This document shows, piece by piece, positions 1 to 64,000 of a stretch of 64,000 nucleotides of DNA. A program made the translations under genes and the position numbers. The notes under the pieces are model-generated. The model was not told the origin of the DNA. It made no database searches and saw only the letters and a program-made list of their open reading frames with translations. The DNA is from Paludisphaera rhizosphaerae (GTDB lineage Bacteria > Planctomycetota > Planctomycetia > Isosphaerales > Isosphaeraceae), in assembly GCF_011065895.1 (NCBI RefSeq), contig NZ_JAALCR010000003.1:337608-401607 (forward strand). Direction: 5' to 3'. The first letter of the stretch is position 1. The number at the start of each line of letters is the position of its first letter.

Positions 1-1
1 C

Positions 2-394
2 GTCGATCGGCCGGTGAGCCTCCGCGACGTGGCTCCCACGATCCTGGATCTCCTCGGCGACGGTCCCGGGCCCTTCCCGGGTCCTTCGCTCTCGACGGCC
101 TGGCAAACCTTCCCTGCGGCCGAGCTAGCCGAGGAGGACGAGCCGGTCTTCCTGGAGTTGGATCGCGCGGAGGCCGTGCCGGATGAGGCCGGCGACGCCC
201 CAGCGCGGCTCGGGACGATGCGGTCGCTCGTCGCCGGGCGTCACGCTTACATCCTGAACGGGGACGGCGGCGAGGAACTGTACGACATCAAGACCGACCC
301 CGAGGAGCGCCAGGATCTGGCCTCTCTTCCCGAATCCCGGGATCGACTCCGCCTGTTCCGCGACCTGATGCGCCCGCTGATCGACGTCGACTGA
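2..394 (+). CDS. Sulfatase family protein, C-terminal fragment (5' end outside window)
   Basis: The reading frame is already open at the left edge, so only about the last 130 residues are visible. The stretch SLRDVAPTILDLLG and, near the end, GEELYDIKTDPEERQDLA are the usual closing elements of sulfatase/alkaline-phosphatase superfamily proteins, where they follow the catalytic domain. The catalytic cysteine/serine and metal ligands lie upstream of the window and cannot be judged, so the substrate is unknown; planctomycete enzymes of this type usually desulfate polysaccharides. A second, complete sulfatase lies 2 kb downstream at 2404. The gene ends in TGA 25 bp before the next small gene, so the two may be co-transcribed. 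Confidence 0.8.
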   Translation, partial: VDRPVSLRDVAPTILDLLGDGPGPFPGPSLSTAWQTFPAAELAEEDEPVFLELDRAEAVPDEAGDAPARLGTMRSLVAGRHAYILNGDGGEELYDIKTDPEERQDLASLPESRDRLRLFRDLMRPLIDVD

Positions 395-419
395 CAACTC
401 CTCAAGGACGAATACCCCG

Positions 420-728
420 ATGGCCGAGCAAGCCGTGATCGTCGAGTTCGAGTACGGGTCGAACGACCTCAAGCCCCTGCTGGACGTGGAAGCTCTGTTG
501 ATCTCCGAGGTGGGAAGCGCCGGCGTCGGTCAGTTCGACGGCGACGAGATGGCGGTCGACCTGAGCCACGGCTCGTTCTATCTCTTCGGCCCCGACGCGA
601 ACGCCCTCTTCGCGGCGGCACGGCCGATCCTGGACGCCGCTCGCTGCCTTCGTCGCGTTCGCGCCATCCTGCGGTTCGGGCCGCCGGTGGCCGGCGTCGC
701 CGAGCGTCTCGTGACGCTCCAACCCTGA
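420..728 (+). CDS. Small hypothetical protein (102 aa)
   Basis: A 102-residue protein, acidic in its first half and ending in a helical arginine/alanine-rich stretch; it has no signal peptide or membrane helix, so it is probably cytoplasmic. I do not recognise the family. The start ATG follows an AAGGA-like ribosome site about 10 bp upstream and lies 25 bp after the sulfatase stop, which supports a shared transcript. Coding bias (strong G/C at third positions) fits a real gene. Function unknown. Confidence 0.6.
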   Translation: MAEQAVIVEFEYGSNDLKPLLDVEALLISEVGSAGVGQFDGDEMAVDLSHGSFYLFGPDANALFAAARPILDAARCLRRVRAILRFGPPVAGVAERLVTLQP

Positions 729-816
729 GCCGGTCGCAGGCCGCTGTCTCGCGTCCACTCCCCCCGTTAGAATCGGGGACGGCCCCAACGAACCGCGGGC
801 CGGGAGGACGACGATT

Positions 817-1944
817 ATGCGACGGCGGACGTTCCTGAACAGCGCCGCGGCGGTCGGCGCGGTGAATCTGGCGGGATGGTCGACGGCGACCGAAGACGGC
901 GCGTCGGCGGCGAGGCCCGCGACCAAGTGGCGAGGCGTGAACCTGGGCGGCTGGCTCGCCCTGGAGAAGTGGATCACCCCCACGCTCTACGCCGGTACGA
1001 AGGCCGAGGACGAATACTCGCTCAGCCAGGAACTCGGCCCGAAGGGAGCGGCCGAGCGCCTGAAGCGACACCGCGAGACCTGGATCACGGCCGACGACCT
1101 CCGCTGGCTGGCCGATCGCGGGATCAACTCCGTTCGCATCCCGATCAACTACGGCGCGTCCGAGGAAAACCCGCCCTTCGTCCCGGCCCGTGAGACGCTC
1201 GACTGGGCCTTTGAGACGGCCGCCGCTAACGGTCTGGGCGTGCTGCTCGACCTCCACGGCGTCCCCGGCAGTCAAAACGCGTGGGACCACAGCGGACGGC
1301 AGGGGACGCTCGGCTGGCACACCAGCCGCGAGAACGTCGAGCACTCGCTGCGGATCGTCGACGACCTCGCCGCGCGTTTCGGCTCACGATCCAACCTGAT
1401 CGGCTTCCAACTCCTCAACGAGCCCCGCTGGGACGTCCCGATGGACATCCTGAAAGGCTTCTACCGCGACGCATACACCCTCGTCCGCAAGCACATCCCC
1501 GCCGATCGCGCCTCGGTCGTGATCCACGACGGCTTCCGCCCCGGCGAGTGGTCCGGGTTCATGCAGCCTCCCGAATATCAGAACGTGGTGATCGACACAC
1601 ACTGCTATCAGTGCTTCACCGACGAGGACAAGAAGCGGTCGATCCGGGATCAAATCCGCTTCGCCCTGACGGATCGCGAGGAGCGGGTGGCGTCGCTCCA
1701 GAAGACGCTCCCCTGCATCGTCGGCGAGTGGTCGTGCGCTTTGCCGCCGGAATCGCTGCGCGGGCTCCACGGCTTCGCCCGCGACGCCGCCGTCCGCGCC
1801 TACGGCGACGCCCAGCTCCTCAACTACGAGACCGGCCGCGGCTGGTTCTTCTGGACCTACAAAACCGAGGCCGGCGGCGGCTGGTCGTTCCGCGACTGCG
1901 TCGAACGTGGCTGGCTGCCCCCTCGATTTGGAGACCACGCATGA
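817..1944 (+). CDS. Secreted GH5-family glycoside hydrolase (cellulase / exo-glucanase type)
   Basis: A 375-residue protein starting with a twin-arginine-like leader (MRRRTFLNSAAAVGAV), so probably exported by Tat. The mature part shows the GH5 pattern: GVNLGGWLALEKW near residue 40, the catalytic acid/base in LLNEPRW (E202) and the nucleophile in IVGEWSCAL (E304). This order is typical of retaining (beta/alpha)8 glucanases, especially exo-1,3-beta-glucanase-like members; the exact linkage cleaved cannot be read from sequence. Its stop overlaps the next ATG (ATGA at 1941), so the DoxX-like gene is translationally coupled to it. Sulfatase neighbours suggest degradation of complex or sulfated polysaccharide. 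Confidence 0.88.
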   Translation: MRRRTFLNSAAAVGAVNLAGWSTATEDGASAARPATKWRGVNLGGWLALEKWITPTLYAGTKAEDEYSLSQELGPKGAAERLKRHRETWITADDLRWLADRGINSVRIPINYGASEENPPFVPARETLDWAFETAAANGLGVLLDLHGVPGSQNAWDHSGRQGTLGWHTSRENVEHSLRIVDDLAARFGSRSNLIGFQLLNEPRWDVPMDILKGFYRDAYTLVRKHIPADRASVVIHDGFRPGEWSGFMQPPEYQNVVIDTHCYQCFTDEDKKRSIRDQIRFALTDREERVASLQKTLPCIVGEWSCALPPESLRGLHGFARDAAVRAYGDAQLLNYETGRGWFFWTYKTEAGGGWSFRDCVERGWLPPRFGDHA

Positions 1945-2369
1945 CGATCGACGCCGAGATCCCCACGACCTCGACGCCCCGCACCCGCACCACGGCCGCC
2001 TGGACCGGCATGGTCTTATCAACCCTGGCCATCCTCTTCCTCGTGATGGACGGCGTTATGAAGGTCGTGAAAGCCGGCCCCGTCCTCGAAGCCAGTGCCC
2101 CACTGGAAATCCCCGTGTGGACGATCCCGATCATCGGCGGGATCCTGCTGGTCCAGACGCTGCTCTACGCGATCCCGCAGACGGCCGTCCTGGGCGCGGT
2201 CCTCTTGACCGGCTACCTGGGCGGGGCCACCTGGACCCACCTGCGTATGAATGGGTCGCCGTTCGAGCTGGCCTTCCCCAGCATCCTGGCGACCTTCGTC
2301 TGGGGCGGTCTGCTGCTTCGCGAGCCCCGACTCAGGGCCCTGTTCCCGTGGCGTCGACCATCACGATAG
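1941..2369 (+). CDS. DoxX-like small membrane protein
   Basis: 142 residues with four predicted membrane helices (about residues 23-42, 62-80, 86-104, 118-134), the size and layout of DoxX-like (DoxX_2) proteins. These are small inner-membrane proteins of poorly defined function, some linked to redox or thiosulfate metabolism. I chose the ATG at 1941 because it overlaps the GH5 stop codon (ATGA) and gives a short polar N-terminus before helix 1; the frame is open further upstream but that part is a shadow of the GH5 gene. It lies between GH5 and sulfatase genes and is probably in the same operon. Confidence 0.75.
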   Translation: MTIDAEIPTTSTPRTRTTAAWTGMVLSTLAILFLVMDGVMKVVKAGPVLEASAPLEIPVWTIPIIGGILLVQTLLYAIPQTAVLGAVLLTGYLGGATWTHLRMNGSPFELAFPSILATFVWGGLLLREPRLRALFPWRRPSR

Positions 2370-2403
2370 ACCAACGAGCCACCTGAGGAGCGAGAACATA
2401 ACC

Positions 2404-3888
2404 ATGAGGCTGACTCTCCTGACGGGAATTCTCGCCATCCTGTCGCTTGCCTCCGTCCGCGCGGCCGAGCCTCCCAACATCGTCCTTATGATCGCCGACG
2501 ACCTGGCGTGGGACGACTGCGGCCCGTTCGGCAACCCGCACGTCGGGACGCCGAACATCGACCGGCTGGCCCGCGAGGGGATGTGTTTCGACCGGGCCTT
2601 CGTCATGGCCAGTTCGTGCAGCCCCAGTCGTTGCAGCATCATCACCGGGCGCTATCCCCACAACACCGACGCCCAGGAGCTGCATCAACCGCTGCCGAAG
2701 GAGCAAGTCACGTTCGTCGAGAAGCTCAAGGCGTCCGGCTACTGGACGGCCGCGGCCGGCAAGTGGCATCTCGGCGGCGCGGTCAAGAACCGGTTCGACG
2801 TCGTCCGCGAGGCCAACGCCGCGGGCTATCAGTTGGGGACCGGGAAGGACGCGGGGGACAAATTGGCCTTCGAGGGCGCGGGCGCCGCGCAGAGCGGCTG
2901 CGACCAGTGGGTCCCCGTCCTGCGCGACCGTCCCAAAGACAAGCCCTTCTTCCTCTGGCTGGCGTCTCTCGACCCGCACCGCGACTACCAGCCGAACACG
3001 ATCCCAACGCCCCACCGCCCGGAAGACGTCGTGGTCCCCGTTGAATTGCCCGACACGCCCGAGGTCCGCAAGGACCTGGCCCTCTACTACGACGAGATCA
3101 GCCGACTCGACCACTTCGTCGGCGCTGTGCTCGACGAACTCGACCGCCAGGGGGTCGCGAACGACACGCTCGTCCTGTTCCTCAGCGACAACGGCCGGCC
3201 GTTCCCCCGGTTCAAGACCACCGTTTACGACGGCGGCGTCAAGACGCCTCTGATCGCCCGCTGGCCCGGCCGAATGCCGGCCGGCGCCCGCTGCGACAGC
3301 CTGGTCAGCACGATCGACCTCGCCCCCACGTTCCTGAAGCTGGCGGGCGTCCAGCCCGGCCCGACGTTCCAGGGCAAGGACGTCTCGCCCTTGTTCCGCG
3401 ACCCGACTGCCAGGATCAACGACGTCATCATCGCCGAGCGGAACTGGCACGACTACGCCGCGCGGGGCCGCTCCGTCCGTTCCGAGCGATTCCGGTACGT
3501 GAAGAACGACGACCGCGAGAGCAACCTCAACCCGCCCGCCGACGCCGTCCGCAGCCCCACGTTCGTTGCCATGCGGAAGCTCCGCGACGAAGGCAAGCTC
3601 ACCCCCGAGCAGTCCACCTGCTTCTTCAGCCCCCGTCCCGCCGAGGAACTCTACGACCTGACCGCCGACCCCCACGAACTCAAGAACCTCGCCGCCGACC
3701 CGAAGTACGCCGAGACGCTCGTTGAGATGCGCAAGACCCTCGCCGACTGGCAGCAACGAACCAACGACGTCGCGCCCGACAAGCTCAGCCCCGACGAGTT
3801 CGACCGCGAAACCGGCGACCCACTCCCCAACCGCGTACGGCCCCGCCCCACAAAGCGGGCGACGGCGAAGAGCGCCTCGGCGCCTTGA
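2404..3888 (+). CDS. Secreted sulfatase (formylglycine type)
   Basis: 494 residues with a Sec signal peptide (MRLTLLTGILAILSLASVRA) and the complete sulfatase signature. Metal-binding aspartates lie in IADDLAWDD (about residues 30-38), the FGly motif CSPSR starts at C72, GKWHLGG follows, and FLSDNGRPFP is the second metal-binding site. C72 would be converted to formylglycine by a sulfatase-maturing enzyme not encoded here. The ATG at 2404 is chosen because it starts the signal peptide, 34 bp after the DoxX-like stop; the frame extends 51 codons further upstream without merit. It probably acts on sulfated polysaccharide outside the cytoplasm, in keeping with the GH5 and first sulfatase genes. 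Confidence 0.92.
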   Translation: MRLTLLTGILAILSLASVRAAEPPNIVLMIADDLAWDDCGPFGNPHVGTPNIDRLAREGMCFDRAFVMASSCSPSRCSIITGRYPHNTDAQELHQPLPKEQVTFVEKLKASGYWTAAAGKWHLGGAVKNRFDVVREANAAGYQLGTGKDAGDKLAFEGAGAAQSGCDQWVPVLRDRPKDKPFFLWLASLDPHRDYQPNTIPTPHRPEDVVVPVELPDTPEVRKDLALYYDEISRLDHFVGAVLDELDRQGVANDTLVLFLSDNGRPFPRFKTTVYDGGVKTPLIARWPGRMPAGARCDSLVSTIDLAPTFLKLAGVQPGPTFQGKDVSPLFRDPTARINDVIIAERNWHDYAARGRSVRSERFRYVKNDDRESNLNPPADAVRSPTFVAMRKLRDEGKLTPEQSTCFFSPRPAEELYDLTADPHELKNLAADPKYAETLVEMRKTLADWQQRTNDVAPDKLSPDEFDRETGDPLPNRVRPRPTKRATAKSASAP

Positions 3889-3893
3889 AGTCC

Positions 3894-3990
3894 CTCTCCC
3901 GCCGGGAGCGGGTCCTGAAAGGGCTCCGCGAGTTGGCCCTCATCCGGACCATACAGGGGGAAGGTGGCCGCAAAGCGGCCGGATGAGGGG
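3894..3990. repeat. Nested inverted repeats downstream of the sulfatase
   Basis: Three inverted repeats sit in the 205 bp between the sulfatase and the PEP-CTERM gene (convergent): CTCCCGCCGGGAG near 3897-3909, GGCCGC-AAA-GCGGCC at 3966-3980, and an outer pair CCCTCATCCGG (3937-3947) / CCGGATGAGGG (3979-3989). The outer pair brackets a variable centre. The composition resembles dispersed non-coding repeats of high-GC genomes; it may also act as a bidirectional terminator between the convergent genes. No clear U-run follows the hairpins. Confidence 0.55.
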
Positions 3991-4093
3991 GGGAATCCAA
4001 GGGCTGAGGCAAACGCAACCACCTCGAAAGGTGAAGACGAAGGCGATGACCTAGAGCGCCGGCCGTTTCGATCGCCTCTGCCGCTGCGAGTCT

Positions 4094-5305
4094 TCAATCG
4101 GCTATTCGGCGGGCGGCCTGACCGTTGAAGCCGTTTCGCAGCCGCCGGCTCACGACCAGTCCGCCGACCCCAAGCACGATCAGGACCGAGGGCTCGGGGA
4201 CAGGCGTCTCGTCGAGCGGCGTGAGCAAGAGATACGAATCGACGCCGTCTTTCTCGCCTTCCGCGAGGATCCAGCCCGCCTGGTTGATGGTAATCGCGCT
4301 CGTGATCAACCATCCCGAACTCGCGTCGACAAGCTGATCGAGCCGAAGGGCGGTCCCGTCGCGGAAGAGAGCGCCGAAGTTTCCTTCCTCGTCTTCGGCT
4401 CGGCCGACGATCACCCCGGCGTCGTTGATCGCACTGGCGATGGAGTATCCGATTGAGTCGGGCGCCAGGTCGATCATCTTTCCGTCGCGATAGACAAAGG
4501 CGTGCAACGTTCCATTCGCGGTCTCCGCCGTCCCAACGACTTCGCCCAGGTTGTTCAGGCCGGCCGATGAGCTGTATGAGCCGCCGAGCGTCCCCAGATC
4601 CACAGACTTTCCAGTCCGATCCCTCAAGTAGGCGTGCGAGGGGTCCCCCGGCCAGGGCTGGGAGGTCCCCGCGACCTCGAGATGATCATTCAGGGCGGCG
4701 GCGGTCGTTACGCCTCGCCACCTATTGTAAGCCCACTTGGCGGGGTCCCCGGCCAGCCCACCCGCTGATGCAACATCGTCGGAATCCACCGATCCGGTCC
4801 TTGCCGAAGCGGGCGACAGCAGGATGGAGCGTTGCTCATTCTGACCGCCGTTGAGGTTCGACCAGTGGTAGTCGGTCGCCACGCCGATTTGCCATCCCTC
4901 CGAGTTGGAGGCGGTCGTCCGATATTCGACGCGATCACGCGTCAGGGGGCCGTCTTTCCAGGTCCAGGACTCCGAAAACACGACGTCGCCGGCCCTCGTG
5001 ATTCCGATCGGAGACGAGTAGATGGGCATGCCTGCGAAAACTGCTGAGGTCGTCGGTGCCGGCGACGGAACCTGTGACCAGCGGCCGTCGCGATAGACGC
5101 CCGCGACCCAGGGTCCATAGCCGTAAGGAGGGAGACCGGGGCTCTGGCTCGACACACCGACCACCTGGCCGGAATCGTTCATCGCCACCGGTCGGTAGTC
5201 CGAGCCGAGGTCCGTCACCTTGTACAGCGGCGTCCCCGAAGCGGTGGGGGCCGAGGCGACCAGGAAGATCAAACCCGCCGCCATCATCCAGCGTCCCGAC
5301 GACAT
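4094..5305 (-). CDS. HAF-repeat protein with PEP-CTERM sorting signal
   Basis: 403 residues: signal peptide (MSSGRWMMAAGLIFLVASAP), then repeated units of the form DLGTLGGSYSSSAGLNNLGE / VVG...AFVYRDGKMIDL, the 'HAF' extracellular repeat that probably folds as a beta-propeller. The C-terminus is a PEP-CTERM signal: VPEPS, a hydrophobic helix (VLIVLGVGGLVV) and a basic SRRLR tail. Such proteins are exported and processed by exosortase, usually ending up in the envelope or extracellular matrix. The ATG at 5305 is preferred over the upstream one at 5395 because a GGAGGGG ribosome site lies just before it and the signal peptide starts there. No exosortase gene is in the window. Confidence 0.85.
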   Translation of the reverse strand: MSSGRWMMAAGLIFLVASAPTASGTPLYKVTDLGSDYRPVAMNDSGQVVGVSSQSPGLPPYGYGPWVAGVYRDGRWSQVPSPAPTTSAVFAGMPIYSSPIGITRAGDVVFSESWTWKDGPLTRDRVEYRTTASNSEGWQIGVATDYHWSNLNGGQNEQRSILLSPASARTGSVDSDDVASAGGLAGDPAKWAYNRWRGVTTAAALNDHLEVAGTSQPWPGDPSHAYLRDRTGKSVDLGTLGGSYSSSAGLNNLGEVVGTAETANGTLHAFVYRDGKMIDLAPDSIGYSIASAINDAGVIVGRAEDEEGNFGALFRDGTALRLDQLVDASSGWLITSAITINQAGWILAEGEKDGVDSYLLLTPLDETPVPEPSVLIVLGVGGLVVSRRLRNGFNGQAARRIAD

Positions 5306-6366
5306 GACCCCTCCATGGAAAGTCCCACTCCTCGGCCGGGCCTCCACCACGGTCGAATGCATTGAGACCATCGCTCTCTCAACCCCAGACGTCAAGATCA
5401 GCCCAATCCATACTGGGCGTCAGAGGCGTCGTGGCGAAGGACGGCTCACTCGGGGGGGATGCTGACTCGGGAATCGAAATCCCACAATTCCGCGACCAAA
5501 AATTGCGGTCATAGCCCCTACTCCTTTATGGAGGGTTGTGTGATCAGCACGCACGACGACGGACGATCGGCGGCGTTGAGAGAGGGGCGCGACCACGATG
5601 AAGTCGACGAACGAACCCATTCACTGCGAGGCGGACATGGTCGCTCTCGCTTCATTTCATCCGCCGGCGCCGTGGGCCCAGGGCGATCCAGAAATGGACG
5701 CTCCTCGCTCAAGATCACCAGTACCGGCCGGAAGCCATTTCTGGGTCAAACGTTGGAATCGGGGGCCGGGGCCACGCTTGCGTGGCGATGAAACCCAGAT
5801 CCGTCTTTCTTCGGTGGTATTGATCGAGGAGTGTCACGAAAATGGTCGATCGAACCCGATCACGCCGCCGGATTCTCTAACGCAAGCCCATTCCCCACAT
5901 AGACTTGCCCTCCCAGGACAGAGCAACAGCGACGGACGATCGAACCCAACCGAACCCGCCCGACTCGGGCGTCGGCAGATCCGGCCACGTCCGTCGTCAT
6001 TCCATGGCCCAACTCGTGCGGCCACGCCAGTCAGTTCCAACCATCAGGATGAGACGTTGGGGGCGAGGGTTCTCGGAAATTGGTCGATCGAAGCCAATTC
6101 CCGAGAGTCGCCGAGCGCTGCAACTCCCTGGCTCTGTGGAGCCTATGAAGAGCATGGGCTTTCACGAATTGGGACCGTTCCGCGCGAACGAACCCGCCGC
6201 GAATGTCGTATCGAAGCCGGCGCAACCGCTGGTGGAAGCGGGGCGGAAAATCGTAAGATGAAAGTCGTCCAGCCGCGCGGGGGGTGCAACGTTTCTCGCG
6301 AGCGGTCGAATCGGTTCCGGTGGCCCGTTCGCTGCCGTGCATCAAGAAAGACGAGGAGCGTGGGCC
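5306..6366. other. 1 kb gene-free region with degenerate interspersed repeats
   Basis: No convincing gene: open frames here lack homology-like features and overlap on both strands. The DNA holds an inverted repeat CCAGAAATGG (5688-5697) / CCATTTCTGG (5735-5744), a hairpin GCCACGC-TT-GCGTGGC near 5771-5786, and several variants of a motif GGTCGATCGAACCC (5844, 5937, 6083 and shorter forms near 6188 and 6212). On the + strand these read RSNPI / RSNPT / RSKPIP, a pattern I associate with 'RTNPI'-type dispersed repeats of Isosphaeraceae and Gemmata relatives (memory, not a search). It probably also contains the promoters of the PEP-CTERM gene (leftward) and the pseudouridine synthase gene (rightward). 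Confidence 0.45.
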
Positions 6367-8112
6367 ATGGCCGAACGACGTTCGAATCCGGGCGGCGGTA
6401 AAAAACGTCCGCCGCGACAGGAAGGGGGCGGTCCGCGTCCGCCCGGTGGTCCCCAGCGGAGTCTCTCCGGCGCGGGGAGGAAGCCCAAGCGGTTCGGCCA
6501 GGATCAGGGTCCGCCGGGACCTGGCGGCAAGCCGCCGCGCGCCGGCCAGGGTCAAGGCCCGCCGTCGGGACCGGCCGATCGCAGGCCGCCGCGCGGTCGG
6601 ACGACCGGCGAAGGTGCGCCCCGCAAGCCGCGCCGCCAGCCGTTGAAGTCCAGCCCCGAGGCCGAGAAGGGCGAACGCCTCCAGAAGGTTCTGGCCTCGG
6701 CCGGCCTGGGCTCACGCCGGGCGTGCGAGGAGTACATCCTCCAGGGCCGCGTCACGGTTGACGGCAAGACCGTCAAGGAACTCGGCGCGCGGGTCCACCC
6801 GGACGAGGTCACGATCGCCCTTGACGGTGAGAAGCTCAAAGCCGAGCGCCACGTCTACTACGCGGTGAACAAGCCCAAGGGCTACGTCTCCACGAATGAG
6901 GACCCCGCCGGCCGGCCCCGCGTCGTCGACCTACTCCCCTCGGTCCCCGAGCGCGTCTACACCGTGGGACGGCTCGACGAGGACAGCACCGGGCTGATGA
7001 TCCTGACCAACGACGGCCAGTTCGCGAACAAGCTGGCCCACCCGCGGTACGGGGTCGAGAAGATCTACCGGGCCGTCGTGGCCGGCACGCCCAGCCAGGA
7101 AGTCCTGGCCCGGCTGACCGAGGGCGTCTGGCTCTCCGACGGCAAGGTCCGCGCCAAGCGCACCCGGGTCGTCGGCACGCAGGGCGAGGCGACCATCATC
7201 GAGCTGGTGCTGGCCGAAGGCAAGAAGCGCGAAGTCCGCCGGATGCTCGCGAAGTTCGGCCACAAGGTCATGTCGCTGACGCGCATCGCCATCGGCCCGA
7301 TCAGCCTGAAGGGGATCCCCGTCGGCGACGCCCGGCCGCTGTCAAGGACCGAGGTCGACATGCTCCGCAAGGTGGCGTCCGGCATCGCCATCTCGCCGCC
7401 GCGCGACCTCGCCCCCGATGCCCGCCCCCGCGGTCGCAAGCCCGACCAGGGCCCGCGCCGGCCGCATTCGGCCGAAGGTCGCGATCAGGGACCGCCGCCG
7501 CGCCGGGGACGCGAGTTCGACCCCGAGGCTCTCGGCTCGCCCCCATCCCAGCGCCGGGGACGCCCTCCCCAGGGCCGTCCCGACGATGATCGCCGCGCCG
7601 CCCGTCCGGAGCGATCGCCGAGCGGCGTCCGCCCGCCCCGCCAGCACTTCGAGGAAGGCCCGGAGGGTCCGCCGCCACGCCCGCAAGGCAAGGGTCGCCA
7701 GGGATACCGGCCCGAAGGCGGACCGCCGCGCGGCAAGGCCGCATACCGACCGGAAGGAGGCGGACCGCCGCCGCGCGGGAAGGCTCCGTACCGACCCGAA
7801 GGGGGACCGCCGCCACGCGGGAAGGGCGGCTATCAACCCGAAGGCGGATTGCCGCCGCGACCGCCGGGTCCGCCGCCGTCCCAGCGTCCGCCGCGTCCCG
7901 CCGGCCCGCCGCCGTCGCAGCGTCCTCCCCGCCCCGAAGGGCCGCCGTCGCCCGAACCGAGGGGAAGGCGGATCATCGGGCTGGACAACGTCTACCGTGA
8001 GACGCCCGAGAACGCCGGGCCGGGCGGCCCGCCCAAGCGGCCGATGCCGAAGCGGCGTCCGCTGCGCAAGGCGGCCGGAGTCAAGCGGAAGCGACCGGGC
8101 GAGGATTCATGA
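6367..8112 (+). CDS. RluB/RsuA-family pseudouridine synthase with low-complexity extensions
   Basis: 581 residues. An Arg/Pro/Gly-rich N-terminus (about 1-100) precedes an S4 RNA-binding domain (about 102-160: ERLQKVLASAGLGSRRACEE) and the RsuA/RluB/E/F catalytic domain. The catalytic aspartate is in GRLDEDSTGLM (D204). After about residue 345 comes a roughly 230-residue disordered tail with tandem repeats of YRPEGGPPPRGK type. It should convert a uridine of 23S (or 16S) rRNA to pseudouridine; the tails probably bind RNA. Family members are usually about 240-300 residues, so more than half the protein is extension. ATG at 6367 follows a GAGGAG site. The stop overlaps the PyrK-like start (ATGA). 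Confidence 0.9.
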   Translation: MAERRSNPGGGKKRPPRQEGGGPRPPGGPQRSLSGAGRKPKRFGQDQGPPGPGGKPPRAGQGQGPPSGPADRRPPRGRTTGEGAPRKPRRQPLKSSPEAEKGERLQKVLASAGLGSRRACEEYILQGRVTVDGKTVKELGARVHPDEVTIALDGEKLKAERHVYYAVNKPKGYVSTNEDPAGRPRVVDLLPSVPERVYTVGRLDEDSTGLMILTNDGQFANKLAHPRYGVEKIYRAVVAGTPSQEVLARLTEGVWLSDGKVRAKRTRVVGTQGEATIIELVLAEGKKREVRRMLAKFGHKVMSLTRIAIGPISLKGIPVGDARPLSRTEVDMLRKVASGIAISPPRDLAPDARPRGRKPDQGPRRPHSAEGRDQGPPPRRGREFDPEALGSPPSQRRGRPPQGRPDDDRRAARPERSPSGVRPPRQHFEEGPEGPPPRPQGKGRQGYRPEGGPPRGKAAYRPEGGGPPPRGKAPYRPEGGPPPRGKGGYQPEGGLPPRPPGPPPSQRPPRPAGPPPSQRPPRPEGPPSPEPRGRRIIGLDNVYRETPENAGPGGPPKRPMPKRRPLRKAAGVKRKRPGEDS

Positions 8113-8996
8113 GCGACCTCTGCACGAACAACGCCCTGATGCGTCCCGCCGCGCTCGTCCTGGAGAACAGGCCGATCGCGCGGGACACGTTCCTCCTGCG
8201 GCTCGACGCCGCCGAGATCGCGCGCCGGATCCTCCCCGGCCAGTTCGTCATGGTGCGAGCCTCTGAGGAGGGGGCGGACGACCCCCTGCTCGGCCGACCG
8301 TTCGCCCTTTACGACGTTCAACGCAAAGGGACAGGCGAGCCGGTCTCGTTCGACGTCGTCTACCTGGTGATCGGCCGGGGGACGGCCGCCCTCTCGCGTA
8401 AGCGACCCGGCGACCGGCTCGACGTCTGGGGTCCGCTCGGCAACGGCTTCGGGCCGTCGCCGGGCCCGGGCCACGCCCTCTTCGTCGCCGGCGGCGTCGG
8501 CCAGACTCCATTCCTGGCCCTCGGCCGCGAGTGGCTGGGCGCGACGACCTACGGCGAAGGCGAATCGCCCAAGGGTTCCCCCGTCGAGTCGGCGACCTTG
8601 CTCTACGGCGTTCGATCGGCCGATCTGCTGGCCGGCGTGGCGGACTTCGAGCGGGCGGGGATCCGGGTGGAGGTCGCGACCGACGACGGCTCCGCCGGCC
8701 GTGCGGGGTTCGTCACCCAGCTTCTGGCCGAGCGGCTCCAGGCCGGTCAGCGTCCCGCCAAGATCGTCGCCTGCGGCCCTCCGCTGATGCTGGCGGCGGT
8801 CGCCGGCCTGGCTCGCGACCACGGCGTCGCGTGCGACGTCTCCCTGGAAAACCACATGGCCTGCGGCTTCGGAGCCTGCTTCAGTTGCGTGACGCCGATC
8901 CTCCAGGACGACGGCCGACCCGACCTCCGCCGCGTCTGCGTCGAGGGCCCCGTCTTCCCGGCCGACCGGGTCGACTGGTCCCGCCCCTCGCATTGA
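8109..8996 (+). CDS. pyrK: Dihydroorotate dehydrogenase electron-transfer subunit (PyrK-like)
   Basis: 295 residues with a ferredoxin-reductase-like FAD domain (about 1-105, PGQFVMVR near residue 40), an NAD-binding domain (FVAGGVGQTPFLAL) and a C-terminal [2Fe-2S] cysteine cluster: MACGFGACFSC followed by VCVEGPVF. This is the layout of PyrK, which passes electrons from the PyrD subunit of class 1B dihydroorotate dehydrogenase to NAD+. No pyrD is adjacent; the upstream partner is an rRNA modification gene with ATGA overlap at 8109, an unusual pairing. A related flavoprotein role is possible, but cysteine order and length fit PyrK well. Confidence 0.85.
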   Translation: MSDLCTNNALMRPAALVLENRPIARDTFLLRLDAAEIARRILPGQFVMVRASEEGADDPLLGRPFALYDVQRKGTGEPVSFDVVYLVIGRGTAALSRKRPGDRLDVWGPLGNGFGPSPGPGHALFVAGGVGQTPFLALGREWLGATTYGEGESPKGSPVESATLLYGVRSADLLAGVADFERAGIRVEVATDDGSAGRAGFVTQLLAERLQAGQRPAKIVACGPPLMLAAVAGLARDHGVACDVSLENHMACGFGACFSCVTPILQDDGRPDLRRVCVEGPVFPADRVDWSRPSH

Positions 8997-9008
8997 TGAA
9001 GTAAGAGA

Positions 9009-9782
9009 TCAGCGTCGACTTTTGGCCTGCTGGGCGCGGATCTGGTCCCGAATGCGAGCGGCCGCTTCGTAGTCCTCGCGGGCCACGGCCTCATCGAGCT
9101 GCTCTCGCAAAGTCTTTTCCACAGCGTAGTTGCGACGAATTTCCTGCTCGTTCAAGCGGAGTTGTTCGATGAGCGACGGGTTGGGGGATTCGGTCGCATC
9201 GCGTTCCTCCCACCAGGTCCGCTGGTGCAGAGCGATCCTCTCAACGCCGTCGCGGAGGGCGTCGATGGCCTCTTCGGGCCGTCGCCGCTCCAGGGCCATG
9301 GCCGCCTGCGCCTGGGCCTTGTGGAACTGCACAAGCCCGCGGAACTGCTCGTGTGAGGCGATGTAATCCTCGTCGGCCCCGTGCTTTCGGACGAAGTCCA
9401 TGAGGGCCAGGGTGTGGTCGGAATCGCGGATGGCCAGTTCGTAACGGCGGAGCGAGAGCCAGGCCATCCGACGGTGATAGAACTGGACGAACTCGCGGTC
9501 AGCCTCGACGCAATGGTGCTGCGACATCACCCAGTTCGAGCCCGGACTCTCGCTGGTCCCTCGGTTGGCGGCATGGTAGCGGAGGTAGTCCAGATAGGTC
9601 GTCGCCCCATGCGGCCGGGAGCCGTCCGGACGACCGGCGACCTCCAGTTGAAGCACCCCCAGCTCAATCCGGATCTGCAGGACGTTGCGACCGTCCCGGG
9701 CGCGGATCTCACGAGCCAGCACCTCCCCCGGCTCGGGATCGTAGGGCCACCCCTGGATGACGTCGTCCAAATCCTTCCGCAT
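9009..9782 (-). CDS. UVR-motif (UvrB/UvrC-like) domain protein
   Basis: 257 residues, soluble, no signal peptide. The first part (LQIRIELGVLQLEVAGRPDG, then a HAANRG stretch) is mixed alpha/beta; the last 35 residues form a UVR motif (LDEAVAREDYEAAARIRDQI), the helical hairpin that links UvrB and UvrC and also occurs in McsA and Clp-associated proteins. The gene is clearly not UvrB or UvrC. A protein-protein adaptor role is inference only. The ATG at 9782 has a G-rich ribosome site about 8 bp upstream and starts a plausible polar N-terminus; an earlier in-frame ATG at 9824 is less likely. Convergent with pyrK, 12 bp apart. Confidence 0.7.
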   Translation of the reverse strand: MRKDLDDVIQGWPYDPEPGEVLAREIRARDGRNVLQIRIELGVLQLEVAGRPDGSRPHGATTYLDYLRYHAANRGTSESPGSNWVMSQHHCVEADREFVQFYHRRMAWLSLRRYELAIRDSDHTLALMDFVRKHGADEDYIASHEQFRGLVQFHKAQAQAAMALERRRPEEAIDALRDGVERIALHQRTWWEERDATESPNPSLIEQLRLNEQEIRRNYAVEKTLREQLDEAVAREDYEAAARIRDQIRAQQAKSRR

Positions 9783-9992
9783 CCGCCAGCCCCCCGAGCG
9801 CGTCCGTTGCCGCCCCGCTTCCACCGCCTCTTGTCGAATTATAGTCCTCCCCGCATCGCAATCCTACAAATCACGAGCCCCAGCCGCCCAGCCTCCCGAT
9901 TCTCGAACGCGATTTCCAATTTCCGCCCCGCCACCCCCTTGAAAATGGGACGACGACTCGGCATCATGTTCCTATCAATCCCACCTGCCATC

Positions 9993-10065
<73 letters not shown>

Positions 10066-10254
10066 CTTTAACATCATGCGAGCAAATGACTTAGGGAGAG
10101 AGGCCGCCCGAAGGAATTAAGGGGTGGCAGTGAAACTCGCCCAATCTCGCCCTTAAGTGCCTGTCAAGGCAGTATTTCTGCTGACAGCAAAACTCCGGGC
10201 CGTTGAGTCGCCTGTGGTTGCTGATCCTTTGCCGACGGCTACTAGAGCGCCGAC

Positions 10255-11205
10255 CTATCGCATCGCGTACATTGTGCGGGAATTGAACCAGCCGACGATG
10301 TCTTGCGGTGTGATGATGCTTGCGCAAGGCGTCGCCGATCGCGTCGATCACGGCGTCAGTCGAGCGGGCCGCGGCCGACCTCAGCTCGCCCTTCAGCTTC
10401 GAGAACATCTCCTCGATCGGCGAGAAGTCGGGACTCGAGGTGGGCAGCGGGATGACCTCCGCTCCGGCTCGGTGGACGGCCTTCAGCACCGCGGCCGCCT
10501 TATGCGGCGACACGTTGTCCCAGATCACGACGTCGCCGCGATGCAGCCGCGGGGCCAGGACCTTCTCCGCGTAAGTCTCGAATGCGGCGGCGTCGGTCGC
10601 CCCCCGGAACACGAACGGGGCCGTCGCGCCACGGAATCGCAGGTCGCAGATCAGCGTCAGCGTCGTCCACGACCGTGGGGCCGCCGCCTCCACTCGCCCC
10701 CCCTCGGGGGCGCGGCCGTAGGCCCGCGTCATCGACGTGTTCGCCCCGGTCTCATCCACGAAGACGAGGCGCCTCGGGTCGACGCCCGCCGCCGCCTCGA
10801 GGAACGCCGTGCGTCTCTCGCGACCCTCGGGCGTGTCGCGTTGGGCGTCGTGGAGGACCGTCTTCTTGCGGGTGATCCTCAATCTCTTCAACGCCCGCGC
10901 CACGGTCGTGCGACCGCAGTCGACGCCCAGGCGGTCGCGGAGTTCGTCCAGGGTGGCGTCGGGTTGCTCGCGGACCAGCCCCCAGAGCCGCTTGAGGTCG
11001 TCGCCGCCAAGAACAGGGCGACGTCCGCCGGCGTGCGGCCTGGGATCGACCGAGCCGGTCTGGCGATACCGCTTCAGGAGCCGAACGATCGTGGAGACGT
11101 CGACGAGGAACCGCGCGGCGATCTCACGCAAGGAACTAAGGAACTCTCGCCAGCCGCCACTGTCGCCAGGATTCGCTCGCGAAGATCTTGAGAGTAGGGT
11201 CGCAC
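10255..11205 (-). pseudogene. IS630-family transposase, two frameshifts
   Basis: Original start is GTG at 11205, 5 bp after an AGGAGGT site, reading VRPYSQDLRERILATVAAGE. The frame is then broken by an 8-bp tandem duplication (11130-11145). The body restores LREIAARFLVDVSTIVRLL (helix-turn-helix) and the DDE domain: FVDETG, VIWDNVSPHK and SPDFSPIEEMFSKLK. A second shift, one extra A near 10317-10319, separates this from the expected ending SIITPQDIVGWFNS...YAMR followed by TAG at 10255. Removing eight bases plus one gives a 942-nt frame (313 residues), normal for the family. An ATG at 11230 keeps the body open but gives an unrelated N-terminus. Confidence 0.85.
11130..11145. repeat. 8-bp tandem duplication AAGGAACT x2 inside the transposase
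   Basis: AAGGAACT occurs twice back to back. Removing one copy restores an uninterrupted transposase N-terminus in one frame, so this is the inactivating lesion. It could be replication slippage or the footprint left when another transposon with an 8-bp target duplication excised. Confidence 0.85.
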
Positions 11206-11353
11206 GATGCACCTCCTGACTACCCTCCATTGTATTCAGGGCAATCCGATCGGTCGGCGCTCTAAAGCATCGAACGGGCGATGGATTAGAACTTCATGTG
11301 ATTGCCGGGGTAACGAACGAGCCGCCATGCGGCCTATTGAGAGCCTTGCGACA

Positions 11354-12664
11354 ATGAAGACCTCACTGATCGTCGGATCGAGACCGGAATGCGATGTTGT
11401 GGTAACAGTCCCTTCGGTTTCGGGGCGTCATTGCCAGGCGATCCGCGAAGGAGATGTCGTTTACCTGCAGGATCTTGATTCGCGCAACGGAACTTACGTC
11501 AATGGCAACCGGCTCGCGGGGGCCGATAGGGTCGCGATCACGGCCTCGGATATTGTCCATTTGGCGAGCCATCAACTCGACCTTGCCCCGGTGTTCGCCG
11601 ATCTGTCGATGACCGCCGCCTCGACCGAGAGGTATCTGAGTCTTAAAGGGGATTCCGCCGTCGTCGGTCGCGGGATTGACTGCGATATCACCGTGGCTCT
11701 ACCGAACGTCTCCACGAGACACGCTCGGCTCGCCAGGGTCGGCGGCGAAGTCATGGTCGAAGACCTCGGGTCGGCGAATGGGACGTTCATCGATGACGTC
11801 CCGGTTAAGAAGCCAACCGTCATACCGCGCCAAGGCGTCCTAAGTCTGGGATCAAGCCGATTCCGGCTCACACAGGATTCTTGGGGCTCGCTCCCACTAG
11901 TGATCGCGTCTCAGCCGACGTCCGGTGTTCTTGGGACCGTTCCGCCCACGGTCGCTCCATCGCTGTCCGTTAAGGCCGCCGAGACGTCGGCTATCGGCCA
12001 GAGCAAGATGGCGATACTCGCGGCTGGAATCGCCGCCGCTCCGATGCTGGCCGGCCTTGGTGCGAGACTGGCGGACGGTGGAGGGTTCACCGCTCCGTTC
12101 ATCCTTGCATTGGCGGCACCGGCGCTGGGGGCGCTAGACGTGCTCGCTCTCAGCCAAATGGGCGTATCTGGACCGTGGGCCCTAGCGGGGGTTGTCGGGT
12201 CGATCGTCGTTCAGGCCGCGCTGCTCGGGGTCCTGGGGGCTCCCTCCGCGCTTCCTTCGGCTCTAATCATCCTCGCCCTCGCCGGATTCGTAGGAGCCGC
12301 GGCCGCAGCCTTGATCAAGTCTTGCGTGCCTGTAGGGACAGGACCGCAGGCTGCCGCCACGATCGGGCTTGTCGCTGCGATGGCGTCCCTGGGGGGACTC
12401 GTCCCGATGCTCCCCGACCTTCCCGCAATTCTCAGGCCCGCGGCTGCGTTGTCACCGACTCGTTGGGCCTTCGAAGGGCTCGTCCTCGCGGATTCGGCAG
12501 CGAAGCCTGTCGCAGAGCGGATCTTCCCCGCGGCGACTCACCAGATGGGAATGCCCGCGGATTGCGCGGCCTTGACGCTTATGGCGACGGGTCTCGTCGG
12601 TCTCATCGCCGCATTGCGAAACACTAACGGCGTCGGTCCTCAGCCGGCCTTCTCAGCTGCCTGA
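11354..12664 (+). CDS. Double FHA-domain protein with ABC-2-like membrane domain
   Basis: 436 residues. Two FHA domains: the first about residues 1-75 (VGSRPECDVVV, SVSGRH, DSRNGTYVNG), the second about 85-178 (VGRGIDCDITV, NVSTRHARL, SANGTFIDD). Both keep the G-R/S-R, S-x-x-H and N-G residues that bind phosphothreonine. After a linker come about five hydrophobic helices (residues 215-400) and the phrase LSPTRWAFEGLVLAD, which resembles the end of ABC-2 transporter membrane domains. Mycobacterial Rv1747 has FHA-FHA-ATPase-ABC2; here the ATPase is absent. It probably docks phosphorylated partners at the membrane, with the kinase at 14864-17368 as best candidate. Start ATG 11354 (11327 also possible). 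Confidence 0.8.
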   Translation: MKTSLIVGSRPECDVVVTVPSVSGRHCQAIREGDVVYLQDLDSRNGTYVNGNRLAGADRVAITASDIVHLASHQLDLAPVFADLSMTAASTERYLSLKGDSAVVGRGIDCDITVALPNVSTRHARLARVGGEVMVEDLGSANGTFIDDVPVKKPTVIPRQGVLSLGSSRFRLTQDSWGSLPLVIASQPTSGVLGTVPPTVAPSLSVKAAETSAIGQSKMAILAAGIAAAPMLAGLGARLADGGGFTAPFILALAAPALGALDVLALSQMGVSGPWALAGVVGSIVVQAALLGVLGAPSALPSALIILALAGFVGAAAAALIKSCVPVGTGPQAAATIGLVAAMASLGGLVPMLPDLPAILRPAAALSPTRWAFEGLVLADSAAKPVAERIFPAATHQMGMPADCAALTLMATGLVGLIAALRNTNGVGPQPAFSAA

Positions 12665-13797
12665 GCGGGCAATTTGTCCTTGAGCCGCTTGAGTCGTTCC
12701 GCCGCGCTCGGCAGAGCCCGATAATGCAACTCAAATAGCGGGGTGTCAGGCTCGTCCTCCGGCCTGACATCGCCCGAAAGGAATCCGTTCGCACCCGCAT
12801 ATCGGTCGAAGTTCGTCAGAAATGCGAGGCACTCCCGACGTGTGGAATAAAGCCTCTTGAGTTGTTGCAATGCCCAGTCGTCGGCCTCGAACTCCAGCGT
12901 CTCGCCATAGCTGCGAGGGAAAATGAACATCAGGAAAAGCTCGCCCGTCCCGTAGGGCAGGTCCTTCAAGGCAGGCGTTCGCAGGCATCGAATCGCGTCG
13001 CCTCGATCGACATGATGGATCTCATGCGCCAGCGCAAACTGCAGGACGTAATCCTGGTCCTCGCTGGCCCAGTTCATCAGGCCTCGCGTAACGTACACGT
13101 AGCCGCCTGGATGGGAGAAGGCGTTGACCGCGTCCGAATCAAGGATGTTAAAGCGGTATCGAACATCCTTTCTCTCGCAGTTCTTCAGGATGGGCTCCGC
13201 GGCTTCCATCAATCTGCGTTCCATGTCCTCGTTTTGGAATCGACGAGTCAACTGAGATTGCATCACCATGCGGTTGAGTTCTCTTCCCAACTCCAATTCC
13301 TGGTCGGCGGTTAATTGATCCAAATCCCACTTACGCTTGGCTTCGCGCGAGGCGAAATATGGGTTGATCGACTCCAAACCGATTGGTGCCTTCGCATCCA
13401 AGGTTGAGTCGCCGGCTTTGGGTGCAGCGTCGGGGGGGGCGGGTGCAGGCGAGGCGTCGACGGCTTTGGTCTCGGCAGGAGGCTGCGTTTCCGGAGTAGC
13501 GACGACGGGGGCCTCTGCAAGGGGCTGGGTCGTCGCAACCGATTTCGTCGCCAGGTCCGGGACCGGGACTGGCTCGCTCGCAGGGGCGACACGGATCGGC
13601 GGCGGGGCGGGCTCGAGAGAATTGGAACGATCGGGCTGATCGGCAGGAAGGGCGGCGGAACCCTCTCGCTGCGGCTCCGGCTGGGCCGCCGCCTCCTTCA
13701 AGCCAATCCTATGCACCTGCCCGAGTGTCCCAACGAACCAGCAAGAAACTATCACGTAGACAAGAGCTCCAGCGGCGATTCCGGCTTTCCTGGCCAC
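12640..13797 (-). CDS. Membrane-anchored M48-family metallopeptidase
   Basis: 385 residues, GTG start with GGAG 9 bp upstream. An N-terminal anchor (GIAAGALVYVIVSCWFVGTL) precedes about 100 residues rich in Pro/Ala, then a peptidase domain. The zinc motif HEIHH lies in FALAHEIHHVDRGDAI, the third ligand is probably in YGETLEFEADDWAL, and NAFSHPGGYVYVTRGLM is the substrate-edge strand typical of M48 (HtpX/BepA/Ste24-like). It should act on the outer side of the membrane. It is the last gene of the kinase operon and its end overlaps the FHA gene convergently by 25 bp. Confidence 0.85.
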   Translation of the reverse strand: MARKAGIAAGALVYVIVSCWFVGTLGQVHRIGLKEAAAQPEPQREGSAALPADQPDRSNSLEPAPPPIRVAPASEPVPVPDLATKSVATTQPLAEAPVVATPETQPPAETKAVDASPAPAPPDAAPKAGDSTLDAKAPIGLESINPYFASREAKRKWDLDQLTADQELELGRELNRMVMQSQLTRRFQNEDMERRLMEAAEPILKNCERKDVRYRFNILDSDAVNAFSHPGGYVYVTRGLMNWASEDQDYVLQFALAHEIHHVDRGDAIRCLRTPALKDLPYGTGELFLMFIFPRSYGETLEFEADDWALQQLKRLYSTRRECLAFLTNFDRYAGANGFLSGDVRPEDEPDTPLFELHYRALPSAAERLKRLKDKLPAQAAEKAG

Positions 13798-13817
13798 AGG
13801 GATGCTCCGGGAATAGA

Positions 13818-14816
13818 TCAGGGGTGGACCGGGGCGGGCTGGCCTTCGGCTTCGGGATTCTTGACCATTTCATAATGGGTGCGAAGCCTGGAGTAAATCT
13901 CCGGGAAAATCGCCTTCTCTTCGGGGGTGACCGCGGCACCGAACTGAAGGTTGTGGTTCCGCATGTATTGCCGCAGATCGTTGACCGTCGTGCCGGAGTA
14001 ATGGTCGAGATCGTGCAGGGCGAGTTGGAGTCTGTGGGTCTTGAGCATCTCGACCGTACTCTCCAACTCGCGGATGCGCTGAGCGCCCTCGATGTTGCGC
14101 CGATCGTTGGGGCGATCGCGAAACGCTCGTTCGAGGTCGGTCCCCATGTTCTTGACGGCCGCGGAAAGCCTGTCGATGGCCGCGATACTCGTCGCGCCCT
14201 CAACCTCCTGCTCCAGGACATTCGCCAGCGCGTCCTCGTAGTCCTTCCGGACGCCGTCGAAGCGGGGGTCCTGGAACGCCAGGGGCCATTTGCCTCGCTG
14301 GCGGAGGACCAGGCGCCTCATCGAGAAGCTCTGAGCCCCTAGCCCCGCCACCTTGAACGGGAGCCTGCGAACCTCGTCGACGGTCAGGCCGATCGCCGGG
14401 GTGCTGTGAACGGACTCCGAGTTCACACCGGAGTTCATCTTCTCAAGGATCTCGTTGAGCGCATCCCCCGTGTCCACGTCGCGTGCCTCCGGCGAGTTGA
14501 GGATGCGGTCGTGGATCTTGCGGTAGTTCTCCAACCGCTGCATCTGCAGTTGGTGGCGGTGGATGGCGTTAAGGTAATTCTGCATGGCCAAGGACGCGGC
14601 GACGTACTCATTGAAACGAATCCAGGTGTTGAGGTGGATGGACTCCGCCTGCGCAGAAGACTTCGCCCCGAGCCCGCGTGCCAGTTCGGCGAAACCCAAG
14701 CCGCGCAGATAGTCACCCTCGGGGGTAGAACCCGGTTCAAGGACGAGGACCTGGGCACGTCCTGACGTGGCGGCGCTCAGAAGTATGAGGACGGCCAGGC
14801 TCAAAGGCTTCCACAT
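13818..14816 (-). CDS. Secreted helical protein of unknown function
   Basis: 332 residues with a signal peptide (MWKPLSLAVLILLSAATSGR). The mature part is mostly alpha-helical and charged, with long heptad-like stretches (about residues 75-115, then RRNIEGAQRIRELESTVEML). I recognise no family. The ATG at 14816 was chosen because GGGAGG lies about 9 bp upstream and the signal peptide begins there; the frame remains open to 15068 inside the kinase gene. It is the middle gene of the kinase-protein-peptidase operon (47 bp after the kinase, 20 bp before the peptidase), so it may be an extracytoplasmic partner of the kinase sensor domain or a peptidase substrate. Confidence 0.7.
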   Translation of the reverse strand: MWKPLSLAVLILLSAATSGRAQVLVLEPGSTPEGDYLRGLGFAELARGLGAKSSAQAESIHLNTWIRFNEYVAASLAMQNYLNAIHRHQLQMQRLENYRKIHDRILNSPEARDVDTGDALNEILEKMNSGVNSESVHSTPAIGLTVDEVRRLPFKVAGLGAQSFSMRRLVLRQRGKWPLAFQDPRFDGVRKDYEDALANVLEQEVEGATSIAAIDRLSAAVKNMGTDLERAFRDRPNDRRNIEGAQRIRELESTVEMLKTHRLQLALHDLDHYSGTTVNDLRQYMRNHNLQFGAAVTPEEKAIFPEIYSRLRTHYEMVKNPEAEGQPAPVHP

Positions 14817-14863
14817 CAATCGGACCTCCCGCTGTTGAATTCGGGGCGTGACTTCGTTGTGGA

Positions 14864-17368
14864 TCATCGGCCCCTCTGCAAGGCCCGGATTCGGGCGTCG
14901 TATTCGGCCTGGTTCTGCCTCACGATCCGAGCGGACGCCGCGGCGACTTGACTGAAGAATCTGTCGAACGCCGCCGCGCGTCGGTCGGCGGCGGCGTATG
15001 ATCGGGCCTTCTTCACCTTGCTCCGAATCGTGGAGACGAACTTCTCGCCGCCAAGCCGTTCGACCCATTTCGCTCCATCGACGTAACCGCTGTAGCCATT
15101 GTCGCCTGACGCCTCGATAGCAACGAAATTTCGGTCGAGTTCGCCAGCGGCGAGTCGGACCTTGTCGTATCCCAAGAGAACTTCCATGGCGACGATCGTC
15201 AGGATGGCGTCGCCGCCAGTCTTCGGTGCGTGGACGTGAATCCGAACGACGGTCGGAACCTCGGGCTTGCCATCACCGCGGAGTTTTAATTCCGCGATCT
15301 CCTGCTCGTAGATCGACGCCATCATTTGATCGACCAGGAGTTTAACCTCGGACTTGCCGCCATTTCGATGATAGTCGAAGTACCCCCGGCCCAGGCTGAC
15401 GTTGTAGCCTTCCTTGGTGTCGATCCTGACTCCGATCCCGCCGGGGTACTTCGTCGATCTTTCGAAGGGAACGCGGCCGATCAGCAGGATGTCGGCGATC
15501 TCTATTTCACGACCGTCGAAATCACTCATCTCATCTTGGAGGCGGCTCAGGCTCACGGGATTCTTGATCTCGTTCCCCGGGTCGGGCGAACCGGCGGTAG
15601 CCAACGGCGACGATGACGCCGCGTCGATCGCGGGCGTCGGAGTGGTTGTCGCGGTCGCGGCAGGTTTCGTGGCTTCGATGAAGGAGGGCTCCGAGACCGA
15701 CGTCGAGAGGTTCGATGTTGGAGGAGGCGTCCGGAACGGGAGGGGTGCGTTTTCTTGGCTCGCGTCGACGATTCGAGACTCGTCGTTGAGCTTCGGTCTC
15801 GGGGCCGGCTGCGCGACCGCTGCCGGTTCGCGTGGTGGAGCGTCTGTCTTCGCCAGCATCGGTCCGACTGTCCTCGCAAGAGTCGACGCGATCGCGTTTG
15901 GCGGCGTTTTGGTCGCCTTCCGAGCCACCGGCGGCGTTGCTGTCCGACCCAGGTAAAGTCCCGCCGGCACGACGACCACCATCAAACACGCAGCGGCCGC
16001 TCCAATAAGCCTCAGCCTTCCGTGCCCAGACGCTTCTGACGAGTCTTCCGGTTCCTCGGGCTGCTCTCCCGAGGTGGGTGGTTCAAGGATGGTCGGGGAG
16101 CCGAGTGGATTCCGCGAGACGAACGGCGCAGCTTCGAGAACGGTCATTCCTTCCCGCGGCGGACTAAACGCGTCGGCTGACTGTTCGAGAATGGTCCTCC
16201 CACCAGGCGGGGGGCTAGGCCGTTCGACCAGAGTCATCCCGCCCAGAGAAGACTGCGATCCGAAGGGGGGGGCTTCGATGATCGTCGCTCCGCCTGTGGG
16301 CGATTGATGCGTCACGGCCCTCTCGCCCGACTTGGCCGCGACTTCCTTCATGATTGGAGCGAGAGCCGCGGCCACCTCGGCGGGGGTCTGGAAGCGGTCG
16401 GCCGGACTCTTGGCCATCATCCTCGCGACCAGGGCTGCCAACGCCGGGGGGACGTCGGGACGCATCTCATTGAGCGGTTTCGCCTGCACTGAATGGTGTG
16501 CGCTGAGGATCTCGTGAAGGCTGCCGGAGAAGGGGGGACGTCCGGCCAGAAGGCAGTAGAAGGTGCAGCCCAGGCTATAGACGTCGGCTCGAATGTCGGT
16601 TTTCAGGGCGTCCTTCGTCTGCTCCGGGGCGACGTACTCAGGCGTACCCATCATCCCGCACTGCTGCGTCGGTCCGCTATCGATGTCGGCCTCGCTAGAA
16701 ACCTTCGCCAGGCCGAAGTCGAGAATCTTGATTGTCGGGCGTCGCCCCTCGCGAGCGACCATTAAATTGCTGGGCTTGACGTCGCGATGGACCATTCCGC
16801 GCTCATACGCGTGCTGAAGACCGTGGGCGGCCTGCCGGATGAAATTGCAGGCGATCGGTACGTCCAGCCGCCCCTTGGCTTCTACGAGCCTGGAGAGGTC
16901 GCATCCCTCGACGTACTCCATGGCGAAGATGATGCTCTCGCCAAGGCGAGAGGCGCTGAAGGCGGTCACGATGTTCGGATGATGGAGTTGGGCGGCGGCC
17001 CGAATTTCCTGAAGGAATCGGTCCATCACCGTTTTCTGCTTCACGAGGTGAGCGCCAACCACCTTGAGGACCTCTTTGCGTCCCATGAAGATGTTCTCGG
17101 CCAAATAGACCACCCCCATGCCGCCTCGCCCCAACTCTCGGATGATCTTGTAGTCCGGATGCAGCGCCAGATCGGGAGGGATCGGAGTGCCGCTTTGAGC
17201 CCGCGGGGCCACGACGCCAGGGGAGGTGGAGAGAGGAGTGCAGCGACATCGGCACTCCTGGCAATCGGCCAAGTGTGCGGTGATCGCTCCGAGGAGAATC
17301 GAGTCCAACGACCCGCGACTGTAGCTCGCAAGGGTCTCGGCGCTCGGATGCTCGACTTTGTTAGGCAT
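14864..17368 (-). CDS. Receptor-type Ser/Thr protein kinase (PknB-like) with threonine-motif repeats
   Basis: 834 residues. N-terminal cysteine/histidine cluster (HLADCQECRCRC, about 32-43, anti-sigma zinc-finger-like), then a full Hanks kinase domain (about 73-340): GRGGMGVVY, Lys102, HRDVKPSNL with D196, DFG 217-219, and GTPEYVAPEQ. A linker (355-435) holds five T-hydrophobic-hydrophobic-E motifs at T362, T379, T392, T409 and T426. One membrane helix (about 452-473) leads to an extracytoplasmic domain with no recognised fold. It phosphorylates Ser/Thr, probably itself and FHA-binding partners. ATG 17368 starts the zinc-finger segment; 17410 is an alternative. First gene of a three-gene operon. 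Confidence 0.9.
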   Translation of the reverse strand: MPNKVEHPSAETLASYSRGSLDSILLGAITAHLADCQECRCRCTPLSTSPGVVAPRAQSGTPIPPDLALHPDYKIIRELGRGGMGVVYLAENIFMGRKEVLKVVGAHLVKQKTVMDRFLQEIRAAAQLHHPNIVTAFSASRLGESIIFAMEYVEGCDLSRLVEAKGRLDVPIACNFIRQAAHGLQHAYERGMVHRDVKPSNLMVAREGRRPTIKILDFGLAKVSSEADIDSGPTQQCGMMGTPEYVAPEQTKDALKTDIRADVYSLGCTFYCLLAGRPPFSGSLHEILSAHHSVQAKPLNEMRPDVPPALAALVARMMAKSPADRFQTPAEVAAALAPIMKEVAAKSGERAVTHQSPTGGATIIEAPPFGSQSSLGGMTLVERPSPPPGGRTILEQSADAFSPPREGMTVLEAAPFVSRNPLGSPTILEPPTSGEQPEEPEDSSEASGHGRLRLIGAAAACLMVVVVPAGLYLGRTATPPVARKATKTPPNAIASTLARTVGPMLAKTDAPPREPAAVAQPAPRPKLNDESRIVDASQENAPLPFRTPPPTSNLSTSVSEPSFIEATKPAATATTTPTPAIDAASSSPLATAGSPDPGNEIKNPVSLSRLQDEMSDFDGREIEIADILLIGRVPFERSTKYPGGIGVRIDTKEGYNVSLGRGYFDYHRNGGKSEVKLLVDQMMASIYEQEIAELKLRGDGKPEVPTVVRIHVHAPKTGGDAILTIVAMEVLLGYDKVRLAAGELDRNFVAIEASGDNGYSGYVDGAKWVERLGGEKFVSTIRSKVKKARSYAAADRRAAAFDRFFSQVAAASARIVRQNQAEYDARIRALQRGR

Positions 17369-18012
17369 GATGCACTCTCGACTTCGGCTCCGGGGTATGC
17401 GGTTACTCATCTAGATGTTGATCTGGGACTACTGCATGCCAATCTGAAACCCTAATTGGGAGCCACCAAGGAAGTCGTGGGAACGGATTTAGAGCTGTTG
17501 AGTGTGCGCCCGTGATCGGCGTAATAGGTATGAACGAGGAGATCGGCTATAGGTGTCGGACTCATCGGAGCCCGGCCCGAACTTCCTGTGCTACGTGGGT
17601 GCGGCATGGCCCTGTCCATTGATCTCGATCGGCATTCCATCGAGAACGAGCTCAAGACGTGGAGGTCGCCCCGATCGCGACATATTCTGCCCTCTCGGTT
17701 CCGACGGCAGACCTTCGACAGGCGAACCTGGCGCAAGAGAGTCCACTGCCGTTCGGAAACTACAAATCGAAATTCTCTTCTTGTTACGAATCATGGCCAG
17801 GTGAGTGTTGGGCCTCGAGAGGGATTCTATACACGCTTGCACGCATCAAATCATGCTTTAATGCGTGCTGTTCGGAGGGGCGAGGGTTAAGGATAGAGAA
17901 TCCGATAGTGGCCGCAGACTTTCGAGTGATGATCGCCGCCTGGGCTCCTCAGGCGGTCGGCCGAGAAACTCGCAAGGTGTAGGTCGAGCTAAGCGCTCCG
18001 ATCCTGTACCAC
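17369..18012. other. Gene-free stretch at the right end of the island
   Basis: About 640 bp upstream of the kinase operon. Open frames on both strands are short and overlap, base composition is less GC-rich than in neighbouring genes, and I see no protein family. It must contain the kinase operon promoter (leftward). Probably decayed mobile DNA. Confidence 0.4.
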
Positions 18013-18200
18013 TCAATCGAGCGTGCCGCGAACAATCGCCAGGATGCCGGCGCGTACGGCCTTCGGGAGATCCGGCCAGACTTCGACGACCGAGAGTAGG
18101 TCGTGATCTATCGGACGAGTGTCGTCGGGCAATAGATGGGCAAGATTCGAGGAGGCGAGACGCAAGCGCCTTACAGATAGGCTATTACGGCAATCCGTCT
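18013..18200 (-). pseudogene. Short coding remnant next to the right tRNA repeat
   Basis: On the minus strand a frame ends at TGA 18013-18015 with VVEVWPDLPKAVRAGILAIV close to its end. This acidic-W-P-x-L-P...R-x-G-I-L-A-I-V pattern is one I remember from the ends of short planctomycete ORFs beside phage-type integrases; that is memory, not a search. The frame runs on through the tRNA fragment (antisense) without a convincing start. It may be the residue of the island's recombination module or simply non-coding. Confidence 0.3.
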
Positions 18201-18201
18201 T

Positions 18202-18247
18202 CTGACTCTTAATCAGCGCGTTGTAGGTTCGAGTCCTACCGGGGGCA
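18202..18247 (+). repeat. attR-like repeat: displaced tRNA-Lys 3' half
   Basis: Copy of 10020-10065 in the same orientation with two substitutions: G to C in the variable loop and G to C at acceptor position 66. There is no 5' half here (no acceptor GCCC.. or D-arm upstream), so it is not a functional tRNA gene. Confidence 0.8.
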
Positions 18248-18360
18248 TTTTCGACACTGTCCGACTCCGGCCGACGGGGGCCGTCAAACCCCGCTCTTCT
18301 CGGGCGAAGCTTACTTCGCCTGACCTACCTTCGGCGACTGCCGTTCCTCCTCAATCCGTC

Positions 18361-19359
18361 CTATCGTCTTGCCCGTGTCGCGAGGGCGTCGAGGCCGACG
18401 ATCGCGGCGCGGTCGCCGGCTTTACGGACGAGTTCGCAGATCAGGTCGATCGTGCGGAACTCTGGGTCGACGACGTACAGGCAGGATGGGTGCGAGAGGA
18501 GGTCGTAGACGGCTCGGTTCTCGATGGCCCAGTCGACGCCCAGACGGACGGCCCGGAGGAATGACTCCAACGGCCATTGGCCGGTCCGGAACGCGCCGAT
18601 GTCGCTGATCGGGCTCATGGGGACCTCGATCAGACCGTCAGGGTAGACGAACGGCTGAGCGGCGGGCTGCGCCCGAACGATGTCGGCTAGAACGTCGTCG
18701 GGGGGCTCGCCGGGACTGGCCGGTTTGTGAGCCGGATACATGGTGCTGACCCAGGTGTATCCCTCGTTGAGCAGCATCCGGCGGACGTCGGGGCGATCGC
18801 GGAGACCTCCGGCGAAACCTCCCGGCGCGCGGAAGCCGGCCGGAGCGATCCCAAGTCGGGATTTCATCGCGGCGGCCCCCAGCCGGACGTTGTCCCGGAT
18901 CGCCTCCGCCGGCGTCTTCCCCTCGATCAACCAGGGAGCCCGCTTGAAGCGGAACTGGACCTCATCCGGCCGCGTCGCGAGCAGGTAGACGTGGTCGTAA
19001 GTGTGGTTGCCGATGGGATGACCGTCGGCGGCCAGACGCTCAAGCCAGCGGACGTCCTCCTGCTCGAAGAGCTGGCCGACGGCGAAGTAATGGATCACGC
19101 CGCCCGCAGCCTTGACGCGGCGGCCGGCCTCGACCGCATAAGCCTTCGCCTCGGCGTTGAGATTCCCCTTCTCATAGTCCCAGTGTACGTCCTCGCGCCT
19201 GGGGAAGTTGCGGGCCATCTCCAGGTCGAGCGTGATCGCGATCAGGGCGCGATCCGCCGAGGGTTGAGCGACCGCAGCAGGCGCGCAAGAGGCGGCGGCG
19301 AAGCCCGCCGCAGCCGTCGCAAGGAAATCCCGTCGGGTGGCGAGCAGATCTCGGTTCAT
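18361..19359 (-). CDS. Secreted polysaccharide deacetylase (NodB/CE4-like)
   Basis: 332 residues with a Tat-type leader (TRRDFLATAAAGFAAASCAP). The NodB homology region has the catalytic aspartate in ITLDLEM and the metal-binding GNHTYDH motif; a proline-rich GFRAPGGF loop follows. It would remove N- or O-acetyl groups from a polysaccharide such as peptidoglycan, chitin or a matrix sugar. The ATG at 19359 overlaps the upstream stop (ATGA), so it is translationally coupled to the isochorismatase-like gene and is last in a three-gene operon; an upstream in-frame codon at 19416 lies inside that gene. Confidence 0.85.
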   Translation of the reverse strand: MNRDLLATRRDFLATAAAGFAAASCAPAAVAQPSADRALIAITLDLEMARNFPRREDVHWDYEKGNLNAEAKAYAVEAGRRVKAAGGVIHYFAVGQLFEQEDVRWLERLAADGHPIGNHTYDHVYLLATRPDEVQFRFKRAPWLIEGKTPAEAIRDNVRLGAAAMKSRLGIAPAGFRAPGGFAGGLRDRPDVRRMLLNEGYTWVSTMYPAHKPASPGEPPDDVLADIVRAQPAAQPFVYPDGLIEVPMSPISDIGAFRTGQWPLESFLRAVRLGVDWAIENRAVYDLLSHPSCLYVVDPEFRTIDLICELVRKAGDRAAIVGLDALATRARR

Positions 19360-20468
19360 GGCTTCACCCCCGTGGACTTCGGCTTCGGCTGATCGGCGGA
19401 GTCGAGCTTGATCCACGAAATCTGGGTGACGAGTTGATCGAGCGCCGCGAACGAGAGGGCGGCGTTGGTGGCGAACCTGGGTGAGTCGTTGCCGGGGAAG
19501 GTCGCCAGGCTGGCGTCGCCGACGAGGAAGACGTCGAAGTCCTTGGAGAGATTCTCAAAGCCCGCGGTGGTCTTGCGGTAGCACATGTCGGTCGCATAAC
19601 CGGTCAGGAGAACGTGGCGGACCCCATGCTTCGCGAGGAAGTCACGCAGCGGCGCGTACCCTTCCGCGTCGAACACGACGACGTCGTCGGGGTGGGCGTC
19701 GACGTCCGTCGTGATCGGGATCGGCATCTTCCAGAAGTCGGGGCCGTTGTAACGCGGGCCGGGATCGAGGCCGCGGAACTGGAGGAAGTAGTCGATCACC
19801 GGCCGGTCCGTTGAGAGCGTCAGCGACGTCGGCAAGGGCTCGCCCGTGTAGGGGATCGAGGCGAGTTTCTCCTTCAGCTCCTTCAGCCCCTGGGCACGTT
19901 CCTCTGGGGTCGGCGTGTGGTTGAACGAGCGGTAGGCCTTCGTGCGAATCGGATCGGCAGGACCAGGCAGGCTGTACATGACGAAGGCCGCCTTGCCGCG
20001 CAGCGACTTGAGGAACGGGTCGACCACCTCGCGCGTGTGCCGAGCGGCGAGGCCGTTCTTGACCGGGGTGCAGAAGTCGCAAACGCCGGCGGGCTCGGGA
20101 GTCTTCCATCCCTGGCCGTCGTCGATCCCCCAGGGGTGGACCATGATCACGGCTGTGTCGGCTGCGCGGAGGCGGTTGGGCGTCTCGATGATCCCCCGGG
20201 CGTTGTATGAGAACCGCCAGGCGCGGACCGAAAGGTCAGCCCCCTCGTCCTGCACGATCGCGGGCGCCTCGAATCGCGCGACCTCGCGGACGGGCTCGAT
20301 GAACTCGGGATGGTCGGCGAGGATCGGACGCGGCGATGCGATCGGCGTAAGCCGGTTCTCGTAGACGCGCGTGGAGCGATCCTGAGCACGGGCCGGTGCG
20401 ACTGCGGCCAGGGCGAGGCCGAGTGTCAGGAATCCCGCGAGCACGCGGACCGATTCTGGAATCGTCAT
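19356..20468 (-). CDS. Secreted isochorismatase-like (cysteine hydrolase fold) protein
   Basis: 370 residues with a signal peptide (VLAGFLTLGLALAAVAPARA). The fold signature is visible: a hydrophobic strand AVIMVHPWG where the family usually has its catalytic aspartate, and the nucleophile region LLTGYATDMCYRKTTAGF carrying the cysteine. His instead of Asp at the first position is unusual, so the activity may differ or be lost. Typical members are cytoplasmic and about 200 residues; this one is exported and carries extra N-terminal sequence plus a roughly 100-residue middle segment. It lies 7 bp after the PVC cytochrome gene. Confidence 0.7.
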   Translation of the reverse strand: MTIPESVRVLAGFLTLGLALAAVAPARAQDRSTRVYENRLTPIASPRPILADHPEFIEPVREVARFEAPAIVQDEGADLSVRAWRFSYNARGIIETPNRLRAADTAVIMVHPWGIDDGQGWKTPEPAGVCDFCTPVKNGLAARHTREVVDPFLKSLRGKAAFVMYSLPGPADPIRTKAYRSFNHTPTPEERAQGLKELKEKLASIPYTGEPLPTSLTLSTDRPVIDYFLQFRGLDPGPRYNGPDFWKMPIPITTDVDAHPDDVVVFDAEGYAPLRDFLAKHGVRHVLLTGYATDMCYRKTTAGFENLSKDFDVFLVGDASLATFPGNDSPRFATNAALSFAALDQLVTQISWIKLDSADQPKPKSTGVKP

Positions 20469-20475
20469 GGGCGTC

Positions 20476-23400
20476 TCACCTCGCGGGGGCTGCGGCCCGA
20501 GACGCGTCCTCGGGCCGGGATTGGAGATAGCGGAACAGGTCGCGGACCTCTTGCGGGCCGAGCGGCTTGAGGAGCCCCTCGGGCATGATTGAGACGGGGA
20601 GTTCGCGAAGCTCCTCGATCTCCTCCCGCCGCAGAACGACGCGGGTGTTCTGGGAATCGACGAGCGTCACGCTCGCTCCGTCTTGCGCCGCGATCACTCC
20701 GGACAGGACGCGGCCGTCGCGAGTCGCGGCGGCGTACTGGAGGAACTGGGCGCGGATCACCGCGCTCGGGTCGACCAGGCTGGCCAAAAGGGAGGCCGAA
20801 TCCTCGCGGGCGACGCCGGTCAGATCCGGGCCGACCTCGCCCCCTTCGCCGAAGAGTTTGTGGCAGCTTGCGCAGTTCTTGGCGAACAACGCCCGGCCGC
20901 GTTCGTGATCGCCGAGCCCAGCGCGGAGGTCGTTGCTGAGGCGTCGAATCTCGGCGAGCTTGTCCTCGGGCGTGCCGGCCTTGACGCTCCCCCAGTGCTT
21001 GCGGACCAGGGCGTCCAGGACCGAGTCGTTGTGGAGGGAGACCTGACGGAGTTCGGCGAGGGCGAAATCCGACGTCGGGATCGCCCCGGACTCGACTTCG
21101 CCGAGCAGGACGCGGGCCCAGACCGGACGGCCAAGCATCACCGTACGGAGCCTTGCTCGGAGCGGTGCACCGGCGGTCTTGTAGCGATCGACGAGCACCG
21201 CTGCGGTGCGATCATCGCCGAACCGGGCAAGAACGTCGAGCGCCGCGGACTGGACCTCGGGTTGCTGGGCTGACAGCGCGGCGAAGGCAAGGCTCGCGGA
21301 TTCGGGGTCGCCGAATTCGGCCAGAAGTCCCAGCAATGCAACCCGCCGAGCCGGTGGTGTGTTCGGCTCCGCGGCCTCGGCTCGCGCGAACGCCACGGCA
21401 CCCGGTCGGTCGGCACGCATCGCCAGGCGGAGCCTCGCCAAATCCGTCGGCGTCGCACGCCAGGCGGAATCGATCGCCTCAGCCAGTGCGGCGGAGATCG
21501 GCTCGAACGCCCTGGCGCCGGGAACCTCCGACGGCTCAGGCGCGGCGAGAGTCCCGAAGAGTCCAGCCGTCCCCATGCCTCCCAGGGACGTCGAGCGTTC
21601 CGCCAGACCATGATCGACGGCGTCGAGCGCAGCGGCCCGGTACATCTCGGGGGAGGACGCCAGCAGTCTCGTGCAGGCGTCGTATCCCGTCTGCGTCCCC
21701 TCGGCGGCGTAGCGGCGAGTCAGCCGCAGGGCGTTCTCGCGATAGACCGCGTCGGCCCAGGCCGATGGCTCGCGGAAGGTGCGGACCAGACGGTCTGCGT
21801 CGGTCATCGCCTTCGCCTCAAGGCCCCACCAGATCATCAAGGGAATGTAGGCGTCGTCACGGTCGGCCCCGCGTCGAAGTAGGCTTTCGAGGATGGGCAG
21901 CCCCTGTTCGCCCGGGAGTCGTCGCGCAGTGGCGGCGAGTTGGAGACGGACCGACGCCGATGGATCAGAACCTGCCATCTCCGCAAGCCGCGACGCCGAC
22001 GACGGCGAGACGCGACGACTGTCTCCCAGGAGACGAACCGTCCAGGCGCGAACGGCTTCGGCCGGATGCCTGAGCAAATCGGCGGCCGAGTCGTCGTTGA
22101 ACCCGCCGACTGCATTGAGAGCCCAGAGTCCGCGAAGAGCGGCGAGCGGATCGTCGGTCTGACGCGACATCTCCAGCAACGCCGGGCGGATCGTCGGATC
22201 GCGCCGCGCGGCCAGCTCAAGGCGAATCGCCGTGGCGGCCGGGCCGTCGGCTCGGCGAGTCAGACCAATGAGTTCGGCTCCGCTTCGCTTCGTCAGGTCG
22301 AGCGACTGAGAACACCCCCGCCCTCCCTCCTTGGCCGTGATTCGGTAGATTCGGCCGTTGCTGCGGTCCCACTGGGCGTCGGGATCGGGGTGGGCGGTCC
22401 GGCGGTCGTGAAAGTCGCAGACGTAGACAGCCCCATCGATCCCCTGGCAGAGATCCGGGGCGCAGAACCAGTTGTCGCGGGAATTGAGGAGAAGCCCGCC
22501 GTATTGAGCCTCGAAGGTCGATCCCCGCCGAACCAACTCCCAGTACGATGCTGAGTGCTGGAGGAAGTCGCTACAGAGGAGAGCGCCGCGGTAGGAAGCC
22601 GGGAGAGCCTGGCCAAGGTAGATCGTGCCGCCGGGGCGCGGACCGGCGACGGGGCGATCGTAGGGAAGGTGCTCGAAGAACCCATACGTGTGCAGGTTGT
22701 GCAACGGCCCGTGCTTGCCGAAGTTCTTCCGGTAATAGCCTCCCTGGACAGCGTGGTAGGCGAGGTCCACGCCGTTCGACGAGAAGAACAACGTCCCCTC
22801 GGCGTCGAAGGTCAGGCCGTAGAGATTGCCGCCTCCCTCGCAGAACAGCTCGAACTCGCGGGAGGCCGGATGGACGCGCCAGACGGCCTGCTGGAACTCG
22901 ACGCCTCGGACGACGTTGGTCACCGTGCTGCCGGTCGCCCCATAGAGCCAGCCGTCGGGTCCCCACGTCAGGTGATTGACCAACGACTGCGCGTCCTCGA
23001 GCCCGAACCCGGCGAGGACGACCTCGGGGTCGCCGTCAGAGACGTCGTCGCGGTTCCGGTCGGGGTAGAACAGCAGGTAGGGAGCCTGGAGGACGTAGAC
23101 GCCGTCCCGGGCGAATTCGAGCCCGGTGCAGAGATTCAGGCCGTCGACGAAATCCTTGAACCGATCGGCGCGGCCGTCGCCGTCCGTGTCCTCGCAGATC
23201 GTGATCCGGTCCGCCCCGCGAGGGCCTTTCGGCGGCGGCTCGGGAACCCGGTCGTAGACCGTCCGCGAGTAGCGATCGACCTTCACGCGCGTGAGGCCGG
23301 CGGGGTTCGGATACTGGAGGTACTGGACGGTCCAGATCCGTCCACGGTCGTCGGACTTGAGGAGGATCGGTTGGCGGACGTTCGGCTCGGACGCGTAGAG

Positions 23401-23532
23401 GTTCACGGCCAGGCCGTCGGGCACGATCATCTTCGCCGCAGCGACGTCGGGCGCGTACCCCTGAGCGTAACTCGACGTCGACCCCAGCCAGACGAGGACG
23501 AGGGCGGCTGAAAACGCGGCGCAGACTCTCAT
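20476..23532 (-). CDS. PVC-type dehydrogenase with HEAT repeats and C-terminal haem c
   Basis: 1018 residues, signal peptide, then a beta-propeller of the membrane-bound dehydrogenase / GSDH type (about 25-400: MIVPDGLAVNLYASEPNVRQ, DRGRIWTVQYLQYPNPAG, EDTDGDGRADRFKDFVDGLN), a long run of HEAT-like helices (about 430-800), and a C-terminal cytochrome c segment with CASCHK near residue 885 followed by GPDLTG. This layout is characteristic of Planctomycetes-Verrucomicrobia and is linked to periplasmic oxidation of sugars. It is first in the operon with the isochorismatase-like and deacetylase genes, which hints at sugar-polymer catabolism. Confidence 0.92.
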   Translation of the reverse strand: MRVCAAFSAALVLVWLGSTSSYAQGYAPDVAAAKMIVPDGLAVNLYASEPNVRQPILLKSDDRGRIWTVQYLQYPNPAGLTRVKVDRYSRTVYDRVPEPPPKGPRGADRITICEDTDGDGRADRFKDFVDGLNLCTGLEFARDGVYVLQAPYLLFYPDRNRDDVSDGDPEVVLAGFGLEDAQSLVNHLTWGPDGWLYGATGSTVTNVVRGVEFQQAVWRVHPASREFELFCEGGGNLYGLTFDAEGTLFFSSNGVDLAYHAVQGGYYRKNFGKHGPLHNLHTYGFFEHLPYDRPVAGPRPGGTIYLGQALPASYRGALLCSDFLQHSASYWELVRRGSTFEAQYGGLLLNSRDNWFCAPDLCQGIDGAVYVCDFHDRRTAHPDPDAQWDRSNGRIYRITAKEGGRGCSQSLDLTKRSGAELIGLTRRADGPAATAIRLELAARRDPTIRPALLEMSRQTDDPLAALRGLWALNAVGGFNDDSAADLLRHPAEAVRAWTVRLLGDSRRVSPSSASRLAEMAGSDPSASVRLQLAATARRLPGEQGLPILESLLRRGADRDDAYIPLMIWWGLEAKAMTDADRLVRTFREPSAWADAVYRENALRLTRRYAAEGTQTGYDACTRLLASSPEMYRAAALDAVDHGLAERSTSLGGMGTAGLFGTLAAPEPSEVPGARAFEPISAALAEAIDSAWRATPTDLARLRLAMRADRPGAVAFARAEAAEPNTPPARRVALLGLLAEFGDPESASLAFAALSAQQPEVQSAALDVLARFGDDRTAAVLVDRYKTAGAPLRARLRTVMLGRPVWARVLLGEVESGAIPTSDFALAELRQVSLHNDSVLDALVRKHWGSVKAGTPEDKLAEIRRLSNDLRAGLGDHERGRALFAKNCASCHKLFGEGGEVGPDLTGVAREDSASLLASLVDPSAVIRAQFLQYAAATRDGRVLSGVIAAQDGASVTLVDSQNTRVVLRREEIEELRELPVSIMPEGLLKPLGPQEVRDLFRYLQSRPEDASRAAAPAR

Positions 23533-23699
23533 GGGGCCTCCTCAAACGATGAGCGGCCAGACGGAAGGCCGGAGAGAGGCCGCTTTCGGGACGCGCGAGG
23601 ATAACCGACGAGACGCCTCGACGCCACCAATCACTGAGCGTCGATTCGCCCGAAGAATCGCACCACCGGGCTGCGCTTCACGCTCGAACCACCGGAGGC

Positions 23700-24134
23700 T
23701 CAGTGGCGCTTTCGCTTCGTCGTCGGGTTGTTGTCCATGTTGAGAGTGCGGTGGTAATCGTCCTCGCGGAAGACCGCGATGGGGCTGACGCCGAGGACGA
23801 TGTACACGGTTTCAACTGTCGCGGCTGGGGCGGCGTGGGTGAGCTTCACGACGAATCGCTTGTCGGAATCCGACGGTTGTTCGCGCAGAATCTCGAAAGC
23901 AACCAACTTGCGGCCGTTGGTCCAATCGTTGTCGACGGCCTGGACGGGAGGGTCGGTCCCGGGGATGAGGCCGGGCTTTTCTCCTGCGCGCCAGGCCTCC
24001 AACGCAGCCTCAAGCGCAGTGCGGGCCTGGTCGGCCCCCGGATTCATGGACGGTCCGCCGCAGGACGCGCAAGCGGCCAGGAGAGTCACGGCCAAGCCAA
24101 GAGCCGCGATGCGAGGAAAACGGATCGGAGTCAT
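23700..24134 (-). CDS. Small lipoprotein, paralogue of the one at 25871
   Basis: 144 residues with a lipoprotein-type leader (IAALGLAVTLLAACASCGG). The mature part reads ALEAALEAWRAGEKPGLIPG, then VAFEIL, and near the end VETVYIVLGVSPIAVFREDD. The same order of motifs occurs in the lipoprotein at 25871-26344, so the two are paralogues. Function unknown; in planctomycetes such proteins often follow DUF1559 genes. Start ATG at 24134 lies 14 bp after the DUF1559 stop. It is the last gene of the leftward operon. Confidence 0.72.
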   Translation of the reverse strand: MTPIRFPRIAALGLAVTLLAACASCGGPSMNPGADQARTALEAALEAWRAGEKPGLIPGTDPPVQAVDNDWTNGRKLVAFEILREQPSDSDKRFVVKLTHAAPAATVETVYIVLGVSPIAVFREDDYHRTLNMDNNPTTKRKRH

Positions 24135-24148
24135 CGGCGCGCTCGCCC

Positions 24149-25237
24149 TCAGAACGAATCGGCGCTCACCACTTCGCCGCCGGCGCGGGTGCCGACGGCT
24201 CGCCACGTCGACAGGGAGACGCTGTTCTTGATGAATCGGACCGTGCCATCCCCCATGAGCATGCTGACCCCGCCCGGGTGCTGGCTCGACGGGGGAACCT
24301 GCATAGGCATATTGGCCATCGTGCCGGGGTACCCCGTCCCGGCGCACGTCTTGCCGTTCGGCGGGGCGACGTGGTTGTATGCCGTGCAGCACATCTCTCC
24401 CATGACCCAGCTCATCCCCTGGCGACGCGTCAGACGAAGCGAAGTCTGAGGGCTCAAGGCCTGGCACTGCAGATAGGTCGCGTCCATCCCGCTCGGCGTC
24501 GGGTTGATCGTCCCGGACATGATCAACGAATCCGAGCGCGCATCGCGATCATTCGTATCAGAGCCCCGAATCTTCTCGCTAAAGAAACAGGTATTGCTAA
24601 GTCCATCCGTGATGCTCGCCAGGCGGACCGCGCTCTGGTAATAGAAAATCCCCTGCTGCTGCTCGGAGGGCACGACGGTCGAGGGGTAATTCTCGCTGAG
24701 GTCGCACGCCCAGGTCTGAAGGTTCCCCAGGTAGCTGTTGCCGCCAGGCCACTGGGAGAGCAAGCCGCTGTTCCCGTCCGACGGGCACAGGAAAACGGCG
24801 ACCTGACTCAACGAGGACGTCGCATTCTCACGGTTCGTGTTCTGATAGGCAGGCATGAACGCGACGTCGCCGGCCATGCCGGGCGTCTCGGGAGGGATGT
24901 TGAAGTTGATGCTGTTGTAGAGGTTGCCCTGCTCGATGTACTGCAGGATCTGGCTGTGGACCGACCAGCGGGCATATGCAGCGGCTCCCGGATAGGTGTT
25001 CGTGCAACCCGCTCCTGCGCCGTAGCAGAGTCCCTTTCCAAAAGGCAAGACCTGGTACGTGCTCACATAGTTGTGGCACGCCAGGCCGATCTGCTTCAGG
25101 TTGTTGACGCATTGAGATCGCCTCGCCGCCTCTCGCGCCGCCTGAACGGCCGGCAGCAGGAGCCCGATCAAAACGGCGATGATCGCGATGACCACGAGCA
25201 ATTCAATCAGCGTAAAGGCGCGGCGCGACGAGGACAT
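24149..25237 (-). CDS. DUF1559 pilin-like protein (type IV pilin / pseudopilin leader)
   Basis: 362 residues. The leader [19 protein letters not shown] is a prepilin peptidase site followed by a hydrophobic helix; [20 protein letters not shown] then KQIGLACHNY is the planctomycete DUF1559 hallmark. The C-terminal domain ends with GDGTVRFIKNSVSLSTWRAV, the H-X9-DG-type segment of this family. These proteins are thought to form or decorate extracytoplasmic fibres. A GGGGGAG site precedes ATG 25237. It lies between a small secreted protein (25322-25744) and a lipoprotein (23700-24134) in one operon. Confidence 0.92.
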   Translation of the reverse strand: MSSSRRAFTLIELLVVIAIIAVLIGLLLPAVQAAREAARRSQCVNNLKQIGLACHNYVSTYQVLPFGKGLCYGAGAGCTNTYPGAAAYARWSVHSQILQYIEQGNLYNSINFNIPPETPGMAGDVAFMPAYQNTNRENATSSLSQVAVFLCPSDGNSGLLSQWPGGNSYLGNLQTWACDLSENYPSTVVPSEQQQGIFYYQSAVRLASITDGLSNTCFFSEKIRGSDTNDRDARSDSLIMSGTINPTPSGMDATYLQCQALSPQTSLRLTRRQGMSWVMGEMCCTAYNHVAPPNGKTCAGTGYPGTMANMPMQVPPSSQHPGGVSMLMGDGTVRFIKNSVSLSTWRAVGTRAGGEVVSADSF

Positions 25238-25321
25238 GACCGATCTCCCCCTCAGGTCCTGGGATCCATGAGCCGACCTCGACCGACTCCTCAGCCAAGG
25301 TGCGAACAACGATGGAGGAGA

Positions 25322-25744
25322 TCAGGGACGAGGAGGACGCTCGGGCTGGTCGGACTCAGGAGTCTGGTGAGGCTTCAAGCGAGACGGGGCGGATGGGGAT
25401 GTCGAACCAGCACCGACGGGCGCTTCCGACTGCCGGAGGACGCCCTCACTGACGACCGTGCGCGACGGCGGCGATGGAGCAGGCGTCGGAGCCTCCGATC
25501 TCCGCGAGCATGACGGGCCGGAACATGGGCGATCGCTCCCGCCAGGCGCGGAGGAGCCCAGTGCCTCGGCCTCGCCGTCTTCGACGGCCCCGAGGAACTC
25601 AAGACCGCGGCCCCGCACCGGGACGTCTGAACGATCATGCCTCCCGCAGCCGGCCTGCGCCGTGGTCGACCCACTCAACGCTCCCGCCAGCATGGCCGCG
25701 AGCCAGAGAGATCGAACGGACTGGAGAACCCTGCGGCGAGACAT
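25322..25744 (-). CDS. Small secreted proline/serine-rich protein
   Basis: 140 residues: signal peptide (VRSLWLAAMLAGALSGSTTA), then a low-complexity, Pro/Ser/Glu-rich tail with several cysteines. No known domain. The ATG at 25744 was chosen because the signal peptide begins there; the frame is open further upstream but crosses the divergent promoter and the opposite gene. It precedes the DUF1559 gene by 84 bp in the same direction. Coding potential is moderate. Confidence 0.55.
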   Translation of the reverse strand: MSRRRVLQSVRSLWLAAMLAGALSGSTTAQAGCGRHDRSDVPVRGRGLEFLGAVEDGEAEALGSSAPGGSDRPCSGPSCSRRSEAPTPAPSPPSRTVVSEGVLRQSEAPVGAGSTSPSAPSRLKPHQTPESDQPERPPRP

Positions 25745-25811
25745 GACGACTCGACTCTCAGGAAGTGAGGGAGAGCCTTGATAGCCCCCATGGATCCATT
25801 GGATTCTATCG

Positions 25812-25841
25812 TGGACCCTGATCAGGAACAACCGATATACT
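25812..25841 (+). promoter_or_regulatory. Candidate sigma70-type promoter for the lipoprotein-CusBA operon
   Basis: TGGACC (25812-25817), an 18-bp spacer and TATACT (25836-25841), about 30 bp before the lipoprotein ATG. The region is the 126-bp divergent gap; a short inverted repeat CCTCA-CGGGT-TGAGG follows at about 25846-25860 and could be a regulator site. Only one of the two boxes is close to consensus. Confidence 0.35.
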
Positions 25842-25870
25842 AACTCCTCACGGGTTGAGGAAATGTACCG

Positions 25871-26344
25871 ATGGCAAGGAATCGAACAAGCCGCTCGCTG
25901 GCCCTCTCGGCGCTGGTGATCCTCGCGGCCGGTTGCCGTGATACAGCCTCTGGAATCGCCGATCTCCCGCTTCCGGACCTGAACTCCTCGAAGGCCGCCC
26001 TGACGACCTCGCTCAATGAGTGGAAAGCTGGACGCCGCGTGTCGGGAATTCAGGTCGGCTCCAACCCGATGGTCGGCGTCGTCGACTCCGCGAGAGCCGA
26101 CCGCCCCCTGATCGAATACGAGATCGAGGGCCCGCTGATGACGGTCGGCAAGGCCCGGCCGTTCGCAGTCCGATTGGTCCTCGGAGAACCGAAAGAGACG
26201 GTTGAGGCCCGCTACGTCATCGTCGGCCAGGACCCGCTGTGGGTCTTTCGACAGGAGGACTTCGACCGCATGCTCCACTGGGAGCACAAAATGGACGACG
26301 GCGATCACGGGGCGCCGCCGGGCTCAGACCGCGACCGCCCATGA
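25871..26344 (+). CDS. Small lipoprotein, first gene of the Cus-type operon
   Basis: 157 residues with a lipobox-like leader (LSALVILAAGC, Cys about residue 22). The mature part (SSKAALTTSLNEWKAGRRVS, then KETVEARYVIVGQDPLWVFR) matches the lipoprotein encoded at 23700-24134 in motif order, so they are paralogues placed on either side of a divergent promoter. The C-terminus is histidine/aspartate-rich (HWEHKMDDGDHG), compatible with metal contact. Its stop overlaps the adaptor start (ATGA, 26341). Confidence 0.7.
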   Translation: MARNRTSRSLALSALVILAAGCRDTASGIADLPLPDLNSSKAALTTSLNEWKAGRRVSGIQVGSNPMVGVVDSARADRPLIEYEIEGPLMTVGKARPFAVRLVLGEPKETVEARYVIVGQDPLWVFRQEDFDRMLHWEHKMDDGDHGAPPGSDRDRP

Positions 26345-27867
26345 AGGACGGCGTTCCGATGGCCGCAATAAACGATCAGATCGATGGTGTTCGGCCGCTT
26401 CATGGCCTTCGCGGGCTCTGGCGAATCGCGGCGGCAAGGCTTCGGTTCCTGGCGGTGTTCGCGGCGGTCTTCGCGGTCGTCGCCGGCTGGGATGCGATTC
26501 GATCCTCCTGGAACCGACTCTGGACGAAGCCTCCCGCCGAGGCGGCGACCTCCTCGGATACGGAGTTTTTCTGCCCGATGGATCCGGGCGTCCTCTCGGA
26601 CTGGCCCTCCAAATGCCCCGCCTGCAACATGACCCTCGTCCGCCGCAAGCGCGGCGACGCCGCTCCCCTGCCTGACGGCGTCATGGCGCGGATGCAGATG
26701 ACTCCCTATCGCCTCTGGTTGGGCGGAATCCAAACGGCGACGGCGGAATACGCCCCGCTCGCCAGGACGGTCGACCTTCCCGGGACCGTGACCGAAGCCG
26801 GAAAGGATGGAGTTCGGATCCAGGCCGAAGCCTTCGCGCGCGAACTCCGGTGGCTTGCGCCGGGCCGGGTCGTTGAGATCGCGAGAATCGACGGCGACGG
26901 CCAGGCTCCGGCGATGGGCCGGGTCGTACAATCCCCGACGAGCGTCGAGGCGGGGGCCGTCGGCAAGGTCGTCGTTTCGACTGAGGAAGCCGGTTCGCTT
27001 CGGTCGGGCGATTCAGTCCGGATCAAGGCCGCCTACCCCATCGAGCAGGTCGATCCCTTCCGAAACCAGCCGTCGACGCCCCCCGCCCTCATGGTCGGCG
27101 AACCCCGGCGGCTTTTCACCTGCATGGAACACGCCGACGTCGTCCGCGACGCCCCCGGCCGATGTCCGCGCGACGGGTCGGATCTCATGGAGCGGCCTCT
27201 CCGCGAGGATCAGCGTGTGCGATGGTGGTGCCCCATGCACCCCGAGACGACCGCCGATCGAGGCGGGGCGAAGTGCGAGGCCTGCCAGGGGATGGCCCTC
27301 GTTCCTCGGGTCGTCTCATACCGACCGCCGGGCCGGGTCTTGGCGATCCCCGCATCAGCCGCGATCAGCGGCGAGGGGGGACGGTCGTTCGTCTTCGTCG
27401 ATCGAGGCGAAGGGATGTTCGAGGCGAAGTCCGTCGCGCTAGGCCCTCGCTGCGGGGCGATGATTCCCGTGGCCTCCGGCCTTGGACCTGGCGACCGGGT
27501 CGTCGCTCAGGGTGGAATCTTGCTGGACGCCGAAACGAGGCTCGACCCAAGTCTCGCCGCCGGCTACTTCGGTGCAGGCGAGACGGCCTCAGTTGCGAAG
27601 CCGTCGTCCACCATCGCAAAAACTGACGCACCGACCGAGCCGGCATGGCTCCGCGAGCTGGCCGAAACCGACCGAGCGCTCGCCCTCGCTCAGAAGATCT
27701 GCCCCGTCACGGGCAAACCTCTCGGGTCGATGGGAACGCCGCCGAAGGTCGTCGTCTCGGGGCGAGCCGTCTTCCTCTGCTGCGAAGGCTGCACCCCGGC
27801 TGCCGAAACGAACCCTGAGAAGTATCTCTCGAAACTTCCGTCCGCGAGCACGGAGCGACGACCGTGA
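26341..27867 (+). CDS. CusB-like RND periplasmic adaptor with several metal-binding segments
   Basis: 508 residues. After an N-terminal membrane anchor (AVFAAVFAVVAGW) comes a heavy-metal-binding segment FCPMDPGVLSDWPSKCPACN, then the membrane-fusion core (VDLPGTVTEAGKDGVRIQAE and barrel strands). Two further metal-binding segments interrupt it (FTCMEHADVV...CPRDG and CPMHPETTADRGGAKCEACQ). The end carries a YHS-like cysteine pattern (ICPVTGKPLG, FLCCEGC). It would bind Cu(I)/Ag(I) or a similar cation and hand it to the RND pump. Start ATG 26341 overlaps the lipoprotein stop; its stop overlaps the pump GTG (27864). Four metal-binding segments in one adaptor is unusual. Confidence 0.85.
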   Translation: MKDGVPMAAINDQIDGVRPLHGLRGLWRIAAARLRFLAVFAAVFAVVAGWDAIRSSWNRLWTKPPAEAATSSDTEFFCPMDPGVLSDWPSKCPACNMTLVRRKRGDAAPLPDGVMARMQMTPYRLWLGGIQTATAEYAPLARTVDLPGTVTEAGKDGVRIQAEAFARELRWLAPGRVVEIARIDGDGQAPAMGRVVQSPTSVEAGAVGKVVVSTEEAGSLRSGDSVRIKAAYPIEQVDPFRNQPSTPPALMVGEPRRLFTCMEHADVVRDAPGRCPRDGSDLMERPLREDQRVRWWCPMHPETTADRGGAKCEACQGMALVPRVVSYRPPGRVLAIPASAAISGEGGRSFVFVDRGEGMFEAKSVALGPRCGAMIPVASGLGPGDRVVAQGGILLDAETRLDPSLAAGYFGAGETASVAKPSSTIAKTDAPTEPAWLRELAETDRALALAQKICPVTGKPLGSMGTPPKVVVSGRAVFLCCEGCTPAAETNPEKYLSKLPSASTERRP

Positions 27868-30800
27868 TCGACCGGATCATCGGCTGGTCCATCCGCAACC
27901 GAGTCCTGGTGCTGCTGGCCGCCTGCACGACGGCCGCGTGGGGAGCGTATGCGGCCTGGGTCGCGCCGGTGGACGCGATTCCCGACCTGTCCGAAAATCA
28001 GGTGATCGTCCACGCCGAATGGCCGGGGCACGGCCCTTCGGAGATCGATCAGCAAGTCACGACTCCCGTCGGCCGCGACCTGAACGGCGTGAGGGGTGTG
28101 AAGACGATCCGGTCGTCGAGCGACTTCGGAGCATCGACGCTCTGGGTTATCTTCGACGACTCGGTCGACGTCGCGACGGCTCGCCGGCGGCTCGCCGACC
28201 GCCTGGCTTCGTCCGACGCTCGCGACCGCCTCCCGACAGGCGTCGTCCCTCGGCTCGCCCCGGACGCGCCGGCGACGGGGCAGATCTTCTGGTACACGAT
28301 CGAGGGAGGAAGCCTCGACCTGGGACGCCTCCGCGCGATCCAGGACTGGTACGTCAAACCACAACTGGCCGCCGTGACGGGTGTGGCTGAGGTCGCCAGC
28401 GTCGGCGGGATGGCGGCTGAATTTCAAGTCGAGGCCGATCCGATTCGGCTGCGGCTCCACAAGGTCGCCCTGGCCGATCTCGTCCAGGCCGTTGGCGCGG
28501 GCAACGGTGCGAGCGGCGGCGGCGTTCTGCACCAGGCGAACGCCGAAAAAGTCGTCCGGTCGTCGAACTGGCTCGGCCAACGCGACGGCCAGTTCGATCC
28601 GGACCAGGCCCTTGAGGATCTCCGCCGCCTGATCGTCCCGACGCTCGACGCCCGGACGGTCGCACTGGAGGACGTCGCCTCGGTCTCGCTCGGCCCCCAA
28701 CCACGTCGAGGAGCCCTCGAGAAGGACGGCGTGGAGGTCGTAGGCGGCGTGGTGCTGATGGCCAATGGGGAAAACCCTCTGGAGTTGACCCGTCGACTCA
28801 AGGCGAAGGTCCGCGAGTTGGCCGCTGGGCTGCCGTCGGGCGTGCGGATCATCCCGATGTACGATCGGACGCCGTTGATCCTGGGCGCCGTCGAGACGGT
28901 CTCCGGCACAATCGTCGAGGCGATGCTGGCAGCGTCCCTGTGCGTCGTCCTGGTCCTCAAGCACCTGAGGGCCGCTCTGGCCGTCGCGCTGACGGCTCCG
29001 ATCGCGGTGCTTGCTTCATTCGGGGCGCTGGAACTGTTTCGCCGCCTGGGCGTCGCGGACGTCCAAACGAATGCGATGTCGCTGGCCGGCCTGGCCATCT
29101 CGATCGGCGTCCTGGTTGACTCCTCGATCGTGATGACTGAGAACGTGCTGCATTCGCTCCATCAACGCTTTGGCGACCAACGGGTTCGAGGAGATACGTC
29201 GGAGATCGTCTTCAACGCGTGCCGTCAGGTCGGGCGGCCGATCGTCTACTCGATCCTCGTGATGCTGGTCTCGTTTCTGCCGGTCTTCGTGTTGGGAGGC
29301 CTGGAAGGACGGATGTTTCGACCGCTGGCCGCGACGAAGACTCTGGCGATGTCGGCCTGCGCGATCCTGGCGGTCACGCTCGTCCCGGCACTCTCCTCGA
29401 TGCTCGTTCGCGGGCGGGTGCGCGGAGAGTCCGCGAGCCGGCTCGTCCAGGGGATCGTCGAGGTCTATCGGCCGGTTCTGGATCGGCTGATCGACCGTCC
29501 CGCCCCCTTGCTCTGGATCCTCGGTTCGACGTTCGTCGTCGCCTCGGCCGCGGTAGGGTCTCAATGGCTCTTCCTGACGGCCCTTGCGGGGGGGATGCTC
29601 GCGGTGGGGCTGACTTCCTCCAGCCTTGTCGGGCGGCCGCTGGGAATGCTCACGCTGACGCTCGTCGCACTGGTCGCCGATTCGACGATCGAGCCGCTGG
29701 GCCGGGAATTCCTCACGCCGCTGGACGAGGGGATGGTCATGGACATGCCGATCTCTGTTCCGCGGATGTCAATCACCCAGGGCGTCGACGACCTCAAAGC
29801 TCGTGACATGATCCTCTGCCGATTCCCCGAGGTCGCGATGGTCGTCGGCAAGCTCGGGCGCGCCGAGACGCCGACCGACCCTGCTCCGCTCGACATGATC
29901 GAGACCATGGTGGAGTTCCACCCTCAGGAATACTGGCCGGCTCGCGCAATCGCCCCGGCCGAGGTCCGCCGCCGCGTGGCCGACGTCGCCGCCGTGATGG
30001 TTCGCGACGGCTTGATTGCGCCCCAGGAGCCAGCCGCGCTCGACGAGATCGCCGAGTCGACGGTCCTTCTGCTCGACGCCCAGTTGCGCGAGTTTTGCTA
30101 TCAGCGCAACCGCGAGTTGTTCCGTTCGGCGGGCTTTGATGAGGCGTCGTGGCGGTTGGCAGGGCTCTCCAACGAGGCCCTGCTCCGGTGGCGAGAGCAC
30201 GTCCGGACGCTCGACGCCGAGCTTCGCGATCGCGGTCCCGCACTCCTCGCCCGGCTCGCGATCGAGGAGACGCTGCAACGCGCTGGCTCGCGCAATCCAG
30301 CGTTGACCGCTTACATCGCCGAGCTGAAACGGCGGCGTTCCTCGTTGGGGGTCGTCCACCATCAGTCGACCACCCCCGAACACGCGATGTCGCGCACGGC
30401 GACGATGCCGTCCGGCCTATCGCCTCAACCCGCGATCGACGCCCTTCAGGAGGAACTGACGGAGACTCTCCGCAGCGACCTAACGCTCCGCCGGAAACGT
30501 CGCGAGGACCTGATCGGGTTCGGCGGAGAGCTTGACCGCGCGGTGCCGATGCCCGGCTGGACGAACGTCTGGACGATGCCGATCCAGAACCGCGTGGACA
30601 TGCTCTCGACGGGCGTCAACACGATGGTCGGCGTGAGGGTCCTCGGTCGCGACCTCGATCAGGTTGTAACGGTCTCCCAGAAGATCGCCGAGGTCCTCAA
30701 AACCGTCCGTGGCGCCGTCGACGTCGTCGCGGATCCACTCCGCGGCAAGGAGGTCGTCGAAGTCCTCGCCGATCGCGACCGCGCGTCCCGGCTGGGCGTC

Positions 30801-31760
30801 GCCGTAGCCGAAATCAACGGCGTCGTGGAGACCGCCATGAGCGGGACGATCGCCTCGACGATCGTCGCCGGCCCCGAGCGGACTCCGATCCGGGTCCGCT
30901 ACGCGCGAGAGGCCCGCATCGACGAGGACTCGATCCGCGCAATCCTCGTCCGTTCACTCCCCCCGGGCTCCACCGGGCCGCCCAGGCTGATCCCGCTCTC
31001 CGATGTGGCCAACGTCGTCGTCCGCGACGGCCCAGCCTCCATCAAGGGGGAGAACGGCCTGCCGCGGAACTATGTACGCCTCAACGTCCGCGACCGCGAC
31101 GCCGCTGACTTCGTGGCGGAAGCCCGGCAAACGGTTCGAGATCGGGTGAAGCTGCCGGAGGGATGCTTCGTCGAATGGACCGGCCAGTTCGAACACGCGG
31201 CCCGCGCTCGACGGACGCTGACCATCGTCATCCCCGTGGCCCTGGCCCTGATCTTCGGCCTGCTCTGGGCGACCTATCGAGATCTTGCGGATGCAGCGCT
31301 CGTGATGCTGGCCGTCCCCGGCGCTCTGGCGGGAGGCGTCGTCTGCCAGTGGCTGTTCGGGGCTCGATTCTCGGTCACGATCTGGATCGGCTACATCGCC
31401 TGCTTCGGCATGGCCACCGCAACCGGCGTCATCATGCTCGTCTACCTCCGCGACGCCGTGGCGAGCGCCGGGGGCGTCGAACGCCTCGACGCTCCCGGCT
31501 TGCGCCGGGCGGTTCTGGACGGAGCCGTGCATCGGCTCCGTCCCAAGCTCCTGACCGAAGCGACGATCGTCCTGGGGCTCGCGCCGATGCTTTGGGCCGG
31601 CGGAGTCGGCGGAGAGATCATCCGCCCCATGGCGGCCCCCGTCCTTGGCGGCCTCCTCATCGCCGACGAGGTCATCGACCTATTGCTGCCGATTCTCTTC
31701 TATCGCGTCCGGCTTGCGCGTCTTTCAAGCAAGTCGATCCACGAGCGACCCGCTGCCTGA
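27864..31760 (+). CDS. CusA-like heavy-metal efflux RND permease with a large insertion
   Basis: 1298 residues against about 1040-1050 for CusA. The ends are canonical: WSIRNRVLVLLAACTTAAWG at helix 1, AIPDLSENQVIVHAEWPGHG, the helix-4 motif SIGVLVDSSIVMTEN, and later MPIQNRVDMLSTGVNTMVG. Between about residues 710 and 870 sits a charged helical insertion (RDGLIAPQEPAALDEIAEST onward) absent from standard CusA, in the second periplasmic loop just before the QNRVDMLSTG motif. It should be the proton-driven inner-membrane pump of a Cu/Ag-type tripartite system. GTG start overlaps the adaptor stop. No TolC partner is in this operon; the one at 32786 may serve. Confidence 0.88.
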   Translation: MIDRIIGWSIRNRVLVLLAACTTAAWGAYAAWVAPVDAIPDLSENQVIVHAEWPGHGPSEIDQQVTTPVGRDLNGVRGVKTIRSSSDFGASTLWVIFDDSVDVATARRRLADRLASSDARDRLPTGVVPRLAPDAPATGQIFWYTIEGGSLDLGRLRAIQDWYVKPQLAAVTGVAEVASVGGMAAEFQVEADPIRLRLHKVALADLVQAVGAGNGASGGGVLHQANAEKVVRSSNWLGQRDGQFDPDQALEDLRRLIVPTLDARTVALEDVASVSLGPQPRRGALEKDGVEVVGGVVLMANGENPLELTRRLKAKVRELAAGLPSGVRIIPMYDRTPLILGAVETVSGTIVEAMLAASLCVVLVLKHLRAALAVALTAPIAVLASFGALELFRRLGVADVQTNAMSLAGLAISIGVLVDSSIVMTENVLHSLHQRFGDQRVRGDTSEIVFNACRQVGRPIVYSILVMLVSFLPVFVLGGLEGRMFRPLAATKTLAMSACAILAVTLVPALSSMLVRGRVRGESASRLVQGIVEVYRPVLDRLIDRPAPLLWILGSTFVVASAAVGSQWLFLTALAGGMLAVGLTSSSLVGRPLGMLTLTLVALVADSTIEPLGREFLTPLDEGMVMDMPISVPRMSITQGVDDLKARDMILCRFPEVAMVVGKLGRAETPTDPAPLDMIETMVEFHPQEYWPARAIAPAEVRRRVADVAAVMVRDGLIAPQEPAALDEIAESTVLLLDAQLREFCYQRNRELFRSAGFDEASWRLAGLSNEALLRWREHVRTLDAELRDRGPALLARLAIEETLQRAGSRNPALTAYIAELKRRRSSLGVVHHQSTTPEHAMSRTATMPSGLSPQPAIDALQEELTETLRSDLTLRRKRREDLIGFGGELDRAVPMPGWTNVWTMPIQNRVDMLSTGVNTMVGVRVLGRDLDQVVTVSQKIAEVLKTVRGAVDVVADPLRGKEVVEVLADRDRASRLGVAVAEINGVVETAMSGTIASTIVAGPERTPIRVRYAREARIDEDSIRAILVRSLPPGSTGPPRLIPLSDVANVVVRDGPASIKGENGLPRNYVRLNVRDRDAADFVAEARQTVRDRVKLPEGCFVEWTGQFEHAARARRTLTIVIPVALALIFGLLWATYRDLADAALVMLAVPGALAGGVVCQWLFGARFSVTIWIGYIACFGMATATGVIMLVYLRDAVASAGGVERLDAPGLRRAVLDGAVHRLRPKLLTEATIVLGLAPMLWAGGVGGEIIRPMAAPVLGGLLIADEVIDLLLPILFYRVRLARLSSKSIHERPAA

Positions 31761-31768
31761 GTGGAACG

Positions 31769-32458
31769 TCAGTTCTTCGGAAGGGGCTTTTCGAAGTGCT
31801 GATAGTCGGTGGGGCTGGGGGCCTTCCAGTCGCCGGCCCAGGTCCAGCCGCGGGAGACGAAGGCCTGCGTCACGGGGTGCTCTCGCGTCAGCGTTCCGGG
31901 AGCCTTCGGATCGTATTGCGAGCCGGGGGGGAGGACCTTCTGGCCCTTGACGTACGGGTTCTCTCGGGTGTTCAAATCAATCGCGCGGCCATAGCCGTGG
32001 TTGGAGATCCGTCCGCCGCCCGTGATGGGGCGATAGTTGAAGCACGACGAGTTGTCGGCCTCCATGGAGAGGTCGTCGTCCCACAGGCCGTCCTTGCGAA
32101 ACTTCGGGTGCGAGACCGGGATCGCCGAGCGGATTGGGAACTTCTCCTTGAGCGCGACCGTGAAGGCGTATCGGATGTCGTCGACCAGATCTTTGTGGGC
32201 GACCATCTGGCCCTTGTGGACCTTGCCGTCGAAGCCATAGTAGACGACATCGAACAGGCGCTGGGCTTCGCGAACCTCGGGCGGACAGCCGGCGCGCAGG
32301 CCCTCAAAAGCCTCGGCCTCGGTCATGGCGCTGTCGATGACCGGGTCTTCGAGCGTCCCCGTCGGCGTTTGCGCCCGGGCCGCGCCGGCAAGCATCAACG
32401 CCGTGACAACCACCCTTGAGACCCACGCAGAGCCGCTACGATTCGCCGTCCGCTCCAT
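31769..32458 (-). CDS. Secreted M15-family D,D-/L,D-carboxypeptidase-like peptidase
   Basis: 229 residues with a signal peptide (VVVTALMLAGAARA). The zinc-binding pattern of the VanY/M15 type is present: ISNHGYGRAIDLNTRENP (His and Asp ligands) and, near the end, WTWAGDW...DYQHFEK with the last histidine. It likely trims peptidoglycan peptides in the periplasm. Convergent with cusA, with 8 bp between the stops. ATG at 32458. Confidence 0.85.
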   Translation of the reverse strand: MERTANRSGSAWVSRVVVTALMLAGAARAQTPTGTLEDPVIDSAMTEAEAFEGLRAGCPPEVREAQRLFDVVYYGFDGKVHKGQMVAHKDLVDDIRYAFTVALKEKFPIRSAIPVSHPKFRKDGLWDDDLSMEADNSSCFNYRPITGGGRISNHGYGRAIDLNTRENPYVKGQKVLPPGSQYDPKAPGTLTREHPVTQAFVSRGWTWAGDWKAPSPTDYQHFEKPLPKN

Positions 32459-32785
32459 CTTTCCTCCGAAAACTCAGCGGTCCCCGCCCCCACCCATCAT
32501 CCCCGTTGACGAAGCGACAGGAACGGCTGTAAGGGTTCCAGTCTAGTCGGCGGGTCGCTCTCGACGCAATTTCGCGTCCTGGCGGACCGTCGCGATCATG
32601 ACGACGGAAACGAATCGCTCGATTCACGGGAATGAATGCGTCGCTCAGGAGGCGGAACGGCGGCCGCGGGATCGGAGACGGCCGGACGCTCCGTGAAGAC
32701 CGATAAAGAAAGTCACGGGCGTCGAGCGAGACGATCCGCCCCTCGGGAAGGATTCCCCGGGACGCACTCCTGCAAAGGACGGCTC
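32459..32785. other. Divergent intergenic region (M15 peptidase / TolC)
   Basis: 327 bp with no convincing gene. It must hold promoters for the peptidase (leftward) and the TolC-RND-adaptor operon (rightward). No clear inverted repeat or regulator site was found by eye. Confidence 0.4.
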
Positions 32786-34471
32786 ATGCGAGGAATACGG
32801 CGAACCCTGGCCGCGACGTCCGCGCCAGCGTGGATGCTTCTGATCTCGGCCGTCGCCGCCGCCCAGACGACTCCACTTCCCGAGGCGCTCCCGAGGCAAT
32901 CGGCCGAGGGTTTGACTCCCCGTTCGGAGGCTGCCATCGAGGCGGCCTCCCCTCGCGCGCTGGACGTTCCCGAACCGCCCGGTCTGACCACAGCCACCGC
33001 CGCCAACCTGACCGCCGACATCACCCAGGCGCTCGAAGCGGTCCCGACGACCGGCCCTGAGGGGGTCCCCATCAATATAGCGGCCGCGATGCAGCTGGCT
33101 GGCGCGCGGCCGCTCGATATCGCGGCGGCGACCGCCCGCGTCAATCAGGCGCTGGCGCTGCTGCTCCAGGCCCGGGCCCTGAAGATCCCCAACATCAACG
33201 GCGGCGTCGGCTACTACCGTCACGACGGCTTCAACCAGAACCTGTTCACCGGTCAAGGCTTCGAGAAGGGGACCAACGCCCTGCAGGTCGGCGGCGGGCC
33301 GACGTTCAACGTCAACCTTACCGACGCCGTCTACGCTCCGCTGGCCGCGCGTCAGGTCGTCGGCTCACGTCGGGCCGATCTCCAGGCTGCGCGAAACGAC
33401 GCCCTCTTTTCGACCGCTCAACTTTACTTCGACGTCCAGGAATCGCGAGGCCGTCTGGCAGGAGCCGAGGCCACGATCGTCCGAACCGAGAAGCTCTTGA
33501 AGTTCGCCGAGGGCCTGGCCCCGAGCCTGATCGCCCCCCTGGAAATCAACCGTGCTCGGGCCCAGCTTCAGGACGTCCGCCAGTACCGACAGACGACTCT
33601 GCGCGATTGGCGAACCTCCGCCGCACGGCTGGCCGAGCGTCTCCTGCTGCCTCCCGAAACGCTGTTGCAGCCGATCGAACCGCCGTTCCTCCGCGTCGTC
33701 GTCATCCCCCCCGAAGAAGTGGGCGAGGACATCGTCCGCGTGGCGCTGGCGTCGCGTCCGGAAATCGCCTCGCAGCGTCAACTCCTCCTGGCCGCCGAGA
33801 AGCAGCTCCGGCGCGAGCAAATGCGACCATTGCTCCCCAACCTCGTCATTGCGACGCCCGGAACGTCGTCGGCGGGGGCCTTGCCGGCCGGCCAATTCTA
33901 CGCCGGCGTGCACGACCAGCTCCAGACCTACGGCGGCCGCGCCGACTGGACGACTGCGATGTACTGGCAGCTCACGAACGGCGGCGTCGGCAACATCGGC
34001 CTCATCCGCCAGCGCAAGGCCGAGGTCAACCTGCAAGAGGTCGAAGTCACGCGGATCTACTACCGCGTGCGATCGGAGGTCTCCCAGGCGATGGCTCGGC
34101 TCGACACGGCGAGCCGACGCGTTCCCGAAGCCGAGGTCGAGTTGAAGGAAGCCGTTGAATCCGCGGACAAGAATTTCGTAGGCCTCCGCGAGACCACTCG
34201 CCCCGCCGGCGAGTTGCTGACCCTCGTCGTTCGCCCCCAGGAAGTCGTCGCGGCCTTGCAGGTGCTCAACACGGCCTTCCAGAACTACTCGGCGGCTGTC
34301 GCCGAGTTCAATCGAGCCCAGTTCGACATGTACCGGGCGCTCGGCCAGCCGGCCCAGTGGGTGACGTCGCTGAACAAGCCCGTGCAGGTCATTCCCGGTC
34401 CGGCGACCGACCTTCAGCCTTCACCGATCCCCGCCCCGCCTGCTCCCCCGGGACCCGTCCCGGCTCCCTGA
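32786..34471 (+). CDS. TolC-family outer membrane efflux protein
   Basis: 561 residues with signal peptide (LAATSAPAWMLLISAVAAAQ). The OEP repeats are visible: AARQVVGSRRADLQAARNDA then the tyrosine-bearing TAQLYFDVQESRGRLAGAEA, and a second repeat near GNIGLIRQRKAEVNLQEVEV. It forms the outer-membrane channel of the pump encoded downstream. The C-terminus is proline-rich (PSPIPAPPAPPGPVPAP). ATG 32786 has AAGGAC 7 bp upstream; the longer frame from 32636 lacks a signal peptide at its start. First gene of a tolC-RND-adaptor operon, 93 bp before the pump. Confidence 0.88.
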   Translation: MRGIRRTLAATSAPAWMLLISAVAAAQTTPLPEALPRQSAEGLTPRSEAAIEAASPRALDVPEPPGLTTATAANLTADITQALEAVPTTGPEGVPINIAAAMQLAGARPLDIAAATARVNQALALLLQARALKIPNINGGVGYYRHDGFNQNLFTGQGFEKGTNALQVGGGPTFNVNLTDAVYAPLAARQVVGSRRADLQAARNDALFSTAQLYFDVQESRGRLAGAEATIVRTEKLLKFAEGLAPSLIAPLEINRARAQLQDVRQYRQTTLRDWRTSAARLAERLLLPPETLLQPIEPPFLRVVVIPPEEVGEDIVRVALASRPEIASQRQLLLAAEKQLRREQMRPLLPNLVIATPGTSSAGALPAGQFYAGVHDQLQTYGGRADWTTAMYWQLTNGGVGNIGLIRQRKAEVNLQEVEVTRIYYRVRSEVSQAMARLDTASRRVPEAEVELKEAVESADKNFVGLRETTRPAGELLTLVVRPQEVVAALQVLNTAFQNYSAAVAEFNRAQFDMYRALGQPAQWVTSLNKPVQVIPGPATDLQPSPIPAPPAPPGPVPAP

Positions 34472-34564
34472 ACGACCGATCCGGCTTGCCTTCGCAGGTA
34501 GGATAGCTGGCGAGGGCCGGCGTAGACTGGCTCGCCCGCCCAGCAGCCCCGCCCGCGAGCAGCC

Positions 34565-37500
34565 ATGAATCCGATCATCTTCGCCCTTCGGCGTCCAGTG
34601 ACCGTACTGATGCTGATGCTGGCCCTCGCGCTGGGTGGCCTGTACAGCCTCTACCGCATGCAGAAGGATATCTTCCCCTCGCTGAATCAGCCCGTGATCT
34701 ACGTCGTCCACAGCTACGGCGGCATGGATCCGAAGCAGATCGAGGGCCTCGCGACGAACGTCTACGAGACGCTTTTCCAGTACATCAGCGGCCTGGAACA
34801 CGTCGAGTCGCGGTCGTTGCAGAGCATGTGCGTGATGAAGCTGTATTTCCAGCCGGGCACGAACATGTCGGAGGCGACCGCGAACACGGTGGCCTACTCG
34901 AACAAGGCCGTGTCGATCATGCCTTACGGCTCGCAGCCGCCGTTCATCATCCGTCTCGACGCGGGCAGCCTGCCGGTGGGATACCTGGTCTTCGCCAGCA
35001 AGACGAAGACGATCGCCGAGATCCAGGACATGGCCATGTACCGTGTCCGGCCGATGTTCGCGAGCATCCCTGGCACGATGTCGCCCCCGCCCTTCGGCGG
35101 CAACGTCCGGGCGATCGTCATCAACCTCGACCCCGACCGCTTGAGGTCGTACGGGCTCTCGCCGCAGGACGTGGTCGAGGCCCTCGATCGCGGCAATTAC
35201 GCGAGCCCATCCGGCAACGTCACGATCAAGGACCAGATGGCCGTGGTCCCCGCCAACACGATGGTGTTGGATCCGAAGGAGTTGAACAACGTCCCGCTGA
35301 AGCTCGGCCAGAACGTCTACATCCGCGACGTGGGGAAGGTGTCCGATTCGTCCGACATCGAGGTCGGCTACGCGCTGGTCAACGGCCGGACCTCGGTCTA
35401 CTTGCCGGTGGTCAAGAGGGCCGACGCGTCGACCCTGTCAGTCGTGGCCGACGTCAAGGCGAGCCTCCCGCGTTTCCAGGCCGCCCTCCCGGACGACGTG
35501 ACGATCTCTTATGAGTTCGATGAATCGCCGATCGTCCACCGGGCCATCGAGAGCGTCGGCGTCGAAGGGGCGTTGGGAGCCGGCCTGACGGGCCTGATGG
35601 TGCTCCTCTTCCTGCGCGACCTCCGCAGCGTGATCGTGGTCGTCCTGAACATCCCGTTGGCCCTCCTGGGATCGATCATCGTCCTGGACCTGACCGGCAA
35701 CACGATCAACGTCATGACGCTCGGCGGCCTGGCCCTGGCCATTGGCATCCTCGTCGACGAGGCGACCGTCGAGGTGGAAAACATCCACACGCAGATGGAG
35801 CACACCCCTTCGATCGCGCGAGCCGTCCGCCAGGGCAACCTGGAAACGGCCGTGCCGCGACTGCTCGCGTTGTTGTGCATCCTCTCGGTGTTCATCCCCT
35901 CGTTCATCATGCAGGGGGCGGTGAAAGCCCTGTTCCTGCCGCTCTCGCTGGCGGTGGGCGCGTCGATGATCACGTCGTACCTGCTGTCGAGCACGCTCGT
36001 CCCGGTCCTCAGCGTCTGGCTCCTGACCGGCCACGAACACGATCACGACGCAGAGAAGGCCGACCGCGAGAACCACCCTGGGATGTTCTCCCGGCTGATG
36101 GGCGTGTTCGAGAGCGTCCTGGGCTGGACCGTCAAGCATCGAGTCAAGGTGGTGGCCGCCTACCTGGCGATCACCGCGACTGTAGTCGTCCTGGTTGGGA
36201 CTCAACTCGGACGCGAATTGTTCCCGAGAGTGAACGCGGGCCAGTTCCAGATGCGAGTCAGGCCGCCTGAGGGGACGCGGTACGACCTGACGCTGCGGGT
36301 CGCCCAGAAGACGCTGGAGGCGATCGGCGAGGAGGTCGGGCCGGAAAACGTCGCGACCAGCATGGGCTACATTGGGGCCATCCCTCCCCAGTTCACGGTG
36401 AATCTCGCCTACCAGTGGAGCCGCGGGCCCGACGACAGCATGCTCCGCGTCGGACTTCGCCCCGGGAGCAAGATCGACGTCTTCGAACTCCAGGAGAATC
36501 TCCGAAAGTCGCTGCCGGAGAAGGTCGGCTCGTGGTTCCGCGACGAGTTGATCCGTCTGGGAGTCGATAAGGACGACGCCGAGGAGCGCGCCGACCGTCT
36601 GGTCTTCGCCTTCGAGCCTGGCGACCTGATCTCCTCGACGATGAGCCTGGGCTCCCCTGCGCCGATCGAGGTGGTCGTCAACGGCCGCAACCTCACCGAC
36701 ACGGCCGCGTTCATGGACCGGGTCTACGAGCAGTTGGATAAGGTGCCCAGCCTCCGCGACCTCCAGATCCAGCAGACGCTCCACTATCCGACGGTCCAGG
36801 TAGTCGTCGACCGCGAGCGGGCTGGGCTCAGTGGAGTCACGGCCCGCGACATCGGCGATTCGATGATCGCGGCGACTTACTCGAGCCGCTTCACGTCGCG
36901 AAATTACTGGCGCGACGACATCTCAGGGACTTCCTATCAGGTCCAGGTGAGCGTCCCACCGACGAAGATGACGGAGGCCACGGACGTCTCCCTGATCCCG
37001 ATCACCAAGTCGGGCCGACGACCCGACGCCCCCGTCGAGCCGTCGAATCCCGAGAGCCCCCTGCTCCTCCGCGACGTCGCCCGCGTGATGCGATCGGCCA
37101 TGCCCGGCGAGATCGACCGCTACAACATGAGGCGCTACCTCAGCGTGACGGCCAACGTCGAGGGCGAAGACCTGGGCCGGGCGATCACTCAGGTCCGCCA
37201 GGCGATCAAGGCCGCCGGCGAGCCTCCCCGCGGCGTCGAGGTCGACATGCGGGGCCAGGTCAAGCCGATGGAGCAGATGTTTACGAGCCTGCAAATCGGC
37301 CTCGCGGTGGCGGTCCTGGTGATCCTGATCATGCTCACGGCCTACTTCCAGTCGTTCCGACTGGCGTTGACGGCGGTGGCCTCGGTGCCGGCGGTCCTCA
37401 CCGGCGTCGTGCTGGCGCTGTATCTCACAAACACGACCTTGAATATCGAATCGTTCATGGGCGCGATCATGGCGGTGGGCGTCGCGGTGTCGAACGCGAT

Positions 37501-37993
37501 CCTGCTGGTCAGCTTCGCCGATCGAGACCGTCGCGAACTGCACCTCGCGCCCGCCGAGGCGGCCGTGATGGCGGCGAAAGGACGCCTGCGGCCGATCATC
37601 ATGACGAGCTGCGCCATGATCGCGGGGATGATCCCCATGTCGCTGGCCCTGGAAGAGGGGAGCGAGCAGAACGCGCCGCTCGGCCGGGCGGTGGTGGGAG
37701 GGATGGCGATGTCCACCTTCGCCGCGCTGCTGGTCATTCCCGCCGTGTTCACGCTGGTCATGGCCAGGGCCTCCAAGGTGTCGCCGTCGCTCGACCCCGA
37801 CGACCCGGAGAGCCCGCACTACGATCCGGCAGCGGCGACGCATCACGACGGCCATCACGCCGCCCCAGGGCACTCCCACGATCATCACAGAAACGGAGAC
37901 TCGCGGGCCGACGCCCCCCCTCCGTTAGACGGCGCCCCGAGCAACGGCCAGGCATCGCCACCTGAGGAGTCCCCGAATGTCCACCACACGTAA
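34565..37993 (+). CDS. RND efflux permease (AcrB/MdtB-like) with histidine-rich tail
   Basis: 1142 residues. Starts FALRRPVTVLMLMLALALGG, the typical helix 1, then IFPSLNQPVIYVVHSYGGMD. The proton-relay region LALAIGILVDEATVEVENIH is present, and twelve helices can be placed. Extras are a His/Asp patch in the central cytoplasmic loop (TGHEHDHDAEK) and a C-terminal tail rich in His (THHDGHHAAPGHSHDHH), both suggesting metal sensing or binding. The family exports toxic small molecules. The gene overlaps the adaptor start by 17 bp (37977-37993), so translation is coupled. Confidence 0.9.
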   Translation: MNPIIFALRRPVTVLMLMLALALGGLYSLYRMQKDIFPSLNQPVIYVVHSYGGMDPKQIEGLATNVYETLFQYISGLEHVESRSLQSMCVMKLYFQPGTNMSEATANTVAYSNKAVSIMPYGSQPPFIIRLDAGSLPVGYLVFASKTKTIAEIQDMAMYRVRPMFASIPGTMSPPPFGGNVRAIVINLDPDRLRSYGLSPQDVVEALDRGNYASPSGNVTIKDQMAVVPANTMVLDPKELNNVPLKLGQNVYIRDVGKVSDSSDIEVGYALVNGRTSVYLPVVKRADASTLSVVADVKASLPRFQAALPDDVTISYEFDESPIVHRAIESVGVEGALGAGLTGLMVLLFLRDLRSVIVVVLNIPLALLGSIIVLDLTGNTINVMTLGGLALAIGILVDEATVEVENIHTQMEHTPSIARAVRQGNLETAVPRLLALLCILSVFIPSFIMQGAVKALFLPLSLAVGASMITSYLLSSTLVPVLSVWLLTGHEHDHDAEKADRENHPGMFSRLMGVFESVLGWTVKHRVKVVAAYLAITATVVVLVGTQLGRELFPRVNAGQFQMRVRPPEGTRYDLTLRVAQKTLEAIGEEVGPENVATSMGYIGAIPPQFTVNLAYQWSRGPDDSMLRVGLRPGSKIDVFELQENLRKSLPEKVGSWFRDELIRLGVDKDDAEERADRLVFAFEPGDLISSTMSLGSPAPIEVVVNGRNLTDTAAFMDRVYEQLDKVPSLRDLQIQQTLHYPTVQVVVDRERAGLSGVTARDIGDSMIAATYSSRFTSRNYWRDDISGTSYQVQVSVPPTKMTEATDVSLIPITKSGRRPDAPVEPSNPESPLLLRDVARVMRSAMPGEIDRYNMRRYLSVTANVEGEDLGRAITQVRQAIKAAGEPPRGVEVDMRGQVKPMEQMFTSLQIGLAVAVLVILIMLTAYFQSFRLALTAVASVPAVLTGVVLALYLTNTTLNIESFMGAIMAVGVAVSNAILLVSFADRDRRELHLAPAEAAVMAAKGRLRPIIMTSCAMIAGMIPMSLALEEGSEQNAPLGRAVVGGMAMSTFAALLVIPAVFTLVMARASKVSPSLDPDDPESPHYDPAAATHHDGHHAAPGHSHDHHRNGDSRADAPPPLDGAPSNGQASPPEESPNVHHT

Positions 37994-39350
37994 CAAGGGC
38001 GGCCGGCGTTGCGCCTTCCTGGGCGCCACCGTCGCCTTGCTGACCCTCGCGCCAGGTTGCTCCCATCATGAAGCCGCTCCGCCTCCCAAAGGCGAGAAGC
38101 GCCCGGACGCCGTCGATCCCCAGTCGTTCAGTGTCCAGCGCCGCGACATCCAGATGCAGGTCGTGCAGCCCGGGACCGTCCAGGCTTATGAGTCGACCCC
38201 GATCTTCTCGCGGATCAATGGATACGTCGAGAAATACAACGTCAACATCGGCGACCGCGTGAAGGTCGGCGACGTCCTCTTGACCATGTGGGTCCCCGAC
38301 CTCGTCGAGTCACTGAACCAGAAGACGGCGATGGTCGACCGGGCCAAGGTGGAAATCCGAGTCGCCGAGAGCAGCCTCCGCTCGGCGGAAGCCACCCTGG
38401 AGAACGCCAAGGCGCACATCGTGTCCTCGCAAGCGGTGGTCAAGCGGTCGCAGGCCGCCTACACGCGGTGGGAGTCGGAATACAACCGCCTCAACCAACT
38501 CGTCGCCAACCAGGTGTTGAACAGCCAGGTCCGCGACGAGACCTACCGTCAGTTCGAGGAAGCCGCGGCCACGCGAGACCAGTCGGATGCGATGGTCAAC
38601 GAAGCCGTCGCCAGCCGCGACCGCGCCGCGGCCGACCTGGAACGGGCCAGGGTCGACGTCGAGTCCGCCAAGGCGGAACTGTCCGTCGCCGAGGCCGAAC
38701 GTCGCCAGGCCCAGGTGCTCGTCGACTACGGTCAGATCAAGGCCTCTTACGACGGCGTCATCACTCAGCGCAACGTCAGTCCCGGGGACTATCTGCAGGC
38801 CGGCGGCGGGACCGGCGACACGAATCGGCCGCTCTTCGTCCTGGAGCAGACGGACCCGGTCCGCGTCTTCGTCGGCGTCCCCGAGCTGGCGGCCAACTTC
38901 ATCAAGGACGGCGACACCGCGCTGGTCCGCATCCAGGCCGTCGCGGGCGCGCTACGCGCCGGCAAGATCGTCCGCACCAGCTTCTCGCTCAATCCCACGA
39001 CGCGGACGCTTCAGACCGAGATCGACATCCCCAACTCCGACGGCCACCTCCGACCCGGCATGTACGTCACCGTGGTCGTGACCGTCGACCGCAAGCAGGT
39101 GTTTTCGGTTCCCTCGAACGCGGTCATCTTCGTGGGAGGCCAGAACTACGCTCTCGACCTGAGCATCAACGGCAAGATCATCCGCACGCCCGTCCTTGTG
39201 GGTCCCTCGGATGATCAGTACACGGAGATCCTCCGCAAACGTCCCCCGGGCGCCCCGCCCGAAGGCTGGACGATGCTCGACGGCGATGAGGTCGTCGTCG
39301 TGAACGCAACCAAGTCGGGCATGGACAAGCCGGCAGAGCCGGCGAAGTGA
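37977..39350 (+). CDS. RND periplasmic adaptor (membrane fusion protein)
   Basis: 457 residues with a lipoprotein leader (FLGATVALLTLAPGC, Cys about residue 28). The classical adaptor order follows: first lipoyl half VQAYESTPIFSRINGYVEKY and NIGDRVKVGDVLLTMWVPDL, a long coiled-coil hairpin (about 110-250), the second lipoyl half (YDGVITQRNVSPGDYL), and barrel strands with LRPGMYVTVVVTVDRKQVF. It links the pump to TolC. It is the last gene of the operon; its stop is 18 bp before the convergent glycosidase stop. Confidence 0.9.
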   Translation: MSTTRNKGGRRCAFLGATVALLTLAPGCSHHEAAPPPKGEKRPDAVDPQSFSVQRRDIQMQVVQPGTVQAYESTPIFSRINGYVEKYNVNIGDRVKVGDVLLTMWVPDLVESLNQKTAMVDRAKVEIRVAESSLRSAEATLENAKAHIVSSQAVVKRSQAAYTRWESEYNRLNQLVANQVLNSQVRDETYRQFEEAAATRDQSDAMVNEAVASRDRAAADLERARVDVESAKAELSVAEAERRQAQVLVDYGQIKASYDGVITQRNVSPGDYLQAGGGTGDTNRPLFVLEQTDPVRVFVGVPELAANFIKDGDTALVRIQAVAGALRAGKIVRTSFSLNPTTRTLQTEIDIPNSDGHLRPGMYVTVVVTVDRKQVFSVPSNAVIFVGGQNYALDLSINGKIIRTPVLVGPSDDQYTEILRKRPPGAPPEGWTMLDGDEVVVVNATKSGMDKPAEPAK

Positions 39351-39368
39351 TCGGCCGCACGACGTGGC

Positions 39369-42305
39369 TCAGCGAACGCGGACGAGCTTCCCAGCCAGGT
39401 CACGCTCGAAGGCTGGGGGCCTCAAGGTGAGCCGGCCGGATTCGGGTCGAGTCTCCACGGTTCCGACGACATCCCCCTTGAAGGTGTCCCACCACTCGAC
39501 GCGCCATGAGGAATCGGCGGGGGCGTCGAGCGTCAGTTTGAGGCCGGCCCATCGGTCCGGCGGAGCGCCGGAGTACGGGTCGCGCCAGGTGCTGTTGCGG
39601 TCGTGAACCCAGAGGACCATCAGGTCGTCGCCCGCCACCGCGAGGGCGTCGACGTCCGGAAAGCGGCTCGACCGATACGAGGGGACGGTGATCGAACGGA
39701 CCTGGAGCCAGTCCCCCTCCAGGTTGGCGATCGACAGTTCATGGCGTCCGGCGGGGACCTCCACGGCGACGTCCTCATCGTAACTGGCCACCCAGACCTT
39801 GTAGGGTTCCAGCAGTCGAGACGACTTCCACGGCCCCTTGCCCGGCTCGCCGGTCGTCAATGCTCGATTCACCGCTTCGCGACCGTCCACGGCGATCCGC
39901 AGCCGGGCCGACGTGCAAACCTCGCCGATCCTCACGAGCACCTTGCCAGGCTGCGGCATGTCGAGCGTCCAGACGACCTCGGAGTACAGTTCCTTGCCGT
40001 CGCCCCCGCGTTTGGGACTGCCGAGCGTCATGGCGACCGGCCCGCCTTTCAAGGTCCCGTCACGGTTGACTTCGTGGCGATTCGAGGGCGTCCGGCCCCA
40101 CTCCTTCGATGCGGAGACGGTCACGTCGTGAAACGTCTCGGGGGCATCGGCCGGTCCTTCAACGGCGATCCGCTCGACGGGCTTCATCGGGTTGTTCGCC
40201 CAGTCGATGGAGTCGGTGAATTTCCGGACCGGCGTGAGGACCTGATAGGCGTCCTTGGGGTGGACGTAAGAGTCCCACCACCAGAGCATGGCCGTACCGG
40301 CCGACCCGGAGGCGATCGCCGTCCAGGCGCCGTTGTGCATGTTGATCGCCCGGCCCTGGGGGTCCCACTTCTGGTCGCCGGCCTGCCAGTCGATGCCGAA
40401 CTCAGCCAGGAGGTAGGGCTTGCCGAACTTGAGGTTCGCCTGCGTCTCCCGGTGGATGCGCGAGGTGAAGTCCAGGACGTTGCCGGCCTGGCCGTACATG
40501 TGAGTCATTGAGAAGTCGATGTTCGGGTCGTTCCAGATCGGCGGGGAACCGTAGCTGGTGCTGACGAGACGACGGTTGGGGTCGATCTCCTTCAGGTAGG
40601 CGGCCATCTCGCGGGTCCAGGCCTCGACGGCCGGATTCGGCTCGACCTCGTTCCAGAACTCCCAGGCGAACACGAACGGCGACCATCCCCAGCGCGCGAC
40701 GAGATAACGTAGACGCCGCTTGTAAAGCTTGCGGGCCGTCTCGTCGGTCCAGAAGTCCTGAGGCCGGGCGCAGGGGCCGCCGTTCTTGGCGTTGTACGGG
40801 TTGCTGACCCAGCTTCCCTCGTTGAAGTAGCCGCCGTCCTTGAACTCGCCGTAGGTGCCGATGCAGTACATCAGCCGAACGCCGTTGGCCTCGGCGATCC
40901 GCAAGACCTCATCAAGCCGCCAGGCGTTGTCGAGCGCGTAACGGCCGAGCCCTTGATAGGAGCCGGTCCCCGCCTTGGGAGTCGGTCGGGGCATCCACTC
41001 CAGGCCCTTCTCGTTGAACGCCAGCCAGAGCCGCGCCCAGTTGCCCCCCGCCTTGCCGAGGGCGCCGAACCAGTTCTCATAGCTCTCCAGCGGGTTCCGA
41101 TCGTTGGCCCAGCAGACGTTCTCGCCCACGGCGAAATAGGACGAGCCGTCGTCGAACCGGAAGTAATGCGGAGCCTTCTCCGCAACGCGGATGAACCCCG
41201 GCGACTTCGACGCAACGGCCGTGAACATCAGGGGCTTCGAGCGGACCTCGCCGCTCGCGTCCTTCACCTTGATGGTCATCGAATGCCGACCGGCGACGAC
41301 GGGCGAATACTTGACGCGAAATCCGCCGGGGCCGGCTGGCTTCAACGTCTCAGCCCTGTCGGTTCTCTCAAGCTGGAACGGCGACTGGTAATAGCCGGGA
41401 ACGCTGGTTTTGCGGCCGTCGGGGGCGACGACCTCGGCGTCCACGGTGATCTGATCGGGGTCGAAGGGGTTCTCGTAGCGGGCGTGAACATCGAGGTCGA
41501 TCGTAACCGGCGCGAAGACGTCGACGCGATCGCGGTCGAGCCGGGCGTCGGCGATCGCCAGCGGGCGATCATCGCTCCCAGCGGCGACGCCGCTCGCGTT
41601 CGCCTCCTTCGCGAGTACGCCGGCGGCCTGGGCCTTGAACGCCAGACTGATACGGATCGGCTTCCGCGCTAGAACCTCGCCGCCGCTGGTCATCGCCATC
41701 AGGCTGAAGTGCGGGGCGTTCCACTTGCGATCGTCCTGAATCTGAATTCGCGCGTCGCCGGGATCGATCCTCAGTCCTTGCTCTTCCGGCTTCTCGAAGC
41801 CGATCCAGCGCGGTCGGCCCCCCCAAACGACGTAGTGCTCGGCGTCAAGGGCGGGGGGAAGGACGCCGTGAGGCGCCTCGTCGTCGCCGATGAAGTATGA
41901 AGTCTTGCCGGCGTGCTCGGCCGTCTCCAGGGCACCGCGGAGCACCACCGCCTCAATCTCGGCCTCCTCGTCGGGGATGGCCTCGAACTCCAGGCGAACC
42001 TCGTCTTTCTGGCGAACGATCCGCTCGATCAGAACGCCCGCGAAGGGCTCGTGGAGCGGGATGACGTAGGTGGTGAGGTCCCCCTCCTTGCGAATGGAGA
42101 CCTCGGAGGGGTCGGCGGTCCGCTGGTTGGCCAGGTCGCCCTTCCAGCCGGGCTTCACCACGGCGACGCCCACATCCTTGAGGACGTCGACGCCCCCCAC
42201 GAGCACGCGAGCGACGCCCCGGGCGTCGGCCTCGACGGCGACCTGCGCCCTCGCCATCGCGGGGACGAGGAGCAGGATCAAGACGGCCGAGAATGAGGTC
42301 TTCAT
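39369..42305 (-). CDS. Large secreted glycosidase with DUF5060-type N-terminal domain
   Basis: 978 residues with signal peptide (FSAVLILLLVPAMARAQ). Residues about 240-420 are beta-rich (WNAPHFSLM, then immunoglobulin-like YYQSPFQLERT, the DUF5060 type). A (beta/alpha)8 GH5-like domain follows with FAWEFWNEVEPN (acid/base in NE) and YLLAEFGIDWQ (nucleophile glutamate). The C-terminal part is a carbohydrate-binding-like beta sandwich. It probably cleaves a plant or algal polysaccharide outside the cell; substrate unknown. ATG 42305 begins the signal peptide and lies 26 bp after the agmatine deiminase stop, so the two may be co-transcribed. Confidence 0.8.
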   Translation of the reverse strand: MKTSFSAVLILLLVPAMARAQVAVEADARGVARVLVGGVDVLKDVGVAVVKPGWKGDLANQRTADPSEVSIRKEGDLTTYVIPLHEPFAGVLIERIVRQKDEVRLEFEAIPDEEAEIEAVVLRGALETAEHAGKTSYFIGDDEAPHGVLPPALDAEHYVVWGGRPRWIGFEKPEEQGLRIDPGDARIQIQDDRKWNAPHFSLMAMTSGGEVLARKPIRISLAFKAQAAGVLAKEANASGVAAGSDDRPLAIADARLDRDRVDVFAPVTIDLDVHARYENPFDPDQITVDAEVVAPDGRKTSVPGYYQSPFQLERTDRAETLKPAGPGGFRVKYSPVVAGRHSMTIKVKDASGEVRSKPLMFTAVASKSPGFIRVAEKAPHYFRFDDGSSYFAVGENVCWANDRNPLESYENWFGALGKAGGNWARLWLAFNEKGLEWMPRPTPKAGTGSYQGLGRYALDNAWRLDEVLRIAEANGVRLMYCIGTYGEFKDGGYFNEGSWVSNPYNAKNGGPCARPQDFWTDETARKLYKRRLRYLVARWGWSPFVFAWEFWNEVEPNPAVEAWTREMAAYLKEIDPNRRLVSTSYGSPPIWNDPNIDFSMTHMYGQAGNVLDFTSRIHRETQANLKFGKPYLLAEFGIDWQAGDQKWDPQGRAINMHNGAWTAIASGSAGTAMLWWWDSYVHPKDAYQVLTPVRKFTDSIDWANNPMKPVERIAVEGPADAPETFHDVTVSASKEWGRTPSNRHEVNRDGTLKGGPVAMTLGSPKRGGDGKELYSEVVWTLDMPQPGKVLVRIGEVCTSARLRIAVDGREAVNRALTTGEPGKGPWKSSRLLEPYKVWVASYDEDVAVEVPAGRHELSIANLEGDWLQVRSITVPSYRSSRFPDVDALAVAGDDLMVLWVHDRNSTWRDPYSGAPPDRWAGLKLTLDAPADSSWRVEWWDTFKGDVVGTVETRPESGRLTLRPPAFERDLAGKLVRVR

Positions 42306-42331
42306 CGGGCGGCCCTTTCCATTCGTGAAAA

Positions 42332-43447
42332 TCAGCCGACGGCCGGCGCGGCGGGCTGCTGCTGGGAGAGGCAATGGAGAGTTCCCAGGCCGAGCACCAG
42401 GTCCACGCAGTGGACTCCGACGACCTCGCGTTTGGGAAACAGCTCGGCCAGCGTATTCAAGGCGATCCGATCGTTGGGATCGTTGAACGTCGGCACGATG
42501 ACGACGCCGTTGGCGATGTAGAAGTTGGCGTAGCTCGCGGGCAGAATTTCGCCCTCGAAGGTCACCGGCGCGGGCATCGGCAGCTCGACGACGCGCAGAG
42601 GCTTGCCGTTTTGGTCGCGGGCCTTGCGGAGTCGTTGGAGATTGTCCTGGAGCGGCTCGTGGTTCGGGTCGTCCCGGTTCGGCTCGACGACGGCGACGAC
42701 CGTCTTCGCATCAACGAACCGGGCGATGTCGTCGACGTGGCCGTGGGTGTCGTCGCCGTGGACGCCCCGGCCAAGCCAGATCACGTTGGGAGCGCCGAGG
42801 AAGTCGGCGAAAACCTGCTCGATTCCCTCGCGGCCGAGCCCCGGGTTGCGCGCCTGGACGTCCGACAGCAGGCACTCCTCGGTCGTGAGGAGCGTCCCCT
42901 TGCCGTTGACGTCGATGGAGCCTCCCTCCAGCACGACCCGGCGCGAGAGGCCGTCGACCTGGACGCGGGGCGTCCACCGGTGCAGGCTCGTCTTACGGGC
43001 GATGCGACGGCCCAGGCGCTTGTCCTCGTGGTAGTTGTCGTACTTGGCCCAGGCGTTGAACTTCCAGTTGACCATCGCCACCGGCTCGGCGGGCTCCCCC
43101 TCCACGCCCTTGGGCTCGCCGTCGCGGACGACGAACGACGGGGCCGAGTCGCGAAGCCAGACGCGGTCGGTGGCGGCGCGGAAGAATCGGACGCGGTCCA
43201 GATGCGCGCCCGCCTTTTCGATCTTGAGGGCCGCCTTGCTCTCCATGGCGCGATCGGCGACGACGACGTTGACGGTCTCATGCCGAGAGAGGATGCGGAC
43301 GATCTCGGTGTAGACCCAGGGCGTGGGCGCAAACTTGCCCGGCCAGTCCTCGTGGTTGTGAGGCCAGGCGATCCAGGTCGCCTCATGGGGCTCCCATTCG
43401 GCGGGCATCCGGAAACCGAGCTGCGCGGGGGTCGTGGGCATGGTCAT
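42332..43447 (-). CDS. aguA: Agmatine deiminase
   Basis: 371 residues, cytoplasmic, with the peptidyl-arginine-deiminase/AguA family pattern: PAEWEPHEATWIAWPHN at the start, DRVWLRDSAPSFVV (substrate-binding Asp), RVVLEGGSIDVNGKGTLLTT, HGHVDDIARF and the catalytic cysteine near the end in LGLGTLHCLSQQQPA. It converts agmatine to N-carbamoylputrescine and ammonia. The next enzyme of the pathway (N-carbamoylputrescine amidase) is encoded 33 bp upstream in the same operon, which strongly supports agmatine rather than protein-arginine as substrate. GTG/ATG choice: ATG 43447 gives MTMPTTPAQLGFRMP. Confidence 0.9.
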   Translation of the reverse strand: MTMPTTPAQLGFRMPAEWEPHEATWIAWPHNHEDWPGKFAPTPWVYTEIVRILSRHETVNVVVADRAMESKAALKIEKAGAHLDRVRFFRAATDRVWLRDSAPSFVVRDGEPKGVEGEPAEPVAMVNWKFNAWAKYDNYHEDKRLGRRIARKTSLHRWTPRVQVDGLSRRVVLEGGSIDVNGKGTLLTTEECLLSDVQARNPGLGREGIEQVFADFLGAPNVIWLGRGVHGDDTHGHVDDIARFVDAKTVVAVVEPNRDDPNHEPLQDNLQRLRKARDQNGKPLRVVELPMPAPVTFEGEILPASYANFYIANGVVIVPTFNDPNDRIALNTLAELFPKREVVGVHCVDLVLGLGTLHCLSQQQPAAPAVG

Positions 43448-43480
43448 GGGGAGGTTGGGGCTCGTCTCGAGGCGTCAGCT

Positions 43481-44368
43481 TCAGTCCAGGAACCGCTGGG
43501 TGATCGGCGCATAGGCGTCGATGCGACGGTCGCGGAGGAAGGGCCAGTTGCGGCGGGTCTCTTCCTGGAGGCGGGGATCGCATTCGGCGATGAGCACTTC
43601 CTCGCGGTCGCGCGAAGCCTTCGCCAGGATCCGGCCGAACGGATCGGCCAGGAACGATCCGCCCCAGAACTCCAGGCCGCCGTCGGGGGCGCCTTCATGG
43701 CCGATCCGGTTGATCGCCCCGACGAAAACGCCGTTGGCGATAGCGTGGGCGCGCTGCATCGTCTCCCAGGCGGACGCCTGAGCCTCGCCGAACTCCGCCT
43801 TCTCGCTGGGGTGCCAGCCGATGGCCGTTGGGTAGAAGAGGACCTCCGCCCCCTGCATGGCCGTAAGGCGAGCGGCCTCGGGATACCACTGGTCCCAGCA
43901 GACGAGCGTCCCGACCTTCGCGTGCTTCGTCTCGAAGGTCTTGAAGCCGAGGTCGCCGGGGGTGAAGTAGTACTTTTCGTAGTACAACGGATCGTCGGGG
44001 ATGTGCATCTTGCGATACTTGCCGACGAGCGAACCGTCCGACTCCAGCACGACGGCCGTGTTGTGGTAGACCCCGGCCGCACGCCGCTCGAAGAGCGAGC
44101 CGACGATCGTCATCTTCGTCTCGCGGGCGACCTTCGCCAGGGCGTCGGTGCTCGGCCCCGGGATCGGCTCGGCGAGATCGAAGGTCGAGGCGTCCTCGGT
44201 CTGGCAGAAATACTGCGTGAGGAAAAGCTCGGGAAGACAGGCGACCTGCGCCCCCTTCGACGCCGCCTCGCGCAGCATGTCGCACGCCCGACGCAGGTTG
44301 TCGGCCGGGTCGGTCGAGCACCTCATCTGGATCAATCCCACGCGGAACGGCGGGCGGTTCGCCCTCAT
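43481..44368 (-). CDS. aguB: N-carbamoylputrescine amidase (nitrilase superfamily)
   Basis: 295 residues. The nitrilase catalytic triad is visible: Glu in CLPELFLTQYFC, Lys in KYRKMHIPDDP, and Cys in LVCWDQWYPEAARL. The DPLYYEKYYFTPGDLGF stretch is typical of the AguB subgroup. It hydrolyses N-carbamoylputrescine to putrescine, CO2 and ammonia, completing the agmatine route with AguA. ATG 44368 was preferred to the in-frame TTG at 44383. It is first of the aguBA pair, leftward, with a 209-bp divergent gap to the RidA gene that should hold both promoters. Confidence 0.9.
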   Translation of the reverse strand: MRANRPPFRVGLIQMRCSTDPADNLRRACDMLREAASKGAQVACLPELFLTQYFCQTEDASTFDLAEPIPGPSTDALAKVARETKMTIVGSLFERRAAGVYHNTAVVLESDGSLVGKYRKMHIPDDPLYYEKYYFTPGDLGFKTFETKHAKVGTLVCWDQWYPEAARLTAMQGAEVLFYPTAIGWHPSEKAEFGEAQASAWETMQRAHAIANGVFVGAINRIGHEGAPDGGLEFWGGSFLADPFGRILAKASRDREEVLIAECDPRLQEETRRNWPFLRDRRIDAYAPITQRFLD

Positions 44369-44577
44369 CGCTTCGAGCCTCAAAGAACGGACGGTTGCGG
44401 TTCAGTCCCAAACGACATCGTAACAGTACGCACAGCCGAGGGCTAAGGCCAGGTCCACCGGCCGCGGTTGAATCCCAGGCGTCGGACCGTTACGCTTTTC
44501 AGCATGATCGCGGGCTCGCCCCGCGGCAATGTCGCGAAGTTCCGTCATCGACCTGCAGACCGAAGGACGCCGCCCCC

Positions 44578-45039
44578 ATGGGAGCCGAAGAACGTCTCGC
44601 CGCCCTCAAGTTGGAACTCCCCCCCGCCCCCAAGCCGGTGGCGACGTACGTCACGGCCCTGCGCGTGGGCGAATTCCTCTACGTCTCCGGCCACGGCCCG
44701 GTGAAGTCCGACGGCTCGCTGATCCTCGGCAAGGTGGGCGTCGACCTCGATCTGGAAGCCGGCGCGGCCGCCGCTCGGCAGACCGGCCTGGCGATCCTGG
44801 CGACCCTCAAGGCCCACCTGGGCTCGCTCGACAAGGTCGTCCGCCTCGTGAAGACGCTCGGCCTGGTCAACTGCCCGGCCGACTACAAGGACCAGCCCAA
44901 GGTCATCAACGGCTACTCGAACCTCATGCAGGAGGTCTTCGGCGAGGCCGGCGTCGGCACCCGGAGCGCCTTCGGCGCGGGCTCGCTCCCCGGCGGCATG
45001 GCCGTCGAGATCGAGGCCATCTTCCAGGTGAAGGACTGA
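44578..45039 (+). CDS. RidA/YjgF-family enamine/imine deaminase
   Basis: 153 residues, cytoplasmic. The family core is seen as LYVSGHGPV, then LDLEAGAAAARQTGLAILAT, VVRLVKTLGLVNC and RSAFGAGSLPGGMAVEIEAI (the arginine that binds the imine). Length is a little above the usual 125-130. It deaminates reactive 2-aminoacrylate-type intermediates. ATG 44578 follows a short untranslated stretch; the longer upstream frame has no family similarity. First of a four-gene operon: RidA, SDR (8 bp gap), SIS (ATGA overlap), Tag (ATGA overlap). Confidence 0.88.
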   Translation: MGAEERLAALKLELPPAPKPVATYVTALRVGEFLYVSGHGPVKSDGSLILGKVGVDLDLEAGAAAARQTGLAILATLKAHLGSLDKVVRLVKTLGLVNCPADYKDQPKVINGYSNLMQEVFGEAGVGTRSAFGAGSLPGGMAVEIEAIFQVKD

Positions 45040-45047
45040 CCCATCAC

Positions 45048-45887
45048 ATGGGACGCCTCGACGGCGTGCGCTGCCTGATCGTCGGCGGGACCAGCGGGAT
45101 CGGTCTGGCGACCGTCCGCCGGTTCCTCGCCGAGGGCGCGACCGTCGTGACCTGCGGGCGCACTCCCGAATCCTGCGGGGAAGGGCTGGCGACGTTCGGC
45201 CCCTCCCCGCCCACAAACCTGAAGGCGATCCCCGCCGACGCCTCCGCGCCCGACGAGGTCGAGCGACTCTTCGCCGAGGCGCTCGACTTCCTCGACGGTC
45301 GGCTCGATGTGGTCTTCCACGTCGCCGGCATCAGCGGCCGGCGTTTCGGCGACGGCCCGTTGCACGAGTGCACCGACGAGGGCTGGGACGTCGTCTTGAA
45401 CGCCAACGCCCGTTCAACTTTCCTCTCGAACCGCTCGGCGGTGCGTCAGATGCTGTCGCAGCCGATCGACGCCCACGGCCTTCGCGGGACGGTTCTGAAC
45501 ATGGCCTCCGTGCTCGCCTGGTCCCCCGCGCCGGACTACTTCGGGACGATCGCCTACGCGGCGAGCAAGGGAGCCGTCCGGGCGATGACGACCGCATCAG
45601 CGTCTCGGTACGCCCGCGACCGGATCCGCTTCAACCTGATCGCACCGGCCCTGATCGAGACCCCGATGGCCGCCCGGGCCTGCGGCGACCCGGCCATCCG
45701 GTCGTACCTCGAGGCCAAGCAGCCGATGGCCGGCGGCCCCGGCATGGCCGAGGACTGCGCGGAGGCCGCATTGTTCCTCTGCGAACCGGCCTCGCGGTTC
45801 ACGACCGGGGTCGAGTTGAACGTCGACGGCGGCTGGTGCGTCTCGGAGGGCCGCCTCCCCCCTGCCCTGAATTCAGGAACGCCATGA
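45048..45887 (+). CDS. Short-chain dehydrogenase/reductase
   Basis: 279 residues with the Rossmann motif CLIVGGTSGIGLATV at the start, FHVAGISG (NNAG equivalent), the catalytic Ser/Tyr region NMASVLAW...AYAASKGAV, and the C-terminal LNVDGGW. A typical NAD(P)-dependent SDR of the FabG/gluconate-dehydrogenase type; substrate not predictable. It lies 8 bp after RidA and its stop overlaps the SIS-protein start (ATGA at 45884). Co-occurrence with an SIS phosphosugar protein hints at sugar metabolism. Confidence 0.88.
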   Translation: MGRLDGVRCLIVGGTSGIGLATVRRFLAEGATVVTCGRTPESCGEGLATFGPSPPTNLKAIPADASAPDEVERLFAEALDFLDGRLDVVFHVAGISGRRFGDGPLHECTDEGWDVVLNANARSTFLSNRSAVRQMLSQPIDAHGLRGTVLNMASVLAWSPAPDYFGTIAYAASKGAVRAMTTASASRYARDRIRFNLIAPALIETPMAARACGDPAIRSYLEAKQPMAGGPGMAEDCAEAALFLCEPASRFTTGVELNVDGGWCVSEGRLPPALNSGTP

Positions 45888-46660
45888 GCGAAGACGTCCT
45901 CTCTCAGTATCTTCGAGCCGCCCGCGCGGGGCTGGACGCGATTGAGTCCACGCAGCTTCCGGCCGTCCGCTCGGCCGCCCGTCTCTTCGCCGAGGCCATC
46001 CTCGCCGACCGCCTGGTGCACGTCTTCGGTACGGGGCATTCGAGGATGGCCGTGGAGGAGATGTTCCCGCGCTACGGGTCGTTCCCGGGGTTTCATCCGA
46101 TCGTGGAGCTGTCGATGAGCTTCCACAACCCGGTCGTGGGGGCGAACGGTCAGCGGCAGGCGATGTTTCTGGAGAACGTTCAGGGCTTCGGCCCGGTCCT
46201 GTGGCGGAACTTCGTCACCAGCCCGGCCGACGTGCTCCTCGCCGTCTCCAGCAGCGGCTGCAACGCGGTGACCATCGACGTGGCCGTGGAGGCCAAACGT
46301 CTCGGCATGAAAGTCGTCGCGCTGACCTCGCGGACGAACGCCGACGTCTCGACCTCGAAGCACGAGTCCGGCCGAAAGCTCCACGAAATCGCCGACCTGA
46401 TCCTCGATCACCAGGCGCCGGCGGGCGACTCCGCCGTCTGGATCGACGGCCTCGCGACCCCCGTCGCTCCGATTTCGACCGTAACCGGCTGCACCCTCAT
46501 CAACCTGACCAAGGCCGAGACCGCCCGCCTGCTCACCGAGGCCGGCCGACCGCCCAAGGTGTTGACCTCCGCCTGCCACCTCGGCCCCGAGGGCGCGCGG
46601 AGGCTCTTCGAGGAGACCTACGACGACTACCGACGCCGCATCGGAGTCCTCTATCGATGA
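45884..46660 (+). CDS. SIS-domain phosphosugar-binding protein
   Basis: 258 residues. The SIS (sugar isomerase) fold shows in RLVHVFGTGHSRMAVEEMFP and in the phosphate-binding LLAVSSSGCNAVTIDVAVEA followed by VVALTSRTNAD. Helices before and after resemble the GmhA/MurQ-like group. It probably binds or isomerises an amino-sugar phosphate. Translationally coupled at both ends (ATGA overlaps at 45884 and 46657). Confidence 0.8.
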   Translation: MSEDVLSQYLRAARAGLDAIESTQLPAVRSAARLFAEAILADRLVHVFGTGHSRMAVEEMFPRYGSFPGFHPIVELSMSFHNPVVGANGQRQAMFLENVQGFGPVLWRNFVTSPADVLLAVSSSGCNAVTIDVAVEAKRLGMKVVALTSRTNADVSTSKHESGRKLHEIADLILDHQAPAGDSAVWIDGLATPVAPISTVTGCTLINLTKAETARLLTEAGRPPKVLTSACHLGPEGARRLFEETYDDYRRRIGVLYR

Positions 46661-47220
46661 ATCTCGTTCGTTGCGGCTGGGCGAAGGACGATCTGTCGAT
46701 CCGCTACCACGACGAGGAATGGGGCGTGCCGGTTCACGACGACCGCCGCTGGTTCGAGTTCCTGATCCTCGAAGGGGCGCAGGCCGGCCTGAGTTGGGAC
46801 ACGATCCTCCGCAAGCGCGAGAGCTACCGAACCGCCTTCGCGGACTTCGATCCCGTCGTTGTCGCCCGGTTCGACGAGGACAACGCCGCCCGACTGCTAG
46901 GCGATCCGGGGATCGTTCGCAATCGACTCAAGATCGCCTCGGCCATCCGAAACGCCGGGGCGTTCCTGAAGGTCCAGGACGAGTTCGGGACGTTCGACGC
47001 ATTCATCTGGCGGTTCGTCGAAGGCCGCCCGGTGCGGAACGCCTGGCGGACGCTGAAAGAGGTCCCCGCCAGCACATCGATCTCCGACGTGATGAGCAAG
47101 GACCTCAAACGTCGCGGCTTCAACTTCGTCGGCTCGACGATCTGCTACGCGATGATGCAGGCGACGGGGATGGTCAACGATCATCTGATCGACTGCTTCC
47201 GCCATCGCGTCGTGGAGTGA
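46657..47220 (+). CDS. tag: DNA-3-methyladenine glycosylase I
   Basis: 187 residues, the usual length for Tag. Family residues are present: VRCGWAKDDLSIRYHDEEWG at the start (Cys zinc ligand and conserved Trp/Asp), GAQAGLSWDTILRKRESYR, and FNFVGSTICYAMMQATGMVN close to the C-terminus with a Cys/His pair. It excises 3-methyladenine from alkylated DNA. It is the last gene of the RidA-SDR-SIS operon, an unexpected repair gene in a metabolic cluster. Confidence 0.92.
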   Translation: MNLVRCGWAKDDLSIRYHDEEWGVPVHDDRRWFEFLILEGAQAGLSWDTILRKRESYRTAFADFDPVVVARFDEDNAARLLGDPGIVRNRLKIASAIRNAGAFLKVQDEFGTFDAFIWRFVEGRPVRNAWRTLKEVPASTSISDVMSKDLKRRGFNFVGSTICYAMMQATGMVNDHLIDCFRHRVVE

Positions 47221-47223
47221 GAA

Positions 47224-47667
47224 TCACCGCGGGCGGTTGACGACTTCGAAGCTCTCGCCGCCGATCTTGCCCGCGAGCTTGCCGTGAAGTTCGGCCGCGG
47301 AGGGGAGCGTCAGTTCCGGCGATTCGTAGCGGGCTCCCGTCCCCGCGCTGGCCTTTTCCGCGAGCGCCACCGGCTTGCCCGAGGCGTCCGTGAAGGCGAC
47401 CTCGGAGACGGAGGCGGTCGGTGGGCCGTCTCCATTGGGGTTGCTGAAGTAGGCGACGATCCTCCCCTTGGCCTTCGCTCCCTTGGCGGCAGGGTCGACC
47501 GGCTCGAAGGCCAGTTCGACCAGGCCGGAAGAATTGGGAAGCGGCTGAAGCAGACCGCCGTGGGAAGCGGTCGGTCCTCCGGATTGCGGCGTTCCAGAGC
47601 CCCCACCACAGCCGGCGATTCCGGCCAGCAACGCCACCGCGCCGGCAAGTCGACCCACGGCGATCAT
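47224..47667 (-). CDS. Small lipoprotein next to a DUF1559 pilin
   Basis: 147 residues with lipoprotein leader (VGRLAGAVALLAGIAGC). The mature part looks like a beta-sandwich (LVELAFEPVDPAAKGAKAKG, then FTDASGKPVALAE), as in the extracytoplasmic proteins often encoded beside planctomycete DUF1559 genes. Unrelated in sequence to the lipoproteins at 23700 and 25871. ATG 47667 starts the leader; the longer frame from 47718 adds an uncharacteristic N-terminus. Downstream of the pilin gene, separated by a 106-bp gap with a terminator-like hairpin. Confidence 0.7.
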   Translation of the reverse strand: MIAVGRLAGAVALLAGIAGCGGGSGTPQSGGPTASHGGLLQPLPNSSGLVELAFEPVDPAAKGAKAKGRIVAYFSNPNGDGPPTASVSEVAFTDASGKPVALAEKASAGTGARYESPELTLPSAAELHGKLAGKIGGESFEVVNRPR

Positions 47668-47717
47668 CTCGGCAATCCTGAACACAACGAGGCTCCCCGG
47701 CCATTCGAAAAGAAACA

Positions 47718-47762
47718 CCGGCCGTCCTCCAACCCGCCCGCGCGGCGTTGAGGAACGGCCGG
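47718..47762 (-). terminator. Intrinsic terminator / attenuator after the DUF1559 gene
   Basis: Inverted repeat arms 47747-47762 and 47718-47733 (CCGGCCGTTCCTCAAC-type stem with one bulge) on the minus-strand transcript, followed by TGTTTCTTTTC, a U-rich tract. It stands between the pilin-like gene and the lipoprotein gene, so it would end most pilin transcripts and let a fraction read through. Confidence 0.6.
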
Positions 47763-47773
47763 GACGTCTTGGC

Positions 47774-48925
47774 TCAATACGCGTCGCTGGAGATGACCTC
47801 GCCGCCGTTGCGGGTGGCGAGTTTCTGGTAGACCCCCAGCCTGGCCGAGCCGTTGGTCGAACTGTGGGAGAGATAATACCCCGACTTGCTGAATGACCCG
47901 CTGGCCGCGACCGTGACGTAAGTCGTGTTGTCGGGGATCGAATCGCCGTAGCTGTCGGTGTTGGTGCTGAAACTCCAAGAGTCGACCGAGTTCTTCATGA
48001 ACCGCACCGAGCCGTCGCAGAAGGCGAAGTTCGCTCCGCCTGGGTGCTGGCTGCCCGCCGTCGATGGGTAGAAGTACGTATAGCTCTTGATCGCCGCGCT
48101 ATTCCCGTTGAGAAGGTTGATCGGGTAGAGAGCCCCAAACAGCGTGTCGTAATAACGGCCCGAATTCCAGCAGCCGTCCGACAGCCCGTATTGAGGAGCA
48201 TTCTTAACCAATTGCCCCTTGCTGTGCTCTCCGAACATGAACGTGTTGCTCGTGCCGTCGCTGATCCCGGAAATCGTCACGGTGCCGTCGTTGAAGATGA
48301 CACCGTTGTATTGCGAGATGATCGAGGTGTCCATCAGCTTCGAGTAGCCGAAGCTGAACGTCCCGGCGTTCCCGGCGTAGCTGGTGAAAGCCTGAGAAAA
48401 GCTCTGGGCGGGCGAGGGGAAAAGCGTGGGATCGGTGTTGAAGCTGTAGCCGGGCGAGACCCCCGAGGCGGAAGACCGCGTCGCCGGGAGCTGCATTGTT
48501 TCGTTCGTGGTGTCGCTCGGGCAGATGAGCGTCGAGTTCCGCACGCCGCCGATCGTCAGGTTCGGCGCGCCGGAGGAGGTCCAGTTGAAATTCACGGCAT
48601 TGGCCATCGCCGATTGCTCCATGAACGGGAGCATACGGACGAAGCAACTGAAGTTCTCAGGGTAAGTGCTATACACGCCCGGAGGATTGTTGGCCGTGGC
48701 CGAATAAGACCCGCCCGGCATGCAGCCGTTGCTGCTCTCATAGTTCATCGCCGACAGGGCGATCTGCTTGAGATTGTTGGTGCATTGCGCACGTCGCGCA
48801 GCCTCGCGTGCAGCCTGCACGGCGGGGAGGAGCAGGGCGATCAGTACCGCGATGATGGCGATCACCACCAGCAGCTCGATCAGCGTGAAGCCGGTCCGAG
48901 AGCGGCTCTTGGCACGTCCGTACAT
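47774..48925 (-). CDS. DUF1559 pilin-like protein
   Basis: 383 residues with prepilin-type leader ([19 protein letters not shown]) followed by [20 protein letters not shown] and KQIALSAMNYESSNG. The middle has the GTSNTFMFGEHSKGQ motif and the C-terminus SQHPGGANFAFCDGSVRFMK, both constant in DUF1559. Start ATG 48925 gives a short basic N-terminus before the leader. Secreted or fibre-associated; the exact role is unknown. Precedes a lipoprotein gene (47224-47667) on the same strand. Confidence 0.92.
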   Translation of the reverse strand: MYGRAKSRSRTGFTLIELLVVIAIIAVLIALLLPAVQAAREAARRAQCTNNLKQIALSAMNYESSNGCMPGGSYSATANNPPGVYSTYPENFSCFVRMLPFMEQSAMANAVNFNWTSSGAPNLTIGGVRNSTLICPSDTTNETMQLPATRSSASGVSPGYSFNTDPTLFPSPAQSFSQAFTSYAGNAGTFSFGYSKLMDTSIISQYNGVIFNDGTVTISGISDGTSNTFMFGEHSKGQLVKNAPQYGLSDGCWNSGRYYDTLFGALYPINLLNGNSAAIKSYTYFYPSTAGSQHPGGANFAFCDGSVRFMKNSVDSWSFSTNTDSYGDSIPDNTTYVTVAASGSFSKSGYYLSHSSTNGSARLGVYQKLATRNGGEVISSDAY

Positions 48926-49357
48926 CTGAATAAGATTCCGTGGGTGTAAGCCTGGGCGCAGGAAAGTCGAAGGGACGGCGCGGGGTCGTTGTCGGGAATC
49001 GATCGACGCAATCGCGACGGGGCGCTTGAAAGCGGCCCGCACGGGCGACTAAAGGCATCGACGATTAAAGTATCCCAGTGACAAGAAGACGGCGCGAAGA
49101 TGGCGAGAAGATCGACCGAATGATCGGGAGCCAGGCGAAGAAGGAGAGAGGATCGCCGGACCCCAGGGATGATGCACAGAGTCAACATAGTTTACAAGAA
49201 AAATTTAGGAATTCCAAATCGGGGCCCCGAATTGTCGTCTCGCGACGGCCGGGAGATCGCGCCCCGTTGCTCGCCCGATCGTCGGGCGATACGCTTTCGT
49301 GCATCCTCCGCATGGGTGATCGCGAAACCAACGCTCGTCCTGGCACGAGACTGCAAC
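48926..49357. other. Divergent intergenic region (DUF1559 / secreted protein)
   Basis: 432 bp without a convincing gene. It includes an AT-richer patch around 49182-49210 (TAGTTTACAAGAAAAATTTA) that could carry a rightward promoter. No repeat or regulator site was found. Confidence 0.4.
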
Positions 49358-51109
49358 ATGCCGTTCCAATCCTTCCGTCGCCTTGGGCCTGCCGCCTGGC
49401 TGGTTTTCGTCGCTTCCGCCTCGTACGGTCAGGCCCCCATCCCCGAAGCCTCGACATACGCCCGGCGTTGGTTCTATTCGAGCACCAACCTCCAGGTCGA
49501 TCGAGCGGCGGATGATCTGATCGCTCTGGTCGACCGCGCCGGCAAGGTGGGCTACAACGGCCTGATGCTGGCCGATTACAAGCTGAGCATCCTCGACCGG
49601 GTCACTCCCGGATACTTCGCGAACGCCCGGCGCGTCCGTGCGGCGGCCGACGCGGCGGGGGTCGAGATCATCCCCGCCGTCTTCCCCATCGGCTACTCCG
49701 GCGGGCTGCTGGCTCACGACCCAAACCTCGCCGAGGGCATGTCCGTCGAGGGGGAGCCCTTCGTCGTCAGCGGACGTGAGGCCCGCCCCGAGCCTTTCGC
49801 CGCGCCGATGTTCCGCAACGGCGGCATGGAAGACGCCAAGGGGGACCGACTCGACGGCTTCGCGTTCCAGGACGACCCCAGCGCCGGCTCGTTCGTCGAC
49901 GAGGCGGTCCACCATTCCGGCCGTCGCTCGTTACGGTTCGAGGCCGGCGGAACGTCGCCGAATCGACGGGTGATGCAGTCGATCGCCGTCGAGCCCCATC
50001 GCTCGTACCGGTTCTCAGCATGGATCAAGACGAAGGATCTGCAACCCGCCGGGGGTTTCCGGCTGCTCGTTCTGGGTTCAGGATCGCCGGCCCGATCGTT
50101 GACCTTCTTCGAGGGGGGCGTCGAACGGGACCAGGACTGGAAGCAGGTGGACGTCGTCTTCAACAGCCTCGATCAGACGAGGGTGAACGCCTACGTCGGC
50201 GTCTGGTCGCCGAAGGGAGGCTCCGTCTGGGTCGACGACGTGGCGATCGAACCGCTCGGCCTCCGGAACGTCCTCCGGCGCGAGGGCTGCCCGTTCGTCG
50301 TGAAGTCGGCCGACGGCAAGCAGACGTATGAGGAAGGCCGCGACTTCGAGCCCGTCGCCGATCCCCGCCTCGGCCGCTCTCCCTGGGCCGGCGAATACTC
50401 GTTCGCCCACGAGGGGCCGCCCATCCGACTGACCGCCGCCAGCCGCATCCACGACGGCGACTCGCTCCGCGTGAGCTATTACCACCCGGTCGTCGTCCAC
50501 GGCTCGCAGGTCATGTGCTGCCCCAGCGATCCGAAAGTGGAGTCCCTGCTCCTCGATCAAGCCCGGCGCGTGAACGAGTTGTTCCACCCCAGAACCTTCT
50601 TCATGAGTCACGACGAGATCCGCTGCCTCAACTGGGATCGCTCGTGCCTCGACCGCGGCCTGACCCCCGGCGCGATCCTGGCGAAAAACGTCGAGCGGTG
50701 CGCGGCCATCCTCAACGACGTCGCCCCGGGGTGCGAGATCGCCGTTTGGTCCGACATGTTCGACCCACATCACAACGCGGTGAAGGGTCCTTACTATCTC
50801 GTGAACGGCTCGCTCGAAGGCTCGTGGCTCGGGCTCCCCGCGCGGGTGACGATCGCCAACTGGAACTCGGGCAAGGCGAGCGAGAGCCTGAAGTTCTTCG
50901 CCGACCGCGGCCACCGTCAGCTCATCGCCGGCTACTATGACGCCGACGACCTCTCCGGGTTCACAAGGTGGAACGCCGCCGCCCGGGGAGTTCCGGGCGT
51001 CGACGGCTTCATGTACACGACCTGGGAGCGGAAGTATCGGCTGCTGGAAGCCTACGGCCAGGCGATGAGCGGCGCCGGCGTCACTTCCCCGCCGGCTCGA
51101 AAACCTTGA
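49358..51109 (+). CDS. Secreted TIM-barrel / carbohydrate-binding protein, possible glycosidase
   Basis: 583 residues with signal peptide (LGPAAWLVFVASASYG). Residues about 30-150 look like the start of a TIM barrel (VGYNGLMLADYKLSILDRVT, AADAAGVEIIPAVFPIGYSG). Residues about 155-300 form a beta-sandwich like carbohydrate-binding modules (HSGRRSLRFEAGG, VDVVFNSLDQTRVNAYVGVW). The C-terminal half returns to a barrel with FFMSHDEIRCLNWDRSC and EIAVWSDMFDPHHN, where the D-E pair resembles GH20-type catalytic residues. I do not recognise the exact family. Its end overlaps the next, convergent gene by 29 bp. Confidence 0.65.
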   Translation: MPFQSFRRLGPAAWLVFVASASYGQAPIPEASTYARRWFYSSTNLQVDRAADDLIALVDRAGKVGYNGLMLADYKLSILDRVTPGYFANARRVRAAADAAGVEIIPAVFPIGYSGGLLAHDPNLAEGMSVEGEPFVVSGREARPEPFAAPMFRNGGMEDAKGDRLDGFAFQDDPSAGSFVDEAVHHSGRRSLRFEAGGTSPNRRVMQSIAVEPHRSYRFSAWIKTKDLQPAGGFRLLVLGSGSPARSLTFFEGGVERDQDWKQVDVVFNSLDQTRVNAYVGVWSPKGGSVWVDDVAIEPLGLRNVLRREGCPFVVKSADGKQTYEEGRDFEPVADPRLGRSPWAGEYSFAHEGPPIRLTAASRIHDGDSLRVSYYHPVVVHGSQVMCCPSDPKVESLLLDQARRVNELFHPRTFFMSHDEIRCLNWDRSCLDRGLTPGAILAKNVERCAAILNDVAPGCEIAVWSDMFDPHHNAVKGPYYLVNGSLEGSWLGLPARVTIANWNSGKASESLKFFADRGHRQLIAGYYDADDLSGFTRWNAAARGVPGVDGFMYTTWERKYRLLEAYGQAMSGAGVTSPPARKP

Positions 51110-51989
51110 CGTCCGGGTGCATCGTGTAGAGCCGGTCCCCCTGGGGCGTTGGCACCAACACGGCGCTCGAGCAGTTGTCGCCGATGATCGGGTTGGCTGG
51201 GTATTTCTCCCAGTGGATCAGGTCACGCGAGCGGGCGAGGTTCGTCGTCCAGTCGCGGACGGTCGGGTCGGCCAGCGCATGATAGAAGAGGTAGTAGTAA
51301 CCGTCCCGGCGGACGACCTGATTGACGGCGACGGCCGCACGGTCGAAGGGCTCCGGCCCGCGCGCCAGGACCGGCTCGTCACGGACGTTCGTGAAGACCC
51401 TGAGGTCCCGGCTGGTCGCCAGCCAGATTCCAAGGTCCCCACGCTCGTAGAGCAGATGCCAGACGCCGTTCTCGAACCAGAGCGTCGGCGTGCCGAACGA
51501 GCCCGGCGAGAGCGGCGAGCCGTCGGCCTTGCGGATTTCGAGCGAGCCGTGATCCACCCACCGGACGCCGTCCTGGGACGATAACCTGTGGGCGATGTCC
51601 CCTCGTCCCTCGGCCACCATCTGGTACGTCCCATCGACCTTAACGACGCAGACGTCCTCGACCCACGAGCCGGGAAGGAGCGGATTCCCCGGGTCGCGTC
51701 GCCAGACCTTGCCGTCGTCCGATGTCGCCCTCCCCAGCAGCATCGACGTGGGTCTGTCGCGTCCATAGCCGGTGTACCAGAGCGTGAAGCGACCATCCTC
51801 CGGCAGAATGAAGCCTCGCTCGCGGATCTTGTGATCCCAGGTCCCCTCCCCCGTCCCCTGGAAGACGGGATTCCCCGCGACCGGCCGCCAGGAGGTGAAG
51901 TGCCAGGGTTCCTCGTAGCCGAAAGCCGAGGAGCCCGCCGCAGCCACACACCCCAGCCCCAAAAGCAGACGCTGCATCACTCTCACCAT
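51081..51989 (-). CDS. Secreted beta-propeller glycosidase-like protein (GH43/GH32-like)
   Basis: 302 residues with signal peptide (LLLGLGCVAAAGSSAFG). Repeated blades of the type WYTGYGRDRPTSMLLGRATS, VDGTYQMVAEGRGDIAHRLS, LLYERGDLGIWLATSRDLRV and YLFYHALADPTVRDWTTNLA resemble the five-bladed propellers of GH32/43/130-like enzymes. The catalytic acids cannot be assigned with confidence. ATG 51989 has GGAGG about 9 bp upstream; MQRLLLG at 51977 is an alternative. Confidence 0.7.
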   Translation of the reverse strand: MVRVMQRLLLGLGCVAAAGSSAFGYEEPWHFTSWRPVAGNPVFQGTGEGTWDHKIRERGFILPEDGRFTLWYTGYGRDRPTSMLLGRATSDDGKVWRRDPGNPLLPGSWVEDVCVVKVDGTYQMVAEGRGDIAHRLSSQDGVRWVDHGSLEIRKADGSPLSPGSFGTPTLWFENGVWHLLYERGDLGIWLATSRDLRVFTNVRDEPVLARGPEPFDRAAVAVNQVVRRDGYYYLFYHALADPTVRDWTTNLARSRDLIHWEKYPANPIIGDNCSSAVLVPTPQGDRLYTMHPDVKVFEPAGK

Positions 51990-52279
51990 CCCGAACGTCC
52001 TCCCTCTGCCAGGCCGTGTGGAGTCGCTGCTCATTCGTCGTCCTGCCGTCGCTCCTCGATCCCGGCAGAACTCAGTATTCGCGAAAACAAGGACGGTCTC
52101 CAGAGCCCCCCAATACCCGCCGGCTCCGGATCGGTCCCGAATCGGCGCATCGATTCCTGAGGCGCCCCGTGAAGGCACGCCGCTTCAGAACCTTGACAGG
52201 GTTGCAAAACGCGCCTCGACGGCTGCTCGTTGATGATAGACTGAGGTAGTCGGCTTGCAGGGAAACGGGGGAGCCCAAC

Positions 52280-53458
52280 ATGCCGGGGGTCAGACAGGTC
52301 GGAGACTGGATCGCCAACCGATTCGAGATCTTCGAAGTCCACCAGGGGGGGATGGGGGTCGTCTACGCGGTCAAGGACCGCCTGGGGACCGACGAACGAC
52401 CCGTCATCGCCCTGAAGACGCTCCACGAAGAACTGTTCCTCGATGGCGAACGTGGGGCGAGGTTCTCCTCTGAATGTCATCTCTGGGTCCACCTTGGGAA
52501 CCACGCCAACGTCGTGCAAGCGTATGCGGTGGAGGAGATCGAGGGACGCCCGCACATCCTGCTGGAGCTCATCACGGGCGGCGACCTGAGACGGCAGATC
52601 GGGACGCCGGAGCTTGACCTGCCCCTCGCCCTTCGTCATGGGTTCGAATTCTGCCTCGGGATGGAGCACGCAATCCGGCAGGGACTCCGCTGCCACCGCG
52701 ACATCAAGCCGGCCAACCTCCTCCTCACGCCGGCGGGTGCCCTCAAGATCGCCGACTTCGGCCTCGCGGCCATCCGAGACGAGATCATCGGCGTCGGGCC
52801 CGACCGGGCCGACGAGCCGATCCCGCTGGTCGAATCGTTCGAAGAGCAACCGATCATCTGGGACGACCCCCGAGATCAGGACGGCCAAAGCCATCCCCGC
52901 GCTCTTCCCCGGCGATCAGCCTTGCCCGAATGGACCGAGTCCACCGACCCAATCCGTGAACTCAGCGACGCTTCGACCCTGACTCCGCCCTCAATCCCGG
53001 TTCTCGCCGCGGCAGACCTGGAGTCGACGATCGACCATGTCCCGCTCAGTCGAATGGGCGTCCAGGACACGGCCATCTCCCGCCTGACGCGAACCGGCGT
53101 CATGGTCGGGACGCTCCCCTACATGGCGCCCGAACAGTTCCACGACGCCAAATCCGCCGACGTGCGCGCGGACGTCTATTCCTTCGGCATCGTGCTCTTC
53201 CAGATGCTGACGGGGAGACTCCCGTTCCGTGGCGACACCCTCGCGAAGCTGGAACGCCAGCACTGCCGGGCCGACCCACCCTCGGTCGTCCCCGCGATCC
53301 CGCGCAGGTTCGCACGCGAGGCCGTTCGGGTCGATGAAATCGTCCACCGCTGCCTGGCGAAAGACCCAGCCGACCGCTACGCGACGATCCCCGACCTCCG
53401 CCGCGCCTTGACCGAATCCCTCCGCCGGGTCGATCGCCGATTCGATCCCCGACGCTGA
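52280..53458 (+). CDS. Soluble Ser/Thr protein kinase with a long activation-segment insert
   Basis: 392 residues, no membrane helix. Glycine-rich loop HQGGMGVVYA (less canonical than GxGxxG), Lys46 in VIALKTL, catalytic CHRDIKPANLLL (D141), DFG at 159-161, APE at 283-285 in MAPEQF. DFG-to-APE distance is about 124 residues, against 20-35 normally: a roughly 95-residue, Asp/Pro/Ser-rich insert separates them. No sensor domain. It should phosphorylate Ser/Thr in the cytoplasm; the insert could be a regulatory segment or substrate dock. ATG 52280 is preceded by GGGGGAG. Monocistronic in appearance. Confidence 0.85.
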   Translation: MPGVRQVGDWIANRFEIFEVHQGGMGVVYAVKDRLGTDERPVIALKTLHEELFLDGERGARFSSECHLWVHLGNHANVVQAYAVEEIEGRPHILLELITGGDLRRQIGTPELDLPLALRHGFEFCLGMEHAIRQGLRCHRDIKPANLLLTPAGALKIADFGLAAIRDEIIGVGPDRADEPIPLVESFEEQPIIWDDPRDQDGQSHPRALPRRSALPEWTESTDPIRELSDASTLTPPSIPVLAAADLESTIDHVPLSRMGVQDTAISRLTRTGVMVGTLPYMAPEQFHDAKSADVRADVYSFGIVLFQMLTGRLPFRGDTLAKLERQHCRADPPSVVPAIPRRFAREAVRVDEIVHRCLAKDPADRYATIPDLRRALTESLRRVDRRFDPRR

Positions 53459-53598
53459 GAGGAATCGCCTCAGGGTACGCGCGAGTTCTTCGACCGACCA
53501 CTCCCCGATCCTGGCGAAAAGCAGGCGTGACTGGCGTTCACCCAGATGCCCGAGACCCAATCGAAATGCGCGCCCTCGGCGACTCCGGGCGCTGGGGG

Positions 53599-54939
53599 TC
53601 ACGACGCGGGCGTGCCAGGGGCCACGACGCGGTCTCGCTCCGCGGCGTCGAGCGCCTCAAGAGTTCGTTCTCGCCCGTTGCGTTGGAGGAGGATTCGACC
53701 GGTGACGTCTCGGGTCACTTCCGCGGGGCGACTCCCCTTGGGCCCTCGGATGAAGAAGGGCGGACGATCGACCTCGTCCTTCACAGTCACCCGATCGAAG
53801 TGGAGGTTCCCGGCTGGCCGGCCGACCAGGTCAGTGCCCTGCAAGTAGAGTGGCGCGAAGAACGAATCGGCCTTGGCGCAATCGCGAAAGGTCACGTCCT
53901 CCAGGTCGATCCGGATCGCATCGTACGGGTTGAATTGCACTGCCAGCCCGGACATCGCGTCGTCCTCCGCGAGAAAGCGGGCGATCTGAAGTCGACCCGG
54001 CGGCGGGTCTTTCGGCGCGCTGACGAGGTGAACGGCGTGCTGGGCGTTGCCGCGCGAGACACAGTCTTCGATCACGATTGAGACGGGCTTGGAGCGGCCG
54101 GCGAGCGACTGCGAGCAGATCTGGTAGCCGGTGCCGGAGTTGCCGCTGGCGACGCAGTGCCTCACCACGCAGTTGACGAGCACGTCGGCCGGATCGTTGG
54201 GCTCGAAATCAACGCCCGCCTGCGGAGCCGTCCCCTTCGTGTTGCGCAACAGGCAACGCTCGACCAGCAGGTTCTCGGCACTGATGACGCTGATCCCCTG
54301 GCGATGGTTGGCGTTGAAGTCGACGCCGCGGATCACGACGTCGCGGTTGGGGATCTTGTCCGGCCCGGTTCCGAGGTAGACGCCGTCGCCGCCGGTCCTT
54401 TCAATGCGAAGGTCCTCGACCCGCACTTCGCGACACCCGAGAAACACCAAACCATGCCGCCATTCTGATTTCTCGTAAGCGGCGGACTGGTAGTCTTCCT
54501 TCTCCATGCGGATGACCGGCAGCTCGCCTGCGTCCCCTTTCTCGCCGCGAACCGTCACGCGCTCGCACTGATTGAACGTGAGCAGGCAGTCGCTTTTCGC
54601 CTGGTACGAGCCTTTCAGCGCGACGAGTTCCACGCCGCTTTCAAAGACGATTTCCTGCCCGCTGACGCCGGTCAACGGCCGCGTCACCCAGGGCGACGGC
54701 TGGCGGTCGATGATCAACCGCTTGACCTTGGAGTTGATCGCTTTCTGAAGAAACGCCGTGGAATCGTGTGCGTCGAACCCCCACCACGAGGCGCGGGCTT
54801 CATGCCGGCGACCTTCCAGCACCTCGGCCACCCACTGGGGGCGTTCCGGGACCTCGCCCGCCAGCACGTTGTACGCCGGCAAAACGGCAGCCCATAATCC
54901 CACCCAGCCCATCGCGATCGATCGAAAAGGAGTGCGCAT
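53599..54939 (-). CDS. Secreted right-handed parallel beta-helix protein (pectate-lyase-like)
   Basis: 446 residues with a signal-like N-terminus (MGWVGLWAAVLPAYNVLAG). The body is a run of short beta strands with turns rich in N/D/G (VRVEDLRIERTGGDGVYLG, NRDVVIRGVDFNANHRQGIS, VSIVIEDCVSRGNAQHAVHL), the repeating pattern of PbH1 repeats. Family members are lyases, hydrolases or adhesins; no catalytic set can be assigned. ATG 54939 starts the leader, with a weak ribosome site. Confidence 0.8.
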   Translation of the reverse strand: MRTPFRSIAMGWVGLWAAVLPAYNVLAGEVPERPQWVAEVLEGRRHEARASWWGFDAHDSTAFLQKAINSKVKRLIIDRQPSPWVTRPLTGVSGQEIVFESGVELVALKGSYQAKSDCLLTFNQCERVTVRGEKGDAGELPVIRMEKEDYQSAAYEKSEWRHGLVFLGCREVRVEDLRIERTGGDGVYLGTGPDKIPNRDVVIRGVDFNANHRQGISVISAENLLVERCLLRNTKGTAPQAGVDFEPNDPADVLVNCVVRHCVASGNSGTGYQICSQSLAGRSKPVSIVIEDCVSRGNAQHAVHLVSAPKDPPPGRLQIARFLAEDDAMSGLAVQFNPYDAIRIDLEDVTFRDCAKADSFFAPLYLQGTDLVGRPAGNLHFDRVTVKDEVDRPPFFIRGPKGSRPAEVTRDVTGRILLQRNGRERTLEALDAAERDRVVAPGTPAS

Positions 54940-55125
54940 GGGCGGCAGAATAACGCGCGTCACGACGCCGATCCACTGGTCCCTACAGCCGCCCAGAACA
55001 CGCACCGAAGACTCGTCAGGGACTTCGGCGCCACACCCCTGCGCTGGGTCGATCGCTGTTTCGGTCCCTAGCGCAGAGAGACTCCACGCCTTGGCGCGGA
55101 ACCAACATCTGGTCGGGTCGATCAA

Positions 55126-55686
55126 CTACCGGGGCGACCCAGCCAACAAGTAGAGCACTGAAGCGAGCGTCCGAAAGGGTAAGGCCGAAAAGAAACTGCC
55201 GATCGCCCCAACGAACAGGCCGCCCGCGACAGACACTCCCTGGACAGTGTCTCCTCGACTGATCGCGATCAGCAGGATGGCTACCCCGCCGAGGACGAAA
55301 AGCATCGAGAAGAACAAGCCGACGATTGCGACGAGGTCCCAGGCCCTTGCCGCGAAAACCAAACGACGGTGCAACCAAGGGGCCGGCCAAACGTCGCTTC
55401 CCCCAGGCGAACCGAGCGAAGCGGGCCGCTCGGGATTGATATCGATCGCTGAGAAGGGGTCTCTCACAGGATCCTTAACGGGCGGGAAGGCGACAGGCGT
55501 CGCGGTATCGATCTGCAGCTCAGGGACCCAGGCTTCCTTCTTGTCCAATTCGGTCGGCGTCGAGGCCTCTACAGAGATGGACTCCGGAACCTCGATCGAT
55601 TGCTTGCACTTTGGACACCGGACGCGCTTAGCGGTTGTACCATCGGGCAGAACGAGTTTCGCACCACAGAAACAGGCGACTTTCAC
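55126..55686 (-). CDS. Zinc-ribbon membrane protein
   Basis: 186 residues. The N-terminus carries a zinc ribbon: CFCGAKLVLPDGTTAKRVRC, then PKCKQSIEVPE. A Pro-rich linker leads to two or three membrane helices (DLVAIVGLFFSMLFVLGGVA, ILLIAISRG, and VAGGLFVGAIGSFFSAL). Function unknown; this ribbon-plus-helices layout is common in planctomycetes. GTG at 55686 (or 55689) is chosen because GGAG lies about 8 bp upstream and the ribbon follows at once; longer starts up to 55881 add unrelated sequence. Confidence 0.65.
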   Translation of the reverse strand: MKVACFCGAKLVLPDGTTAKRVRCPKCKQSIEVPESISVEASTPTELDKKEAWVPELQIDTATPVAFPPVKDPVRDPFSAIDINPERPASLGSPGGSDVWPAPWLHRRLVFAARAWDLVAIVGLFFSMLFVLGGVAILLIAISRGDTVQGVSVAGGLFVGAIGSFFSALPFRTLASVLYLLAGSPR

Positions 55687-56138
55687 CACACGACTCCATG
55701 ACTGAAGGCAGACCAACAAGATCGGGGACATACTAGCATTCCACGAGGCCGACGAGAGCGCCGATCGCCCGGCGAAGTATCCACAGGCCAGCCCAGGGTC
55801 CAGGGCGGACGCAACGATGAAGTCGAGTCCAGAGGGGCCCGAACCGGACGGTTCATCTAGGTCCAGGTGAGTGGACGCCACACCCTTCGTCTCTGGTCTT
55901 GTGGCCGGTCAAGTTCGAGGCGTTCTCCTTCGGGGAGCGTCGCTAGCATGAACCATTCGCGCGTCTTCACGCTCTCGATGATGGGCCGTGAGCATCCGGC
56001 CGACATCCCGCCGTTTCATCAGCCGAACCGTCTCGTTTCGGCTCCTTGCGACCCTCGCCCCCATCGGCGACAATCCCTGGCCTACCGGTTGAGTCGCAGC
56101 CCGCCCCTGGAGCAATCCGTTCCGAAGGAGCATCCGCA
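55687..56138. other. Divergent intergenic region (zinc-ribbon protein / dienelactone hydrolase)
   Basis: 452 bp. Short open frames on both strands are not supported by coding features. It must hold promoters for the two flanking genes. No repeats noted. Confidence 0.4.
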
Positions 56139-57029
56139 ATGGAACGAGAACGAGCGCAGGACTTCGACCAGGAGTTGTTGGACCTCTACGACGACTACGC
56201 GCACGGCCGGATGGAGCGTCGGGAGTTCATCCGCCGGGTGGGAGCCTTCGCCGTGGCCGGAGTCACGGCCGAGGCGCTGATCGAACGGCTCAGCCCCAAC
56301 TACGCGCTCGCACAACAGGTCGCGCCTGGCGACGCGCGGCTCCACACCGAATACGTCACGTACGACTCGCCGAAAGGCGGCGGCAAAATCAAGGGACTCC
56401 TCGCCCGCCCGAAGAACGGCGACGCAAAGTACCCGGCGGTCCTCGTCATCCACGAGAATCGCGGCCTGAACCCCTACATCGAGGACGTCGCCCGGCGGCT
56501 GGCGGTCGCGGGTTTCTTGGCGCTCGCGCCGGACGCCCTCACCCCGCTCGGCGGCTATCCAGGGAACGACGACCAGGGCCGGGCGATGCAGGCCAAGCGC
56601 AGCGCCGAGGAGATGACGGAAGACTTCATCGCCGGCGCCGAGTTCCTCAAGGCCCACCCGAACTCGACCGGGAAGGTCGGCGCGGTCGGCTTCTGCTTCG
56701 GCGGAGGCATGGTCAATGCGCTCGCCGTGCGAATTCCCAAGACGATCGCCGCGGGCGTCCCCTTCTACGGCCGCCAGCCCCAGGCTGCGGATGTGCCCAA
56801 GATCGAAGCCCCCCTCTTGATCCATTACGCGGGCCTGGACACGCGGGTCAACGAGGGTTGGCCCGCCTTCGAACAGGCGCTGAAGGCCTCGGCCAAGCCG
56901 TACGAGGCGTTCACGTACCCGAACGTGAACCACGGGTTCCACAACGACACGACCCCACGCTATGACAAGGCGGCGGCCGAGTTGGCGTGGGAGAGGACCA
57001 TCGCCTTCTTCAAGAAGCATCTGGGCTGA
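56139..57029 (+). CDS. Dienelactone hydrolase family protein with Tat-like leader
   Basis: 296 residues. An N-terminal helical segment carries [20 protein letters not shown], a twin-arginine-like leader after about 20 charged residues. The alpha/beta-hydrolase core shows [20 protein letters not shown], the nucleophile GFCFGGG (Cys instead of Ser, as in dienelactone hydrolases), an Asp near [12 protein letters not shown] and the catalytic His in NVNHGFHND. It hydrolyses lactones or esters; exact substrate unknown. ATG 56139 has AAGGAG about 9 bp upstream. Its stop is followed by the metallophosphoesterase gene, likely the same operon. Confidence 0.9.
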
Positions 57030-57094
57030 TGGCCCATCGCCAGGTGAAGGTCCCAACCGCTCCAACCCGTTCAAACTCCGAGGCCCTGATTCTG

Positions 57095-58456
57095 ATGCTC
57101 TTCCTCCCTCGCGCCTTCGCCCTGGCTGCGCTGTTCGGTGTCATGCCGGTCGCCGCCGCTCACGACGAGCACGAGCCGAAGGCCGTGCCCGACGCCGAGG
57201 CCCACCGCCCGTCGGCCCTGCCGGACCGCATCATCCTGACGTTCCCCGGCGACCCGTCGCGGAGCCTCGCCGTGACGTGGCGGACCGACGACGCGGTCTC
57301 CAAGGGCCTGGCCCAGATCGCTCCGTCCGACGCCGGCCCCCGGTTCGCCGAGCGGGCGGCCACCCTGACGGCCAAGACCTTCGACCTGGACACCGACCTG
57401 GGCCATTCCCATCGCCACTCGGTCGTCTTCGGCGACCTCGCTCCGTCGACTCAATACGCCTATCGCGTCGGCGACGGCGTGAACTGGAGCGAGTGGTTCC
57501 ACGTTCAAACGGCCTCGGACAAGCCCGAGCCGTTCGCGTTCATCTACTTCGGCGACGCTCAGAACGACATCAAGTCACTTTGGTCGCGGGTGATCCGCGG
57601 GGCCTACTCCGACGCGCCAAAGGCTCGTTTCATCGTCCATGCCGGCGACCTGGTCAACCGCGCCAACCGCGACGCCGCCTGGGGCGAATGGTTCGCCGCC
57701 GGCGGCTGGGTCAACGGCATGGTCCCCAGCGTGCCGGCACCGGGCAACCACGAATACGAACGACCGGCGGGCGCGGCGGCGGACTCGCCGCCGCTCCTTT
57801 CGAACCACTGGCGGCCCCAGTTCACCCTGCCGACGAACGGCCCCGCGGGGCTCGAGGAGTCGGCCTACTACTTCGACTACCAGGGCGCCCGCATCGTCGT
57901 CCTGAACTCCAACGAGAAGCAAGAGGATCAGGTCGCCTGGCTGGAGCGGATCCTGGCCGACAACCCAAACAAGTGGACGATCGCCACGTTCCACCATCCG
58001 ATCTATTCGTCCGCCAAGAAGCGTGACAACCCAAAGCTCCGGGCGCTCTGGCAGCCGGTGTTCGACAAACACCGGGTTGACCTCGTCCTTCAGGGGCACG
58101 ACCACACCTACGCTCGCAGCGGACTCCGCGCCTACGAGAACGTGCCCGAAGGCGTCGGCAGCCGCGAGGACGGCGGGACCGTCTACGTCGTCTCGGTGAG
58201 CGGCCCGAAGATGTACGAACTCCAGCGCGACGACTGGATGAAGCGGGCCGCCGAGGACACCCAGCTCTATCAGATCATCAGCGTCAACGGCGACCGCCTC
58301 CGCTACGAAGCCCTCACCGCCGTGGGCGATCTCTACGACGCCTTCGACCTCCGCAAGCGCCCGAGCCAGCCCAACGAGTTGATCGACCGCACCCCCAAGG
58401 ACCTCCCCGAACGCCTCCGCCCCCGCCCTGCCGAGAAGGTCGGCGCCGGCGACTGA
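57095..58456 (+). CDS. Secreted metallophosphoesterase (purple acid phosphatase-like)
   Basis: 453 residues with signal peptide (FALAALFGVMPVAAA). A fibronectin-like N-terminal domain (IILTFPGDPSRSLAVTWRTD, TQYAYRVGDG) precedes the metallophosphatase motifs: FGDAQND, HAGDLVNRA, GNHEYE, FHHPIYSS and GHDHTYAR. This is the purple-acid-phosphatase layout, a dinuclear metal enzyme that releases phosphate from esters outside the cytoplasm. ATG 57095 starts the signal peptide, but ATG 57029 (overlapping the upstream stop) would add 22 residues. Confidence 0.88.
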   Translation: MLFLPRAFALAALFGVMPVAAAHDEHEPKAVPDAEAHRPSALPDRIILTFPGDPSRSLAVTWRTDDAVSKGLAQIAPSDAGPRFAERAATLTAKTFDLDTDLGHSHRHSVVFGDLAPSTQYAYRVGDGVNWSEWFHVQTASDKPEPFAFIYFGDAQNDIKSLWSRVIRGAYSDAPKARFIVHAGDLVNRANRDAAWGEWFAAGGWVNGMVPSVPAPGNHEYERPAGAAADSPPLLSNHWRPQFTLPTNGPAGLEESAYYFDYQGARIVVLNSNEKQEDQVAWLERILADNPNKWTIATFHHPIYSSAKKRDNPKLRALWQPVFDKHRVDLVLQGHDHTYARSGLRAYENVPEGVGSREDGGTVYVVSVSGPKMYELQRDDWMKRAAEDTQLYQIISVNGDRLRYEALTAVGDLYDAFDLRKRPSQPNELIDRTPKDLPERLRPRPAEKVGAGD

Positions 58457-58824
58457 AGCCCCCGCGCCTGGCCACGCACCCACGAAGGGTTCACGTCGAA
58501 CCGCTGGCCGATCGCTACGACCTCCACAAGCACAAGCCAAACCAGCATTTGCCTATACCACCTGGCTTGCCCGACTAAGGCTTCTGGCCAGACGCCGGGC
58601 CTGGACATGAGCTCGACGACCCGCCGGTCGGCCAGCGTAACCACGCCGGTGAGCTTGTGGGGGCTTGTTATTTCGAATGCGATCGATTAGAAGTCGTAGG
58701 TAATGAAGATGTAGGCGATGATGGCCTCCATTCTTCACAAACATGTCCTTGCATGCTCTGTATCGCGACATTTCTTACGACTTCGCTCGTTCACATCTCG
58801 GCGCAACTCCCAAGGAGTCCCCCC
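58457..58824. other. Intergenic region before the third DUF1559 gene
   Basis: 368 bp with no supported gene. The part near 58660-58740 is AT-richer and may contain the DUF1559 promoter. No strong hairpin seen after the phosphoesterase. Confidence 0.4.
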
Positions 58825-59892
58825 ATGCGCTGCCGCACGCGCGGTTTCACTCTGATTGAATTGCTGGTGGTGATCGCGATCATCGCCGTGCTGATCGCCC
58901 TGCTGCTGCCGGCCGTCCAGGCCGCGCGCGAGGCCGCTCGCCGCAGCCAGTGCGTCAACAACCTGAAGCAGATCGGCCTGGCGCTGCACAACTACCACAG
59001 CGCCAACAACAACTTCCCGCAGGGGGCTTCAAAGAACCCCAAGAACTCGCCCGGGGACAGCGACTTGATCTGGTCGTCGTGGGGCGCCAACGCCCTCCTC
59101 CTCCCGTACCTGGAACAGCAGGCCCTGTACGCCTCGACGAACTTCTCCTGGGGCGTCAACCCTTACGGCGACCCTTGCTACTACATCAACAGCACGACGG
59201 CCAACACGAAGCTGAACGCCTTCATCTGCCCGTCGGACTCGAACGTCGGCAAGCCGAACATCAACAACTACTACGCTTCCGTCGGCACGACGACCGACTT
59301 CATGACCGTCAACTGCTGGGGCGGCATCAATCCAGCGTGCAAGGCGACCGGCTCCACGGGGCTGTTCACCTACTTCCTGACCTACGGGATGGCCGACGTC
59401 ACCGACGGCACATCGAACACCGTCGCCTACTCGGAATCGCTGACGGGCAAGCCGAACGTGGGCAACGGCTATCGCGGCAACAGCACCCGCGGCGTGGCCG
59501 ATCCGGGCATCGTCATGTACAACGCGGCCAGCCGCCCCGACTTGATCCTCAAGGGCCTTCAGGCCTGCGCCACGGGATTCAAGAGCAGCCTGAACATCTC
59601 CAGCGACAAGGGCCAGCTTTGGGGGTTTGGGGCGCGGGCGTACTCGCTTTTCCACACGATTCAGACGCCCAACGACAGCCAGTATTCGTTCGGCTCGTGC
59701 GAGTTCGGCTGCGACACCTGCGGTCTCGATCAGTCGTGGACTGTGGGGGCCCAGAGCAACCACTCTGGGGGAGTCAACGTCCTCTTCGCGGACGGCTCGG
59801 TCCGGTTCGTCAAGGATTCGGTCTCTCGACCCACCTGGTACGCGCTGGGGAGCCGCGACGGCGGTGAGACCGTCTCCAGCGACGCGTACTGA
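58825..59892 (+). CDS. DUF1559 pilin-like protein
   Basis: 355 residues: leader [20 protein letters not shown] then [20 protein letters not shown] and [20 protein letters not shown]. The centre has [14 protein letters not shown] and the C-terminus [20 protein letters not shown], both family constants. A strong AAGGAG site lies 7 bp before ATG 58825, which fixes the start. Extracytoplasmic fibre-associated protein of unknown exact role. Followed 42 bp later by a small lipoprotein on the same strand. Confidence 0.92.
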
Positions 59893-59934
59893 CCCTCTCC
59901 GGAACTCACGAACCCGATTCGAGGAACCAACGCC

Positions 59935-60144
59935 ATGCGACCAGGTCGCTCCCTCTCGCGCCGCAGTCTCCTGTTGACCGCGGCGTCTCTGGCCCTCGCC
60001 CCGCTCGCGGGCTGCGACGGAGGCTCCGTCGGCGACGGTGAGCAGGCCTCGCCGGTCGACCCTCAACAGGCCGCCATCCAGCAGAAGGCTTACGCGGACT
60101 TCGCCAAGACCAAACAAGGGGGGAAAGCCGCCCGCAAGCCCTGA
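59935..60144 (+). CDS. Small lipoprotein next to a DUF1559 pilin
   Basis: 69 residues. Leader SRRSLLLTAASLALAPLAGC gives a lipobox cysteine at about residue 27, with an arginine pair that may direct Tat export. The mature 42 residues are polar and Lys/Gln-rich (AAIQQKAYADFAKTKQGGKA). A GAGGAA site precedes ATG 59935. Third example in the window of a DUF1559 gene followed by a lipoprotein. Confidence 0.7.
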   Translation: MRPGRSLSRRSLLLTAASLALAPLAGCDGGSVGDGEQASPVDPQQAAIQQKAYADFAKTKQGGKAARKP

Positions 60145-60170
60145 CCCTGCAAACCATTCGATCGCGTTTC

Positions 60171-60326
60171 TCACTCAGCGCGCCTCAAAGTCTGTCCCGC
60201 ATCGCCCTGCCGGCCACGACGGGGGGCGACCATGCCGTCGGCCCGCAGGCCGGCGACGAACGAATCCGTCTTCCAGGGGCCGTGCGGCAAGGCCATCACC
60301 GGCCGCACGCCGCTGGGGGCCTGGCC
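60171..60326 (-). pseudogene. IS630-type transposase remnant
   Basis: On the minus strand the frame reads GVRPVMALPHGPWKTDSF followed by VAGLRADGMVAP. This is the P-H-G-x-W-K-T...F-x-A-G-L-R-x-D-G segment found in the middle of one subgroup of IS630-family transposases (after the first catalytic Asp). Only about 45 residues remain before a stop at 60171-60173. It abuts and partly overlaps, in another frame, the 3' end of pnuC, so the insertion or its decay has rewritten the last PnuC residues. It is a different subgroup from the IS at 10243-11264. Confidence 0.6.
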
Positions 60327-61000
60327 ACCGCTTCGGGCGTCCGTCCCGCGTCTTCTCGACTCATCCAGGACGACCGCCACTGGTGCAGCCCGATGATCGC
60401 GAGTCCCAGGAAAACGGTGTAGAGGATCGCCGTGAGATAGAGGGATTTGGAGATGTAGAGCGGTACGTAGATGGCGTCGACCAGGATCCAGCCCGCCCAG
60501 CTCTCCAGCCGTTTCCGGTTCAGGAGCCATTGCGCCCCCAGACTCAGCGAGGTCGTCAACGCGTCCCAGAATGACGCCGAGCCCCCAACCTGCCGGAGCA
60601 CCAGCCAGAGCAGCAGGGTGAGCATCACGACGCCGACCAGCAGCGCGTTCAGCTCTCCGGCGCCAGCCCGCGTGATGCGGAGCGAACGGCCGTCATTGCC
60701 GCCGTGAAGCCAAAGATACCAGCCTCGGGCGCAGAGGATCAGATAAACGCCCTGCAGACCCGCGTCGGCGAACAGCCCGGCGCGCAGGAAGACGACGCCG
60801 AAGGCGGCCACGTTCACCAGGCCGATCGGGAAGTTCCAGACGTTCTCCTTCACCGTCAGCCAGACGCAGGCCGCTCCGGTGACGAACGAGGCGCACTCCA
60901 GCCAGGTCGCCGCGCCCCTCAGCCCCATCACAAGCGCCAGCAGGACGGCCGCACCGATAAGGATCGCCGCCGCCCGTCTTTCTCCCCTTCCCATCGGCAT
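60296..61000 (-). CDS. pnuC: Nicotinamide riboside transporter PnuC
   Basis: 234 residues, about seven membrane helices. Family signatures: WLTVKENVWNFPIGLVNVAA, YLILCARGWYLWLHGG (the W-x-x-W-L-x-G motif), and WILVDAIYVPLYISKSLYLT near the C-terminus. It imports nicotinamide riboside for NAD synthesis. The last 20 or so residues (REDAGRTPEAVARPPAACGR) lie over IS630-remnant DNA and do not look native. The ATG at 61000 follows GGCGGAG; an ArsR-type regulator gene ends 19 bp upstream on the same strand, so they may form an operon. Confidence 0.88.
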   Translation of the reverse strand: MPMGRGERRAAAILIGAAVLLALVMGLRGAATWLECASFVTGAACVWLTVKENVWNFPIGLVNVAAFGVVFLRAGLFADAGLQGVYLILCARGWYLWLHGGNDGRSLRITRAGAGELNALLVGVVMLTLLLWLVLRQVGGSASFWDALTTSLSLGAQWLLNRKRLESWAGWILVDAIYVPLYISKSLYLTAILYTVFLGLAIIGLHQWRSSWMSREDAGRTPEAVARPPAACGR

Positions 61001-61019
61001 CCACGACGCTCCGCCAGGC

Positions 61020-61325
61020 TCATCCCAGGTCGGCGTATTTCAGAATGCACGCCAGCATACCCGGGAATCGACGTTCGAGGTCGGGGCGGAGCGAGACGAA
61101 GCAGCGCGTGCCGTCCTTGCGATGATCGATGACCCCGGCAAGCCGCAGAGTCTTCATGTGGTGGCTCAACGTCGAGGCGCAAACGTCGACGTCGAAGTCA
61201 CCCCAGGCGTGCTCGACTCCGTCCGAGAGCCGGCCGACGATCGCCAGCCGCACCGGGTCGCTGAGCGCGGCGAGGACGCTGCAAAGCGTCGTCTCCTCGA
61301 TTTTCGGATGCGACAGTTGCCTCAC
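61020..61325 (-). CDS. ArsR-family transcriptional regulator
   Basis: 101 residues, GTG start with GGGAGG about 10 bp upstream. Winged helix-turn-helix: LCSVLAALSDPVRLAIVGRL, then DVCASTLSHHMKTLRLAGVI with the recognition helix, and HRKDGTRCFVSLRPD as the wing. Two cysteines (DVCAS and TRCFV) could sense metal or electrophile. It is divergent from an ene-reductase, with a palindrome between them, so it likely represses that gene and itself; alkene reductases are often induced by electrophiles. Confidence 0.88.
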   Translation of the reverse strand: MRQLSHPKIEETTLCSVLAALSDPVRLAIVGRLSDGVEHAWGDFDVDVCASTLSHHMKTLRLAGVIDHRKDGTRCFVSLRPDLERRFPGMLACILKYADLG

Positions 61326-61342
61326 CGGGACGCCTCCCTAGA

Positions 61343-61364
61343 ATGTTCGACGTTCGACGAACAT
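61343..61364. promoter_or_regulatory. Candidate ArsR operator between arsR-type gene and ene-reductase
   Basis: Inverted repeat ATGTTCG (61343-61349), 8-bp spacer, CGAACAT (61358-61364), with additional TTCGA half-sites on both sides (61353, and CGAACG at 61365-61370). It lies 18 bp upstream of the regulator's GTG, where a dimeric repressor would block the divergent promoters. Confidence 0.6.
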
Positions 61365-61459
61365 CGAACGAAGCCCGCGGAGGGCAGACTTCTGAATCTT
61401 AGCATCCCACCCGGCGAAGACCATCGCGGCCGGGGAATCGCCCCTGGAGAATCGACGAC

Positions 61460-62533
61460 ATGCCCGGACTGTTCGACCCGATCCGCGCCGGCGAGTTCGA
61501 CCTGCCCAACCGCATCGTCATGGCGCCGCTCACGCGATGCCGGGCCGTCGGCGGGAGCCGCGTGCCGAACGCGCTCATGGCCGAGTACTACCGACAGCGG
61601 TCGGCCGCCGGGATGATCATCACGGAGGCGACGTCCGTCGACCCGATGGGCGTGGGCTACCCGGACACGCCGGGCATCTGGTCCAAAGAGCAAGTCGAAG
61701 GCTGGAAGGGCATAACGACGGCGGTCCACGAGGCCGGCGGGCGTATTCTCCTCCAACTCTGGCACGTCGGGCGGATCTCGCACTCGGTCTATCTCGACGG
61801 CAAGCCCCCGGTCGCGCCCAGCGCGGTCCAGCCGGCGGGGCACGTGAGCCTGATCCGGCCCATCACCCCCTACCCAACGCCCAGGGCCCTGGGACGCGAG
61901 GAGATCCCCGGGATCATCGAGGCCTATCGCCGGGGGGCCGAGAACGCCCAGAAGGCCGGGTTCGACGGGGTCGAGATCCACGGGGCCAACGGCTACCTGC
62001 TCGACCAGTTCCTCCAGGACGGCTCGAACCACCGCGAGGACGAGTACGGCGGCCCGATCGAGAACCGCGCCCGGTTGATGCTGGAGGTGACCGACGCCGT
62101 GGTCTCGGTCTGGGGCCGAGGCCGCGTGGGCATGCACCTGGCCCCCCGTGCCGACGCCCACGGCATGGGCGATTCCGACCTCGTCGCCACATTTGAATAC
62201 GCCGCTCAGGAGCTGGGCAAGCGAGGCCTCGCCTTCCTCTGCACCCGGGCCAGGCAGCTCCAGGACGGCCTGGGAGCGCGACTCAAGACCGCGTTCGGCG
62301 GGGTCTACATCGCCAACGAGAAGCTGACCAGGGACGCAGCGGAAAAGCTGATCGAGACGGGGGAGGCCGACGCCGCCGCGTTCGGCATCCCGTTCATCGC
62401 CAACCCCGACCTGGTCCACCGATTCGCGCTGAACGCCCCCCTGAACGAGGCCGACCCCAGCACGTTCTACGCCTCCGGCCCCGCCGGCTACACCGACTAC
62501 CCCGCACTGGAAGGCCTCGCCGAGGCCGTCTGA
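61460..62533 (+). CDS. Alkene reductase (Old Yellow Enzyme / NemA family)
   Basis: 357 residues, cytoplasmic FMN-dependent barrel. Motifs: NRIVMAPLTRCRA (start of the barrel), IITEATSVDPMGVGYPDTPG, LLQLWHVGRISH, GFDGVEIHGANGYLLDQFLQ (substrate-binding His-Asn pair) and EYGGPIENRARLMLEV. It reduces activated C=C bonds such as N-ethylmaleimide, nitro-esters or enones with NAD(P)H. The divergent ArsR-type gene and the 22-bp palindrome suggest induction by an electrophile or metal. Confidence 0.93.
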   Translation: MPGLFDPIRAGEFDLPNRIVMAPLTRCRAVGGSRVPNALMAEYYRQRSAAGMIITEATSVDPMGVGYPDTPGIWSKEQVEGWKGITTAVHEAGGRILLQLWHVGRISHSVYLDGKPPVAPSAVQPAGHVSLIRPITPYPTPRALGREEIPGIIEAYRRGAENAQKAGFDGVEIHGANGYLLDQFLQDGSNHREDEYGGPIENRARLMLEVTDAVVSVWGRGRVGMHLAPRADAHGMGDSDLVATFEYAAQELGKRGLAFLCTRARQLQDGLGARLKTAFGGVYIANEKLTRDAAEKLIETGEADAAAFGIPFIANPDLVHRFALNAPLNEADPSTFYASGPAGYTDYPALEGLAEAV

Positions 62534-62555
62534 CGAGCAAACTCAGCGTCAAAGC

Positions 62556-62581
62556 CCGGCCAGGAGTCCGCTCCTGGCCGG
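62556..62581 (+). terminator. Hairpin after the alkene reductase
   Basis: Perfect 11-bp stem CCGGCCAGGAG / CTCCTGGCCGG with a TCCG loop, 23 bp after the stop codon. The following bases are not U-rich, so it may stop transcription inefficiently or serve as an mRNA 3' end. Confidence 0.5.
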
Positions 62582-62605
62582 CCTCAGTCTTGGCCTCGCA
62601 TGCCA

Positions 62606-63190
62606 CAATGCGACGATTCTCGGACACCTCCGATTTTCCGCTCAAGGAAATAGAACTGACACCGATTTTCCAATGCGACGATTCTCGGACACCTCCGATT
62701 TTCCGCTCAAGGAAATAGAACTGACACCGATTTTCCCGCAAGGAAATAGAACTGACACCGATTTTCCCGACACCCGCAAGGAAATAGAACTGACACCGAT
62801 TTTCCCGCACAAGGAAATAGAACTGACACCGATTTTCCCGCGCACAAGGAAATAGAACTGACACCGATTTTCCCGACACCGATTTTCCCGCTCAAGGAAA
62901 TAGAACTGACACCGATTTTCCGTTCCGCAGGCCACAATGCGACGACTCTCGGACACCTCCGATTTCCCCCCCCTTCAAGGAAATAGAACTGACACCGATT
63001 ATTGCTCCAAGGAAATAGAACTGACACCGATTATTGCTCCTCGATTTCCCCCCCTTCAAGGAAATAGAACTGACACCGATTATTGCTCCATTCAAGGAAA
63101 TAGAACTGACACCGATTATTGCTCCTCCTAGGAAATAGAACTGACACCGATTATTCGGCTCTAGGAAATAGGACTGACACCGATTATTCG
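62606..63190. repeat. Tandem array of 13 copies of a RAYT-type repeat (family A)
   Basis: Thirteen copies of GGAAATAGAACTGACACCGA (last copy with one A-to-G change) start at 62646, 62711, 62742, 62780, 62813, 62848, 62896, 62979, 63011, 63060, 63096, 63131 and 63164, all in the same orientation. Copies 1-7 continue ATTTTCC and copies 8-13 continue ATTATT. A longer unit starting AATGCGACGATTCTCGGACA precedes copies near 62607, 62672 and 62936. Spacing varies from about 31 to 83 bp. No coding role: short frames through it repeat IGVSSISL-like peptides in several registers. Such arrays occur beside RAYT transposase genes. Confidence 0.85.
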
Positions 63191-63310
63191 GCTTAACTTC
63201 GTGGCATTCAAGGATGTCCCCGTCGTCCCTCCCCCCAAGATGATGGTTGAGCGCCCGTCGACTCGGTCGCGAGGCCAAATCAATCGAAAGGCCAGAAAAG
63301 ACGAGAGATC

Positions 63311-63652
63311 CTACTCAAGCTCCGCGATCCGCTCGGCCAACTTACACCGAAATCGCTCGACATCGGCATAGAACATGGGTCTTCGCTCTTCGACCCATCC
63401 GGCCTTTTCAGCGACAGCGGGAAGGTCTAGAGCCATCTCATCCATCAGTTTGCTCAGAAGTCGAAGCGTATCTAAAGACAAGGGGTAGAAAAACCATGCA
63501 CCAATACGGTCAAAAAACTCTTCCTGAGCTATCAACGCCTCCATTTCAGCGTTGCCAGGCAATCGGTCGCTCACGTACTTAAATATGATCGAGATAGTTG
63601 CGGCGCGAGCAGGAAATGGATTGCCATCGGAAAACGACACAGAATCACTCAT
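63311..63652 (-). CDS. Small hypothetical protein between repeat arrays
   Basis: 113 residues, soluble, no signal peptide. Helical and acidic (ISIIFKYVSDRLPGNAEMEA, then FDRIGAWFFYPLSLDTLRLL). I do not recognise a family. Its DNA is clearly less GC-rich than the rest of the window, a sign of recent transfer. ATG 63652 has an AGGGGGTGAT ribosome site; the longer frame to 63784 runs into the repeat array. It is enclosed by repeat arrays A and B. Confidence 0.6.
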   Translation of the reverse strand: MSDSVSFSDGNPFPARAATISIIFKYVSDRLPGNAEMEALIAQEEFFDRIGAWFFYPLSLDTLRLLSKLMDEMALDLPAVAEKAGWVEERRPMFYADVERFRCKLAERIAELE

Positions 63653-63720
63653 AATCACCCCCTGGTTCTTGCATTTATTCCACCTTCTCCGGAAACTTCG
63701 ACAGCGGCACTGCAACCTGG

Positions 63721-63870
63721 CAAGGTAGGTAAAAGGGTAGGTAAAAGGGGACATTGCTAAAAAAGGGTAGGTAAAAGGGGACATTGCTAATATTCATGGT
63801 AAAGGTAGGTAAAAGGGGTAGGTAAAAGGGGACATTGCTAAGGGTAGGTAAAAGGGGACATTGCTAATAT
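63721..63870. repeat. Tandem array of GGTAGGTAAAAGGGGACATT repeats (family B)
   Basis: Six copies of GGTAGGTAAAAGG (63724, 63736, 63766, 63804, 63817, 63843), four of them continuing GGACATTGCTAA; a second element TATTCATGGTAA occurs twice. All are on the + strand and point toward the RAYT gene that begins about 60 bp further right. Sequence is different from family A at 62606-63190, but the layout (purine-rich block plus GACA/GACACC core) is alike. Confidence 0.85.
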
Positions 63871-63926
63871 TCATGGTAAGCCGTGGAACATAGGACAACG
63901 TACGATCAAAAGAAAGGAGCTAGGGA

Positions 63927-64000
63927 ATGCCGCGGGTCGAGCCTCACTCGGCGGCTACTGTTACCATGTGATCAACCGTGGGAACGCGCGGGCTGAGGTT
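63927..64000 (+). pseudogene. REP-associated tyrosine transposase (RAYT), 5' end, apparent frameshift
   Basis: The last 60 bases of the window read LGGYCYHVINRGNARAEV, the N-terminal signature of RAYT (Y1 transposase, TnpA_REP). The ATG at 63927 has a perfect AAGGAG site about 8 bp upstream and should be the start (M-P-R), but it is in another frame: one base is missing between about 63930 and 63937. Adding one base gives MPRG-RASLGGYCYHV. Either the gene is a pseudogene, or this is a sequencing error, or translation starts elsewhere. The catalytic HUH and tyrosine lie beyond the window. Confidence 0.7.

Follow-up and report, generated by a model that had tools for sequence, protein, structure and literature searches.

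Docking of FHA proteins on Ser/Thr kinases is already known from Rv1747 and PknF of Mycobacterium tuberculosis. Rv1747 has an ATPase domain, and its FHA I site was described as Gly-Arg-Ser-His-Asn, including the arginine (PMC5549992). Rv1747 and pknF were reported to reside in one operon (PMC3908365), and the phosphorylation of Rv1747 by PknF to result in condensates (PMC9312465). In M. tuberculosis PknB, the phosphorylated juxtamembrane part recruits FhaA (PMC12077195). The cassette found in the window (the whole stretch of 64,000 nucleotides of Paludisphaera rhizosphaerae DNA that was analysed) is a candidate variant of this docking. With Rv1747/PknF it shares two FHA domains ahead of an ABC membrane domain, an adjoining membrane Ser/Thr kinase and, as predicted, control by FHA-phosphothreonine binding. 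In contrast to Rv1747, the FHA protein of the window is without an ATPase and has Gly-Ser in FHA1, the genes are convergent, the kinase bears a threonine array, and P332 and an M48 peptidase belong to the cassette. The linker threonines between the kinase domain and the membrane helix resemble PknB/FhaA, whereas the window kinase stands apart by one motif that is repeated regularly five times and by an FHA partner that is an ATPase-less transporter-like membrane protein from the same cassette. No description of this cassette was returned by a literature search limited to openly licensed papers, and the available part of a survey of planctomycete kinases (PMC11032199) does not mention it. Judged from sequence, the cassette may be a phospho-dependent membrane scaffold in which the kinase array recruits and clusters the motorless FHA partner, a reading to which we give about an even chance of being right.

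The features of the locus were determined as follows:

11354..12664, + strand: FHA-FHA-ABCG-type membrane protein, 436 aa, without ATPase (gene call, Pfam, motifs, model fold)
11369..11563, + strand: FHA1, residues 6-70, with Gly-Ser instead of Gly-Arg at the phosphate contact (Pfam, alignment)
11636..11875, + strand: FHA2, residues 95-174, with all five canonical phosphothreonine-site residues (Pfam, alignment)
11984..12637, + strand: ABCG-type transmembrane domain, residues 211-428, lacking the motif of ATPase-bearing relatives (model, motif scan)
12640..13797, - strand: M48 metallopeptidase, HEIHH and EFEADDWA motifs, membrane anchor predicted at the N terminus (Pfam, motifs; anchor read from the sequence)
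13818..14816, - strand: P332, secreted, with a signal-peptide-like start, set at 14816 rather than 15068 (sequence, model)
14864..17410, - strand: membrane Ser/Thr kinase, 848-aa open frame, start probably 17368 (gene call, Pfam)
16385..17152, - strand: kinase domain, residues 87-342 of the 848-aa frame, carrying HRD and DFG motifs (Pfam)
16082..16285, - strand: array of five T-[ILV]-[ILV]-E motifs at T376, T393, T406, T423 and T440 of the 848-aa frame (motif scan)
15947..16009, - strand: predicted transmembrane helix of the kinase, residues ~468-488 (read from the sequence, hydrophobicity rule)
14867..15565, - strand: predicted extracytoplasmic kinase domain, resembling cassette kinases of another lineage (sequence comparison)

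The gene positions and the kinase start at 17368 given in the preliminary description were borne out, the start being graded probable. The locus had been described as a PknF/Rv1747-like pair; the resemblance held, but the cassette comprises more than two genes, as those of P332 and the M48 peptidase lie between the FHA-membrane and kinase genes and are conserved with them. The 3' ends of the M48 and FHA genes overlap by 25 bp.

The five threonine motifs with spacings of 17, 13, 17 and 17 were recovered by the motif scan, and the numbering differs by 14 (362-426 versus 376-440) because the kinase start differs (17368 versus 17410). The array lies in the linker between the kinase domain and the membrane helix, and no further T-[ILV]-[ILV]-E occurs anywhere in the kinase. 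Shuffling of the linker resulted in a mean of 0.02 motifs, five being reached in none of 200,000 shuffles. Since Tandem Repeats Finder at score 30 found no repeat in the array DNA, the 51-bp units have only 21-29 bases in common and the five motifs are encoded by five different codon strings, the array is not a recent DNA duplication. Tested as a PASTA kinase (PknB/StkP), the protein scored 244.4 bits against the 450-bit cut-off of NCBIfam PknB_PASTA_kin, with a match over residues 87-362 only.

The Pfam FHA match of the membrane protein covered two stretches (E 4.8e-32). FHA2 has a complete phosphothreonine site (G105, R106, S120, H123, N142). The corresponding residues of FHA1 are G8, S9, S23, H26 and N45, and serine replaces the phosphate-contacting arginine in 11 of 11 orthologues; of the two FHA domains called intact earlier, only the second is thus complete. 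The absence of this arginine is a weak point against the scaffold reading. The ABC-2-like membrane helices were corroborated by a strong model-based match to the ABCG membrane domain fold that spans the whole membrane domain, the Pfam ABC2_membrane_3 match (E 0.027) being below its cut-off. The absence of the ATPase was also upheld, as neither a Walker A or signature motif nor a Pfam ATPase match was found in the 436-aa protein.

The FHA protein could still be a transporter or channel on whose ABCG domain an ATPase encoded elsewhere docks, with FHA-phosphothreonine binding as the switch. The apparently complete modelled fold fits such a protein, as does the cassette of L138, which has an ATPase in the same gene and may therefore still transport. 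However, the motif E..[VIALT][YFL].[RK]E[RK] was present in 11 of 11 ATPase-bearing and 0 of 48 ATPase-less rows, and its loss in the latter speaks against the provision of an ATPase by a separate gene. L225 was counted among the ATPase-bearing rows, with a signature that reads VSGGQ and an ATPase region; its first scoring as ATPase-less was ruled out by that region. Moreover, a search of 16 cassette loci (8.5-24 kb) found a single ATPase, which is part of L138's own FHA protein. A docked ATPase is accordingly improbable, and of the scaffold and the channel with an external ATPase, between which the preliminary description had left the choice, the scaffold is favoured. The FHA protein is predicted to act in signalling as a scaffold rather than to pump.

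The cassette genes were located by protein and profile searches, as greedy gene calling missed the genes of L061. Across 45 Isosphaeraceae genomes, 16 FHA-membrane proteins were found, and 13 of these adjoin P332 and M48; the joint conservation in other genomes on which the earlier proposal depended was thus found. The genome-context survey suggested with it showed that ATPase-less genes of this type recur (15/16). The protein search accepted only 0.55-1.75 times the query length, resulting in under-sampling of long ATPase-bearing relatives; by a whole-genome search without a length limit the FHA-membrane protein was found in only 15 of the 45 genomes. The gene neighbourhood is maintained across genera, with the kinase and FHA genes convergent in the window and co-linear in L070 and L122. 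No kinase was found in the stretches examined of the cassettes L066 and L072, and L340, considered as a cassette, proved to be a kinase locus from which the cassette is absent. A scan of genome contigs with A2 returned general FHA proteins, with P332 in 0 of 80 loci among the matches listed. P0002, with 240 aa, probably represents a fragment.

On three branches of the kinase tree, cassette-type kinases with threonine arrays were found; two deep FHA-kinases stand in this tree beside another long branch, with a placement flagged as unsure. The arrays were more frequent in cassette kinases than in background kinases, a comparison that used patterns in part selected after seeing the data and a sampled background (kinases fetched by similarity, kinases that lie in further fetched loci, and 30 loci of 372 Pfam matches from five genomes), with 21 kinases lacking a predicted membrane helix, the non-cassette ones being dropped, and 12 duplicates. 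A first background pattern with [GS] before T was rejected, as it scored the window's array 0 and duplicates had put cassette kinases into the background; the replacement was chosen after seeing the sequences. The linkers of L062, L070 and L071 had a 400-residue cut in this comparison and extend past the membrane helix. In a tighter count with narrower limits, 8 of the 13 cassette kinases had no array or a weak one. The closest relatives of the window, L061 and L062 of the same genus, have the cassette and no array, so that the array is seen once among the five cassette kinases of the window's branch; this is a second weak point against the scaffold reading. The motif varies by branch, with Glu at +3 in the window and Leu/Val/Ile at +3 in L068, L121 and L122, and one FHA specificity therefore cannot serve all.

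A soluble double-FHA adaptor carrying T-x-x-E was additionally found in 13 of the 45 genomes, with no match in that of the window. It resembles GarA and OdhI, small FHA proteins with an N-terminal threonine motif, but differs from them in its two FHA domains and its T-x-x-E. Among NCBIfam families the adaptor matched FhaB best, with 51.9 of the required 125 bits. The adaptor occurs mainly where the array is absent or weak, with p values that are not strict probabilities because the rows are related: 0.007, 0.07 when the weak-array kinases L069 and L119 are grouped with the array kinases, and 0.035 if L068 is counted as a carrier. The latter was rejected, its match being its own FHA-membrane protein. 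T-x-x-E is also present in distant FHA-kinases.

The absence of the array from L061 and L062 would suit a functionless low-complexity linker in a gene order that is a relic. The shuffling result, the comparison with other kinases, the absence of a DNA-level repeat, T-x-x-E in adaptors and distant FHA-kinases and the maintained neighbourhood all speak against this, and we consider it highly improbable. Alternatively, the kinase may phosphorylate the linker of the FHA protein (residues ~175-210), as in Rv1747/PknF, and the array may serve e.g. other cellular FHA proteins, with 26 FHA matches in the window's genome. That linker contains threonines, the model confidence is low at 179-214, and the reported condensates of PknF-phosphorylated Rv1747 (PMC9312465) point in the same direction. 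However, no tandem motif was seen in it by eye, it is poorly conserved across 11 orthologues and the enrichment of arrays is in cassette kinases, which makes phosphorylation of the FHA linker unlikely, though it deserves consideration.

No other cassette part is as widespread as the P332 family (42/45 genomes); a weak P332 match was seen in G111. P332 is mostly helical by the model, had neither a Pfam nor an NCBIfam match, and fold searches gave nothing usable. The M48 protein matched Pfam Peptidase_M48 (E 1e-12) and has both zinc motifs, HExxH and ExxxD. The prevalence of P332, HExxH kept in 14 of the 15 loci in which M48 was found, and similarity to BepA and LoiP that is far below the NCBIfam cut-offs (27.8 of 570 and 19.9 of 365 bits) would agree with a unit mainly for envelope proteolysis or quality control, the level of which is set by the kinase and FHA parts. 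Such a unit leaves the arrays and the T-x-x-E of the adaptor unexplained. The same applies to the kinase-domain exchange around a similar outer domain: the C-terminal domain is similar across kinases that differ in the lineage of their catalytic domains, the comparison giving a probability of 12% with fewer and 88% with more sequences. Four deep relatives, moreover, have P332 and FHA genes with no M48 detected. We regard a proteolysis unit as rather improbable.

In the scaffold reading, P332, the M48 peptidase and the outer domain of the kinase would supply or process an envelope signal, and the kinase would autophosphorylate its own juxtamembrane linker at the T-x-x-E sites. The canonical FHA2 may bind the phosphorylated array, with a different or weaker role for FHA1. 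Several phosphothreonines and several FHA domains could together form multivalent membrane clusters, for which Rv1747 with PknF is a reported precedent, and where the array is missing the soluble adaptor would fill its role. If this is right, a transporter fold was reused for a signalling scaffold after the loss of its ATPase, and the array is a bacterial counterpart of the multi-site docking tails of receptor kinases. The cassette would also give the unnamed secreted family P332 its first context. Planctomycetes have 63-101 Pfam kinase matches per genome (five genomes), and few partners of these kinases are known; the array would provide a concrete, countable candidate phosphothreonine motif.

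In other Planctomycetia, P332-FHA-kinase loci (e.g. in G040) combine a P332 homologue with an FHA membrane protein, as in the window, and in L336 and L337 the FHA-kinase has tandem T[IM]xE. In contrast to the window, the FHA protein of these loci apparently has just one membrane helix, together with an outer domain, and neither an ABCG domain nor M48 was found. Tentatively, and somewhat short of probable, an ABCG-type exporter of Isosphaeraceae may have shed its ATPase along with the coupling helix, retained the FHA domains and the membrane fold, and become a multivalent membrane scaffold for an array kinase in a class-wide planctomycete envelope-signalling system of kinase, FHA membrane protein, secreted P332 and peptidase, with the T-x-x-E ligand provided by arrays or the adaptor. 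The outer domain of the FHA protein had no trypsin-like Pfam match in L336; in L337 a weak one was detected (E 0.004, below the cut-off).

The four genes of the cassette were located in the window as follows.

11354-12664, + strand: FHA gene, 436 aa, with two FHA domains (residues 6-70 and 95-174) followed by a membrane domain (about 211-428)
12640-13797, - strand: M48 peptidase gene, between the P332 and FHA genes
13818-14816, - strand: gene of the secreted protein P332, between the kinase and M48 genes
stop at 14864, - strand: kinase gene; the kinase domain is followed by a linker that holds five T-[ILV]-[ILV]-E motifs, then by a single predicted membrane helix and a C-terminal part for which an outside location is predicted

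The P332 start was placed at 14816 and not at 15068, because alignment with the homologues begins near this Met, which also opens a signal-peptide-like stretch. The short intergenic distances, 47 bp for kinase/P332 and 20 bp for P332/M48, suggest that these three genes form an operon. The M48 and FHA genes are convergent, with a 25-bp overlap at the 3' ends. An IS630-type element (10243-11264; transposase frame 10091-11230 with a DDE_3 match) has inverted repeats of 24 bp, 88% complementary, with TA at both ends. It stops about 90 bp ahead of the FHA start codon and may have replaced the promoter of the FHA gene. A tRNA-Lys (CTT) at 9993-10066, + strand, adjoins the element.

In a homologue search of 59 genomes (the own genome and 58 relatives), FHA-membrane homologues adjoined kinase homologues in several genomes, and the loci conserve both intervening genes, P332 and M48, too. 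A profile search of 45 family genomes (E at most 1e-25) resulted in 16 FHA-membrane proteins in 15 genomes. The family is Isosphaeraceae, judging by the named members SH-PL62, Aquisphaera giovannonii, Singulisphaera and Tundrisphaera; one P332 record carries that name. P332 and M48 adjoined 13 of the 16 proteins (window and loci L061, L062, L063, L066, L067, L068, L069, L071, L072, L119, L120, L138). L070, at a contig end, has P332 and the kinase, the cassette of genome G018 is divided between contigs, and G019:C33 (L064) is the sole one with neither P332 nor M48 alongside. The kinase/FHA gene pair singled out in the preliminary description is kept together in other genomes; the kinase gene lay within the locus of 11/16 proteins, G018 counted. 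The L064 kinase is about 7 kb off, and no kinase gene was found in the fetched stretches of L066, L072 and L120; at L067 the contig ends. The order FHA protein, kinase, P332 is co-linear in L070 and L122, the latter also with M48. The membrane-domain sequences of search rows P0007 and P0016 equal those of L062 and L066, respectively, and the duplicates were removed from the comparison. The rearranged cassette of L138 (G065) encodes an FHA protein with three FHA domains, the ATPase and its motifs being retained. The cassette M48 peptidase of L071 (7728-8774, - strand) has no HExxH, so its role there may be non-catalytic. The same neighbourhood encodes an 1838-aa protein (2112-7625, + strand) with three FHA domains followed by a long region in which a P-loop-like stretch was seen by eye.

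The five linker motifs reported earlier for the window's kinase proved to be beyond chance: within residues 350-466 the shuffle mean was 0.02, and 0/200,000 shuffles contained five. No tandem repeat was found in the array DNA, the 51-bp units have 21-29 bases in common, and the codon strings of all five motifs differ, hence the likeness resides in the protein. Other cassette kinases carry linker arrays of 8 S-G-T-like units, six with T-M-K (L121), 6 units of [SR]-G-T-M-I-V (L068), 4 units of G-T-M-K plus three more (L122), 3 units (L070) or weaker forms (L069, L119); units are zero or nearly zero in L061, L062, L063, L071, L138 and L074. With a pattern chosen afterwards, at least four sites were counted in 7/12 cassette kinases (L069, L119 and L070 among the 7) versus 0/55 other kinases.

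The cassette kinases fell on two branches of the kinase tree, eight as a clade with 100/100 support and five inside another clade. The C-terminal, outer domains of the two kinds are similar (window and L062 versus seven: hhalign gave a probability of 88% with P 3e-6, compared with 0.6% and P 0.09 for the reversed control). The outer domain was therefore probably retained while kinase domains were swapped, which suggests that it is the element linked to P332 or M48.

The phosphothreonine-binding residues of Rad53, and the residues equivalent to them in Rv1747 FHA I, are Gly, Arg, Ser, His and Asn (PMC5549992). All five were present in FHA2 of 11/11 orthologues; in FHA1 of the same number, Ser replaced Arg. 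Thus, the earlier description of two intact FHA domains applies fully to FHA2 but not to FHA1, and FHA2 is likely the phosphate reader.

We commit to reading the system as a phospho-dependent membrane scaffold. The sequences, the gene neighbourhood and the missing motor are established here, and we infer the steps of phosphorylation, binding and clustering as well as what kind of signal acts. A signal from outside would reach the kinase, the kinase would autophosphorylate its own linker, and the FHA domains would dock on the linker and cluster. Each half has a precedent, the PknB juxtamembrane part with FhaA (PMC12077195) and Rv1747 condensates with PknF (PMC9312465). The absence of the array from the window's closest relatives, the non-canonical FHA1 and the variation of the +3 residues between branches count against the scaffold.

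The soluble double-FHA adaptor was detected in 13/45 genomes, with 17 occurrences of which 12 belong to cassette loci; a search of the window's genome gave no match. Close to its N-terminus T[LV][IL]E was present in 8/14 loci and the looser T-x-x-E in 12/14; of the two loci lacking the latter, L121 has lost the N-terminus at a contig end. The adaptor accompanied 8/8 array-less cassettes versus 1/5 array cassettes (p 0.007), or 6/6 versus 3/7 (p 0.07) when L069 and L119, whose arrays are weak, were assigned to the array group. Since the window's linker motif and the adaptor motif are of the same form and the window's genome is without the adaptor, the comparison suggests that array and adaptor are two ways of supplying the same ligand. 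The adaptor homologue of L214 (G006), a soluble FHA protein, has another tandem form of the motif in its N-terminal part, three T-L-[TK]-E-P units.

P332 had no match in Pfam or NCBIfam, and its named relatives are hypothetical or uncharacterized, one also DUF4398. The P332 family was present, often in multiple copies, in 42/45 family genomes and in 6/294 genomes of a phylum-wide sample, with the window's genome among the 6. Two small FHA frames lay just upstream of the P332 homologue in 25/60 further P332 loci (L115, L123-L125, L127-L129, L131, L134-L137, L139-L141, L143-L145, L148, L154, L167, L169, L170, L172, L173), which ties P332 to FHA beyond the cassette; this is possibly the ancestral P332 locus.

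Four of the five P332 matches outside the family (L335-L338, four genomes, two other families of the class) each follow an FHA membrane protein immediately. These membrane proteins have an outer domain with at most weak trypsin-like similarity (L337), in which no catalytic His was seen by eye. In L336 and L337 the preceding gene encodes an FHA-kinase with repeats ahead of the kinase domain, four R-Q-T-[MI]-x-E (2/20,000 shuffles) and five R-x-T-[IM]-x-E (0/20,000), respectively; this position is occupied by a soluble T-x-x-E adaptor in L335 and L338. The kinase tree thus has P332/FHA-linked threonine arrays on three of its branches.
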